Below, one piece after another: positions 1-64,000 of a stretch of 64,000 bases of DNA. The first letter of the stretch is position 1, and each line of letters starts with the position of its first letter. The DNA comes from Medicago truncatula (lineage: Eukaryota > Streptophyta > Magnoliopsida > Fabales > Fabaceae). The notes under the pieces were generated by a model, which was given only the letters and a program-made list of their open reading frames with translations, had not been told where the DNA came from and ran no database searches. The stretch spans positions 20,542,501 to 20,606,500 of the forward strand of contig NC_053042.1 in assembly GCF_003473485.1 (NCBI RefSeq), in the 5' to 3' direction. The position numbers and the translations under genes are program-made.

Positions 1-190
1 TATCAGCTTTTTTGGGCTGGTTTTTTCTCTTTTCAAAAAAATGTCCAATTTTTCCTTTATCATTTAAAAAAATATAACAAATTAGATGAATGTACTATAC
101 TTGCTTTCCCATTTTTTCAATTATACCCTTAAACTACACTATTTCTATAATAAACATTGTTGTTGGTGTCTTTAAAGAAATAGCAATCTG

Positions 191-676
191 ATGTGGCTTA
201 AACCAACTTTCGGTAGGTTTAAATGTAATGTAGATGCTTCCTTTTCTCATGGTCTGAATTGAGTTGGCATTGGTATGTGTATTCGAAATGATGAAGGTCG
301 TTATCTATTAGCTAAATCCGAATGGATGACTCTGTTTCTTGATGTGAATTTGAGTGAGGCTTTAGGTTTATTATCAGCAATGTATTGGGTGCGTGATCTG
401 ATTTTGGGTATTGTGGATTTTGAGCTTGATTCCAAAATTGTGGTGGATAGTCTTTATGGTAGCAAAAGCGGTGTGTCGTCTAATTATAGTGCAGTGATCA
501 ATGATTTTAGATGTTTGTTAGTTTCTAATTTAGCAACCTCTTATTTTAAGTTTATTTGGAGACAAACCAACGAAGTCGCTTATAGTTTTGCTAGGGTTGC
601 CTCCCGCCTTGCTATCCATATGCATATTAGGATTCCATCTTGTATCTATAATATTATTATGAATGAAATGGAATAA
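191..676 (+). mobile_element. LINE-type RNase H-like domain fragment
   Basis: An open stretch of about 160 codons reads like the RNase H domain (RVT_3 type) found at the C-terminus of plant L1-like LINEs. Visible landmarks are NVDASFS (first acidic residue), GIGMCIRNDEG, a NLSEALGLLSA helix with Glu, FELDSKIVVDSL with the next Asp, and the closing RQTNEVAYSFARVA segment. One in-frame stop (260-262) separates NVDASFSHGLN from VGIGM, and no reverse transcriptase lies upstream inside the window. It is therefore a broken fragment. A domesticated stand-alone RNase H-like gene is less likely given the stop. Confidence 0.6.
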
Positions 677-779
677 GTTTCTTCTTGTAAAAAAATAAAA
701 TAAATGTAATTAATTTTGAATGGGAAAGAGGTGTTATGAATTGTTTTACAAATTTTTCCTTAATAAATAGTTAAGTGTT

Positions 780-2350
780 GGTATATATGGCCAATAAGTT
801 TATAAGCTATAGGGGGTGAATAGCTTTTTGAAAAAGTTTTCCGGAGTTTTGATAAAAAGTGATTTCAATTAACTTGACTATTGAAATCGCGCGTGAGCAA
901 TCACAACAATATACAAAAAGATAAAACTATGTGATAATAAGATTCAATGTAGAATTGAGTGATTCAAAATACAAATATTTTTACAATCAAACTTTAATGT
1001 GCCTTGAACAATTTGCAAAACTTTGACAATTTCTAAACCAAACCTATATGAAAATATACCAAGTTATAAATCTATAACTCAATGCATATGGAATTGAAGA
1101 ACTGAATAGAAATTGAACTGAATTGATCTTAAACAAATTATTAAAACCTAATTCGTTGGTTAACTTTTGATGAAAACCCACTTAGATCAATACAAGCTAC
1201 TATCCTAACAATTATTCAATTAACATATGTAATAATGAAAAGTAAGGAGGATAAGGAAGAGAGATAACACCAATATTTTAAAGTAGTTCGTTCTTTCTCG
1301 TCCTCGCTAGAGTTACGTCTACTCTTCTTGATGAAGTACGCCTTCATCAAGGTCATCCACTAATAGTAACCATGTTGAATACAAATGTATGTTTACAAGA
1401 GTTCCTTGAAATTAAAACTAATTCTTCAACCCCTATGCAAACACTCCCCCAAACTTCAAATAACCTTTGAATTTGGTGCTCCTTGAATATTCGAATCCTT
1501 GATTACCCGTGCACTCCTTCAAACTCTTCACTAAAGTCTTCGATACTACGTCCAGTAAACGAATCCCCTTCGACTTCAAGAACGGTTAGAAAGACCCCCA
1601 AGACCTTTGGAGGTGGAATGAGATCATTCACTTCACTTTGGATCCTTGATTAAGCCCAACCAATCTCCTTGAAAGAACCAACTTACAATCCTTACTAGCA
1701 CCCTAGCAAATCAATGTGACTCGATGTTTAAAGTGATTCTAAGAAAAAATGTTTAATCTAGAAGAATTTATGGACAATGAGTTTTTGAGACCTATAGAGA
1801 ATGGATGCAAATAATTCAATGTTTTGGAAGTCAAGAGAAAGTGAGTATATATAGTAAATGGGTGAAAGTGCTAAATTTCGTGCAAAAATAACTATTTGGA
1901 TCGATTCACTAAAATCATGAATCAATTTAGACAGCGAAATACAAGACAGAGGAACAATGAAGATTGATGCGATTCATATACAAATTAAATCGATTCAAAT
2001 TTTCTCAGGATGAAGATTGATTCGATTCATATTTAAATTGAATCGATTCAGTGCAAGTTAGAAAGTTTTGCAACACGATTCAGGAGTGAATCGATTCAAG
2101 ATGTATTGAGTCGATTCACACAAAGTCAGAGAGCTTATGTGATACGATTCAATAAATTGTGAATCAGTTCACTTGTACTGAACAAATTTTTTGAAAGCAT
2201 GTGAAGTTTTGACACAAGGGAAAAGGAACATTATGCCACATATTACTAGGGTGCTTTAACAAGATCTAATTCTAGTCTACAAAGAGAGAAACAATATGCT
2301 AGGAAATTAACAAACAACAAAGAACATCATCAAAATAATAGTTTAACAAA
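780..2350. repeat. Non-coding repeat-like region with gaatcgattca motif cluster
   Basis: No coding potential is supported. The stretch from about 1895 to 2175 contains eight or more variants of the near-palindrome gaatcgattca (for example 1980s, 2040s, 2090s, 2110s), often with one perfect and one degenerate copy per 60-70 bases. The beginning (gggggtgaatagc near 810) resembles transcribed repeats seen in legumes, but I cannot name the family. No clear ends were found. Confidence 0.35.
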
Positions 2351-2399
2351 ACAAGCTTCATTAAGGATATAATAGAAAAAGTAATATTAATGTTTCATT

Positions 2400-2471
2400 A
2401 ATAGTGTAAAGTGATATGTAATTTTGGACTTTTTTTTTCAAAGTGACATATAATTTGGGACGGAGGGAGTA
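2400..2471. mobile_element. Stowaway-like MITE end
   Basis: The sequence gggacggagggagta at 2457-2471 is the typical Stowaway/mariner MITE terminus next to TA. An imperfect internal repeat (aaagtgatatgtaatttt and caaagtgacatataattt) lies beside it. The opposite terminus is not recognisable, so this is a remnant. Confidence 0.45.
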
Positions 2472-2559
2472 TTGTTTTTTCAAATTTGTCATTATGTGAA
2501 AACAACTTATCATAAAAGCTTCAAAAACCGAAAACTTAAAAAAAGCGAAAACCAATCAA

Positions 2560-3900
2560 CTCAAGCTTTGTCGGTCACCTACACCTCTATCCCTTCCCCT
2601 CAAACCCAAACTCTAAAAAAACGATGTAGATGTTTGTTTTGGTGGTGAGCAGACTCTCAACGCAACACCACCATCAAACCCCGTCAGGATCTTTTCCTGT
2701 AGGATCACCTTAACCTCGGCTAACATTGGTTTTCATCTCGGTTCCTTATGATCTGGGTTGCTTCATTTCAGATTTGTAAGGATCGAAGATTGGTTTTTTA
2801 GGTTTCGAATATGGTTGCACCTCTGCTTGTAGGTGGTTGTTCGATTTGGGCTGTTTCAAGCTAGATCTTGGTGTCGATGTTCATTTTCATACGTTGGTGA
2901 TGATCTCATTATTCTCCTTCTAATGGGTCCCTCGATGTCAGAGTTGTCGTGTTGGCATGGGTCAATTTGGATGCTCTCTCTAGTAACTGTGCTACCAGCT
3001 CCGCCTCTGTCGAAGGCCGCATAAGCTTGTTCAAAAGGTTTGGTTCACTTGGATCATGTCTCAGTGACTGGCCTCTGAGCTCACGCTACTTTTTCTTGAT
3101 ACGACGCTTATTCGATGTATTGGATTGATAGGCTAGAAATGGTCGTGAGTTTAATGTTGTTTTCTAGTAGATTGTAGGTGCTTTGATTCATTATTGTGTG
3201 GCAGTCGGATTCACTCGCCTTAATCAAAATCAGGATATGGTATTCCTTGTTCTGCACATTTTTTTTTTTTTGCAATTTGGTTTCACATTCGTCCTCGGGT
3301 GCACTGAATTGTGCTAGTAGTGTATGTTTGATTGACATGGACTACATATGTGCTTACATACCCTCTCGAATTTTATTTATAATTAGAGTGCTGGATATCC
3401 ATCTGTACTCCATTTATTTTTTTAAAAAAATATTCATTACGTGAAATGATGATTTTATCTTGATTAGAGTTCCATACACCACACCATCGGTCTCGTTCGT
3501 GTAGTTTTTTATCACATGACATTCTCGTCACTTGTATAATAGTGATATGTTTCTAGATACCACTCATTAATTATAATGAAAAAATTCAAATTCTATGTTA
3601 CTTTTATGTACTTTATATTTACAAATAAAAATAGGAGGTCAAAAATAAAAATAATCTCAAATTACGTATATTCTAGGATCAATTTGAACAATTAAATCTA
3701 ATATTAAATTTGTTATTTTATATCATTTTCAATGTTGCAAGAACGTACAAAGTCACGTACTTAATAACATACTTATGATACATTAAAATATATAAATATG
3801 TTCTATTTACTATTCAACGGTGCACTCTTACGGCCAATTGGCGTGAATTAGATAAATATGGTACATTGTAATGTACAATGTGTTTAAGTGGAAATTTGGT
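2560..3900. other. Intergenic sequence, no supported gene
   Basis: The part from 2560 to 3250 is less AT-rich than its surroundings and has short open stretches on both strands. None shows a recognisable domain. The remainder is AT-rich and featureless. Confidence 0.4.
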
Positions 3901-5594
3901 ATACTTTGAAACAAAATGCGTTTGTATAATGCATCTGAAGTTTTGATGATAACAGTATATTAATAGAACAACCAGGTATTCTAATATATGTTCAAGTGTG
4001 CATGACCATGAACTAAATTTTTAGTGTAAAATCAAGTTTGGGCTCTGAAAGAACGTATACAAGAGCAATTTAAATTTATAGAGAACATGAAGTTCTGAAA
4101 CAGGATCTGAAGAACATCAAACTCTAAAGTAGTGTAGCTTCTGAAGGATCAAACTTTTAAGTCGTGGACTTTGAAGAAATAGCTTATGAAGGTCATCAGA
4201 CTCTGAAGAATGAAGACCCTGAAGGACGCATCAGACTTGTCGTCTTCTGAAGATGTCACCATCAGACTCAGATGGTACACTTTGTCTTCTTCTGACCACG
4301 TGCAAAAACATACAAGAACTTCAAAGACAATTGGAATGAACAAATAATTCTTTTTGAAGCAAAGGAATTTCAAATGTCTTTTCAACGACATTAACCAAAT
4401 CATGAAACATTCCAACATTCATGATCAAGCTTATCAAAGACTTAACTTATGCGCTGACACTTCTCCAACGTCTGTCATTTTCTTCTCTATTCAAAGAGCT
4501 GAAGACTAGAAGGATAATAAATACGAGACTTTGCAATTTTTACAAGTGCCATTACTGTAACACCTCGTTTCCCAAAATCAATAAAATAATAATATTTTCA
4601 ACATCAGAGTGAAACCCCAACGGGCATGCTACACTACTTTTCAAAATTTATTAAATAAGATATAAAACTATTTAATAAACATCTTCCATAAAAATAACAT
4701 CAATTTGCAGCGGAATAATTTGCATCAAATGACAAACAACTGTTCAAATCTCCATGAATAAATCTTGGCATAAAAGCCATTTCAACATAAATTCAATCAC
4801 CATAGGGCTACATCAGCAATATTCAAAAATTGATACATAGGAAAGAATTCAAGCAATAAAATCTCATCACACGTATCAGAGCCCTAGACACTTTGAGCCA
4901 CCACCTACTACTCAGGATCACCTGCAAGTTACCCATAGGAAGGGCAACATTTTCAAGCAGAAGGGGTGAGATTCTCAAACAATAAAATTAATATATAATA
5001 ACATCGAATCAATCTAACACCCTATCGTCATAATAATTTCTTTCAACATTTATAAGTATCATCATTATCAATATCAACAACCAGGCAATCAAGACCAACG
5101 ACATAGACTCATGCACACTCCACAACTCCACTAAGACTCCTCTACAATGCATGTGGTACCATATCAGAGCCGGAGCCCTCACCGCTATAGAATGGTTAAA
5201 GCATTCTTTTATCCGGACATGAGTCCTCACCGCTAACACCGCTTCGAACAACATAGTGTTCCACCGCTTTGAACGACAAGGCGTTCCAGGACCGAGGCCC
5301 TCACCGCTTTTATGCTTATGCAACTGACCCACTTGTGTATATCTACATACAACTTCAACAAATGCATATGTATTTATATGACTCGCCACCCCTTTTAATG
5401 CAACATGTTCATTCACTTAGTTCAAGTACTTCAACATCTCCAAAATTCATAAAAATTAACCAAATCAATTATCATTGTGTTTAAGTAGGATTTGATGCCT
5501 ATACAAGGGTTATACAAGCTAAAAGAAACACGTAAAAATACTCAAAAGGGTCCCCTAGTGCACGAAGCAAAGTTCAGATAGAGGCTGACTAAGG

Positions 5595-5810
5595 CTCATC
5601 TCGCTTAAGCGAAGGGTAGCTCGCTTAAGCGACCAGCTACAGGAAGTTTGGATTCTCGCTCGCTCACGGTTCGCTTGCGGTTCGCTCGAGCGAACTCAAT
5701 GTCGTAAGTAAAAGGTTCCTACGCTTACGGCTCGCTTACGGTTCGCTTAAGCGAACGGCTAAAAACAAATTCTGGGTTGCTAGCTTGAATGCTCGCTTAA
5801 GCGACCACTC
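5595..5810. repeat. Cluster of TCGCTTAAGCGA palindromes
   Basis: Within solo-LTR-like fossil A, the 12-bp palindrome TCGCTTAAGCGA occurs near 5600, 5621, 5740 and 5792. Related forms (ggttcgcttgcggttcgctc, acggctcgcttacggttcgc) lie between them. It is a local, self-complementary GC-rich island in AT-rich DNA. Confidence 0.7.
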
Positions 5811-5920
5811 ATCTGGGCAGGGTAAAAACCTACGATTTCAGACTTCTCCTCACTCCAAAAACCCAATTTTAATCCCCTGATCACCAAAACGTTTTCCAGC
5901 AAATGTTTACAGGTCCTATA

Positions 5921-8825
5921 TGTAACAGCCCGATTTTTAGCTAGATTTATTTTAATTACTTTTAATTGTGTTTGTGTGTGATTAATTGTCGTCGGGTGCA
6001 TTTACATGGATTACCGTATTAGAGGGGTATTTTGGTCATTTGGCGGATAAGGGTAAAATGGTAATTTTGGTGAGAACCCTTATTTTACTAAGTTACTAGT
6101 GTAGTGATTAGTTTTTACCGTTAGTGACCGTTCATTATATTTTACCGTTGTTAGTAATTACCGTGGAGTGTATAGAAACTTTTGAATTGTGTTAGAATGG
6201 GTTAGGCCCATTAGAATTTGGAATTGAGCCCATTAAGGGAGATAACATTAGGGTTGTCATAGGAAAATATCTTTCATCCACTTCACAAAATATTTTCCTA
6301 GAGAGAGAGGGAGGTAGAGAGAGAAAGAGGTGAAGAGAAGAACAAGAGTGTTGAAGGGAAAGCTTGGGGATTCAATTTGGGCGACCTAGGAGCTGAATTG
6401 AAGCAAGGGTTAGAGATAATCAACTTCAAAGGTAAGGGGGTTAGTTATTATCATAATCATGTACAATCTTTGCATTTTCTCATGTTGTATGAAAATGGGT
6501 TGATGGACAATTGTTGTTAAATTCGTGCTCTTGCTGTAATGCTATTTTCTTGTGTTTGAATTGATGATTATGGTATGTTTATGGGTGGAATTACATGTTT
6601 CAAAGTATGTATAAATGTTAAGTTATGAACTTATGCTTAATTGATGAAATTTGATATGTTTTGATTGAAATGAGATGTGATTCATATTCCATTAATGTGG
6701 TTATTGTTAACTGATGCTATTGTAAGTGAATTATGATTTGGGTATACTTAATTGTGGATTGATGATGAGAAATAAATTGTTGTTGGTGGTTTTGTGAAAT
6801 TGGTGAAGTTGAGTTAAGTGTTCATGTGAAGGACCAAAATGAACTTTTTGATATATATATATGGTTGTTGACTGAAATTTTGTTATTGTTGGATGAATTG
6901 AACCTATGAGAATTTCTGTTTTCATGTTATGGTTATGTTAGTTGAGTCGTTTGGGAGAAAACGGGTTTTTCGTGTGAAATGTCGATGTTTAAGCGTTTTC
7001 GCCAATAAGTGATTATGTGAGGTTTTGGAAAATGACTTTTGGGGATGGTTGAAACATGAAATTTTTATAGATTATGTTAGAGTCAAGTGTCAGGATCGTG
7101 TAGGTGAAAACAACATCAAAATCCGATTAACGGTTTGCATTTTACGCGCGAAATGGTGAAAAACGCACTTTTTGGAAAAGCTGTAAGCGAACAGGCCAGA
7201 AGCATCCTTCAGAAGCACACTTCAGAAGAAGCCTTCAGAAGCACACTTCAGAAGCACTCTTCAGAAGCGTCCTTCAGAAGCACCCTTCAGAAGCGTACTT
7301 CAGAAGCATACTTCAGAAGCAGGCCAGAAGCTTCTCAAGAAGCGAAACTGCCAGTTCCAGCATTCCCTGTTTCGCGTTCTTGCGTCTTTTTCACCTATTT
7401 CAGTTTCGAATTGGCCTTTGGTGTAAACATGAAAGTTTTAGATAATTTTGTTAGCTTTCTAATGACGTTGGTTTCAGGTCCAAACGATTTTTAGAACTTG
7501 AGATATGATCAAATTACTACACATGGATCATGCGAATTTTTGTGAAAACTTATCATAACTTTTTCTTTGAGCCGTGGAACTTTTCCAAACTTGAATTTGG
7601 GTTTAATGAGGTACTTAGAGTGAATAATTGAGTATGCATGTATATGTTTGAGGTATGATGACTATCGTGAGAAACGTATGCTAATTGCTTGGAATATAAG
7701 AATTCTTGAATTGGTAAAATCAAACGTGATGAGTGATGTTTGTTGATTATTGAAAATCATGTAATTGATGTTGGATGACATTGTTGATTATTGGTAAATA
7801 TGTTGATGTGTGATGATGAATACTATGATTTATTTGTGTGGGCATGTTTTCTTGATAATGCAATGTTGTGGAGATAATCAATATAATTGGGTGTTGTCCT
7901 ATATATTGAGTTGAGATTGTGAATTGTTGTCGCATTATCGAGTCCTTATACATGTCCATGCATCATAGTCAAGTTGTTGTAAAAGAGTCCGGCTCTTTTA
8001 CTTCGGAGATTATGTAAGGAGTGACCCCTTACATGCGATGTTGACTTGTCCATCGGAGGTGACGACCTTTTGGAGATTTGGTACCACATGCATTTATGTG
8101 TCAATAAGTGCATATCATAAGATGAGTCTTATGTGAAATTCGTGATTGGTGATGAAATGAGATGGATGATTATTGATGATGTTGTGATCGATGCTTGTGA
8201 ATGAATAACTATGAGTGGATAATTGTTCAATAATTAATATCCGTGAATGACTATTTATGATTGAATAATTTTTCACATGATTGATATATGTTGATATGAG
8301 TTATCAAGTTGCAATGTATTTATCTATGCATGATTAATATTATTCAAAATACATGATATTATTGATTTGATTGTTATCTGGATTATGATAATGTAATGCT
8401 TACCCCCAGTGGTTTTAACCGCCTACTTGCCTGTATGGGTGAGTAGACGTTGTGCAGGAGTAGTCTCGGTGAGTCTTTGCTCGGGATATCGGGAGCTTCC
8501 TCCGATATCGGTGTCGTGTCAGCTCTGATCTAGGCTTGTCGTGTCGGTCTAGATTAGGTTGTTTATATTTCCGTTTGGATTATTGTTTTGTTGATGACTA
8601 CCCGTATGTTTGGGTTTTGAGATTTATCTTCGGGATATGATTTATTTGCTCATGGCATGTATATATTTGATCACTCTGATTTATATTCCGCTGTAACTGT
8701 TGAAGTTTACATACATGTCTATCGGTTTTTGAATTTTGAATAATTGAATAAGACGTAATCTCTATTTCTTGAATAAATGTATTATTCGCATGTTTAATTG
8801 CTTTAATAGAAATAGGAGTGTTACA
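5921..8825. mobile_element. Solo-LTR-like fossil B (inner), with 5-bp target duplication
   Basis: It begins TGTAACAGCCCG and ends GGAGTGTTACA, flanked by the perfect duplication ctata (5916-5920 and 8826-8830). The ends form a 7-bp inverted repeat. At 2905 bp with no recognisable protein and no internal copy of its ends, it fits a long solo LTR, probably of a Ty3-type element. A purine-rich block near 6300-6350 followed by 'aggtaaggggg' could be a leader with a splice donor, as known in some plant Ty3 families. It is younger than fossil A, which it interrupts. Confidence 0.6.
7208..7324. repeat. 13-bp tandem repeat, nine copies
   Basis: The unit ttcagaagcacac and variants start at 7208, 7221, 7234, 7247, 7260, 7273, 7286, 7299 and 7312. 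The core ttcagaag is nearly invariant and the last 3-4 bases vary. It lies inside solo-LTR-like fossil B. Because 13 is not a multiple of three, the open frame across it is not evidence of a gene. Confidence 0.85.
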
Positions 8826-9893
8826 CTATACACAGTTAGGCATCTAAAGGAACACAAAACAGACATCAACAACAACAATTCAAAGCATTCAAACAATTTA
8901 GCCATTCTCTCCAAATTTTCTCCAACAATTCTAATCTCTCTCAAATTCTGATTACAGCAACATTAAGAATTAGGAATCATTCTAAACACCCAATTACAAC
9001 ACATTAAACACAATTTTGACACTAATCTTTTCAAAGTCATCATCAACCCTTAATTCCCAATTTTATCTTTATGAACAACCAATTAGATTAATTTTCAGAA
9101 ATTGCATATTAAGATCATTGCAAGATAATCTCACCCTTACCTTAATTTAGAAGAAAAACGCACGAACAATCTACAGCAAAAACGATCCTCTCTTGCTCTA
9201 GCTCTCCCTTGTTCTTGGTTTCTCTGGTTTTTCTCCCAAACTTCTCAGTTGTACGTACAAACTATTTCTCCCTTATTCTTTCCTTAACTTCCAAAGTATA
9301 ACTCCTCTTTTCTCATTAATCCCCTTTATTACTATTAATTTCTAATTACTCCCCAACCTCCTAAATAATTCAATTTCTCATATTATTCTATTTATATTAA
9401 ATAAATTATATAAATAAATACTACACACCACATAATTCACATATATTATTTAAAAACACATAAAAGACTCTAAATAATTCTAAAATAATAAAAATAACAA
9501 CTAGGGGGTTACAATTACTCTGCCAAATTGAAAAGCGCATAAACACTTCATAATTTCTTACTAAGTTCATATCTTAGAAATTCTAAAGTCTTAGAGTCTT
9601 ACTCTGTTTTGTAATAGCTGACACCTCTGATTTATTTGATTAAGACAAATTGTGATAAATTAGATTGTGACTTAATCAAGTGTAAATCCAAACAATCTTT
9701 TATTTGATTAAGTTAGATTGTGATAAGTCTCTTTTAGTTGTGATTGAGCATTAGAAGTCTCCTGCTTATGTGCTTGAGCATTTGGAAGTCTCTTGCTTGC
9801 GTGCTTGAGCATTTGTAATCTTAGTAATTATAATGAAAATATCTTAGAAGTGCAACGGGACTGAACTACTCTCGGTTTGTGAGAGAACCAGTA

Positions 9894-9922
9894 TAATCGC
9901 TCCCTCCCTCCCTCTCTCCCTG

Positions 9923-9991
<69 letters not shown>
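9894..9991. repeat. Compound microsatellite (CT)n(TA)n(TG)n
   Basis: An interrupted CT-rich stretch passes directly into about 17 TA repeats and then about 13 TG repeats. It is a compound simple repeat inside the copia-like LTR right half. Confidence 0.95.
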
Positions 9992-10117
9992 TATCCATTG
10001 CATCCAGAACCTGCATCAGACTCTCAACCCATTCAGACTTTGAACAACAAAACACTTAGAAAAAGTTTGAAAAAGGTAACACAATTCAACCCCCTTCATG
10101 TGTTTTTCTTAACTTCA

Positions 10118-10908
10118 CGCAAATCACACTTTACTTATCAATGGCAAATTCCCTGAGACTGAATGGAGTTGGGAATGAAACTGTTTGTTAAATATGACTA
10201 ACGTCGCTAAGTACCGAAAGGAGACGGGAACAAGAAAGTCTGGTTGAACTTAAAGAAGATCTTTGAAAAGGCTAGAGATGCGAAAAGACTATATAGAATT
10301 CTTGTCATAGGCCACAACTCAATCTCTCTCTAAAGGAAGAGCCAGTCATTACCTAATTTAATAATGTTGCATGTTAAGTATTGTGATTGAACCCAAAACA
10401 ATGTGTCTTCCTATGCTTAACATGATGACTGTGTTGAAAGAGTCCAAATGACACCATATTCATATAAAGTTACATTTCTCTATATCATAGCAAAACTCTA
10501 TCATAGTTAAATAATTATTTAAACCACATTTGCGTCTTTGAGAACTTCTAAGTGTTTTTACTTGCTTTCCTAAACTGTTATTGCTTTGAATATTTATTTT
10601 ATTGTTGTGATATCAAATGATTTATTTTATTTTCTTACAAACATGTCTATTGCTGAAAAGCAATACTATAGCGCCCCAGTCCCCATGAGTTCGATCTTTT
10701 TATACTATTCTTTGAGACAATCTATACTTGCACTAAGACTCATGAAAATACATAGCATTTTCAGAGCTACCAAATATGTACTTAATTTTGGTGGATACCA
10801 CTATTTTTATAGACCCCAAGCAAATAAGTTAGTTCTACACTTATGACTTGCTATAGGTGATCGTTTGATCATATGGAGGGCTTATGTGGGTTCTGAACGT
10901 GTTATCTT
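10118..10908. other. Intergenic, no supported gene
   Basis: AT-rich sequence with only short open stretches. I recognise no domain, RNA gene or bounded element. Confidence 0.4.
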
Positions 10909-11084
10909 GTGCATCATGATTGTTCATATGTACATTCATAATTGAATATGGATGGAATCCTTATTGAGTCTTAACCGATATAATAGACTATGTGTCACGA
11001 GGATCGATCCTTGACTTGATATGTAACAAATATATTAGAAAATTGCCATTAAAATTAAGAGAATGGAGATCTTAACTAGAATAC
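10909..11084. repeat. Direct repeat, copy 1 (about 175 bp)
   Basis: This segment (gtgcatcatgattgttc ... taactagaatac) recurs with roughly 85-90 percent similarity by eye at 11912-12093 in the same orientation. The pair brackets the LTR-like piece at 11.2-11.8 kb. Confidence 0.8.
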
Positions 11085-11219
11085 GCAGGGACGGATGCAT
11101 GTGATCTTATATGTGGGCTTGTGCCCACAGAAAATTTTTAGAAACCTTTTTTTAGTAGTATATAATGTATTAATAGTTTCGACAAAAAAAAAATAATAAT
11201 GTATTTACAGTTGACATTT

Positions 11220-11800
11220 TAACCACATGGCTCACACTTATCACAAATCATTTATCTCTTGGTCCACACTTATTGTTCTGGACCGGTCAAAAGGACCTTT
11301 GATCCATTTACTTAGGCCCAATACGATCCAAAGTCCAAACACCACGTTTGACAAAGTTACCTGCGACACACCCCTTCCACATAAGGGGGTGCACGGAGCG
11401 AAAGAGACTGGTTCAAACGAACCACAACGTCTCTCTGCACGTTCCCGCAATAAACTCTCTGGCGGTTACACCACCCACGATTTCGTAACCGCCAGAGCCA
11501 GGTGTGTCATTACAACGGTTATGCAACCCTCCACCTCTATAAATAGGGGACTCAAAGCAGTCCCTAAGGTAGAATCCATCTCTTCCTCTAAACCCTCACT
11601 CTCTCTGATCTCTACTTACTTGAGCGTCGGAGTGCCTGCAGGTACACCCCCCCATCCGCTCCAAGAAGCACTTTGGCACATTTCACCACCACTCAAACCA
11701 TCGCGTTCAAAGCACCGGCGGTCACCTTCTGATCAGGTACGATCAATAGAGTCTTACCTCCCTTGTAAACCTAAATTTGCTCAAATTACAAGGGCTGAAA
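11220..11800 (+). mobile_element. LTR-like promoter region, probable Ty3-type fossil
   Basis: A GC-richer block has a TATA-like 'ctataaatagggg' near 11,537 and a downstream 'cttgagcgtcggagtg..tgcaggtac' segment typical of the R/U5 region of some plant Ty3-type LTRs. No protein domain is attached and the ends are not defined. The open frame of 238 codons across it (11,227-11,943) looks incidental. It is a fossil, probably a solo or fragmentary LTR. Confidence 0.4.
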
Positions 11801-11911
11801 TTTTCCATGAAGGTCCAAAATCAAAAAATCTTCAAATTACAAGGATGAAATTCGAAAAAAATATTTTACAGAGGGGAAAACTGGTAATGACCTATATTAC
11901 ACGAGTTATAT

Positions 11912-12093
11912 GGTGCATCACGATTGTTCGTAAGTACATGTGATTCGTAATTGAATATGGACGGAATCCTTATTGAACCTAAGCCGATATAATGGACTAT
12001 GTGTTATGAGAATCGAGCCTTGACTTGATATGTAACAAATATATTAGAAAACTGCCATTAAAATGAAGAGAATATATATCTTGACTAGAATAC
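11912..12093. repeat. Direct repeat, copy 2 (about 180 bp)
   Basis: Second copy of the 10,909-11,084 segment in the same orientation. Shared landmarks are the 'gaatatgga.ggaatccttattga' and 'ttgacttgatatgtaac' blocks. Confidence 0.8.
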
Positions 12094-12270
12094 TTAATTA
12101 ATACTAATTGTTTTATTAATATTTAATAATTCACTTCAGTCATCATAGTGGTGTTGTCATCTTAGAGTGTACTCTCTTTTTTCAAGTAGGTTTCAGTTCA
12201 ATTTTGTTATAAATTTCGATGATTTTAATTAATATATAATATAATAAAAAATAAATTTAATTAATATATA

Positions 12271-12582
12271 GACTTAATTGCACTTTTGGCCCCTAACTAA
12301 TTAAAATACAAAACAACCCTCTATGTATTGGATCTTTGATAGTTTTGGCCCCAAAGACCGCTTTTGACTTAGTCTTCGCTGACGTGACATCCACAATGGT
12401 CGACACGTGGCACCTCACTTAAGGGATGTGAGTGCCACGTCAGCAAAAACTAAGTCAAAAGTGGCATTGGGGGCTAAAACTGTCAAAAATCCAATACATA
12501 TGAGCTATTTTGTATTTTAATTACTTAGGAGGCCAAAATCACAACTTTTGAAAAGATATGGAGTGAAAAGTGCAATTAAGCC
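12271..12582. mobile_element. MULE-type MITE, 312 bp, 9-bp TSD
   Basis: The termini are inverted repeats (gacttaattgcacttttgg and the complement of gtgcaattaagcc) and much of the element folds back on itself. It is flanked by the perfect 9-bp duplication taatatata (12262-12270 and 12583-12591), the length made by Mutator-like transposases. A second element of exactly the same length and family is at 61253-61564. It ends about 110 bp before the start codon of the PQBP1-like gene. Confidence 0.85.
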
Positions 12583-12600
12583 TAATATATAATATAAAAA
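12583..12600 (+). promoter_or_regulatory. Candidate TATA region of the PQBP1-like gene
   Basis: The AT block taatatataatataaaa lies 92-109 bp upstream of the ATG at 12692, immediately after the MULE MITE and overlapping its right target duplication. It is the best TATA-like candidate between the MITE and the start codon. No transcript evidence is available, so the true start site could differ. Confidence 0.25.
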
Positions 12601-12691
12601 ATAAAAAACATCGGTTTTTGGAAAGAGAGAGAGTTACATACAATAAGCAAAAGCAGCACTGCAGTAGCCTCCCACCCCTAGAGAGACAGTT

Positions 12692-15600
12692 ATGGAGAAT
12701 TCTCCCCAAGATCATCATTCACTCCCTCCCCCTCCCGGCGTTGTTCATAATTATTCTCTCAATCTTCCTTATCAACCTGCTCAGGATGCTCTTTTGCGGG
12801 AACAAGTAAGTAATTAACATTAACAATAACAACAACCCTCTCCATATTCTCTCTTTTCTTTTTCTTCCATTAATCATTCATATCTTATCATAGGAACTTG
12901 CTACCCAAAATATCATTAGGACTCAAAGAGAGATGGCGGCAATGGAATCACCTTCTACTTCTACCAAGGATTTTGATAATTCAGACATATTCTCCCAACG
13001 TCATCACCCCAATGCTTTGAAGGAACACCTCTTGAATATGGCTACTGATCATAGGGCTCAAATCGCTGTTAAGCGTCCAAACCCGACATATCCACAACAA
13101 CAAGGTATGTATCATTTCTTTTTCAATTGGATAATATTGAAAATCAAACTGCCTTTAGCCCATGAAATTTATAAGCTGCTGCTCAAATTTTGTCCGGAAA
13201 TTGGATTGGACCATAATCCAGTAGATAGCTTCTCAGTGAGGTTAGCTACATTATGCCATAGTGTTCTGTCAAAGACCATGAATTTCTCCAACTCATTAAT
13301 CTCTAGATCTTTGTTAATAGTTTCTCTTATAGTTTTTCTAGGTCTTCTCCTACCTCCATCTGATCTAGTCTCCTTACCACATAATCCATAAGTCTTCTCT
13401 CTACACGTGCAAACCACCTAATCTAGTTTCTACTATCTTTTCTAATAGAGGAGTGTTATTTGAACAACCATTTGGTTGACAACCATAATTTACAAAGAAA
13501 ACGTTGGTATGTGCACGAAAACCAAAGCAATAGAGAGATAAAGTAAAAAGTAATGTGAGTATGAGAGAGAAAGTTGTCATAAAATGGATGTTCAAATATC
13601 ATTTCTTTTTCTAATATTGGCGCTACCCCAACTCTTTCTCTAATGTTGTCATTTCTAATTCTATCACGTCTAGTCTTACACAAAAAAGATAAAAAAAGAG
13701 GAGGCAACAGGTGGCGATGCACAGGACGCATCTGTTAACTGAAAGGACTGAAATATTGGTTTTGAATGATAACAAATATAATATAAAAAAACAAGGGGAG
13801 AAAACATCTGAATCAAACGAAGAAAATAAAGGAAGCTATTTATAGATGAGCTTTGTGAACCTTTCCACTTTGGGGTTTATAGATTTTTAAAAGATAAAGC
13901 AAGAAATTCGACTAATATGTCTTGACTCTTGAGGGCTACATATATTATTCTATGGCTTTAGACTAGACTACAATTTGTTTTATATTTTTTCCCATAATTC
14001 TTACTAGTTCACTGTTATTTGTTAATTTCTTCTATAATTGTATTACACATATAAAGAGTCCATGTGATTTATATGCCTTTATTTCTATATCAGGCAACAC
14101 AGAAATAGGTAATGGATATGGTGTACCTGGTGGAGGTGCCTATAACGACGTTCCCAAGCTTAACGCGGATGATGCTGGTAAATTTTCATTCCAAAATTAT
14201 TTTAGTCATCCGCTGCATCCTTTGGAAACTTTGAGTTTACATTAACTTTGTTTCTTCCGAAACTGTGGAGTAGGTAACAATGCATCTGGTCAGCCTGAAT
14301 CTAAACTTGATGGATGTTCAGAGCAGAAACCTGCATCTAAAGAACTGCCAGAGTACCTCAAGCAGAAGTTAAAAGCTCGGGGTATTCTTAAAGATGATAG
14401 ACATTCCGAAGATCCTGTAAGAATATTGGTTTTAGCTTAACTTTGTTACTTTGATTCTCTTTCCCATTTTCTTCACCAGCTTTTTTTAGTTTTGTTATTT
14501 CTATTTAATTTATATATTTTCGCCTTCTTTGGGGTTGGGGTGATGTTTAAACTTTTAAAAATATGACGCTGCAATTTTAATTAGAATTTGATGTTCATTT
14601 CTCAAATTTTATAAATATTTTACGGTATGTTATTTTCAACCTCATACTTTAACTTACAATTTACCTGATTTTTAATTTCAGAAAGCTACTTCAGCTGAAT
14701 TTATGGGAAATGAAAAGCTGCCTCCAGGATGGGTATGTATCTTATTATAAACGTTCTCCTTAGATGTAAAATTTCTCTTCAGGTGTTAGGACCCTAAATG
14801 TGAATGTGGGCCTCAAATGGGCTGATACCGTATCAGCTGCCCAAGCCCATAGGGTGGGGAATTTAGGTTAAGAAAAAGAAGAGGAAAAGAGAGAATGCTG
14901 ATGTGCAAGTGGGATGGATTAGTTGTGTCTTGTGTGATGAATCCTGTAATATTGAGACTGAAGGAGAGTGAGAGGGTATCTTGGAAGTCATCGGTGAGTT
15001 AGAGCAGGGAGAGTATTCTTATCGGTAGGATTGTAGCCGACGGAAGTGTGAATGTTGTATAATTGATGACAATTCATCTCCCATTCTGAGCTTAAATTCC
15101 AAGACTTATATCATTTTCTAACTCTGTAGGATTTTTTAATTTATTCGTACTCTACTGTGTACTATCACATATTAATCACTAATTTGTCATGCAGGTGAAA
15201 GCAAAAGATCCGGGAAGTGGTGCATTTTATTATTATAATGAAAGTACCGGGAGGAGTCAATGGGAAAAACCCGGCGAAGCATCCTTAACCCAGCAATCAA
15301 CAACGGTTTTGTGTCTTCCAGATAGTTGGGTGGAGGCATTAGATGAAACAACAGGTTCATTACATAAATATCCTGCTGTTGCATTTTATCATTTATGAGT
15401 TTCATTTGCTATATGTTTCTAACATAAAATTAAGTGTAACAACTATATTATACTCTTGATTAAGATCAGTGTTTCAATTAAATATTTTCTCTGATTGTTT
15501 AGTAGGAAATCCTGCCTATGAGAGTTGTTATTGTTATCATTTTATTTTTTATCAAGTATAACCGATTTTGCACCTTAAATAATGGCTTTAAATTCTGGTC

Positions 15601-18600
15601 AGCAACTGGGATTTCTTATGTATCATGGATTTTGTGGCTGTCACTGTTACTACTTTTTTCTTCCAATTGCGGTCTGTATCAGTTGTTTCTTCTCAAGCTT
15701 TTCTGCAATTGCCGCTTCAAAAGTAAAGCTATCATCTGGAGATCTTTATCCTAGAAAGAAAATGAATTTACACAGACACAAGTACACACATCTATAGTTG
15801 GTTACTGTTACACCTGAAAGAAATCTAACCTTGGTAGTGGAAAAATTTAGTGCCTTGCTACTTTAAATTTTAAGACTTGTTCCAGTTCTTTCTTCCTTCT
15901 ATTCTTTACTCTCCCTTTTATCGGGAACAATTGATTGACCGTAGAAAATCAAGAATAGGGATAATGCAACCTCTTATCTTAAAAACAACATAAGAATGCA
16001 AACATAAATGAATCATAGAAGGAAAAACACATCGACGGAGGTACATCGCACGATTCTGCTTATATTTGGGAAGGAATCTCCATTACGGTGACCGTTGTCT
16101 AAACATTGTTGTTAACATATTAAATATAATTGTTGACAATTCTGATATCCTAATTTGGTTAGTCTAGAAAAAACACCATGTGACAGTTTTTTGCTCCTTA
16201 GTCTTTATAAATACCAAAACTCCAACAGTTAATCAGTAAAATCTTTTCCACACAAGCAGAACAGGACAAAACCTAGATTCACTGCAAATGGTTTAGTTTC
16301 TTCTAATGCATCATGCAGTTGAGCATTGTAAAATTAAAATTACTAGTCTTATTATTATACCTACTACATGTTGTAATGTCTCTTAGTTTAGATGAGCATA
16401 TACAAGAAAAGAATAATAACAATGTTAAGGACTGAACTGTTTTGACTTGTGAAGGTATATTACTTCTTTTAATGAAATAAATTGTGGGTCAATAGGTCTG
16501 ACCCTCATTGTAAGTGATAAATTAAACCATGTCCACTATGTCGGCATTTGTAAAGTTAGTGAGTGCTTATTTAGTAAGCAGTAGCCTAGGAAGTTGTACA
16601 ATTAAAGGAATTTCTGAAGATTCTTAATTTTAACACAGTTGTTTAACAAATATTAGAAGCATAATACACTTTTAAATTCTCTTCTCTCCCTTTTCCCCCA
16701 TTTTTATGAATTTTATAAGTTATCTTATTTACTTCTTTATTTTTGCTTAAGGTCATAAATATTACTACAATACAAAAACTAAGGTATCACAATGGAAGCA
16801 TCCTAATTCTACTCAGAAAGTTGTGTCGGATCAGTTGGTCTCATCAGTTGGTCATGTGGATGACCAATCATCTAATTTACCAAGGTGCATGGGCTGTGGT
16901 GGTTGGGGTGTTGGCCTTGTGCAAGCATGGAGTTACTGCAGTCACTGCACAAGGTAGATAGTTGCTAGTCTTGCTTACATAGGACTAGTTTTGGATAATT
17001 CATCATCTTACACTGTTTCTGCCATTGATATACATATATTGTTTGGCTTCATGTTTATACCGAAGTTAACTTGATTATACGTTGATAGGTATCCTTCATA
17101 GTCATGTAGCAACTACCTCGTTAGTTGTGATCCAATTTTGTATAGAAGAGTTATGCCAGCAACACCCTATTTAACACACCCTCTCTAATTAGTTGAAATT
17201 CAAATGGGTCCCACTAAATTTAGGACCCATTTGAATTTTAACCAATTCACAAGTGTGTGTAGAGAAGAGTGTGTTGATAGCACTCCTCTTTATAGAATAG
17301 TGAGCTTTAATATTGATCTCTAATATTTCTGTTGGTTTCTATCGTATAAAAAATGAACAAATGCAGAGTTCTCAATCTTCCACAATGTCAGTATTTGTCC
17401 TCGAATTTGATTAATCAGCAAAGCAGTGCTCCACATCCCAGGGAAAATTCTGATAAAATGGCTAGCAAACAGAGGTATGGTTTTTGTATGAAATACGCAT
17501 TTCTGTTAAATTGTTCCAGAAAAACTATTGCTTTTCACTGACTGATTCTTAGTAATTTAACTGTTGCCATGCTTGGGGCATGAACTCTAACATAAATTTC
17601 AGCTGTAACTTTCCATCCTTTAGAATATCTCCTTTTTTACATTGTACTCTCTTGAAAATTCTATCATCTGTTTGTGATTAAATATCTTGTATTACAAGCA
17701 TATTTTTCTTTTAGGGTTACGTTAGGATCATTTCTTTGAGCAAGAAAGAATTCCTAACCGTGTGGAAAAACGAATTCAAAAGATAGATTTGCAAAAATAC
17801 TGAAGGATTTTCTTTATTTCCGAGGTGATATTTAAAAAGGAATATTAGTAAAAATAAAATAAAATGAAAAAGGAATCAAACACTTTATTTCCATTACAAT
17901 ATATATGTTTTATTGAATGAAACACTAGGGTGCTAGCTCACTGGTAAGAGTTTAAGTCTTGTTACCTCAAGGTAGTGAGTTGGAATTCTCTCGGACATGG
18001 TTGTAAAATGGCCGTTAGTGCCACTTTAATTAATACAAATTTCCCCTTCCCCAATTTAAAAGGGCAGCCCCGTGCACTAAAGCTCCCGCATACATAGAGT
18101 CCGGGAATGGGTCCCATCATTTTGGTGTATTGTACGCAACCTTGCCCTATTTTTACACTTGAGGCTGTTTCCAAGACTTGAACCCGTGATCTTTCAGTCA
18201 CGTGACTTTAACCCATTCTGTTTTATATCCTTCCCCACATTACTAACAGGCCTATTACTAAATAGTAGCACGCCTAACATTATTCTTTCAAAGCCATAGA
18301 GAACATACTGATCCTCATTTGTCTATCCAGGGCTAGCTGGAAACCTCCAATTGATAAGGGAAATAAAAAAATGGGCAAGAAGCGCGCTCATGAAGAGGAT
18401 GATGAGTTGGATCCTATGGACCCCAGCTCCTATTCAGATGCTCCTCGTGGTGGCTGGTATGGATGTATTCACACACTCAGATGAATTTATTTTAGTGATA
18501 AACTTGGTGTTTTGATAGAAAATCCTGATTAGTAAATACAAATTTACAATTTATTTCAGGGTGGTGGGTCTGAAAAGCGTGCAGCCACGGGCAGCTGACA

Positions 18601-19233
18601 CAACAGCAACCGTACGTGCATTCTTTCTTTTTCTTTTCAGAACCTCTAATCTAAGTTCCTATCTTCTTGTTAGTTTGTTTCTTAATAGTGCATGTCATAT
18701 CTCTATTTTCTTGATGCTTTTTCAACTAAAAGAATGCATCCAACCTGGTATCCATGGATTTTTCAATATATTCTCAAAATTATTTTATAGTCTGGTTTTG
18801 TTATCAAAATGTCAAGGTCATGTAAATTATTACAAAGTTTGCGAAAGTATTGCGAGAATGAAAGTTGATGGGTAGAATTAGTGGACATTTAGCTTCCATT
18901 TGATGCAAAGCTAGCCTCTAGTGTTGTTGGTATCAAGCGCCATTGGCTGTTATGACTGGTGTTCATAAGCATAGGAAATGCATGCTGAAATATGCCTGTC
19001 ATAATTATAGTTTTGGTTTCTGTTTGACCTTTCTCAAGGCTTAACATGGCGTATAAACTCTCGTACTTGATCAATTTCAGGGTCCTCTGTTTCAACAACG
19101 ACCATATCCATCACCTGGAGCCGTTTTACGAAAGAACGCTGAAGTTGCCTCTCAGAAAAAGAAACCAAATTCAAATTTTACTCCCATATCCAAGAGGGGC
19201 GATGGCAGCGATGGGCTTGGTGATGCAGATTAG
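12692..19233 (+). CDS. PQBP1: PQBP1-like WW-domain protein (11 exons)
   Basis: Exons: 12692-12805, 12894-13104, 14094-14177, 14274-14416, 14682-14732, 15195-15354, 16752-16953, 17367-17474, 18331-18456, 18560-18611, 19081-19233. All junctions are GT-AG and in phase, giving 1404 nt, 467 residues. The first WW domain ([18 protein letters not shown]) is split over exons 5 and 6. A second, partial WW ([21 protein letters not shown]) is split over exons 6 and 7. A CxxC pair follows in exon 7 (CMGCGGW..CSHC). The C-terminus has the conserved [16 protein letters not shown] segment, shared with polyglutamine-binding protein 1 homologues that link splicing factors and transcription in the nucleus. The closest named Arabidopsis relative from memory is At2g41020. 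The function is inferred from the family; the gene looks intact. Confidence 0.9.
13160..13735 (-). mobile_element. LINE reverse-transcriptase C-terminal fragment in intron 2
   Basis: The minus strand reads [24 protein letters not shown], then, after an interrupting [17 protein letters not shown], and further on [18 protein letters not shown]. These are landmarks of the region after the fingers/thumb of plant LINE reverse transcriptases. Frames shift and stops occur, and neither the polymerase core nor an endonuclease is present. It is a short dead fragment lying antisense within the PQBP1-like gene. Confidence 0.65.
13448..13604. mobile_element. MITE inserted into the LINE fragment
   Basis: The ends gtgttatttgaacaacc and the complement of ggatgttcaaatatcat form an inverted repeat of about 18 bp. 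The LINE sequence 'cttttctaata' appears on both sides (ending at 13447 and 13616), consistent with a target duplication. The interior has no open frame. Exact ends are uncertain by a few bases. Confidence 0.6.
17145..17293. mobile_element. Small foldback MITE in intron 7
   Basis: Imperfect inverted ends (agttatgccagcaacaccc against agtgctatcaacacac read in complement) enclose a perfect inner inverted repeat, caaatgggtccca / aggacccatttg. It is about 150 bp long with no coding content. Confidence 0.5.
17926..18050 (+). mobile_element. Degenerate tRNA-like SINE in intron 8
   Basis: A box-A-like TAGCTCACTGGTAAGAG is followed about 35 bases later by a weak box-B-like gttggaattct. This matches the tRNA-derived head of a plant SINE. 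The tail is eroded and adjoins an oppositely oriented Au-type SINE. Confidence 0.4.
18056..18213 (-). mobile_element. Au-type SINE, 5'-truncated, in intron 8
   Basis: Read on the minus strand it contains the box-B-like GGTTCAAGTCTTGG, the 'aatacaccaaaatgatggga' body and the 'gggagctttagtgcac' end of Au SINEs. It is colinear with the better-preserved copy at 48074-48256 but lacks the first 40 or so bases. A short repeat ccttcccca is on both sides. Confidence 0.7.
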
Positions 19234-20138
19234 GACCATCGTATCAACACAAACATGTTCACCTCTGTCATGCTATTTTTGCTAAGTTGAGGAAATGTAT
19301 CTAGTACATTTTACTCTAATATCTGTACGTTAGCTTAGGATGCATTTTGTTGGCGTAACCAGATTTGCTGTTGTGCATTAAGATAAGCGACTGTACAGAA
19401 GTTATCTTTATACCAGATAACTGGTTTTGATAATCTTGAAGCATTCTGACAAGTGATGGTAAAACTTGCAATTTGCTTACTATTCATGTGCTGATCCGAG
19501 ACCGATATGATTTTTCATGAATTGAAAGTTCAAGAGGACTTGAAGATTGGGAAAAAAAAAAAAAAAAGTAAATTATGCAACTTACAGAATTTTCAATGCT
19601 TTTCTTTTTGTTTTCATGTTAATCATATTATGCAAGAAATATATTTTTCATGGGTTTTATGATGTAGGCCTAAGCATTTTTTTTCTTTGAGATACCTGAA
19701 TAACCTATTTCACTTCTGGGAATTTGGAGAGCTTTTGGTTAAGGATATCTAGAGATTTGATATTTTGTTTTATATAGACGTGACATATCTCGTATTTATC
19801 TATGGTTAGATTTAATTTTATAAATCAAACAAATGTTAGACGATGAAGAAAGTTACAATTTCATCTTCGAATACATTTATCAAGTTAAAATAAAAATTTA
19901 GAAGACTGTATGGAAATTTGAAGATGAAGAAAAATGAAGTTAACGTTGAAAGCTACTCTAAAGTTTTTCTTTTATAGGCAAATTTTAGTTGTTAGTATGT
20001 TACCAATTCTTATTCTTCTAGATTTAAATCTTAGACATTTAACTCTTTCTATCCTTATCTTAAATTAGTTGAGTTATCCTATCCTTAAAATATATTTACT
20101 ATTTTTTTGTTGTTGATAGAATAGTAGAATTGAAGTTG
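19234..20138. other. 3' flank of the PQBP1-like gene and spacer
   Basis: This holds the probable 3' UTR and AT-rich spacer. No gene or bounded element is recognised. Confidence 0.4.
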
Positions 20139-20147
20139 AATAAAAAA

Positions 20148-20660
20148 GGATTAAATATGTTTTTAGTCGTTACATTTTGCGCTTCTTTGAAGAATAGTTC
20201 TTATTTTTTATTAAATGTTTTTAAAATCCCCACATTTTATCTCTATTATCAAAATTAATCCTTGTTGTTAATTATCTAACAAAATATTGATGTGACGGTT
20301 AATGGGTCGCAATTATTTTAAAGTTAAATAGTATGTTTTTTTGTCCCTATAAAGAATAGTCCTTACATCCAATGAAATATAGGAACTATTCTTCAAAGAG
20401 GTGCAAAATGTAACGACTATAAACATTCATTGTAAGGAACTATTCAATGAAATATAGGAACTATTCTTCAAAGAGACACAAAATGTAAAGACTACAAACA
20501 TATTTTTTTTTTTGGTTAGGTAGCCTAGTGGCTAGAAATTCACTTTTAAAGTGAATATGTGGGGTGTCCGGGGTTCGAACCCCGGCCCCTGCATATAACC
20601 ATACATTGTCCCTGCCAACTGAGCTATGCTCACGGGGACAACTACAAACATATTTAACCC
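20148..20660. mobile_element. MULE-type MITE interrupted by a SINE
   Basis: Ends ggattaaatatgtttttag and catatttaaccc form an inverted repeat. The flanking 9-bp duplication aataaaaaa (20139-20147 and 20661-20669) is perfect. The internal segments 'gaactattcttcaaagag..caaaatgtaa.gactacaaac' occur twice and match the left half in complement. The right terminal part is interrupted by the SINE at 20506-20640, so the element was there first. Confidence 0.75.
20506..20640 (-). mobile_element. tRNA-derived SINE with 15-bp TSD
   Basis: On the minus strand the element begins tgtccccgtgagcatagctc, with box A (TAGCTCAGTTGG), continues to box B (GGTTCGAACCC) and ends in an A tract (T run on the plus strand). 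The perfect 15-bp duplication actacaaacatattt is at 20491-20505 and 20641-20655. A full-length copy, it is relatively young and is nested in a MULE-type MITE. It is related to the copy at 50048-50139. Confidence 0.9.
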
Positions 20661-20862
20661 AATAAAAAATATAGAACTACTATCTCCTATTTATTTGAAA
20701 ATCTCTTCGCAACTATTTTTTGAAAAGTTTCTTAATTCAAATCATTAAAAATGCGATGAAAAAAAGTTATTAAAAAATAAATCGTTAACTTAACTTAAGT
20801 TAAAAAATGACTTTTGTCTTAAACATTTACTATGTATCTATCTATTTTCAAATCCAATTGCA

Positions 20863-23837
20863 ATGGGAAAAGAAGAGGTAGAGCTAGAGCCATGGCAGAA
20901 GCTAGACGACAAAGTGGTGTTAGTAACCGGCGCATCCTCCGGCCTCGGATACGACTTCTGTCTCGATCTCGCTAAAGCCGGCTGCAGGATCGTTGCCGCT
21001 GCTCGCCGTCTCGACCGTCTCCACTCCCTCTGCCATCAAATCAACAATCTATACGGAAACGGAAACCTCCTCAACCTCCGCGCCGTAGCCGTTGAACTCG
21101 ACGTCTCCGCAGACGGCGCTTCCATCGACAAGTCCGTGCATAAGGCGTGGGATGCCTTTGGGCATATTGATACATTGATTAACAATGCTGGTGTTAGAGG
21201 GAGTGTTAAATCTCCTTTGGATTTGTCTGAAGATGAATGGAATCATGTTTTTAAAACTAACTTAACTGGTTCTTGGTTGGTTTCAAAATATGTATGTAAA
21301 CGTATTTGTGATGCACACCGAAAAGGTTCTATTATTAATATTTCTTCAACTTCTGGTTTAAATCGGGGAAACCTCTCTGGTGCTGTTGCATATGCATCTT
21401 CAAAGGCTGGACTCAACATGCTTACAAAGGTGATCAATCATTTTTCTTTACATTTCTTATCATAGGATTTAATTATTTTTTTCGTTTACAATTATGCAAT
21501 TTGATGTTCATATATTTACAAAGGCTGGACCCATATATTTAGTTTAGTGTCTCAGGAACTTGAGAGAAGATTCAGTGACATGTTCTTTGTTTAGGTCTTA
21601 TTTACTTTTAGGCTCCCCCAAACCCCCCAGCCAATGGTGTCAAAGTTGATGGCTTGGCGGCCGAGTAACTTGAAGATTGTGGTGGGTTTGCTGCTAGTGC
21701 TAACCTAGGGTTTTGGAGCCATGTTGTTATGCACTTTGGCTCTTTGAACCTCTTTGTTACTAATCTTGTTGATACTTAAAGAGACTTTCACATGATGGGT
21801 ATCATAATAACGTGGGGACTCACATTTTAAGGGAGGAGAATGTTAGAAACTTAGGAAGTCGAATGCAAGTTTTCACAACCTTCATCTGCACATCAGTCTG
21901 TTACATAAAACGTGCAGGCTTCTCCATCGTATACACCGCCGCCGAAGTCAACCAACTGTGTTTGCGTTTGCAGGAAAAGATGGAAGAGGGAACAATTTCC
22001 TTTATATTTTTTCTTTCTTTTTTAATTAAAAAATGCTTAATTTTCAATTTTTAATATCATCCCTTGGATGTTATTTTGCCGCATGTTGTGCATCCATACA
22101 TCTCAATGAACAGCACCCTAAATGGAGCAGATCTGAACTCGGAAATGTCATCTACACTTGGTGGTTTGTTCCTCGGACCACTGGTGCAAATCCTCCCTTG
22201 ACCCCGACACTTATATGATGTATGTTAGAACCTGAAAGTTTGGGAAGTTATCTAACAGATCTAGAAATATAAGTGATTTGGATTAGATGTCAAAACTTCC
22301 TGCAGCCACTGTAGTCTGCACGTCTTGATTGTTGGATTAAGATCAGCCGATTTGTATTTGTACTTTTAATTAGAATCTAATTTGGTGAAGTCTGAATACA
22401 AATGATCCAATCTTGATTCAACAGATGAGATCTTTGACGGCACTGTAGTCACTACAGTTTTCTCAACTTGGTTGTTGCATTAAGATCAGACCGTTGGGAT
22501 TATGAGTTTAATTTGAAATCTAATTTGGTGAAGTCGGAATATAAACTGTCCGATCATGATGCAACAATTGAGATCGATGACTGCAGTTACTGCCGACATC
22601 TTAGATCCAAATATGACATAGGTAGTTACATGGAGTATCTATAGATAAGGCTTCTTGTCAAGGTGTTAAGGATGCCCGGTTTCAATTCATTCAGACAAGC
22701 TAAAATTGACTGATTTTCATCAAGTCACTCCATGGAATTTGTATTTCCAAGTTCATTTATCGACGATTATAATCATTGTCCTTTTCATCAATCTACAAAC
22801 TCTCGTATACTTTTACATTAAGGTACTTTAAATCAACTGTTGCATGCTTATCTTCCATGTCATTTTCGTGTTAGCAATTTTTATCTTGCAAATTTTCATT
22901 TTGCATCTTCATTCGGTGCCCTTTTTATTCTTCCATATTTGCTTTTAGCATTTTAATGCCATTGCATCTTTACATTTGTTGTCAATTACTTTCGGTTCTT
23001 TATAATTTCTTCACTTGACATCTCCTTTTCTGCACTTGTCAATTGCTGCTGCGTTAAGTTTCTGCACTTGACATCCCTCAACATGTCCAAATAAGCCCTT
23101 TTAGTTGCTAGTAAATGCTGTATTAATCAAGAAAAAACAAAATGATAATCAATAGCCAAGGAGAAAAATATATTTTTCATGATCTTATGTTGGCATGACT
23201 TGAAGCAACTGTGAAATGGAGGAGTTGAACACTATGTAAATCAATTTTACGTGTTAAATCCCTTCTAAATGTTTTTTGGTCTTAACCCTTCGGTTCCTAA
23301 GGAAAAGAGAGAGGCCTAGTAATTCAGTGTTAGACTGGGAGGTAAATAAAGTCTCATTCAATATTGTTCCATCAAAAAAATTATCTATTAATTATTACAT
23401 GGTTTAGAGTTCAGAAGTTCACATGTTAATTCCTGGACAAAAGTAAAAAACAATTAACTTATAGCTCTGTAAAATGTTCAATGTGTCATTTGCTGATTAT
23501 ATTCATAATGATTAAACAGTGGCATATTAAAATCATTTTGTCCAATGATGTTTGACAGGTCATGGCTTTGGAATTGGGTGCTCACAAAATTAGAGTGAAT
23601 TCAATATCTCCTGGAATTTTCAAATCTGAAATCACTGAAAAATTAGTAGAAAAAGCTTGGCTGAATAATGTGATCACGAAAATAAACCCTTTGAGAAGTT
23701 TGGTTGCTTCAGATCCTGGATTGACATCTTTGGCTCGTTACCTAATTCATGATGCTTCTGAATATGTCACGGGTAACAATTTTATTGTTGATTGTGGAGT
23801 AACCTTACCTGGTGTGCCGATTTATTCTTCTTTGTAA
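20863..23837 (+). CDS. Short-chain dehydrogenase/reductase (SDR), two exons
   Basis: Exons 20863-21429 and 23559-23837, GT-AG, in phase, encode 281 residues. The classical SDR order is clear: cofactor loop TGASSGLG (about residues 22-29), the arginine-rich AARRLDRL after beta-2 favouring NADP, NNAG (about 107-110), SSTSG with catalytic Ser, YASSKAG with catalytic Tyr and Lys near the exon junction, and [14 protein letters not shown] after it. The end [15 protein letters not shown] is the usual substrate-loop and C-terminal strand region. It resembles plant FabG-like proteins such as At3g55290. The substrate cannot be told. There is no obvious transit peptide, so it is probably cytosolic. The intron (2.1 kb) is filled with repeat-like DNA. 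Confidence 0.9.
22322..22575. repeat. Two diverged direct repeats in the SDR intron
   Basis: A segment of about 110 bp (ttgattgttggattaagatca ... tgatccaatcttgattcaaca) recurs after about 140 bp with many differences (22,463-22,572). Each copy starts and ends with sequences that partly complement each other, so the block can fold. No family is assigned. Confidence 0.5.
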
Positions 23838-24760
23838 AGAATGTATACATTGTGCACTCCCCAAGAATAACTTTGATCATCTTTTTTTTTGTTACATGTA
23901 CTAGTAGTATATAATATATATTTGATCTTGTGATCATAGAAGAATACCTCTTAATATAACATTGCTTCAGAGAGTTATTGATTGTGAAACACATCATGTA
24001 GTGATTAGAATAATTACCCCTTGTTGCAGAATACCATCAAATCAGATGGAAAACCGTATGCAACCAATTGAGAAACTCTAAATCGTGTCTTTTTTCAATT
24101 TGATCATTTTTCTCCAATTGGTGTTGTTTCATGTGTTCCTAGTTAATCTTAATCTCTCTAATTATTTTTGTTGATAATTTAATCTCTTATAAAATGTTTG
24201 CATATTCGAGTAGGGGAGAATGTTTTGTAGATGTTCAAATTCAAAATCGGAGAGAAGTAGAAATAAAATGAACTATTGCTTTCCAAAAACAAAGGTAAAT
24301 AAGAATTAACCATTAGCTAACTTTATTAACCCTTGATAGTTTTGTTTAGGGTGAGTTTCTTCTTTTCATAAATTTAACCATATTTTTTTTTACACATAAA
24401 TATAACCATTAAAGATACACACATCCAACAACTTGATCAAGAGAATAATTAAAGTGAGATGAAAGAATGGTATTGCATTAATCATATGTGCATCATGTCT
24501 ACATTTATGAACAATTTTTATTCCTCCATCCGTTTCTTTTCATCATGTTGTATTGTATCCCTTATATATTACACATGAAGTATGAACAAAAGCAAACTGG
24601 ATGATCATCACTATCCAAAACAATTTGATATATACAATATGTAAATATATATTAGATACCAACATATAATTTATTAACTGGAATTTGTCATCTCTTGTTG
24701 ATCCACTGCTTCACCCTTTGATTGCATTTGTCTTCTATGTACACTTCCTTTGAATCAAGA
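23838..24760. other. Intergenic, no supported gene
   Basis: AT-rich spacer between the SDR gene and the convergent serine-rich protein gene. It should contain both 3' UTRs. Nothing else is recognised. Confidence 0.4.
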
Positions 24761-25228
24761 TCAATAAGCAACAGCTGGAACATGGCAATCAAATCCTACA
24801 ACTCTAACCTTAGCTGATTTAACTCCAAACTTCATTCTAACACAACCACCTTTCCGAAACGGTGAAGATGGAGAGGATAAACCAGATGATGCAGAAGAAG
24901 GAGATGATAAACCTGGTGATGATGAAACTACAGGTGTTGATTGAGGAATGTGTTCCTCCCATGTAAATTGCTCATCTTGAACCAAAGGATTAGAAACTCT
25001 AACAGGAGGAGAGCCAAGAAAATAAGGTGGTGATGATGAAACTTCCTTGTTTTGAATGATATCTAGAAGCTCTGTTCCTACATTTGAATCATGCCCTTCA
25101 TTTTCTTGGCAAAATTTCCATCCTAATTGCTTTCTTGGAATTGGTTTGGGATAAAAGAATGTACCCTTCTGGTTAAAACTAATTTCTGGGGTTGCATAAG
25201 AATTGTGTTGAAGAACAAAATGATTCAT
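24761..25228 (-). CDS. Small serine-rich protein, plant-specific
   Basis: A single open frame of 155 residues. It contains the segment SPPVRVSNPLVQDEQF, a signature I associate with plant 'serine-rich protein-related' proteins such as At5g11090. A Ser/Pro-rich stretch follows (SSPGLSSPSSASSGLSSPSS), then a basic, hydrophobic end (KFGVKSAKVRVVGFDC). No signal peptide or membrane segment is seen. The function is unknown. The whole frame has one exon and a clear ATG preceded by AT-rich leader sequence, so it is probably a real gene. Confidence 0.7.
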   Translation of the reverse strand: MNHFVLQHNSYATPEISFNQKGTFFYPKPIPRKQLGWKFCQENEGHDSNVGTELLDIIQNKEVSSSPPYFLGSPPVRVSNPLVQDEQFTWEEHIPQSTPVVSSSPGLSSPSSASSGLSSPSSPFRKGGCVRMKFGVKSAKVRVVGFDCHVPAVAY

Positions 25229-27160
25229 CTTTGCATCAATTTAGGTTCCTCAGGTGATGATGTAATCCCTTGAATTAACATTAAAAACTTTTTCTGAGAC
25301 GTCATGCAATGTTTGGTGTAGAAATTAAATTCAAATAGCTAGGTCTAATGATTACAACTCAGAACAACAAACTTTTTGAGTAAATTAGATTAACAGAACA
25401 CCAAATAGCTTGCGTGATGTATGGTCTTGTGTGGAAGATATAGCTGTTTTTCCAATGTTTAAGAAAACTTTCTGTATCTAAAATTAGAAGATGACTAGTG
25501 GTTATTAATCTATAGTAAAAAAGTACAGATCAGATGATATTTCTGGAAGGAAATTTGAGAGCTTTTCTCTTACGTGCCTACAGAAAGGATCCCAATGTTA
25601 TCGTTAAATATTCAATTCTAGACTTTTGAGCTAGCATTGTATATTTATGGCTCACTATGATTTTAAATTTCGATTGTGGTCTAATTTTTTTTTTATTATT
25701 ATTTTTTTTTTTTACATTTACATAAACTACATAAATATATATTTTTTAACTGGTACTATCACATGCAAATTTCGTATAAACATTTTCGAGCAAAACTAAT
25801 CTCGTTTTATGAACGAATGTGCCCAATGATCTCATCCCACCATATAACGGATCTTTACCCACAAGCTAGCCATCTTAGGTCCGGAAGGATCACATTCTAC
25901 TATAAATAGTATAGTCACTTAAAGCTAAACCACTCCAATAATTTTTTATATCGTTTTCGGTGACAATCGTAGTTTAAAAGAATTATCATATTCCATCACA
26001 AGAGTATACTTTACTTGAAGCTTGATCACCTTAAGAATTTTTCATATGTCGAAAATCAAGCTAAAAACTTATCGTGCAACTTCCATGTTGATAGGGAGCT
26101 CTTCAATCCCGACATAATGTGTCACACTTTTCATCAACGTCAACCAATACTTGTGTACTAATCAACATCTTGTGTAATCCCGATTGCATCGACACATCCT
26201 TGACTTCAAAATTCTACAAGCTAAAATTAATTGTTCCATCAATTTTCTATATAGCTCAAATTTCACATCAATTGCAACAATTTCATAGTACCACCTTTCT
26301 TTTTCTGACGTGGAAGATCATACAATGTTGTAACCCCAAAGCATATTAAGAATTCATATTCTTGGAACAAACCAAAAGCTCTAATATTTATTTTAGGGAC
26401 AAAAACTATGACACTATCTGTCTTTCAGCTCACCTGAGCACAAGATTCCGATTTAGTATACTTCAATTATATATGGACCTGGTTCATTCTTGTGTGATGT
26501 AATTAACTTGGTTCAGACTTGGGGTAGGAGGGTCATGACCAAAGTTGGTTTTAAACTATGTTGTCAATAGCGGGAAATAGCATTGCTATCATAGCTATGC
26601 CTCACATCACGGTGGGTGGCTGCCCTCACATGCGGCGGATGACTCAGATGGCCTGATTGAGAAGGACTTTCAACTAACTCAAAGTGATGGAACAAGACAG
26701 TACGGGCGATGGGTGGCTGCCCTCACATGCGGCATCACGTCCCGTAAGTGAGTAGCAGTCCTTACAGTCGCATTTGCGCTGTGATTTTTGGGAACAGATC
26801 CTTTTTACGCATCACTATTCCCGCGCAAAAGGTTTTCACAACATGATGAAGTAATGTGTTATCATACACACACACTTGTATAGATATGCAAACGGAATAG
26901 ATTGTGTCCAATTATTTTCTCATGTTTTCCATCTCACTTTTAAACATTTTTCTCACATTTTTTATATCTCATCTCTTTTTTATTCAATGGTGCAAATTTT
27001 ACTTATCTTTCATGTCAATGGAGAGAATCGATTTCCATATGCATATCATTTCTACAGTGCAGCTTGACGTAACTCAATATTAATTATTGTACTAGAATCA
27101 CTTCTTGGCTAATGTGTTGAACGGTCATATTTGCAGCTTGTTCGGAATAGTCGGCAACAA
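25229..27160. other. Intergenic; one hAT-end-like repeat near 26.55 kb
   Basis: Mostly AT-rich spacer. From 26,560 to about 26,790 is a GC-richer repeat starting 'gttgtcaatagcggg', like the hAT ends at 53.4-54.9 kb. It contains a 20-bp class direct repeat (gggtggctgccctcacatgc at 26,611 and 26,710). No opposite end was found and no gene is supported. Confidence 0.35.
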
Positions 27161-27530
27161 TAACTTTCTTACATTTTTGTTGATTTTTAATATTTTTATT
27201 TTTGCATTAAAAATTTATTTTTCTACATTTTGCAGTAGCTAACATGATCTATTTTTGTGACATTGTGAGAGTGTACCTTTTTCGATATAATCAACTTTGT
27301 TAGTACGTGACCCCTTCAATATATTTATGTATATGTATGTATGTATACACATACGTATAAAAGTATATATGTGTGCGCACGCACGTACGCGCGTGTGTTG
27401 AAAATAATATTTAATATAGACATTATTACCAATTGTTAGAGAGATCTTAAAATAAAAGAATAATATTGAAATGATACAAATATATATTTTTTTTTTTAAT
27501 TTTGATTACCGCTACTTGTCTTAATTCAAG

Positions 27531-27990
27531 TTTGGAAGCAAACTAGATCAACAGTTTACCTACTCAGCCAAAGGTCGGTTTCAAACAATATTCTGGTTAT
27601 GTCAAAGTTGGTGAAACAAGTCTAAGTAGATCAATCTTCTACTACTTTGTAGAGGCAGATGTAGATCCTGCTTCAAAATCAGTTGTACTTTGGTTAAAAG
27701 GAGGTATGTAACCAACTATGTTAATTTTGCACAATCTGCTAACTATTTTTGTTTCAAAACACTAACGGCATTCTTCTTAAATTCTTCAAGGACCTGGCTG
27801 CTCATCAGTTGGCCAAGGTGCCTTTTCAGAACACGCTCCTATCCGGCCAACAACAAATGGTCTTGTTAAAAACCCCTTCAGTTGGAGCAAAGGTAACACA
27901 CCAACTTTCTTACATTTTTGTTGATTTTTAATATTTTTGTTTTTGTACTAAAAATTTATTTTTCTACATTTTGCAGTAGCTAACATGATC
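27531..27990 (+). pseudogene. SCPL array unit 1
   Basis: Exon A 27531-27703, exon B 27791-27892, start of the third exon 27977. From INSLPTQP on, exon A is open ([17 protein letters not shown], then [23 protein letters not shown]), but the codon just before it is a stop (tag) where unit 4 has AGG. Exon B reads GPGCSSVGQGAFSEHAPIRP and NGLVKNPFSW. GPGCSS is the oxyanion-hole motif of S10 peptidases. The catalytic Ser, Asp and His, which lie further downstream, are absent, so no active enzyme can be made. Confidence 0.8.
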
Positions 27991-28272
27991 TATTTTTGTG
28001 ACATTGTGAGAGTGTACTTTTTTCGATATAATGAACTTTGTTAGTACGCGACCCTTTCAATATATTTATGTATATGTATGTATGTACATACATACGTATG
28101 TAAGTATATATATGCGCGCACGCACACATGTGCGTTGAAAATAATATTTAATATAGACTTTATTACCAATTCTTAGAGATCTTAAATTAAAAGAATAATT
28201 TTGAAATGATACAAATATAAATTATTATTTTTCTTTTTAAATTTTGATTACCACTACTTGTCTTAATTCAAG

Positions 28273-28725
28273 TTTGGAAGCAAACTAGATCAACAGTTTA
28301 CCTAATCAGCCAAAGGTCGGTTTCAAACAATATTCTAGTTATGTCAAAGTTGGTGAAACAAGTCTAAGTAGATCAATCTTCTACTACTTTGTAGAGGCAG
28401 ATGTAGATCCTGCTTCAAAACCAGTTGTACTCTGGTTAAACGAAGGTATGTAACTAACTCTGTTAATTTTGCACAATCTACTAACTATTTTTGTTTCAAA
28501 ACACTAACTACATTCTTCTTAAATTCTACAAGGACCTGACATCTCATCAGTTGGCCAAGGTGCCTTTTCAGAACACAAAGGGTCAACAACAAAGGGTCTT
28601 GTCAAAAACCCCTTCAGTTGGAGCGAAGGTAACACAACAACTTTCTTACATTTTTGTTGATTTTTAAGATTTTTATTTTTCTACTAAAAATTTATATTTC
28701 TACATTTTGCAATTGCTAACACGAT
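28273..28725 (+). pseudogene. SCPL array unit 2
   Basis: Exon A 28273-28445 and exon B 28533-28628. The oxyanion motif is changed from GPGCSS to GPDISS, the NGG at the exon A end is changed to NEG, and exon B lacks several residues after FSEH. The third-exon acceptor AG is mutated (gcaattgc). It has the same preceding tag stop as unit 1. It is a decayed copy. Confidence 0.8.
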
Positions 28726-29006
28726 CTATTTTTGTGACATTGTGTGAGTGTACCTTTTTCGATATAATCAACTTTGTTAGTACGTGACCCCTTCAATATA
28801 TTTATGTATATGTATGTATGTACATACATACGTATGTAAGTATATATGTGCGCGCACGCATGCTCGCGTGTTGACAAATATATTTAATATAGACATTATT
28901 ACCAATTGTTAGAGATCTTAAAATAAAAGTATAATATTGAAATGATACAAATATAATTATTTTTTTCTTTTTAAATTTTGATTACCACTACTTGTCTTAA
29001 TTCAAG

Positions 29007-29475
29007 TTTGGAAGCACACATGATCAACAACTTACATAATCAGCCAAAGGTCGGTTTAAAACAATATTCTGGTTATGTCAAGATTGGTGAAACAAGACTA
29101 AGTAGATCAATCTTCTACTACTTTGTAGAGGCAGATGTAGATCCTGCTTCAAAACTAGTTGTACTCTAGTTAAATGGAGGTATGTAACTAACTCTATTAA
29201 TTTTGCATAATCTACTAACTATTTTTGTTTCAAAACACTAACTACATTCTTCTTAAATTATTCAAGGACCTGGCTGCTCATCAGTTGGCTAAGGTGTCTT
29301 TTCAGAACACGCTCCTATCCGGCCAACAACAAAGGGTCTTGTTAAAAACCCCTTCAGTTGGAGCAAAGGTAACACAACAACTTTCTTACATTTTTGTTGA
29401 TTTTTAATACTTTTATATTTATTTTTGTACTAAAAATTTATTTTTCTACATTTTGCAGTAGCTAACATGATCTAT
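29007..29475 (+). pseudogene. SCPL array unit 3
   Basis: Exon A 29007-29179 and exon B 29267-29368, third-exon start 29459. Exon A reads from HMINNLHNQPKVGLKQYSGY to LVVL and then has a stop where the family has Trp. Exon B has a stop within SSVGQG. It is broken. Confidence 0.8.
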
Positions 29476-29759
29476 TTTTGTGACATTGTGAGAGTGTACC
29501 TTTTTCGATATAATCAAATTTGTTAGTACGTGACCCCTTCAATATATTTATGTATATGTATGTATGTACATACATACGTATGTAAGTAAATATGTGCGCG
29601 CACGCACGCACGCGCGCGTGTTGAAAAATATATTTAATATAGACATTATTACCAATTGTTAGAGATCTTAAAATAAAAGAATAATATTGAAATGATACAA
29701 ATATAAATTATTATTTTTTCTTTTTAAATTTTGATTACCACTACTTATCTTAATTTAAG

Positions 29760-30232
29760 TTTGGAAGCAGACAGGATCAACAACTTACCTAAATAGCCAA
29801 AGGTCGGTTTCAAACAATATTCAGTTTATGTTAATGTTGGTGAAACAAGTCCAAGTAGATCAATCTTCTAATACTTTCTAGAGGCAGATGTACATCCTGC
29901 TTCAAAACCAGTTGTACTTTGGTTAAATGGAGGTATGTAACTAACTTTGTTAATTTTGCACAATCTACTAACTATTTTTGTTTCAAAACACTAACTACAT
30001 TCTTCTTAAATTCTTCAAGGACCTGGCTGCTCATCAGCTGGCCAAGATGCCTTTTCAGAACATGGTCATTTCCGGCCAACAACAAAGGGTCTTGTTAAAA
30101 ACCCCTTCAGCTGGAACAAAGGTAACACAACAACTTTCTTACATTTTTGTTGATTTTTAATATTTTTACTTTTATTTTTGTACTAAAAATTTATTTTTCT
30201 AAATTTTGCAGTAGTTAACATATCTATTTTTT
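29760..30232 (+). pseudogene. SCPL array unit 4
   Basis: Exon A 29760-29932 and exon B 30020-30121, third-exon start 30212. It keeps the ancestral-looking ADRINNLP start but has several stops in exon A. Exon B is open (GPGCSSAGQDAFSEHGHFRP). The unit is cut in the third exon by unrelated sequence. Confidence 0.8.
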
Positions 30233-31314
30233 AATTCAAAAATGTTAGATTTTCTTCATTTTCTTTTGGAATTTTTCTGGGATTCTTGTTGTTGAAGGTT
30301 GATGCAGATGATATGAAGATGAAAAAGAGGAGGAGAAGATGAAGAAAACCTAACATTTTTGAATTAAAACTAACGGAAATGACCAAAATGTGTAAGAGAA
30401 AGAAGTTAAAGGACCAAAATAAATCAAATTTTATTTAAGAGACCAAAGTGATACTACCTAAATAGTTAAGGGACCAAAAATGCAATTTATCCTATTTTTT
30501 AAATTGGTAGATTCATAAATCAATTTGTCATAACAAAATAAATCAGTTAGTTAAATAAAGATTGTTATCGAGCAATTTATATTTTTTGTCATATGCTTTA
30601 GTTTTTGAGTCGGATTTTCTTTCAAAATGTACAGATTCATCTTTTTAATTGAACTACATATTTACAAAATTCATATAATAAACAACTTCAAATTAAAATT
30701 CACGTTGAAATAAACTTGATATAGGACCATGAAGAATAGAAGAAAACAGAATTTAAAGTGCAGTCTGGGTAAAAAAAAAAAATCAACATATGGAGGACTT
30801 CATGGTAAAAGAAAAATTACAAAGTTATTAAACAGTGTTAAAGTGGAAGGGTGATGTTTGTTAATTTAATAATAAAATAAGGGAGGTTTGTATTTAGTTT
30901 AAAACTAGAGGAGGTGTTTGTGCTATTTAACTAAAACCTCAATGGAATTTAGTGTAATTTACCCTATGATTTTTAAATTTAAATTCAGATTCATCTTGCA
31001 CAAAAAGTGATGAAATCATTCTCTAATAAAATTTATTTATTTTCATTAAAAATAAGATTGTCTAGTACAACATGATATAAATCAATTTCCAAAGATAGGA
31101 AAATTAATTTTATTCATGTAAATCAATTTCTGAACCTAAAAAATTGATTTCTATTTATAAAAACAACATCTAACTCACTATTACTAACAAACATGATTTC
31201 TTTTGTAAAAAATAAAAAAAAACATGATTTCTGAGCATTCAAACATTTAACGATTAGCACAGTTAAATAAAAAAAAACTTGGGTAACATTCTCCAAGCAT
31301 ATGTATATAAACAA
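30233..31314. repeat. Foldback repeat and AT-rich spacer
   Basis: 30,230-30,262 (ttaattcaaaaatgttagat...) is complementary to 30,333-30,368 (...aacatttttgaattaa), making a hairpin with arms of about 30 bp. It continues into a 'gaccaaaatg..gggaccaaaaatgc' segment typical of MULE-type MITE interiors. The rest to 31,314 is AT-rich with no gene. Confidence 0.5.
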
Positions 31315-31731
31315 GGCTTAATTGCATGTTTGATCCCATATGTTTATTTTAGTTTTTAAGTTGTTCCTTTATGTTTTAAAAGTTTTAAGTTGGTCCCTTA
31401 AGTTTTAAAAGTTTCAAGTTGATCCAAAACGTTACTCACATTGGAATAAGTTAGTCCCTTCAGTCATTTAACGTTTAAAGATTCGGGTCGACTATATGGG
31501 TGATGAAATTTAACTTATTTAGAAAATCAATTTTAATTTTTTTTTAATTTTTTTTTGTTTTATTAAATTCAATATCATGTCGTGGAAGAGATTAACTTAT
31601 TACAATGTAAGTAACGTTTTGGATCAACTTAAAACTTTTAAAATGTGAGGGACCAAAATAAAACTTTTAAAACACAAGGAACCAACTTGAAAACTAAAAT
31701 AAACATAAAGGATTAAACATGCAATTAAGAC
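31315..31731. mobile_element. MULE-like MITE, about 417 bp
   Basis: The ends ggcttaattgcatgtttgat and catgcaattaagac are inverted repeats extending imperfectly over 100 bp or more (tttattttagtttttaagttg against its complement). The terminal ttaattgca is shared with the 312-bp MITEs of this window, so it belongs to a related family. The flanks ataaacaag / ataaataaa are a possible eroded 9-bp duplication. It lies just downstream of the glutaredoxin-like gene. Confidence 0.7.
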
Positions 31732-31801
31732 ATAAATAAACAACAGTATATAAAATAAAGACATTATAATTGCCATTAGGAAACAAAAATATAGTCATGA
31801 C

Positions 31802-32899
31802 TCATGAGCAGCAAGTTGGGCATCTTATCAAGCCATTTTCATTACAATCAATGCATCTTTTTTCTAATGATGCATCATTGTATCTTCTCAATTTCCCTTT
31901 TTCCTCTTCAAACACTCTTCTACTACCATTGCATTTTGAGCAAGGAACAAACCTTGCATCTCCACATCTTTCACACACAAACCCAGAATCCTTAATAGGA
32001 AAACCTTTCAACAGATTTTCCAATTCACCAGACTCATGTAGCAACCTGATTTCCTCAGCATTTCCCACATGTTTTCCTCTGATAAAAACATGTGGTAATG
32101 TCACCATTTTGTCTCCAAGTGCATTCTGCAATTCCTTCCTATAAGATGAGTCCATTGAAATGTCCCTTTCATCTACTCTAACTCTGAATCCCTTCAATAT
32201 CATTCTAACGGAACAACAATCTTCATAGGTCTTGCGAATACCCCTTAAACTTGTAAAGTAAAACACTATTCTGTCTTCAGCACCAGGTAAACAGCACAAA
32301 TTTCTAGAAATTGAAGAAAGACTACAACTCAAAGGGCTATTACTACTACTACTGCTGCTGCTACTACCGCTACTAGATTCCGCTGACCTTGATAGATGGT
32401 TGTTTCTTCCATGTTTTCTTGATAACAATGCTCTCTTGTAACTCGAAACAACATTTGAGTCCAATTTAGCAAGCAAAGCTTCCTCGGATAAATGTTGCCA
32501 AAGTGGCTTCTTGTTCAATGATGATGGTGAAGAAGAAGAAGAAGAAGAAATGTTCTTCTCCATTGGAGTGTCAAAATTTGGTTCATCGTCAACATCATCA
32601 AGGCCATCCATGAGTTCCCAAGCGTTGATGACTGAGTCAGGTGACAATGATTCTTCTCGCTGTGTTTCGTTCAGTTTTGAGGGTTCGTCATCATAATCGT
32701 TTTGGTTAATCATGAGAAGGGAACCATAGGTGGTGGAGGTGAGGGAAACAAGGTGATGAGTATCACCTTTTCTTGTTGGAGGGTGATGCACAAGAGGCAT
32801 TGGGAGAGACATAGCTTTTGAAACTTGTGAAGAATTAGAATGGTTGTCCTCGGAATTTTTAACAACTATGGTAAGGTTTTTTGAGACTGGACAACCCAT
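31802..32899 (-). CDS. Glutaredoxin-like protein with C-terminal zinc-ribbon
   Basis: A single-exon frame of 365 residues. The N-terminus MGCPVSK fits N-myristoylation (Gly2) and possible palmitoylation (Cys3), suggesting membrane attachment. A long Ser-rich acidic linker follows, including a run of serines around residue 170-190. The glutaredoxin-like fold starts about residue 210 (IVFYFTSLRGIRKTYEDCCS), with the TLPHVFIRGKHVGNAEE substrate/glutathione-binding region near 270. The usual CPYC/CGFC active site is replaced, as in the At5g39865/At3g57070 family. The C-terminus carries four CxxC-type knuckles (CERCGDARFVPCSKCNG..., CIDCNENGLIRCPTCC). It is intact; its reducing activity is doubtful and a role as a scaffold or sensor is possible. 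Confidence 0.9.
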   Translation of the reverse strand: MGCPVSKNLTIVVKNSEDNHSNSSQVSKAMSLPMPLVHHPPTRKGDTHHLVSLTSTTYGSLLMINQNDYDDEPSKLNETQREESLSPDSVINAWELMDGLDDVDDEPNFDTPMEKNISSSSSSSPSSLNKKPLWQHLSEEALLAKLDSNVVSSYKRALLSRKHGRNNHLSRSAESSSGSSSSSSSSNSPLSCSLSSISRNLCCLPGAEDRIVFYFTSLRGIRKTYEDCCSVRMILKGFRVRVDERDISMDSSYRKELQNALGDKMVTLPHVFIRGKHVGNAEEIRLLHESGELENLLKGFPIKDSGFVCERCGDARFVPCSKCNGSRRVFEEEKGKLRRYNDASLEKRCIDCNENGLIRCPTCCS

Positions 32900-34230
32900 G
32901 AATGAATGTGTTCAAATTGAAGAAATTGGTGGAATTTGTGTGTGTATGTGGTTGTCTTGTTAGGAAGACATAAAAGAAGAAATCGAGTAGTGTCGGGTGA
33001 AAGTGATGTTTCAACATTGAGGTAGGTTTGGGAAGGGTGTGATGAATGGTGTATGAAAAGATAGATCCATAAAAATCGTTATTAGTTTAGGACAAATATG
33101 AATTTTTCTTAAATTGATAATTATGAGGGAGAAATTAATGGAAGACTAGGAACTGTGGGTAAAATAGTCAGTTGGAATTTGTAAGATTTCTGTTACATTT
33201 GATATGCATGAATTTTTCGATGGACAGGGATACATAAACCACCTTAGATGACATATACCACTTGTACATCCACATACAAGTGTGACATGTGTCCATGTGG
33301 TTTCCACACATAAAAAACTTACATTTTGTGTCTCTCACACACTCTCACATGAGAGTGGTACAATGTGTGTATGAGAAAAGAGTGTCTATGAAACATTATC
33401 CTTTTCCTATTAGCGATGACGACTAAGCATATTTTTAGCTATCTTCTCTTGTGTTATGTTTTATTTGTGTAAAACACAAAATACATTTGACTTTTCAAAA
33501 AGAGAGCACGTGATTATATTGAACATTAAACAATAATCATTTTAAAAAATTCATTATCTCCCTTATATGTAAAAAAAAAAAAAAAAGGTATGTTTTTGCC
33601 AATAGACCTGATTGATACATGACAATAACATAATATTAAAAAAAAAACACAAATCCACGTTGAATAGATACGACCCTTGATAAGAATTTATAAGAAAAAC
33701 ATTTCTTTTATTACAAGTCGGTTTTGTAACGGACCCATGGACCCATGAACCAAATAGACATTGCAGCTTTGACACTCTGACAATCAGAGTTCTTGGTACG
33801 ATCTCCAACTAACTTCAATGTTCCTCCAGATTTTGCGGATACATATATGATCGAGCACCCCTGTATAAGGACAATTGTGCGCCCTTTCAACGGAGATTCA
33901 TTATTAACCACTTTTATCAACTCTTCTAGAGAGTCTTCACTATGTTATCTCTTGTTCTTGTAATGTCATTGTACCCACACTGGAGCATTACCACCATCGG
34001 AAGCTATCATAGCACCGCCACACCAACGAACCTCTTGTATGGTTATCGTTGATTGAATACAAACGATCTTGTTTACACTTGGAAATTAATTTATAAATGA
34101 GGGATGCAATTATGTAGGAGTAGTAAGACTTAACTCAAACTTTAATATTAAGAGTTTAATCTTATAATTCTAAAGGTATAAGTTTAAATTCTCTGAAGGA
34201 CAATATTAAGAGAAAATGACATCAAATAGA
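32900..34230. other. Upstream region of the glutaredoxin-like gene; no other gene
   Basis: The 5' region and AT-rich spacer. Short open stretches on the minus strand at 33.56-33.92 kb show no domain I recognise. Nothing bounded is seen. Confidence 0.4.
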
Positions 34231-34254
34231 ATATAGCAATATATGTAAAAAAAT

Positions 34255-35084
34255 TAGGGGAGGGATATATTGACTCCAAGAGTAAGTCTAAAGACTTACT
34301 CCAAATCTAAACCCTTCATCTTAATAATAATTAATGGCTAAAATTGATTTTTAATAATCCCTATGGTATGTTCTTTTCACATCTTCTTCCTGATTCCGAC
34401 GACAAATAACATGGAAAGATTGATTTTGATACAAACATGTGTGCCTTCAATCTAAAAGAATCAGAACCGTTCCACTATTTTATCACTGCTACAAATCATT
34501 ATGTATAAGAAATTGGTTTCATAAAAAATTTCATTATGAATAATCGAACACATCATAAATCCACTAATTTGCAATCAACGACTTTCAAACAGTTTCTTTT
34601 CTTCATAAATTGGTGTAGGCTTCTTTAGAATGTTTCGTTCAAATATTGAATTGGTTTCAATGCACCGATTGTTTTCCACACCACTACATGACAGTGATAA
34701 ATGGTGGAGTTGCATCAATACATGAATGGATCAAAATAAAACCTAAAAAGAATGAATATTTCCATTTGAGAAGAATAAAATGATATTGAAAATTAAAATT
34801 TAAAATTTTGAAATTTTAAAATCAATGGTGTTGGTATCTCTAAAAAAAAAAAAGATCAATGGAGTTATTAGGCAAATGTGTGTGTGCCATTGCCACGAAA
34901 CTCAACAGGTTGAAAGGGAAGGGATGAATTAACTTTAACTGCACCGATGTTATGCAATTCTCCTGATTTAACCACACCTAAAAATTAGTAGTAATTAATC
35001 TTATTCATTAATTATTTTTAAGACAAGGGTTAAGATTTGGAGTAACTCTTTTGAGTTACTCTTGGAGTCAATATATCCCTCCTC
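34255..35084. mobile_element. Non-autonomous TIR element, about 830 bp
   Basis: The left end (gggagggatatattgactcc, onward to about 34,320) and the right end (about 35,022-35,084) are inverted repeats of about 60 bp with few mismatches. The interior has no open frame of note. A 24-bp direct repeat (starting atatagcaatatatg) is found right at the left end (34231-34254) and again 54 bp beyond the right end (35138-35161), so the insertion history is not simple. The superfamily is unassigned. Confidence 0.75.
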
Positions 35085-35579
35085 GCAAAATTATATGGTT
35101 GTAAATTAGTCGCCGTCGGGATAAATTGTTTTGCGAGATATAGCAATATATGTAAAAAAATATACACATTATTAAAAAAAATATATATCTTTTACTACCA
35201 TATGGGTGGTATCACACTGCCCAATGCTTTTGTGTCATAAGATCATGGATAATTGGCATTGAAATTGAGTAGTTAAACTATCCATGGTAATAATGGATTA
35301 CTACCTTCCTTTTCCTGCAATTGTTGATTTTGTGCACATTTTGTATTACTTTTGAGTTTTTTTTTCTTTTAATTAATATTTATATTATTGAAGAGAAGCC
35401 CAACGGTAATATACATTTATTCAAGCCAACAAACTATACATTTCTCTTCATACATATTTAACTCATGCAACGGTAATATATATTTTTTCACTCATGCAAC
35501 GGCTAATTTTTTTAACATATATATTTAATTATTTATCCTATTCCATGGTAAAAAAAAAAACTACACATTTCTTTTGAAA

Positions 35580-37490
35580 ATGAACCCCAACAATCAAGAA
35601 TTTTGGTCCAATTATATATAAAATGGTGGTAATCCTCTTTGTAACCCAAATCAACAAAACACCTCATATTTTGAAAGTACATCTCATAACCCAAATCCAT
35701 ATTATAATCAAAAATTTTTAAATTCTCCTTTTATTCCAATTCCACAAAATAATCTACCCTTTGGAAATTACCCATATCATACTTCACCTTACCAACATCA
35801 ATCTCAATAATTTTCATCTCAATCAACTAACCCCACTATGTCTCATGAGGTTCATATTGGTAATGGTGGTGTGCAATCAAATGATCAAGAGACTTCAACA
35901 CCAAAATCTTGCACTCAAGGTGGCTTGGAAACTATAAATCTTGATGAAGAAATTGGATTTGCACCGGTTGTAAAAACGCCGAAAATAAGATTCCAACCAA
36001 ATGAGGATTAACTTCTCATTCAATCATGGTTCAACATTTCAAAGGACTCGATTGTTGGAGTTGATCAAAAAGGAGATTGTTTTTGGAAGAGGATTAGTGA
36101 AGCTTATAACAAGCACCACGACAAAAATTGTCCAGAGAGGAATTTCATGGCACTAAATGGTCGATGGCACAAAATGATCAATCCTTCTGGTAATAAGTTT
36201 GTTGGGTGCTACAAACAAGCCGTTGGTTTGAAAAAAAGTGGTAGCTCCGAGAGCGACATTATTTTGGCTGCACATGATATTTTTCACCACGACATGTGTA
36301 GAAAATTCACATTTGAGGGTGCGTGGAGATTAATGAAGGATGAACCCAAATGGAGTGCAGGTTCATTAGAACCTTCTTCAAAAAGAACAAATAATTCAAC
36401 TTCTGGAGCATATTTGCCGTCTACTAACCCACCAACACCAACAAGCGAATACAATCCGCCGAAGCGTCCAATCAGTCAAAAGGCGGCTAAAAGGAAGGAA
36501 AAAGAAAAGCTTAAAGAAACGTCTACTACCAAATTTGATACTTTGAAATATGACTTCGACAAAAAGTTTGAACTAGTATCCGTGTTTGCACATGATTATG
36601 CACATATTGAGAGTGAAAAGGTCGAGATAGAGAGGAAAAGGGTTGATGCAGAGTTGCAAAGAACCGAAAATGATAGGGAAAGGTCGAAGATCGATGATTT
36701 ACAATTTTTTTAAAGGATACATCAAATATGAATGCAAGACAACTAAAAGATTATGAATATTTGTGTGGCATGATTAGAGATAAATATGGACATAATTGAT
36801 ATTATTATGTATATTATAATGGATACGTGCATCATATTACACAACATGATTGTTGAAGATGAGTGTGCTACATATGGTGGCAATTTTGATTATTCTTATG
36901 ATCATCTTGGCAATGACCCAATTGCACCATCAGATGATTCTAATATTGATTTTCGCGAGTTCCTACGTAGAAGATACCATGTTCAAGATAAGCAAATTCA
37001 TCGACACCTTCAACAAGATTTGATAGAACATATATGGGAACGTTCTGGGCATGAGAATAACCGCAACTAAAAATTATTTTAAAATTTAGTATATTTTGAG
37101 GTAGTAGTTTATTTCAACGTTTAATAATTTAATTAATCTATTTTCTTATAACTTATTTGTGTCTAGTACATTATTTAATATATTTTCGTATAATTTTCAT
37201 TTAATTTTATTTATTATTTAGATATTTTGATTCATTTTGAGTATATTGTGTGATACATTTTATATATTTTCATTACACATTTTATATATTAATGTAAAAT
37301 ATAATTTAAAGTATATTGTAGTTGTAAGATAAGTGTGACCTATTTTAGAGTTTTAGAGGAGTGGTATGGATATTTAGAAAATATAGTTGAGTGGTTTAAA
37401 TAATTAAAAAGTGTAAAGTAATATAATATATTATGTGGATCCCATCTATACCACCCATTTGAGTTGCATGGATGTGGATGCTCTACGGTT
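35580..37490 (+). mobile_element. PIF/Harbinger DNA transposon remnant
   Basis: From ATG 35580 to 36713 runs the Myb/SANT-like accessory protein (ORF2 type): MNPNNQEFW, the RFQPNED..LLIQSWFNISKD trihelix start, FWKRISEAYNKH, LNGRWHKMI, and an acidic/basic C-terminus with a coiled coil. It has a few in-frame stops before 36,030; the downstream 188 codons from 36,147 are open. At 36786-37070 is the last part of the DDE transposase (MDTCIILHNMIVEDE ... REFLRRRYHVQDK). The catalytic core is missing, so the two proteins have been brought together by deletion. The region up to 37,490 (ggtatggatatttagaa..ctataccacccatttg) is a likely subterminal end. It is dead. Confidence 0.8.
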
Positions 37491-38633
37491 TGCCGTTCCC
37501 ATGTAAGAATTTAAGCACAATAATTAAAATAAACTAAAACACATCTAAAAGGGAAAGAAACAGTACATACCTATGTTGATGCTACATGCACAAGTGGGTA
37601 GCTATAAAGCCTAATAATTTAGTGCATGCCCTCGCAAACAGAATGAAACAGATGTTTGTTCAATGTGGAGGACCACAAGTCACACAAGTCCTTTATTCTC
37701 GTGCGGTCTGTGCAGCTAAAGTTGTTGTTTGATCTTTTCTTTCTTTTTTTCAATCATAACTCTTTTCAAATTTCAAAAAAAAGGCCTGAGATCACAATTG
37801 TTAAGGGGAGATTCAGAACGGTTTAGATTGTTCTGCCAGTTTTCACACAGTTTAATCTCAACCACTAGTATTTTTAATCGGACGGCTTACATGCCTTACA
37901 ACATCTGCTGTTACAGCGGGAAATCTCCTTCCCAGGGTGTGAGTGTAGCTTTCTTTATTAAGAAAAAGTTGAGATGAATTGGATTTTGTAAGCAGATTTT
38001 AAAACTCGTAAAATGCTTACGTTTAAGAGGTTATCAAACCAACAACAAAAGGTAAACACACATTTTTGTCGGGGTATGAATTAATTTTGTAACAATTAAA
38101 TCAACCTTCATTGATTTATTGTAGCTTTTCATGTCAACAAATTAATCAAAATATTATTTTCGTAATAATAAAGAAAACTCACATATGTACTAGACGTGTG
38201 TTATACCCTCAATAAAAAGAGGTTGAAGAAGAATGTAACATTTTTGTGATAATAATATAAGCAAATTAAAGGAAAACCACAGATGATTAAGAAAATAATT
38301 AAGTGACACTTTGTGGTTGTTAAAGTGTGACATTGATTTTAAATTAATTTTTTAGTTATTGAAGTTGTGTGTTGTGGTTGTGTTCAAAAGAGAGTATTGT
38401 TAGCACTACTCTTAGATAATTTATTTGAAAACATAATGTTATTTCCACAGCAACAATTATTATGATTAAATTCCAATTTCTTATCCATAATATTGGCAAG
38501 CGGATAAAGCAAGAACAATAATTTTACATATTTCTTCTTTTATTGGCAACAATAAAAATTTCAAACCCAAACGAATAATGGTAACCTTCACTCTTTGAAA
38601 CAGTTGCAAGCAACGACAAACAATATCATCAAA
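37491..38633. other. Intergenic, no supported gene
   Basis: AT-rich spacer without a recognisable gene or bounded repeat. Confidence 0.4.
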
Positions 38634-39128
38634 TCAAGAACAACATTCTACCAAACACCAATCGTCTTCATATTTTTCTTCTTTAACTTGTTCTATAATC
38701 AACCGAAACCCAACTGTTTCATCTATGGTGGATGAATGATTGACATAATAATCATTGTCAACGCTTACATTTTCCACCTCATCATCATCATCATCATCCA
38801 TGTAGAAATCAGAAAGATTGTTTAAAGTTTCGGTCGCGGACAACCCAATAAGATTCGAATTAGGTTGATCCATGACCCTAAAATGCTTGTGATTACCTTT
38901 GGATTTGTTCTTTGACTTGGAGACCGGATGGAGGCGACATCCGAAGCACTGTGGTGTGCCGCATTTGCCGGTGAATTTGGAATGATTGGTGGGCTTGGAG
39001 GGGACTTTTGTGAAGAGTCCAGCAGTTGGAGGGGAATCGAACCGGGTGATGAATCGTGTACCGGGTGTCGGGTTAGGAAGAATCCGATATGTCCTCACCA
39101 TACCATGTTGCTTACCCTCTCTCTTCAT
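38634..39128 (-). CDS. Conserved plant protein of unknown function
   Basis: A single frame of 164 residues. Its N-terminal half has a patterned basic motif (VRTYRILPNPTPGTRF, FDSPPTAGLFTKVP, KCGTPQCFGCRLHPVSKSK) with a CxxxCxxC cysteine group that could bind a metal. The C-terminal half is acidic (a run of Asp near residue 113) and ends EEKYEDDWCLVECCS. I recall similar unnamed small plant proteins with the TNHSKFTGKC-like core, but I cannot name the family or function. The patterned sequence and clear ATG support a real gene. Confidence 0.6.
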   Translation of the reverse strand: MKREGKQHGMVRTYRILPNPTPGTRFITRFDSPPTAGLFTKVPSKPTNHSKFTGKCGTPQCFGCRLHPVSKSKNKSKGNHKHFRVMDQPNSNLIGLSATETLNNLSDFYMDDDDDDEVENVSVDNDYYVNHSSTIDETVGFRLIIEQVKEEKYEDDWCLVECCS

Positions 39129-40250
39129 TTTTGTTGAATTGGATTGTGGGCTAAAGAGATTGATGAGAAATAGATGAATGGATTTGTGATTATATATTAA
39201 TAACTATGAGGTTGGTGCTTATATTAATAACTATGTGATTATATATATTAATAGTTATGCGTGATGACCAAGTGTTAACAAATAATGGACCAGGCAAAAC
39301 AATTGTTATTATAAAGAATTAAAATTAAAATTAAAATATTAGAATTTATTTGAGTTTGACAACTCATTTAGATTAAATAAATGTGGACAAACAATAAAGC
39401 AATTATATTAAATAAGTTGAATGATTCATGAATAATTTCATGTCCTTCAAAAAAAAAAATTAATTAATTTCATGACAGTTTTTTTCTCTTGCATGTAAAG
39501 CAATAATATATGCATATGTCCAAAAGACACTCATAGTAAAACTGAGCACATCATCACCAAACATATATAACCGATTTTTTAACATGGGCTTCTTTACTTT
39601 TTTTTTCTTTCTTTCTTTTCTTGGATAGGATTAATATGTTACATATTTATTTTGATTGTGCTAGAAAATTTAATAGTGCTAAGCTAACATAGTTTCAATA
39701 AAAAAAAGTTAGTGACACCGAATCGCATTTTGTCATTAAAAAAAAAGTGACATCAAATCGCACAAATAATAAAATAGTAAGTAAATCGTCTCGATAAAGA
39801 TTGTTGTTTCTACTCACCAATTAAACTATGCTTAATTAAAAAGATTAAATTATGGAAATATCAAGAGTTCGGTTGCAATTGAAATCTAAATAAGACTTGG
39901 ATAAGAATGATTTCACGGCACTTCAACAAAATAAATCAAGACCAATTTCTTGGTTGAATGTCCTATTTATCTAATATAGAACCCTAATGTCTTAGGTAAA
40001 ATCATATTATCAAAAATGATATCGGCTATTAAACTATCCGCCACACTTTCCTATATCCTATGACTAGGTGACTTGATTGGAAAACATTATTATTGTTTTT
40101 AGATAAATAAGAATTTTATTAATAGAAATCTAGTTTCAAAGTGAGAAAACTCTAACTGCCCTCTATAAAGGGTTACGGAGGACTAACCCTACTAAAACAT
40201 TAATCTTTTTCCCAAATTATTAGCAACATGCTCTAATCCTCTAAATAAAT
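39129..40250. other. Intergenic, no supported gene
   Basis: AT-rich spacer. Nothing recognised. Confidence 0.4.
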
Positions 40251-40260
40251 CCGACAATTA

Positions 40261-40874
40261 GGATGGCAATTGGACCCATGCTCAATGAATACCCGTATAA
40301 AATATTCATAATGGGTAGGGTAAAACTCCGCTATCATGGGTCTGGGGACGGGTTCGGGTATTACCCACAAATTTAAATGGGTATGGACACGGGTAAGAGT
40401 ACTATACTGCTCAGCCCGCAACCCCGCATATACATATTTATTTAATATCATAAGTAATTTTATTTTATTTAGCGTATAATTAAATAATTTATTTAGCTAA
40501 GCCTAAACTAAAACCTAAACCAAAAAACTGCTTAATACAATAACAACTTCATCCTGCTGGTGTACAATTTTTTAGAGATATTTTGGATGTTTTTAATTTG
40601 ACTAAATACTACGATTTGTATTATTTTATGAGTTAATTTTAAAAGATTTAGATCATAGTTTTATTTCAATTGTGATGTTTTTATTGTCTTTTCATAGTCA
40701 AAGTGCGGGTAATGGGTGCGGGTATGAACACTTAGATACCCATAGGGTATGGGGAAGGGCACTAAAGTTGTTGCCCACGAGGGTACGGGCACAGGTACGA
40801 GTAATTTTTACAAATGCGGATATGGGGATGGGCATTGTAGTACCCTACCCATTGGGCACCCATTGTCATCCCTA
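40261..40874. mobile_element. Inverted-repeat element of the 'gggtacgggta' family
   Basis: The left arm (ggatggcaattgg..gggtagggtaaaactccgc..cgggttcgggtattacccac) and the right arm (cgggtaatgggtgcgggtat..ctacccattgggcacccat) are diverged inverted copies of about 180 bp, separated by AT-rich sequence. The flanks ccgacaatta (40251-40260) and ccgccaatta (40875-40884) resemble an 8-10 bp target duplication, which would suit a hAT-type non-autonomous element. No open frame is present. Confidence 0.6.
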
Positions 40875-40884
40875 CCGCCAATTA

Positions 40885-41575
40885 TGAAAGACTACAAAAC
40901 ACTAAGTCCTTTGTTATAGATTTTTTTATGAAAAAATTCGCTTGTTATAGTTTTTTTAACCCCCTCTTCCATTTAAAAAAAGTTACAAGTAACCTTCAAC
41001 GTGGATTCTTCTCTTTCAACTGATTTTTTTATACAATCTTAGACCATCTATAATGGAAGGTCCTTCCTCTATTTAGCACGATGCTAAATAGACAACCCCG
41101 TTGTGACATCAATGAATATGGTGTTTATAAAGATGGATGAGTGCTTTTATAGACACCTTGTCTCTCCTTTACTCATAGATCTTACATGTATAATTAATTC
41201 TATTTTTTCTCTATTCAATTGTTGTATTATTTTAATATTAAAAAATAATAATTGCAAGAATAATATTTAATCGATCAACATGAATCTTCAACAAAAACTA
41301 TATTTTACACAAATAATTTACCCATTTGTAAAGAAAAAAAGCAAAACAAACATACGATGATTGGATTTACTACAAATAATAGTTTAATTTGAATTTACTC
41401 GAATTTAGCATAGGGTGATTAAAAAAAATTCTTGCTTTTTGTTTTATAATTTATAATTAGATTACTTCAGTATTTTAAAATTTAATAATATAAAGTTATT
41501 ATTGGGACCCAATTAATAATTATTTTAGGATGCTAAGTTGAAGAGATTAAGTGTTTATTCAATATTAATTATAAC
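40885..41575. other. Intergenic, no supported gene
   Basis: AT-rich spacer. Nothing recognised. Confidence 0.4.
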
Positions 41576-41577
41576 AC

Positions 41578-42335
41578 TAAGAGTAAATTACGCTCCCCTC
41601 CCCTTAAAGATGCTTAAATTACATTCTCCTCCCCTCTTATGTTAAAATATACACTTTTCTCCCCTCTTATTCAAAACATATTAGAAAATATTTCACTCTC
41701 CTCCCCTAAGAGAAGCCTGAATTACATTCTCCTCCCCTCTTATGTTAAAATCTACATTTTACTCCCTCAATACTTTTTATTTTATTTCTAATAGTCTAGC
41801 AAAAAATAATAATCTAATACACTTCGAAAAAAATAGTATTGCGTATCTATTTTAATATAATCAAAATTTGAATACATATTTTTCGCTATTTTTTATTCAC
41901 AATTTCATTAACATATAGTTTTAAACCATATTATATAATAAGAAACGACCCAAAATAAAATTTAAATATCCGAAAATTATCAAAGACAACAAAGAATGGT
42001 TATTTAAAAGTTAATTTTATACTCTAAATTATAAAATTAATAGAAAAATATTAAATTTAATTATCATTGACATTTAAATTATAAAGAAATGAATTTATTT
42101 TTCTTAAATGGTGGTTCAAAATTAGTATATATCATCAAAATATATATTTATGTTAAAATAGATTAAAATGTAGTGCATATTTAATTATTAAGGGAGTGGG
42201 TTGTAATTCAAACATCTTATAGGAAACAGAGTATAAATGTTATTTTTCAACGGAATGGAGTGTGTATTTTAACAATAAGAGAGAAGAGAAGTGTAATTTA
42301 AGTATCTTTTAAGGGATGTATTGTAATTTACTCTA
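41578..42335. mobile_element. TIR element with pyrimidine-rich ends, about 760 bp
   Basis: The left end (agagtaaattacgctcccct, to about 41,660) and the right end (about 42,255-42,335, complement of ...gtattgtaatttactct) are inverted over about 80 bp. In the left half the segment 'attacattctcctcccctct' is itself repeated. The interior is AT-rich and non-coding. No certain target duplication. Confidence 0.65.
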
Positions 42336-42341
42336 GGGTCT

Positions 42342-42659
42342 TGTTAACTGGTGCCCCGGGCACTGGTTAAGAAACTAAAAGTAGAAAGAAAATACTCCCT
42401 CCGGTCCTTATTATAAGAAACTTTTGACTTTTTATATTCATTGAGTAATTAATATATCTTGTTGTAAATATAGACTAGATACATCACTTACACAATGAAT
42501 CTAAAAATTCAATTGTTTCTTATAATAAGGACCGGATGAAGTATATAATATGCATTGAAAAGTACAATTTTTTAACTTTTAAAATATAGAATACACAATT
42601 TTCAAAGAATTATTTTCTTTTATGATTCCTTAACCGGTATCCCAGGACACAGGTTAGCA
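42342..42659. mobile_element. MITE with tgttaactggtgccccgggc ends, host of a nested MITE
   Basis: The left end tgttaactggtgccccgggc..ggttaagaaac and the right end ..ttccttaaccggtatcccag..ggttagca are inverted repeats of about 30 bp. Once the Stowaway element at 42395-42541 is removed, about 170 bp remain. It is non-coding and lies 155 bp upstream of the PPR gene start codon. Confidence 0.75.
42395..42541. mobile_element. Stowaway MITE, 147 bp, TA target duplication
   Basis: It starts ctccctccggtccttattat and ends in the near-perfect complement (ataataaggaccggatgaag). TA is on both sides (42393-42394, 42542-42543). This is the hallmark structure of Stowaway (Tc1/mariner-derived) MITEs. It is inserted in another MITE and is probably the youngest of the cluster. 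Confidence 0.9.
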
Positions 42660-42813
42660 TTTCCCATTATTCCAGAACTAATAACGTGTAGTCGACACCT
42701 GCTGCATCGTATCAAACAACCACCTATTAAGGTGGGTATATCCAATCCATAGTCGTTACCCTTATCTAATCTAATTCCATAATCTTGCTTTCTTCTCCAA
42801 TCATTCATTCTCA

Positions 42814-44010
42814 ATGGAAACCATTTCTCTCTCTTCTCATAATAATATTCTTCTTCTCAAACACTCTCACTCCTCATCTTCATCTTCATCTCCACAACAA
42901 AAACCCCATCATTCTCGTAACCTCGTCACTACGAAAAAACCTATTTTTCAGCAACCCAATTCATTACTCATTCACAATGATAAACACAAACACTCTTCTT
43001 CTTCTTCTTCTTTACCTTCATTGATGTTACACTACACACAAAATGGTTACTTTCATAAATCACAAACCACATGGGAACAACTCCTAAACAGTTCCTTTCA
43101 CCCTTCTCTTCATTTCATTTCTAAATTATTCAAATCATATGCAGAACAACACAAATTTGATCATATCATCAACATTCTTCATTCACTAAATTCAAGAAAT
43201 CTGACCCTTTTGCCTCAGTTTTACTCATTGGCAATCTCTTGTTTTGGAAATGCAGGAAACTTAAAATTGATGGAAGAAACAATCAATGAAATGGTTTCAA
43301 AGGGTTTTCGAATTGATTCAAAATTAGGTAATGAAATTCTTTTGTATTATAGTGTTTTTGGTAGTTTGAATGAAATGGAGAATGCTTATGGAAGGTTTAA
43401 GAGATCTAGGTTTTTGATTGAGGAAAATGTGATTAGGGCTATGGCTTATGGCTATACAAAGAAGAGAAAATTCTATGAATTGGGTGAGTTTGTTAGAGAT
43501 GTTGGTTTAGGTAGGAGAAATGTAGGGAATGTTTTGTGGAATCTTTTGTTGCTTTCTTATGCTGCTAATTTTAAGATGAAGAGCTTGCAGAGAGAGTTTG
43601 TTAGGATGGTTGAATCAGGTTTTCGTCCGGATGTTACGACGTTTAATATTAGGGCTATGGCGTTTTCGAGGATGGCGCTGTTTTGGGATCTTCATCTTAG
43701 TATTGAACATATGAGGAGTGAAAATGTTGTTCCTGATTTGGTTACTTATGGTTGTGTTGTGGAGGCTTACTTGGATAGAAAGCTTGGAAGGAATTTGGAG
43801 TTTGTTTTGAATAAAATGGATGTGGATGATTGTCCGAGATTGTTTACAGATCCGTTTGTGTTTGAGGTTTTAGGTAAAGGTGACTTTCATTTGAGTTCGG
43901 AGGCGTTTTTGGAATACAAGACACAACAACAGAAATGGAGTTATAGGATTTTGATACAGAAATATCTTAAAAAACATTATAGGAGGAACCAGATATTTTG
44001 GAACTACTAA
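42814..44010 (+). CDS. Pentatricopeptide repeat (PPR) protein, organellar
   Basis: An intronless frame of 398 residues. The N-terminus is rich in Ser, His and basic residues with few acidic ones (residues 1-70), as expected for a chloroplast or mitochondrial transit peptide. Helical PPR units follow from about residue 80 to 330: for example LLPQFYSLAISCFGNAGNLKLMEET, the VLWNLLLLSYAANFKMKSLQ unit, the FRPDVTTFNIRAMAFSRM unit and the VPDLVTYGCVVEAYL unit. It is a P-type protein with no E/DYW tail, so RNA stability, splicing or translation is likelier than editing. It may correspond to At3g42630 (PBF2, ycf3 splicing), from memory and uncertain. The frame is intact. Confidence 0.85.
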   Translation: METISLSSHNNILLLKHSHSSSSSSSPQQKPHHSRNLVTTKKPIFQQPNSLLIHNDKHKHSSSSSSLPSLMLHYTQNGYFHKSQTTWEQLLNSSFHPSLHFISKLFKSYAEQHKFDHIINILHSLNSRNLTLLPQFYSLAISCFGNAGNLKLMEETINEMVSKGFRIDSKLGNEILLYYSVFGSLNEMENAYGRFKRSRFLIEENVIRAMAYGYTKKRKFYELGEFVRDVGLGRRNVGNVLWNLLLLSYAANFKMKSLQREFVRMVESGFRPDVTTFNIRAMAFSRMALFWDLHLSIEHMRSENVVPDLVTYGCVVEAYLDRKLGRNLEFVLNKMDVDDCPRLFTDPFVFEVLGKGDFHLSSEAFLEYKTQQQKWSYRILIQKYLKKHYRRNQIFWNY

Positions 44011-44829
44011 CTAACTTGACAGATGATTTTGGTCATTTCCTTTTCTTGATGAAATTTGTCATGCTTCATGACCTTGATTTGATACACACGTTCAGTATTA
44101 TGTAGTTAATTTGAAACAAAGTTGTACTTATGGTGGATTCCTATGAAGATGGAGGCATATTTGTAGATAAATCAAACATCAGATACATCCAATCAGGAAG
44201 AATACTTGGTGAAACTGAAAACTGGTATGGTTCATTGTTTGACAGTTTGCACTTGAAAATTAAGAGAATTTGTATTCATTTATTTCGTACAACATTCCAA
44301 CTCTTGGCAAATAGGAGGATCTTCAATGAAAATTCATTCTCTAATCTCTAGAATACGTTTGTAATCTGAACAAGTTTTATCAAATGGTTTCAGAGCCCCT
44401 TCTAGGAGCTGTGAGTATTTGATGTAACTGTTTGATGGTTACAACAAGCACGGAGTCAAGATTGGAGTCTATGGAGCACATTCATGAAGCTTGGGCCAGA
44501 GAAAGAGAGGCCAGACAAGAGAAGGAGAATTAGTTACCACGGGGGAATTAATGATGCACTGATCAAAAGTTTGAAACAAACAGTTTCTCTAACAGCTTTT
44601 ATTGAGTAGTTCAAGAGGTATGCAGAAGGTTATGGTTTGTGTAAATCTACTATTGTCTATGGGAATGTCCAGAAGTAGAGTGGGGGATAGAAAAGGCTTG
44701 TTGAGGTTGGAATACGCTATAAATCAGAAAAACTAAATGTTTTAGATGTGAGCCTGATCATGTATGTAAAAATCAAACAATATTAGGTGATGTTATAGCA
44801 GGTTGTTTACCAAGTTTGTTCAGTGCTTG
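44011..44829. other. 3' region of the PPR gene and spacer
   Basis: The probable PPR 3' UTR, then sequence with short open stretches on the plus strand but no recognisable domain. The 73-codon frame at 44,130 is not supported. Confidence 0.35.
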
Positions 44830-45157
44830 CTACACATTGACCCTTGAAATCATTGTTGGATCTCTCTGTAAGCATCCTTTTCTGGTATGACAAATTATGA
44901 AGGAATGATTGAAAAGTGAGTCAATTTTGAAGTCTAGTAAAAGACTTGGTCGCACCGGAATAGCCTTAGATATATTTGAAGGTGGGTCCTCAATCAAGGA
45001 GAATGAATGTTTCGTGGATCTAGGGCTGATTCCTGAAGAACAAAGTATCTGTGATCCTACCCTGATCGACATGTGTGCTGAATTGTATGTGCTAGACGAG
45101 AATGGAAAGAAAGATATGAACATCATCTATAATTTAACCATAAAAAATTTGGATTAA
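44830..45157 (+). pseudogene. RPW8-type NB-LRR (RNL) gene fragment
   Basis: An 82-codon frame from 44,909 reads ...SIKENECFVDLGLIPEEQSI, DPTLIDMCAELYVLDENGKK and MNIIYNLTIKNLD. This is the ARC2/winged-helix part of RPW8-type NB-LRRs of the ADR1/At5g66900 kind, where the family has CFMDLG-FPEDQRIP and LIDMWAEL. The stretch before it (GSLCKHPF-like, from 44,860) is out of frame with it. There is no P-loop, LRR or RPW8 domain in the window. It is a dead fragment of an immune receptor gene. Confidence 0.6.
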
Positions 45158-45702
45158 ATCTTAATTTTGTCCTTTTGTATTTACGATTTTGATTCAGCAT
45201 TCGATGATCTTCTAATATGGCTTAGCCAACTAGAATTTGGTTAATGCCGAATTTACACAAATGCTGAACCAAGATCATAGAATGTCACTCAGGTAAACAT
45301 TATGGCATAGATGCCTTGGGACATTGGTGACTTACATAATCTTAAAGCAAGTCTTTCTCCAACACTGAAGGTTGAGTGAACTCCGTCTTTGTTTCTCTGA
45401 CACTGAAGGTTGAGTGAACTGCTACGATATTTCCGGTCTGAAGATAAACATACTCGAAGTAGATATTAGCTTTATACAATAATTTTAGGACCTTTTTATT
45501 TTACAATGAACACATCTGCGACAAGAAAGATTGTATAAGTCAGATAATATAATTGACTCTAATTATATTTTAGTGATTATCCCCTTTATTTCACATGTTT
45601 TGGAGTTACTGTTTTTAGCTCAATGTTCATTGTTTTATTGAGAAACCATCCTAATGTAGTAGCTCTCGTTTAACCTTTGAAATATACTCTGCAACTTTTT
45701 TC

Positions 45703-45734
<32 letters not shown>

Positions 45735-45917
45735 CTACACAAGGTAACAATACAAATACAAACAGTTGAAAACCGCAGTTGAACTATCTTTGACTACATA
45801 AACCCATTGCCTTGAAAGGCCAATAAAAAAGTTTGCCAAATTAATGTTGGAATTCTACAACAGAAAAAACTATAAAGAAAACTCCAGCAGGCCTAAAAGC
45901 AGCTTCCTTATTAAGAC
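45158..45917. other. Spacer with a 29-bp T run
   Basis: It contains a duplicated 'acactgaaggttgagtgaac' (near 45,363 and 45,400) and an uninterrupted run of 29 T (45706-45734). The 3' UTR of the tubulin cofactor gene lies at the right end. No gene. Confidence 0.6.
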
Positions 45918-48900
45918 TCAAATTTCATCCTCTTCAAAGGGATCTCGTTCAGGGAAGTCACCAACCTGGAAAGAATTTATAAAGATAAAAAAAAATCAGT
46001 GTTTTTAGACAAATATTATTAGTCATATGAAATCAAATATACTTTTTGCCACCATCTGCTGTCACTGTGTTGGAATTTTTCCATTTACATGTTTAGAAAA
46101 ATTCTTCAAATTATTTTCAGGTTATAATACTTTAAAAATAAAAAATATATTAATCATACGTATTCTTTTATTGTTCTCTACATAATCACTCTAAAATAAG
46201 GTGGAAGACTTCTCTTCTGTTCCCTCTCACCAAAGCCCTTTCCTCCAAGCTCCCCAATGGAGCCTTAGTGTGTGCAGTTAGCATGAAGAAGGCAGTACAG
46301 CACAATACTAGATTTGGGATAAGAGTAGGCTTTTGGATTTATAAGTTATTTTTGCTCTTGGTCATTTTGTTTTATTTTTATGTTAAGCAAGATTCCTTGT
46401 CATCGTATTTTTCGTTTTATATTTATCAGGCAAAAAAAACATGAATGAAAAATATTCTGATACTAAAGGACTACAACATGATTTCCAACAAACCTTCACT
46501 TTCTCCGGCCTAACTATTCCCCCGTGAGATGGAGGGCATTGGAAGTAACGTACTCCTTTAACCCTGTAACATAACCAAGGGAAATTCTGAGATAAATGTA
46601 GGCATAATTGCTGTTTTTGAATGCAAAACAGAACACAGTAGCTAAAAGCAGGAATTAGCATGATGAGTTGGTCATGAGTTGATTGATTTGCATAAAAAAG
46701 ATGGTAATTTTACTTACATGCCATCATGTTTGCCCAAGGGTTCATCATATTGAACTCCAACCCAGAAACCAGGACCCAGTGGTTCTGCCTGACCAACAAA
46801 TTTTACAACACCTCTTTTTGCCCCAGGTTCAACTTCACATCTGGATCCTACCTTAAATGTTTTGGAAATTGGAGTAACAACAAAGAGATTCAACTCAGAA
46901 ACACCAGACGAATTGATCGACATTACAATAACAGGAAAAACAAAATATGCTATATATCCCTTTTACAGCAAAGCAAAACTGCAAAAACATATGAACCATA
47001 ACTAAAAGAACCAAAGAAAACTACACATGATTGAAGGATCCAAAAATTAAGTCCAATTCATGATGCAGTTTCAATAGAAACCAAACTAATCAAATACTCG
47101 TTTCATTCATTCTTCAAGGGAATAGGCATAAATGAAAAAGTCATCGTGGAAAAGAAATGGTGCTACAGTGATGTACCGTAATTATATTCTGTTGTCTGAA
47201 AATCCTTAATTATATTTCATCAAAACCAGCTCTTTTGTTGTACTAAATCACAAGTTTTCGCTAAATTCATCAAGCAAAAGTTAAACAAATTATCACAGTT
47301 TGATGATTTCAAGGACATTCAGGTTGTCTTGTGCTTTATTCCAACTGTCTCGCCAAGCTATCTTCCCTACAGTGCTCAGCTTGCTTATTGCATCTAATTC
47401 ATGGTTACTCTTTCCTGCTATGGTTTTTAAATCCCATATTATATGAAGGCTTTTTGAAGTTTATTTGTTGTTAAATATATAAAGCAGTTCTGAGATTCCA
47501 CCTAATAAATACTTTACGCTTCCCACCTGCTATGCCAGCTCAGCATCCTTCTTCTTAAATATCTTCATGTGGTGCACTCTCCACAAATTAGGCCTATTAC
47601 CTCCATCTGGATTCAGCTGGCCCACAACTTCATTCAAATTTCTATCCAAATCTCCTATCAATCTAACCTCGCATTTCGAATTGTATCTTTATTCAATTTT
47701 CCTCCTTATCAACCTAAACCTTATAACTTTGAAAACTATACTAAAATAACCTATACAACAATTATGCTCCTAGTAGAAAATAAAACATAAAAATGATAAT
47801 CAACAAACCTTGATATTAGCACAGATGTCTTCCATGTCGGTGTCTGGTGTCTGCACGAGAAATGCCAAATCAGTGAAAGTGTCCATTACCCAAAAGCAAG
47901 GACATGAGCATATGGCTTAAAGCTTATAGCTAATAAACTCGCATGACTAAAAAAAACCGTTAGGAAACTATCATTTTCACACTAGCTTATAGCGTTTTTT
48001 GATAAGCTAATTCAAGTAGCTTATAGCTTATCACCTTTTATCTCGATTTTACTCCTGCAATCTTAATTGAATAAAAGGGCAACCCGGTGCACTAAAGCTC
48101 CCGCATATGCGGGGTCTGGGAAGGGGTCCCACCATTATTGGTGTATTGTACGCAGCCTTACCTTGTTTTTTACACGAGAGGCTGTTTCCAGGACTTGAAC
48201 CCGTGACCTTCCAGTCACATGACAACAACTTTACCAGTTGCACCAAGGTTACCCCTCTGCAATCTTAATTGAATACACCTTTTTTTTACATCATTTTATA
48301 TTTACAAGCTACTTCAACCGCTAAATAACAAACACTACAAATTCAATCAGTTAGATTATCCGCTATAAGTTATAAGCTAGTTTATTAGTCATTTGCTAAA
48401 AGCTCATCTGTTAAACTAGCTTATCATCTATCCGCTCTTTTTTACCAAACAAAGCCTGACTTTGCGCCGGGATAAGTCAATGAAATGCTTACCTTTGCCT
48501 CAACAGTCGATGGAGCATGCGAAGTCAATTTCTCCCTATATTTTCTGAAAGTGTCTGCTATAGCATAACGAACAAAATATATAATAAGCTACAAGAACCA
48601 GTTTTCACAAATAAAAAAAAATTGAGTTGAATGAGGTGATAGAGGGACATGCCTCCTCGCTTATTATAAGCTTCTTCAGAAATTTCGTATTTCTCCACCA
48701 AAGAAGTATCTTCCAACCATCCACCCGATGTAACAGAGGCTGGATCAAGATCAACGACGTGCAAACGAAACCTGCCACAGTTCACATGGAAAAAAAGTAA
48801 AAACACTAAACAATTGATGAGGAATAAAATAAAAAATAGAAAGAAAAAGAGTAACTAACTAACCCATCAAAAGGAGAATAGAATCCAAGGAGTTTGGAAT

Positions 48901-49120
48901 GATCAGAGAGATCGGCGATTTTATTGCGAAGTTCGTCGTAGAGTTCGAGGTGCATTGAGTTGACAGAAGTACCACATTTTTTCCATAGCTTGTCTTTGAC
49001 TGCTTCCACTGTGAGCTGTAGGGAGAAGCGAATGTCGGGGTTGAAAGATTTGAGATTAGAATGAGTAACGCGCAATAGTACGGACTCGTCCCCTTCGATT
49101 TTCTGTAAGCTCGATGTCAT
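45918..49120 (-). CDS. TFCB: Tubulin-folding cofactor B (7 exons)
   Basis: Exons in transcript order: 49120-48864, 48771-48653, 48554-48493, 47850-47809, 46851-46718, 46563-46494, 45965-45918, giving 732 nt, 243 residues, the same length I recall for Arabidopsis TFCB. An N-terminal ubiquitin-like domain ([20 protein letters not shown] ... [17 protein letters not shown]) is followed by a short coiled segment. The CAP-Gly domain (GDRC-like [20 protein letters not shown] ... [19 protein letters not shown]) and the tail [14 protein letters not shown] complete it, ending in the acidic EEDEI that resembles the tubulin C-terminus. It acts with cofactor E in alpha-tubulin folding in the cytosol. The second intron seems to use a GC donor (exon end at 48653); all others are GT-AG. 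Intact. Confidence 0.93.
47915..48465. mobile_element. MITE-like repeat in a TFCB intron, host of an Au SINE
   Basis: Sequence on both sides of the Au SINE has the 'agcttatagcttat/ataagctag' texture. The right border, read in complement, is ggctttgtttggtaaaaaag, which is typical of hAT-like MITEs. The left border is vague. Confidence 0.45.
48074..48256 (-). mobile_element. Au SINE, full-length, 19-bp TSD
   Basis: On the minus strand it begins GAGGGGTAACCTTGGTGCAA-like (box A), then the box B GGTTCAAGTCCTGG, the 'acaatacaccaataatggtg' body and 'cgcatatgcgggagctttag' near the 3' end. A perfect 19-bp duplication ctgcaatcttaattgaata is at 48055-48073 and 48257-48275. It lies in intron 3 of the TFCB gene, opposite to no coding sequence. 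Confidence 0.93.
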
Positions 49121-50030
49121 TTACTAATTTGATTCACTCACTATCCAGGTCCCTAGGTCAACAACAGGTGCAAACTAGTTTTAATTAATAATTATTATTA
49201 TATAACTTCAATCAAAATGGGTTATCAAATCAAAAGCAGTATAACATTCAAGAACAAACTAAAAGAGTAGGCAATGTTTTAGTTAAAATTAAACTTAATC
49301 CCTCTTGACAAAAAGGATATGAATAACAAAATCATCAAATTTAAGCATTTGTAACATAAGAATTAGAGATGGTATGCACCCCCTCCTAAGCCCAACGTTA
49401 CAACAGGTTTACAAATTAACACCAAGGTTGCTTCTACGACTACCAAACAATAATAACAGAAACAGAACACCCCCAATAAATAACAACCAACACAGCCACC
49501 TAACACCAAGGTTACTCTAGACATAGCCGGAAAAAATTTCTTCATCCTAATTCAATTATACAACAAACAAAATATTAGATTACTATAGTATCTTTTTTAT
49601 GACAGCAAAATATTATTAATAATACATCACCAGTACAAGAAGTACTGATGATGTGTTGCACAAACCAAAAAACAAGCATCCAAACAGCTATGAGGCAATC
49701 AAACAGAATAAAAACAACACAGGAACAGAAGGAACCAACAGCCGAGCCACCCCTCAATTTCAACTTCAAACAATTTTAGACACACTCCCTCATTTGATAG
49801 TATTTTTAAAGATAGTATTTCATTTGATAGGAACATATTTAACTTTTACTTTTAAGGTCAGGGTATAAGTTCCCTAAAAAAAAAAGGTCAGTCTATAAGT
49901 TTAGGATTTTACATATACCAAATATTTATTGAAAAAAAATTCATTTTCAATCTTTTAAAAAATAAATTAACACAAATTTTAATATATAACGTCTATTTTT
50001 GGTATACAAGGTACAAACATCTGCACATTA
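49121..50030 (-). other. Spacer with a possible LINE 3' end
   Basis: On the minus strand, 49,800-49,560 ends '...tactggtgatgtattattaataatattttgctgtcataaaaaag', a texture seen at the 3' ends of plant L1 elements. No reverse transcriptase is present, so this is weak. The rest is the TFCB promoter region and AT-rich DNA. Confidence 0.3.
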
Positions 50031-50047
50031 TGTACATATAAACACTT

Positions 50048-50139
50048 GTCCTCGTGAGATTAACTCAGTTGACATGGACAATGCATAATAATATGCAGGG
50101 TTCGGGGTTTGAACCCCGACCACCATCCAAAAAAAAAAT
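50048..50139 (+). mobile_element. tRNA-derived SINE, 17-bp TSD
   Basis: It begins gtcctcgtgagattaactca (box A), has the box B ggtttgaaccccg and ends in an A run. A perfect 17-bp duplication tgtacatataaacactt is at 50031-50047 and 50140-50156. Same family as the copy at 20506-20640. Confidence 0.9.
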
Positions 50140-50174
50140 TGTACATATAAACACTTATTTAAAAAAAAAGTACA

Positions 50175-50486
50175 TATATGGCCATCAACCGAGGTTGCTC
50201 GAAAGGGTATGATGAGCATATGGAATCTAGCCGATGTCATGAGGTAAATTTTATTTGTCTAGTTTTTCACTTTTATGCAATACACTTTATAAATGCCATT
50301 GCACGTCATTCTATTTTCTTTCTCTGAGTCTATCTGAAGTGTTAATTTCTTATGTATTGCAGATCAGCAAAGATGAGATCACTCATTTGATTGATGCTGG
50401 TGATACTTGTGATGGTGATGATGTAATAAAAAGGCTTTTTCACCCTACTCTCAAGCTTCTAATTGTTACCAATGGATCGGAGGGTT
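50175..50486 (+). pseudogene. Inverted partial copy of the fructokinase-like gene
   Basis: This matches, base for base with few differences, the end of exon B (from WPSAE), the following intron and most of exon C of the gene at 54.8-57.0 kb, read in opposite orientation. It keeps [14 protein letters not shown] and LKLLIVTNGSEG. A base is missing at the exon B end. The copy stops at 50486, exactly where the long TIR element begins. Because the intron is kept, it came from DNA duplication, not from an mRNA. Confidence 0.85.
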
Positions 50487-52888
50487 AAGGTGAGTAAATG
50501 GATTGTCGTTCGAACCATTGTTCCTACGTATATTATAAATTGTCTTTACTAACTGATAGAAAATGACTTTCTATCTTTAAAAATTTGATTTAGACATTCA
50601 TTGACACATAAAATGAATTCATTGATATCAATGTTTTAAATAATTTTTTCAGCGTATGATTGGTTTTAGAATTCAAAGTGGTAATTCATCCATCAAATAG
50701 ATAGAATTTAACAAAATTGCAAAAAACAAAAACAAAAATTCAAAAAACTATCATCAAATTGAATAAACAATGGCTTCGCAATTGCATAAATTTTTAAGTC
50801 TTGGTGCTCTTCTTTAACTAAATTATCATTCTCTGGTGCTAATAACAGTCATAATCACCAACAGTATCATATCATATGTTATTAAAAGTTTGTTTTGTTC
50901 GAATGTAAATGGTATTCCTAACCCTAAGAAAAAAACTTCCTAAAAACTTGAACAATCTGATGAGAATTGGGATTGTTCTGAGGATACAAAAGTAAAAATA
51001 AATCTCTCGCAATCGTGCACAAAAGACATAATACAGGTATGGCATACAATATGTAGAAGAAAACTCTAACAACTAAGTGTTTGTTTAGATTAAGGTAGAG
51101 TACAATAGCACCTTAACTATAACCCACAACGTATTAATGTGTGTGTAGATTGAGGTCAAAGACCCCTCAACTTATGCTTACCCAGCAAAATTGGACTGAA
51201 CCCTTCTTTAGTTAACTTGGGGTTACTTAAAAACACATTATTTCTAACAAATTTATAATCAACATTGCAGTCTAACTAACTATAATCAACATTAACAAAC
51301 ATATTTCTAACAAATTTCATCATTAACAATTCAAAAAACAAAAACAAAAATTCATTGAGACATTTTATCAAACACCTAGAGTTCAAATTTCAATCAACTT
51401 AAAATCAAACAATTTCAAATACCTAAAACTACCACATTTCACTCTAAACAACATCTAAAATACATTGTCTAACTTAATTCATCAGTAACAATCATCAAAA
51501 CTAACATGCAAGACAAATTTATAAAAACCTAGAAATGTTAAATTTCTTACAAAATTCTAAAATTTCAACCAAAAAAAATGGAATGGAGTAGGATGATCAT
51601 CACTTACTTGATATTGTGAGAGAAAATGACTTTGAATGCCGCAAGAATGATGAAAATCTCACCTGGAAGAGAAAATTTCGTGTTTTGAGAAGTTGGAAAA
51701 ATGAAGGTTTGTGTTTTTGTTTTGCTGATATAACACTTAAGTCATGTAGCGTGACTTGAGGAAACCGTGTGGTATTGTTGATCTTTTTACATTTTAACTT
51801 TATTGTTGGGACTTAAGATCCATTATTTGTTCTTACTTAAGATCACTGTTTTCGAAAAGGGTTTCTCTTATTAATGTTGTATTGAAGGATCATTTTTAAA
51901 ATTGAAGACTCTATCTTGGAAATGATTGACAATTGTGTTTAGACACAAATTATTATTTTTTATTTTTTAATGGATTTAGACACAAATTACTAATGTGAAA
52001 TACCAATAATAGTACCACCAAAGTAATTGTTAATGATGTGAATCAATTTTTTTGAAGAGTAATTGTTTGCAATTTGTTTAGTAAGTTTTTCTGATGTAGT
52101 ACTTTTCTTTTTATGGACACGGGTAGCCTTGGTTGCTTTTTTATTTTTCTTATTATTTAGCAATGAAATAGTGATTTTCTTGGCCTTTTGAAGATCATGG
52201 AAAACTTTGAGGTTAAAGAGTGAATTATAAGAAGAACTAGGGGAAATGAGATCTCTTGAGAGAGTTTTTTTTTTTTTTTATCTGTGATCAGTGCTAAGAC
52301 ATATGGCTATTTAGATTGTGATAAATTAGAAGAATTAACGGATTAATTAGAGAATATGTGGTGAAGGAAGAGATAAGGAAGGATATTTATATATATTATC
52401 ATAATTATGAATTTAAGTTCTTCTAAAAAAATTATAAATTGAATTTAAAAAATTTGCACCCTAACCAATCTCTTAGGTCTTGGCTATGCCATTGCTCAAG
52501 GAGAAGCAAGCCCACTTTAGTACCTTGAATGATATAGAATAGAATGCAAGAACAGGGGAAGGCTCATTAAATTTATAATGTGCAGGTATATTTAGTTCAC
52601 GATTATGAGTCAAACATGATCATTTCTAATTGACTTAACTTTTATGTGGAAAATTCTATCTATTTGATGGATGAATTACCACTTTGAATTCTAAAACCAA
52701 CTCATACGCTGAAAAAATTATTTAAAACATTGAAATCAATGAATTCATTTTATGTGTCAATGAATGTCTAAATCAAGTTTTTAATCAAATTTTTTAAAGA
52801 TAGAAAGTCATTTTCTATCGGTTAGTAAAGACAATTTATAATATACGTAGGAGCTATGGTTCGAACGACCCTCCATTTACTCACCTTA
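50486..52888. mobile_element. 2.4-kb element with about 220-bp terminal inverted repeats
   Basis: 50,487-50,710 (aaggtgagtaaatgg ... atagatagaattt) is the complement of 52,652-52,889 with about 95 percent similarity by eye. The ends read TTAAGGTGAG...CTCACCTTAA, so a TA duplication is possible, but TTAA cannot be excluded. The interior of about 1.9 kb has no transposase-like frame. Mutator-like or foldback elements have such long ends. The superfamily is unassigned. Confidence 0.75.
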
Positions 52889-53400
52889 AGTGACATCATC
52901 TATTTCTACAGCCATAGAGTTTTGAAGGTTAATTTTGGGATCTTCTCTAAATTCGAAGACTAGTTTGTCAATATTCTTCCCAACCATAAGATGAGTTTGC
53001 TACTTAGGAATTAGTATTCCACAAGAATTTTTTTGAATAACACAATAATGGGTGGTTGTTCTTCAAGCATTGACGGGTTAGAACCCTTAGAAAGTTATTT
53101 TACTTTTAATTACATGCGGATTGGTTCTTCAAGCATTAACGTATTGAAATCTTAAGAGTTAAAATGGAAGAAGATAACACAATAATTATGAGTTTAAAAT
53201 AACAAGATCAAAACATATGCGCGGCTGCTGGCATAATCAAAAGGAAATCCAACTCAACATATTGATCTGTTCTAGCCTGAATGTTGCAGTACAGGACTTC
53301 ACAAATTAGTGCCATCAAAACCAAGTCAGAAGGTTAATCACTCATTCTTTGTCAACATATATTACATTTTATAACAGCTGATGTTCCTATTGCATCTAAT
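52889..53400. other. Spacer; likely former 3' flank of the fructokinase-like gene
   Basis: The stretch left of the hAT insertion continues the gene's minus-strand 3' end (a stop codon follows one codon past the target duplication). No other gene is supported. Confidence 0.4.
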
Positions 53401-53408
53401 ATTGCAGG

Positions 53409-54904
53409 CTCTGTTGTCAAAGCGGAAACACAGCGCGACGCGGCCACCCCAAAAATTAACGTGGCGCGGTATGCGGACGCGACGCATGCGCTATTACATG
53501 ACGCAGACACTAATATATTTAATACTAAAATACTATAATGTTGAAAACGAAATACTAAAACAACTTAAATATTACTCAATTCATAATTTGAAATAAACCA
53601 TGTCTTAGGTAAAAGATAAGAACATACTTGCAAGAAATACTAATAAAATTCAAGGTAGCAAACACTTTAAGCCTCTAAAGCTTAAAGTAACAAACGCAAT
53701 AAACATGAAATAAAACTTCGAATTCAATAATCATGAAAATTTTCATCATAACTTCCACTTCCACCATCATTCATGTACTCTGCCTCATCCTCTTTCTCTT
53801 CATTTTCTTCCTCTTCATCCTCTTTTTCTTCATCCCCCCAATCAGTAACAAACTCAGGATCATATTCGTCAACTACTACCACTTTCTTTCCTTTTCCTTT
53901 AGAAACTTTTTCCCCTTGCTTTCCCCTTGCCCCTTGATTTCCCTTTCCCTTAGATTTTGATGGGGCGGAGCTGCAGAAGCTGTAGTGTTGAATAAGGGCT
54001 CGGCAGCACCACTTGCCTCTTCAACATCTAGCCAATTCAAATCATCATCATCAAAAACAACATCACTTTGACCGTCACGAACACAAACTTCATCTCCCAA
54101 TAACCATAAACTACCAACATTAATTTCAGGATCATCCATGAGCACCAGATCAATATATTCATCACTTTAACGGTTTTCCTTCAAAGTTTGGTTATACTTG
54201 ACAAAAACCAATTTTTGCAACATCTCATGTTCAAGCCTATTTCTTTTCTTGGAGTGAATCTATTAAAATTATAATTTAAATGTTAATTTAAAATTTAAAT
54301 GATAGATGATTACGAACTCTAAATTATCAAGGACATACATGCTCAAAAGTACTCCAATTCCTCTCACACCCCGATGCACTAGCAGTCAAACTCAATATTT
54401 TAATAGCAAGTAGCTTTAGAATTGGTGTTTTGATCCCCACCTTTTCCACCAAGCAGCTGAAATGCAATTAAATTATTTGCAATTGCATTAACATATAAAT
54501 CCCGGTTTTGGTGCGCTTTTGCCTAACGCGCGACTCGGTCGCGTTCTAACGCGCTAGGCTGTTTTCAGCCGCTCCGCGCCGCGTTAGCCCGCAATTGACA
54601 ACAGAGGTTGGTACGATGAAGAAGTTGAGTTTGTGGCTGTGTATTTGGCTCTGGTGGAGAAGAGTAATAGTTAGGGTTTTGAAAATTACAAAAATGACCC
54701 TTAAAACGGTTTTAAATGAAGGGAAATCTAGTATTTTACACAGGGTTGTCAAAAGCGCCCGCTTTGACCCGCATCACGCCCGCTTTTGCCTGCAATTGCG
54801 CCCGCTTCATACGCTTTCTCCAAATGCTCCGTGTTGGAGCGCTGCGTCGCGCTTTGTTGTTTTTGGCCGCTTCGCGCCGTGTTCGGCCGCTATTGACAAC
54901 ACAG
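53409..54904 (-). mobile_element. hAT-type insertion, composite, 8-bp TSD
   Basis: The perfect 8-bp duplication attgcagg (53401-53408 and 54905-54912) brackets it. Outer ends are ctctgttgtcaaagcgg and ccgctattgacaacacag. Two further hAT-like ends face inward (ttgacaacagag at about 54,596-54,607 and cagggttgtcaaaagcg at about 54,742), so it is like two hAT elements moved as one. On the minus strand lie pieces of the transposase C-terminus: the dimerisation region ILSLTASASGCERNWSTFEH (about 54,440-54,340), then IHSKKRNRLEH..LVFVKYNQTL (about 54,262-54,180), then the DDPEINVGSLWLLGDEVCV tail (from 54,145). One stop and at least one frame shift are seen; the BED finger and DDE core are absent. 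Confidence 0.8.
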
Positions 54905-57043
54905 ATTGCAGGACATCATCTTTTGTAGGTAATGCAGAAATTGCCCCTCTCTGGGTCACCATGATCGCGCCACATACACTGGCGAAATATAACGCCTTCC
55001 GGAGACGTTTCTCATCCTGCCACACAAAATAAACACTCACAACTTTTTTCTAAATCAACAACTAGAATGCGTAAAGATATCTGAATTACCTTGAAAATAC
55101 TTGGGTCAGAAGCTATGTAGTAGAGAATCCCACTAACAAATGCATCACCAGCACCAGTTGTGTCAACAGGTTCAACATTTAAACCTCTAACTTTGCCCTT
55201 AAAATCCTGCACAAAAATTTAGTAATCACTATTAGCTGAATGCTGGTCACTCACATGACAAGATAGTACTGTGAAATATTAAACCTCGAAGCAAACCTTG
55301 CTTATGTTTTACAACTTGCCATTCGTCATTGAGTGTCGAAATTGTTAATTTACATTCAACAAGTCACAGCCAACATTTTATTCCACTCATCCGAATAAAG
55401 AGCAAAGAAAATAATGAAATGAGGGATTATAAAACCTATTCAGACAATTAAAATATGAGGGCAAGCTTACGTTGGTGTAATATCTACAACCCTCCGACCC
55501 ACCGGTAACAATTAGAAGCTTGAGAGTAGGGTGAAAAAGCTTTTTTATTACATCATCATCATCACAAGGATCACCAGCATCAATCAAATGAGTGATCTCA
55601 TCTTTGCTGATCTGCAATACATAAGAAATTAACACTTCAGATAGACTCAGAGAAAGAAAATAGAATGACGTGCAATGGCATTTATAAAGTGTATTGCATA
55701 AAAGTGAAAAACTAGACAAATAAAATTTACCTTTATGACATCGGCTAGATTCCATATGCTCATTATACCCTCTCGAGCAACCTCGGCTGATGGCCATAGT
55801 GCCAATTTCAATTTCGGATCATACGAGAGAATGCAATCACAGGTTTTAGCAAATCTCAAGGCAGCAAGAAAAGACGTCTTGCATTGCTCATAAATCAAAC
55901 CGATGGAACCATAATGGAATATTTTAGCCTTCTTGATGAGTTTACGATCAAGCTCTGACTCATACAGAAGCATATTAGCAGCAACAGGAGTACTGGAAAA
56001 CGACCACTCGCGCACGTCGTCATCAGCTCTAAGTGAAACATAAGCCAATTTGGTGCTGACATTATAATCAAAATCAACCCGCATGCCAGATGTATCAACA
56101 TTATTTTCCTTTAAAAGATCAACCAACAAATACCCAGCTTTATCTGCTCCAACCTAAAACGCAGACGGTAATGAGTTAAGCTATCAATTTCTCAGCCAAC
56201 ATAGATTCACATCCCTAAAATTCAGAATACTACTGCAAGAAGTATTATTCCTAGGTACAATCTACAAGTAAATACATGATATCTGTAGGAAAATCTTTTA
56301 AACTAATTTAATTTAACAATAAGTAAAGGGAAAAAGGTAGAATGTGGTGGAAATGGGAAGTTATGGTTGGTTAGGTTTTAAAGTGGTTTCTATTTGATGG
56401 GAATGAAAAATAGAAAATGAGTAAAAGATATTCCTCAAAATGCATGAACTTTAACCATTACATTCCCAGGCTCACTTTTCAGGGAGTTTATTTGTTTACC
56501 TTGAAACACACACACACACATACATGCCATTCATAAAAGTGTAATCAATTTCAAATAACCCAACACATAACAGATTTCTTAAATATGAAGATTTGAACAA
56601 ATCAAACATTGAAGTCATGTAGATAGTAACAAGAAACCACATAACCATGTCAATAAATAGACATAGATGTACACCTTACTCATAAATGCAGATGAACCCC
56701 CCAACTTAGAGATGCCAACTGCCACGTTTGCAATAGCACCACCAAGATCTCTCCTGCAGGGACCAGACGGTTCGTGAATATAAATGTAATATATCAACAG
56801 TTCACCAAAACAAACAACCAGTCCACTTGTTTTGCTGTAGCCTTCTGTTACGGGAAAATCAGGTAATTTGTAGGGCCTGGACATAGGAGGTACTCCATCC
56901 TTATTAGCTTTTGTATTCCGTAAGTTACCAGCAAAACCATTGCTTGCTTGGATATGAGTGTCAAAACTACATGAGTAGGGCATGGACACAGGAGGAGCTT
57001 GGACAGTATGAGTGTTGTCATCATCAACTAATCCTCCTCCCAA
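54807..57043 (-). CDS. Fructokinase-like pfkB carbohydrate kinase, unusual ends
   Basis: Exons in transcript order: first recognisable exon from about 57,043 or further right to 56,675, then 56153-55731, 55611-55471, 55206-55090, 55016-54807; junctions are in phase and GT-AG. Family landmarks: [29 protein letters not shown] (family: GGAPANVAVG), [57 protein letters not shown] and the ATP/catalytic [15 protein letters not shown]. Unusual: between CFGELL and GGA the family's IDF-type sugar-binding stretch is replaced by [23 protein letters not shown] is changed to TPVAANM, and the last 32 residues after DDVLQ come from the hAT insertion. The activity is doubtful; it may be a decaying duplicate or a diverged protein. 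The 5' exon-intron structure is unresolved. Confidence 0.75.
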
Positions 57044-57093
57044 TACATCAACAGAATTGAAACAGTAAATTGCAGATATTAATAAATTGAAAC

Positions 57094-57618
57094 CTGCAAT
57101 ATGAAGGGACCTTTGAGAGTAGTTGGGAGTATTAAATCATCATGGCTAGGAAGTATACCGCTACCACAAGAGTTGAGATCGGTAAACAGAAACTTCCGGT
57201 AACAGATGTCAGCCTTTTCGAGGTCATTCAAGCCATTTATCGAATCCCCTAGTTGGCGAAGACAATCATCAACTTTTTCTCTCTTCAAATAAAACCCTAG
57301 TTTGATAAGCTGTTTGTAAATGGGGCAATCGGAAGTCGACGGAGACGGCGGTAGAGGAATATGTAGGGAGTGGTCATCGGAATCGCCAGAGATTTCGACC
57401 GTTTTCGAGGGAACTTTTTTATGTTGCGGCGGCAGAGACTGATATATGGCGGCGGCGGCGGTTTTGCTCCTTCTTTTCCCCTTTCCCATGGTTTTGTTTT
57501 GCTTTTTTTTTCTTTTCAGTTGTACACTGTGTGTGTGCATATTTCTTCCAATCTTAACGGTTTTGCTCCTTCTTTTCCGCCCCTTTCCTATGGTTTTGCT
57601 CCTTCTTTTCCCTATCAT
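57094..57618 (-). CDS. Exon resembling RMI1/DUF1767-type proteins, upstream of the kinase
   Basis: A 525-nt open stretch ends with ...FLFTDLNSCGSGILPS and LPTTLKGPFILQ followed by GT, which recalls the start of the OB fold of RMI1/TDRD3-type (DUF1767) proteins (family: ...LKGPFVLQVDEI). Its N-terminus has three copies of a basic module (IGKRRSKT, GKGRKRRSKT, GKGKRRSKT) made by a repeated gggaaaagaaggagcaaaac unit, then Ala, Ser and Pro-rich sequence. The rest of the OB fold does not follow; instead the fructokinase-like exons lie 50 bp further on in the same orientation. An acceptor joining them in phase was not found. It could be a chimeric gene or a truncated neighbour. The family call is tentative. 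Confidence 0.4.
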
Positions 57619-58140
57619 CGTTTTTGTTTCTTTCTTTTCTTATTTCTAACGTAATTGAGTATTGTTTTCAAGCTTAAAATTAAATAAGGAAATATTTGTA
57701 TTTATTTGTAATTAATTACATTTATATCTATCATTATTTAAGGTAATAAAAAATATATATTTTTTTTTTAAAAGGTAATAAAAAATATTCTTAATCTGAC
57801 CAAAAAAAAAATATTCTTAATCTTGAACAATATATATTCTTAATCTTTTATTCTTTTTTTTCCTTAATATTTATTCTTAATAGTGCTAAGATTTGATTCA
57901 TATGTAGTGCATTTTCACTGTATAATTAGCCATTCCTTATACACAACACTACTATTTATCATACATTATATACTTCTATCTAGTTCTGTATATCTTATGG
58001 TATAAAGTGTTGGTAAAGGACAAAAAAAAATCAATGGGACGTAAATCAAACTGGTACTACTTGTTGCATGGAAAGAAAAAAAAAATCCATAATGCAATAG
58101 TGAGCCTATAAATTCTGTAAAATAGCTGGAATAATAACAT
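57619..58140. other. Intergenic, no supported gene
   Basis: AT-rich promoter-side spacer. Nothing recognised. Confidence 0.4.
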
Positions 58141-58562
58141 TAATTTAATTTAATTTAATCAATTGTGATGTTTTTGTTTAATTTGGAAAATTAGGATTTG
58201 ACTTGTAGTGCATTTAATTTAATTTAATCAATTGTGTCGTTTTTGTTTAATTGGAAAATTAAGAGTTGACTCATATGTAGTGCATTTAAACTCCAAAGTC
58301 TTGGTCTAGTGGTAAAAAGACAGATCTTGAATCCGAGAGAACCCGGGTTCGAGTCCCGCTAGTACCTTTGGAGGGAGGTAAATGTAATTACATTTGTAAA
58401 TGCTCTTTGAGCCTGAAGGTCTTCCCTGCCTTGGACTGAGGCACCATCCCCTCACCCTAAAATTTTTGTAACAAAAAAAATATGTAGTGCATTTAATTTA
58501 ATTTAATCAATTGCTTCGTTTTTGTTTAATTAAAAACTTAGGATTTGACTCAAGTGTAGCCA
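58141..58562. repeat. Three-copy tandem repeat of about 72 bp, split by a SINE
   Basis: The unit (taatttaatttaatcaattg ... ggatttgactc..tgtagtgcatt) is seen at about 58,141-58,214, 58,215-58,288 and 58,491-58,562. A SINE (58290-58479) separates copies 2 and 3. Confidence 0.8.
58290..58479 (+). mobile_element. tRNA-derived SINE, 17-bp TSD
   Basis: Box A-like ttggtctagtggtaa and box B ggttcgagtccc are followed by a 100-bp body and an A run. The duplication atatgtagtgcatttaa is at 58273-58289 and 58480-58496. A different family from the copies at 20.5 and 50.0 kb. Confidence 0.9.
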
Positions 58563-58746
58563 TGTATCATGCAATCGTTAATCTCGATCGTTTGATGGAG
58601 ATCTGATGGATTGTATTCGTCCGGTTTAAGTTCCTCGACAGTTAACCATCGAATGGGTATTTCGGTCTTTTACTAGTGTTTGTCAGCCCTTTAACATGTG
58701 TATACAACAATTCTCAAACAATAAAGGTGTCAACTTATATAATCTT

Positions 58747-59718
58747 GGGTTAATAATGTTTTTCATCCGTGTAATATAGGTCATTTCTGGTTTTAGCCCC
58801 TATAAAATTTTCAGTTTGGTTTTCGTCCTCGTTAAATTTATTTTTTTCGGAAAACCCCATTCCCCCATCCTACTCAGCAGATTCGCTTATTTGGCGCTGA
58901 TTTGATTGTTATTAATTAGCCACGTCAGATTTTATTATTAAAATATCTGAAATTTAATTTTTAAAAATCCAAAAAATTAGAAAAAAAAACTTTTTGTTTG
59001 CCATTTTTTTAAAAAAAATTCTGGAAATATTTTTTATTAACAAATTTTTTTTGTATAAAAAAACCAACTTTTTAATTTTGAAAGAAAAATATGAATTTTT
59101 TTGAATTATTTTAGTAAATATTGAAATACACTATGTTCGATAGAATTTTTGTATTAGATTTTGTGATTTCAACCTCCACTAAGGAAGAGCTTAATTCTAG
59201 GAAAAATGGAATTTCCACGATGATGGCAAAAATGGAAAATCGTAATAATTTCGTAAAAAAAATAAAATTCCAATATTTTAATTTAGAAAAAGATTTTATA
59301 AAAATTATGGAATAAAATTTTCCAAAAAAAAATAAAAATTGAATTCTTTCTAAATTTGTATCCAGAATTTTTTAATTTTGAATAAAATCTGATTATATTT
59401 TCTGATTAAAAAAATATTTGGTAATAATTTTTTTCTTCAAAAAACAACTTATTAGATTCCACAAAAATCTTCTTAATTTCATAAAAAAAAAAAATATCTG
59501 AATATTTTTATGATTTTTTAAAAATAAAATCTGATGTGGAAATATTTTTTTTACATGTGGCCAATTAAAAAAAATGCCAACACAACGCCACATAAGCGAA
59601 TGTGCTGAGTTGGATGGGAGAAGGGGATTTTTCGGGTTTTTTTTTTATAGAGGCGAATTTTATTGAGGCGAAAACCGGAAATAGCCTATATTATAGGGGT
59701 GAAAAACACTATTAACCC
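58747..59718. mobile_element. Non-autonomous TIR element, about 970 bp, probably MULE-type
   Basis: Ends gggttaataatgtttttcat and aaacactattaaccc are inverted repeats; the imperfect complementarity runs about 180 bp inward. Flanks tataatctt (58738-58746) and tataatttt (59719-59727) match at 8 of 9 bases, which fits a 9-bp Mutator-type duplication. The interior is AT-rich and non-coding. A second, partial copy is at about 60,590-60,781. Confidence 0.7.
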
Positions 59719-59727
59719 TATAATTTT

Positions 59728-60589
59728 TGAATATGTTATCAAATTATTATTTTTTTTAATTTTTAACAACGACATCTTGTTTTTGGCATAAATATGATTT
59801 TTTAAATTTTAACTAGTAGCAATTTGTCTTGTGTATAATAGTTATTTTAAAAAAAAAATTTTTTGAAAAAAATTAAATAATGTACTTCTTATTGAGTGTA
59901 TAGTAATTATTTTAAAATTTCCTCTCAAAAAAATAATTATTTGCAAATTTATATCGATGACAAGTTGGCCCTGTTATAATAATTAATTTAAAACTTGTAT
60001 CAACGACAACTTTTCCCATATATATAATTTAATTTTTAAATTTTATCAACGATAACTTGTCACATGTATAATAATAACTATTTTAAAATTTGTATCATCA
60101 ACAATGTCCCGTCTATAATTATTTTAAAAAAATAAAAAATTTAGAACCAATATCTAACATGTATAATACTGTTTAAAAAAATTTAGGGAAACTATTTTAA
60201 AATTGACTGCTCATTTTGTATAACCATTTTATAACTATTTTTATGACAACCTTTTTTTTTTTTAGCAATGAAACAACCTTCTTGTTCTCTCTTTTTAATG
60301 GTTAAAAAAAATAGAGAGAAAATGAGAGGGAAAAAAAAAATAGAGAGGATAAAAATACAATTGTGAGTAAATTAAAAGTTGGTCAAAAATTATACTAAAA
60401 TTGTTATACAAATATCATTTCTCTTTAAAATTTGTATTAATTTTGAAAATTAAACTCGAGAATCTTTAAAAAAAAACCTTTTTTCTGATTTTTTAATATT
60501 GATTTTGTTTTTTCGATTTTAAAATTTTTGGAAAAAAATCTGAATATTTTTATGATTTTTTGGTTTTTTTTATTTTTAAAAATTAATTT
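59728..60589. other. AT-rich spacer, no supported gene
   Basis: A very AT-rich sequence with recurring 'caacgacaactt' and 'tataataattattttaaaa' phrases, probably an old degenerate repeat. No gene. Confidence 0.4.
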
Positions 60590-60781
60590 TCAGATATTTT
60601 AAAAAATAAAATATGATGTGGACAATTAAAAATAAATAAAAATAAAAGCCAAGTCAGTGCCACATAGGCACTTTTGATGAGTTGGATGGATGATGGGTGT
60701 TTTTCAATTTTTTTTTTTTTACAAGGAGTAAATCAAACAAAAAATGACCTATATTACAAAGGTGAATAACACTATTAACTC
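60590..60781. mobile_element. Partial copy (right end) of the 58.7-kb TIR element family
   Basis: It repeats the right-arm phrases: 'aaataaaat.tgatgtgga', 'gccacata.gc', 'gagttggatgg', 'gacctatatta', 'ataacactattaac'. The left end is missing. Confidence 0.6.
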
Positions 60782-60964
60782 AAAATTGTATTAACAAATA
60801 CAATTCTCGTGTCGTATAAATCTTTTAAACAAAAAATTGCAACGGCAACTTTTTCCATGTAAAATAATTAATTTTAAAATTGATATCACAGACAACTTCT
60901 CTTGCATATAAATTATTTCAAAAAATTTAGCCAACTACGACGTCTCTGCATAATAATTATTTTA

Positions 60965-60967
<3 letters not shown>

Positions 60968-61002
<35 letters not shown>
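60968..61002. repeat. (TA)n microsatellite
   Basis: An uninterrupted run of about 17 TA dinucleotides. Confidence 0.95.
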
Positions 61003-61005
<3 letters not shown>

Positions 61006-61252
61006 TAAGAATTAATAAGAGGGTCGTATGTAACCTTTTAGAAAAAATTTGTAACAATTAATTTTATTTTAGACAAAGTAGCAAACGCCGTCTCAAACAC
61101 ATACAAGTGCAAGGTTGTAAATGGTAAAAGTTCCCGATTTAACAACTTTGATATTTTCAATTAGAGGGCTCTTTCAATTAAGCCACACATTTTTCTATTG
61201 AAGAAGCTAGCATTCATACCAAAACATCGGAAGATTCGATCAGCATTAAATT

Positions 61253-61564
61253 TAGGTTTAATTGCACTTTTGGACCCCCTATCTTTCCAAAAGTTACGGT
61301 TATAGTCCCCTAACTAATTTAAATACAAAACAGTCTCCTATGTTTTGATTCTTTGGCAGTTTTGGACCCCCAGTTCATTGTTGACTCGGTCAACGCTGAC
61401 GTGGCACCCTAAGTGAGGTGCCACGTGTAATTTTATTTTTTTTGGCCTTGGGGTCCAAAACTGCTAAAGAATCAAAACATAGGGGACTGTTTTATATTTA
61501 AATTAGTTAGAAGTCCATAAACGCAACTTTTGGAAAGATAGGGGTCCAAAAGTGCAATTAAGCC
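61253..61564. mobile_element. MULE-type MITE, 312 bp, 9-bp TSD (second copy)
   Basis: Inverted ends ggtttaattgcacttttgga and the complement of ..gtgcaattaagcc. The perfect 9-bp duplication ttaaattta is at 61244-61252 and 61565-61573. It has the same length, orientation-independent structure and internal 'gctgacgtggca / tgccacgt' palindrome as the copy at 12271-12582. Confidence 0.88.
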
Positions 61565-61573
61565 TTAAATTTA

Positions 61574-62356
61574 CTCACATCAAAACACAAGCACACAGGG
61601 AGGATCCGCCAAAGGACCATTTTTTTTTACAAGTACACTTTCATTTCTTTTTCTTGGACAGTTTGTCTATCCAATTGAATATCTCCGATGGGGCAAAATA
61701 TAATACAAAATAGGTCATTCAAATTTCATATATACAACCTCTGAGAAGAAGTGCTCCACTGTTAAACATGTTGTATCCAAAGTCCAAACACCGACATTGC
61801 AGCCATAGAGCAGGACTACCAAGGATACTACCAATCTAGACTACTTAAGTTGGAGGAAATATATCACAACCATAAAAACCGCAAATCAAACTGATTAGTC
61901 TATATTCCAAAGGTGTCTGTGTATTTACCTGCATGAGGATACGAAGTATATGAACAATAAATGATTGAATAATTTTTCAGTCATGAAGCATATTAAAATT
62001 TCACTCAGAACATTTCATAAGTGCATGAATCATATTAAAATTTCCAGTTTATATTGCAAAATTATACATGTATTTTGACACAGTGCCTTGTAAGTATATC
62101 AGCAACATACTTAAGTTTCTTTATATTTGAATAGCAAAATTGTTTATTGCCCAAAATAATTGTAAATATGAAAGATAACAAATCAACTTAGCTTTCAGAA
62201 CATAGCTTTCTTAAAAGAACCAGAATCTGCTTCTCTAACTATTTACATCATTTAGTTTAAATGACTGCATGCAAGCAACATTTGATCCAGAAGAACATTA
62301 ATTTGGTTCAAAGACCAAAAAAGCAAACAAACGACAGCCATATTAAACTATAAGGA
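61574..62356. other. Spacer, no supported gene
   Basis: AT-rich sequence that may contain the 3' part of the gene at 62.8 kb on the minus strand. I see no exon I can defend. Confidence 0.3.
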
Positions 62357-62770
62357 TTTTTCGAAGTTATGTTTTCCTGTTACGCTTTATCAGAAATAAA
62401 GAGCCCGTTTGGTGCGCAGGATAGAGAGACAGGATATGATAACACTATCTATATCCGTTGTTTGGTGCACCATATCCTATCTATATCCGTTGTTTGGTAC
62501 ACCAACATGATATGATAAATTAAACCTATTACTAATCCTATTAAATACATCTGTTTTTTCATGTCGTGATTTAATCATGCCCAATGCAAGATCAGAAAGT
62601 TAGCATCTAATATTTCAAATCAAAAGATTTATCAAATTTTTGTTTTCATGTTACGCTTTATCAGGAATCAAAAATCTATTAAATACATCTGCTGTTAATT
62701 ATTTTCATGTTGTGATTTAATCATGCCCAATGCAAGATCAGAAAGTTAGCATCCAATATTGCAAATCAAA
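62357..62770. repeat. Local duplication with an insertion in one copy
   Basis: The segment 'ttacgctttatcag.aat' through 'ttagcatc.aatatt.caaatcaaa' occurs twice (62,375-62,627 and 62,652-62,769). The first copy carries about 130 extra bases starting gagcccgtttggtgc, with 'tatctatatccgttgtttgg' twice. The extra block looks like an eroded MITE. Confidence 0.65.
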
Positions 62771-62809
62771 GATGCATAAACGCTTAAGCTTTCATTCAGG
62801 GAGGCATAC

Positions 62810-63361
62810 CTCCTTGACCGAGTAGCTCTTTTCTTGGTGATAGAGATATCACCATTTTCATCTTTCACATTGGTTTTTTTAACTCTGGACTGTTGAGCTC
62901 CTATAATTGGCAGCATCGTGTTAATTACAGCAATACAATCAGCCAGATTCACAAAACCCATGTTTAAAGTACTAACCTCTTGTCTTAACCATGGGTGATT
63001 GGACTTCAATATCCACTTGATCTGATTCAATCAATTCACTCAAAACACTAGAAGATTCTTTGATGATAGAGATATCACCCTTTTCACCTTTCACATTGGT
63101 TTTAATCCTGGACCGTTGAGCTCCTATAATTGGCAGCATCATGTTAATTACAACAATACAGTCAACCAGATTCACAACAGCTGTGTTTCAACTAACCTGT
63201 TGTCTTAACCATGGGTGACTGGACTTCAATATCCACTTGATCTGATTCAATCAATTCACTCAAAGCACTAGACGATGCTTCCGGTACAGGTTTAGAACCT
63301 GATTTGCCATTTATAGACAAAGAATTTGTCCCTTCAGTGCTTGTATCAATTACTTCACCAT
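62810..63361 (-). CDS. 3' exons of an unrecognised gene, with exon duplication
   Basis: Three in-phase exons on the minus strand: 63361-63197 (165 nt), 63123-62977 (147 nt), 62900-62810 (91 nt, provisional end). All introns have GT-AG borders. The encoded segment is hydrophilic and acidic, then basic: LSELIESDQVDIEVQSPMVK appears in both exon 1 and exon 2, and AQ(R/Q)SRxK, TNVK, GDISI appear in both exon 2 and exon 3, ending KKRATRSR. The introns between them are also alike, so the gene has an internal duplication of about 220 bp. The gene is incomplete here: no start is seen. I do not recognise the family; the basic end suggests nuclear or nucleic acid-binding, which is a guess. Confidence 0.55.
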
Positions 63362-63425
63362 CTGCAGAAAACACAAGATTATCAGCAAAAACAGTAAACA
63401 TAAAATTCACTAGAAGTTCATCCAA

Positions 63426-64000
63426 ATTGAGAAACTACATGACCAAATAAAATCCCTCAACATCATATTTTTTTTCTCAACAGACAGTTGTTTATCCAGC
63501 AAAATCGTGTAGCATATTTACGCTTTACGTGTTAATCCTCTTTGATAACTTGTCAGTGGATTGGCATTTGCCAATGAATTCTTGATGGTTTGTTTTATTC
63601 CATTTAATTCCACCATTAATAATGATTTATGATGTAGGACACATGTCCCATTAAAAATAGTTTCCAATGTCTTGTTTTGTGTAGCAATCGTTACAGTTTT
63701 CAGTACTTGTGCAAATTTTTAAGTAGAGGAGTGTATTTATGCATTGTTGTATACTTGTGAGTGTAATACCACAATTCTGAAAGAAGGTATAAAACAGATC
63801 AATAGTGTTCAAAAGTAGCTTGTACTATTTGTTCTGAACGCAGGATAAATAGCAAGTTAAGGGGTATTGGCAAGGGGGTGGGGGTGGGTAACTGAATGGG
63901 GGAACGTCGTCACAGAGTTAAGACACTGATGTAACTAGCTTTGTAATTAATCCTTTGATAGGAAGTTAAGGCGAGCTAGTTAGTTAGTTGGGAATTTACT
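63426..64000. other. Window end, no defended feature
   Basis: This may hold intron or upstream sequence of the minus-strand gene. The G-rich block near 63,870 and the 'gttagttagttggg' end give a repeat-like impression, but I cannot assign a family. Confidence 0.3.

Follow-up and report, generated by a model that had tools for sequence, protein, structure and literature searches.

Within a 64,000-nt stretch of Medicago truncatula DNA (C1:20542501-20606500, hereafter the window; the genome comprises 430 Mb in 42 contigs), partial copies of a serine carboxypeptidase (SCPL) gene are repeated head to tail. Pfam matches place a short-chain dehydrogenase gene on one side of this array and a gene with a glutaredoxin domain on the other; hence, it can be said to sit between ordinary genes. 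Several other repeats are seen in the same window: a 13-base tandem repeat of 9.6 copies with open frames running through it (7197-7321); a degenerate dispersed repeat (25889-26408), whose other genomic copies are 65-78% alike; an inverted repeat beside the glutaredoxin-domain gene (31317-31729), with 145-nt arms that are 88% complementary and lie 123 nt apart; and a stretch of ~220 bp present in two tandem copies with 88% matches (62834-63280). The array, its flanks and the two neighboring genes are arranged thus:

20863-21462, plus strand: short-chain dehydrogenase gene
26477-27155, plus strand: left flank, a fragment of a gene-like locus with an insert at about 26621-26709
about 27156-27522, plus strand: partial unit 0, with the end of intron 2, the start of exon 3 (to about 27254) and a MITE piece
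about 27523-28264, plus strand: unit 1, SCPL to about 27996, then a MITE piece; TAG in exon 1
about 28265-28998, plus strand: unit 2, SCPL to about 28732, then a MITE piece
about 28999-29751, plus strand: unit 3, stops in exons 1 and 2
29179 and before, plus strand: part of exon 1 in unit 3, followed by intron 1 (29180-29266) and exon 2 (29267-29368)
29369-29458, plus strand: intron 2 of unit 3, followed by the start of exon 3 to about 29477 and the MITE piece to about 29751
about 29752-30231, plus strand: unit 4, an SCPL piece that is followed by no MITE piece; exon 1 with two stops
30232-30500, plus strand: right flank, a dispersed foldback repeat, broken where the array ends
31805-32911, minus strand: glutaredoxin-domain gene

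With its longest period raised to 2000, TRF recovers a head-to-tail array at 27157-30231 with a period of 753, a consensus of 745, 4.1 copies, 91% matches and a score of 5038; when the sequence is compared with itself, identity peaks at 42% (lag 753), and none of 20 mononucleotide shuffles exceeds 32%. Thus, the tandem array of a partial SCPL gene in units of about 740 bp, first proposed by a sequence-only reading of this DNA, is real. Four of the units bear exons (starts at about 27521, 28263, 28997 and 29750, i.e., spacings of 742, 734 and 753 bp); a fifth, incomplete unit, absent from that reading, lies at the left end. With at least three units of one size class repeated head to tail (4.1 units at 91% by TRF), the array resembles a satellite; it displays neither the homogenisation nor the high copy number of one, its units being few and star-like in their differences. 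Each unit runs from the 3' part of SCPL exon 1 through intron 1, exon 2 and intron 2 to ~18 nt of exon 3, and then into a piece of a MITE. TRF, the stops and the comparison of units agree with the earlier statement that the thing amplified is a gene piece with its introns and no whole gene. The further statement that the unit consists of two-and-a-bit SCPL exons applies to about two thirds of it (~60-65%), but the remainder belongs to a dispersed MITE.

The identity of the gene piece is secured by unit 4, whose joined exons, with X placed at its two stops, match PF00450 (Peptidase_S10) at 1.1e-26 and 94.6 bits (cut-off 21.9) over positions 6-90 of the 420 in the profile. The piece begins inside exon 1, an exon that also codes for a signal peptide in the relatives; its introns, of 86-90 nt, lie at the same positions as in intact relatives, and exons 1 and 2 both end in phase 1. 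None of the units amounts to a complete open SCPL gene with the catalytic part: the piece stops ~18 nt into exon 3, and translation in one frame meets in-frame stops in all four units, namely one in unit 1, one in unit 2, two in unit 3 and two in unit 4. The disabling changes had been described as different in every unit; this is only partly right, since units 1 and 2 have one and the same TAG in exon 1, with unit 2 additionally displaying a 6-nt deletion in exon 2 and the loss of the exon 3 acceptor. The exon borders, which were described as kept in each unit, are indeed preserved at the exon 1 donor (GT), the exon 2 acceptor (AG) and the exon 2 donor (GT) in four of four cases; at the exon 3 acceptor, they are preserved in four of five, the exception being unit 2, which reads GCAA for GCAG.

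The spacer of unit 3 (29478-29751, plus strand, ~270 bp) corresponds with a 76% match to about positions 197-479 of a 762-nt MITE, this internal part being all of the element that is present. A genome search with the spacer gave at least 43 matches, four of them the array itself and some representing copies found as two pieces (best 40 of 102 candidates); the MITE is found in 36 loci, some of them counted twice. Its dispersed copies extend up to ~760 bp, and the near-complete ones have related inverted ends (CAGRGCCRGCC-like and GGCCCTG-like); in the one full-length copy that was checked (L041, 1305-2066), an 8-bp duplication, GTTTAGTC, stands on both sides. On features of this kind, we take the source of the spacer to be a hAT-like MITE. 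The alternating purine-pyrimidine tract noted earlier in the spacer is certainly there, but it is the MITE's own TA/TG/GC microsatellite, which lies inside the element and is present in other dispersed copies too; the MITE itself had been missed. Both SCPL/MITE joints hold a few nt that could be assigned to either side (a T run and AAT). An expansion of the MITE alone was rejected because most of the unit is SCPL. As for a source of the spacer near an SCPL gene, the full MITE gave no match in 30 kb around the SCPL locus on C7 that is described below (1e-4). At C7:47.34 Mb, a copy of the MITE lies 1.5 kb away from a further SCPL gene; given the opposite orientation to that gene and the distant subfamily, this was taken as chance.

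The way in which the units differ is informative regarding their history. Mean pairwise differences are 8.7% for exon 1, 9.7% for exon 2, 5.6% for intron 1, 6.0% for intron 2 and 7.0% for the MITE piece, i.e., the exons diverge no slower than the introns. Units 1-4 vary at 66 ungapped sites, of which 57 are changed in a single unit (private sites), three group units 1 and 2 against 3 and 4, one groups 1 and 4 against 2 and 3, and five have more than two letters. The dominance of private sites, with exon divergence at least that of the introns, is as expected of a single burst followed by unconstrained neutral drift. This accords with the earlier view that they decayed after amplification, with which both the stops and the star-like differences agree; its alternative of a stepwise amplification is weakly favored for units 1 and 2 alone (three shared sites versus 57 private ones; FastTree support 0.84). 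Neutral rates are of the order of 1e-8 per site and year, on which differences of 6-10% would make the array a few million years old, as an order of magnitude only. The same differences bear on whether a single copy was wrongly repeated in the assembly: the units differ pairwise by 6.0-9.6%, each has private changes, and the joints differ by small indels, whereas nothing was found in favor of such an artefact, which is barely credible.

On the left, the array abuts a fragment whose paralogue (C1:27559018-27559594, minus strand) is 80% identical over 26710-27155 and 77% over 26477-26620; the paralogue continues, open and exon-like, past the point where the window switches to SCPL intron 2, and the 35-residue translation of this continuation had no Pfam match at 0.01. 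The stretch 26637-26709, within the insert in this gene fragment, is 96% like a place on C3. On the right, the foldback repeat lacks ~134 nt of its left arm relative to the one complete copy compared (C3:9343413-9343807); it has at least 111 matches genome-wide (best 40 of 1072 candidates). The SCPL base at which the array ends here, within a T run, is also that of the internal joint between SCPL and MITE. Since the sequence breaks into other sequence on both sides, it is breaks, and no ends of an element, that delimit the array. It was suggested earlier that a Helitron might have given rise to the array and, more generally, the array could be the cargo of a gene-capturing (Pack-type) transposon: intron-bearing fragments of different genes adjoin (the left-flank gene fragment and SCPL), as they do in such elements. 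However, a strict search for the Helitron 3' end (hairpin with CTRRT) in 22001-36000 was empty on both strands, which is weak evidence because shuffles averaged only 0.55 hits; none of the 11 pairs of inverted repeats of at least 30 nt in 24-34 kb represents element ends around the array, the one low-grade poly-T pair (27467-27497 with 30772-30802) beginning inside it; and, more strongly, both ends are breaks in known sequence. A capture origin is very improbable, and the Helitron suggestion is not supported.

A 500-base query from the unit found 26 matches in the genome (all 26 candidates scored): five in the window array, four elsewhere and 17 on C7 (17.0127-17.0314 Mb). The latter constitute a second array, built from the 5' region of a related SCPL gene, which is new here and was missed by the sequence-only reading. 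TRF delineates 14.4 units of 1018 bp that are 97% alike (L029-L031, 12581-27251 of the C7 slice), and two more SCPL pieces to the left bring the pieces to 17 altogether. The C7 unit starts in an upstream dispersed repeat and takes in the promoter region, then exon 1 from the ATG, intron 1 and exon 2 to ...AACAACAAAGGGT; only the 17th piece goes further, through intron 2 to exon 3. Compared with this 17th piece, 12 of the 17 have a 1-nt deletion in exon 1, so that most of the units are shifted out of frame. Over the stretch compared, no difference separates units 7, 9, 10 and 13, and the end units are more diverged; such a homogenised center with diverged ends is the usual mark of unequal exchange, and the array has clearly grown in place at its own SCPL gene. 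The two arrays parallel each other as amplifications of the same SCPL region, the C7 case being a partial tandem duplication of the 5' end of a gene, but they are cut differently: the C7 units run from the upstream repeat to exon 2, whereas in the window the unit has its start inside exon 1, extends as far as exon 3 and holds a MITE of another kind.

In a tree of the four exon-bearing C1 pieces, the 17 C7 pieces and L032 as the sole outside row (the partial unit 0, L033 and L035 being left out), the C1 pieces fall together (0.984) and the C7 pieces stand apart from C1 plus L032 (0.990). Judged from this separate grouping and the different joints, the two arrays arose separately from related genes. 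They nevertheless meet in one point. In the C7 gene, exon 3 is interrupted: at ATCTACTT it gives way to CTGGGGCGGAGCC..., and behind ...CCGCCACTG it takes up again with a second ATCTACTT (about C7:17034403), the later exons lying at 17034400-17034825. This interruption (C7:17031384-17034410; L031, L077) is a hAT-like MITE with ATCTACTT as its 8-bp duplication, itself split by an element TGTAACGCC...GGTGTTACA with TCCGC on both sides. The C1 SCPL pieces end at ATCTATTT, within ~3 nt of this insertion site. Among the matches listed (best 40 of 675 candidates), the C7 hAT copy has its nearest relatives at 93%, the 39 others spanning 83-93%, while the C1 and C7 SCPL pieces are 80-85% alike; hence, the insertion looks younger than the split between the genes, and a shared insertion as the cause of the common break was not adopted. 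The coincidence might be due to chance, at a few percent by a rough, post hoc reckoning. One might alternatively suppose that this SCPL subfamily has a 5' region with an inherent tendency to amplify: tandem arrays came from it twice in the one genome, out of diverged paralogues and with joints against repeat-derived sequence, and at both loci the break in the gene falls at one and the same place in exon 3. The site of hAT insertion or excision in exon 3 would then act as a recurrent break that frees the 5' piece, and the C7 array, with the promoter in its units, might still be giving rise to transcripts of SCPL pieces; we regard this as a long shot, albeit a possible one.

The window array itself is probably an inert, satellite-like relic, in which a chimera of SCPL and MITE was multiplied by tandem duplication and unequal exchange and then drifted neutrally. 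A piece of an SCPL paralogue, from part of exon 1 to the start of exon 3, would have fused with internal stretches of a hAT-like MITE, possibly by way of the few nt of shared sequence at the joints. Were two MITE fragments in direct orientation to flank the SCPL piece and to overlap only at 197-479, a non-allelic exchange between them would give exactly this unit, and further duplication and unequal exchange could have copied the chimera head to tail in one burst. Unequal exchange, one of the origins suggested earlier, or tandem duplication fits best. Three observations speak against such a course: there is no MITE remnant beside the array, so that the flanking remnants it predicts at the array ends must have been lost; the right end falls on the base of the internal joint, which simple exchange does not predict; and the SCPL piece ends so close to the C7 hAT site. 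Alternatively, the chimera might have been circularised outside the chromosome and a rolling-circle concatemer inserted at a break between the gene fragment and the foldback repeat. The chimeric joint, the star-like burst (57 of 66 sites private), the non-integral number of units (4.1) and the foreign, broken sequence on both sides would all fit a circle, but the sequence offers nothing to separate it from duplication and exchange in place, and the C7 array manifestly grew at its gene. A circle is accordingly the less likely course, though it deserves some weight.

With no reading frame and all copies in one direction, nothing in the window array points to a function. Small RNAs are known to be made from repeated gene pieces, and the array could in principle be a working regulatory locus that makes putative small RNAs acting on SCPL genes. 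It has an exact stretch of 42 nt and 140 21-mers in common with the last C7 unit, and exact stretches of 22 nt with L032 and 23 nt with L033 (the longest with L035 is 15 nt). However, of its 3056 21-mers only five recur in the 5' part of L032, which is the nearest among the intact relatives examined; its decay is star-like and neutral; and, as all copies run the same way, there is no foldback precursor, no inverted copy of the unit being seen in 24-34 kb. A regulatory role is thus highly improbable. An effect of small RNAs from the window on the C7 locus would be conceivable because of the 140 shared 21-mers, but is unsupported.

Reviews, in the portions available, list satellites derived from MITEs and discuss unequal crossing-over and microhomology-mediated duplication (PMC9659126, PMC12628747). 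Like the satellites derived from TEs or MITEs in those portions, the window units are head to tail and each has an internal MITE piece; unlike them, ~60-65% of the unit is a piece of a protein-coding gene with introns, and the array has very few units, at a single site, with no present homogenisation. No description of either array was found in the literature searched, as far as its text was accessible, which is no proof that they are unpublished. Thus, the observation is real and its meaning ordinary: this is a chimera of gene and MITE, arrayed like a satellite and now dead, and no new kind of system. Interest is added to it by the C7 array and the common exon 3 break. The two arrays can be seen as two stages in the birth of repeats from one gene region in one genome, the young one on C7 still attached to its gene and homogenised at its center, and the old one in the window detached and decaying. 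If the exon 3 break is not chance, the insertion or excision of transposons would be linked to the way in which gene pieces are set free and amplified.
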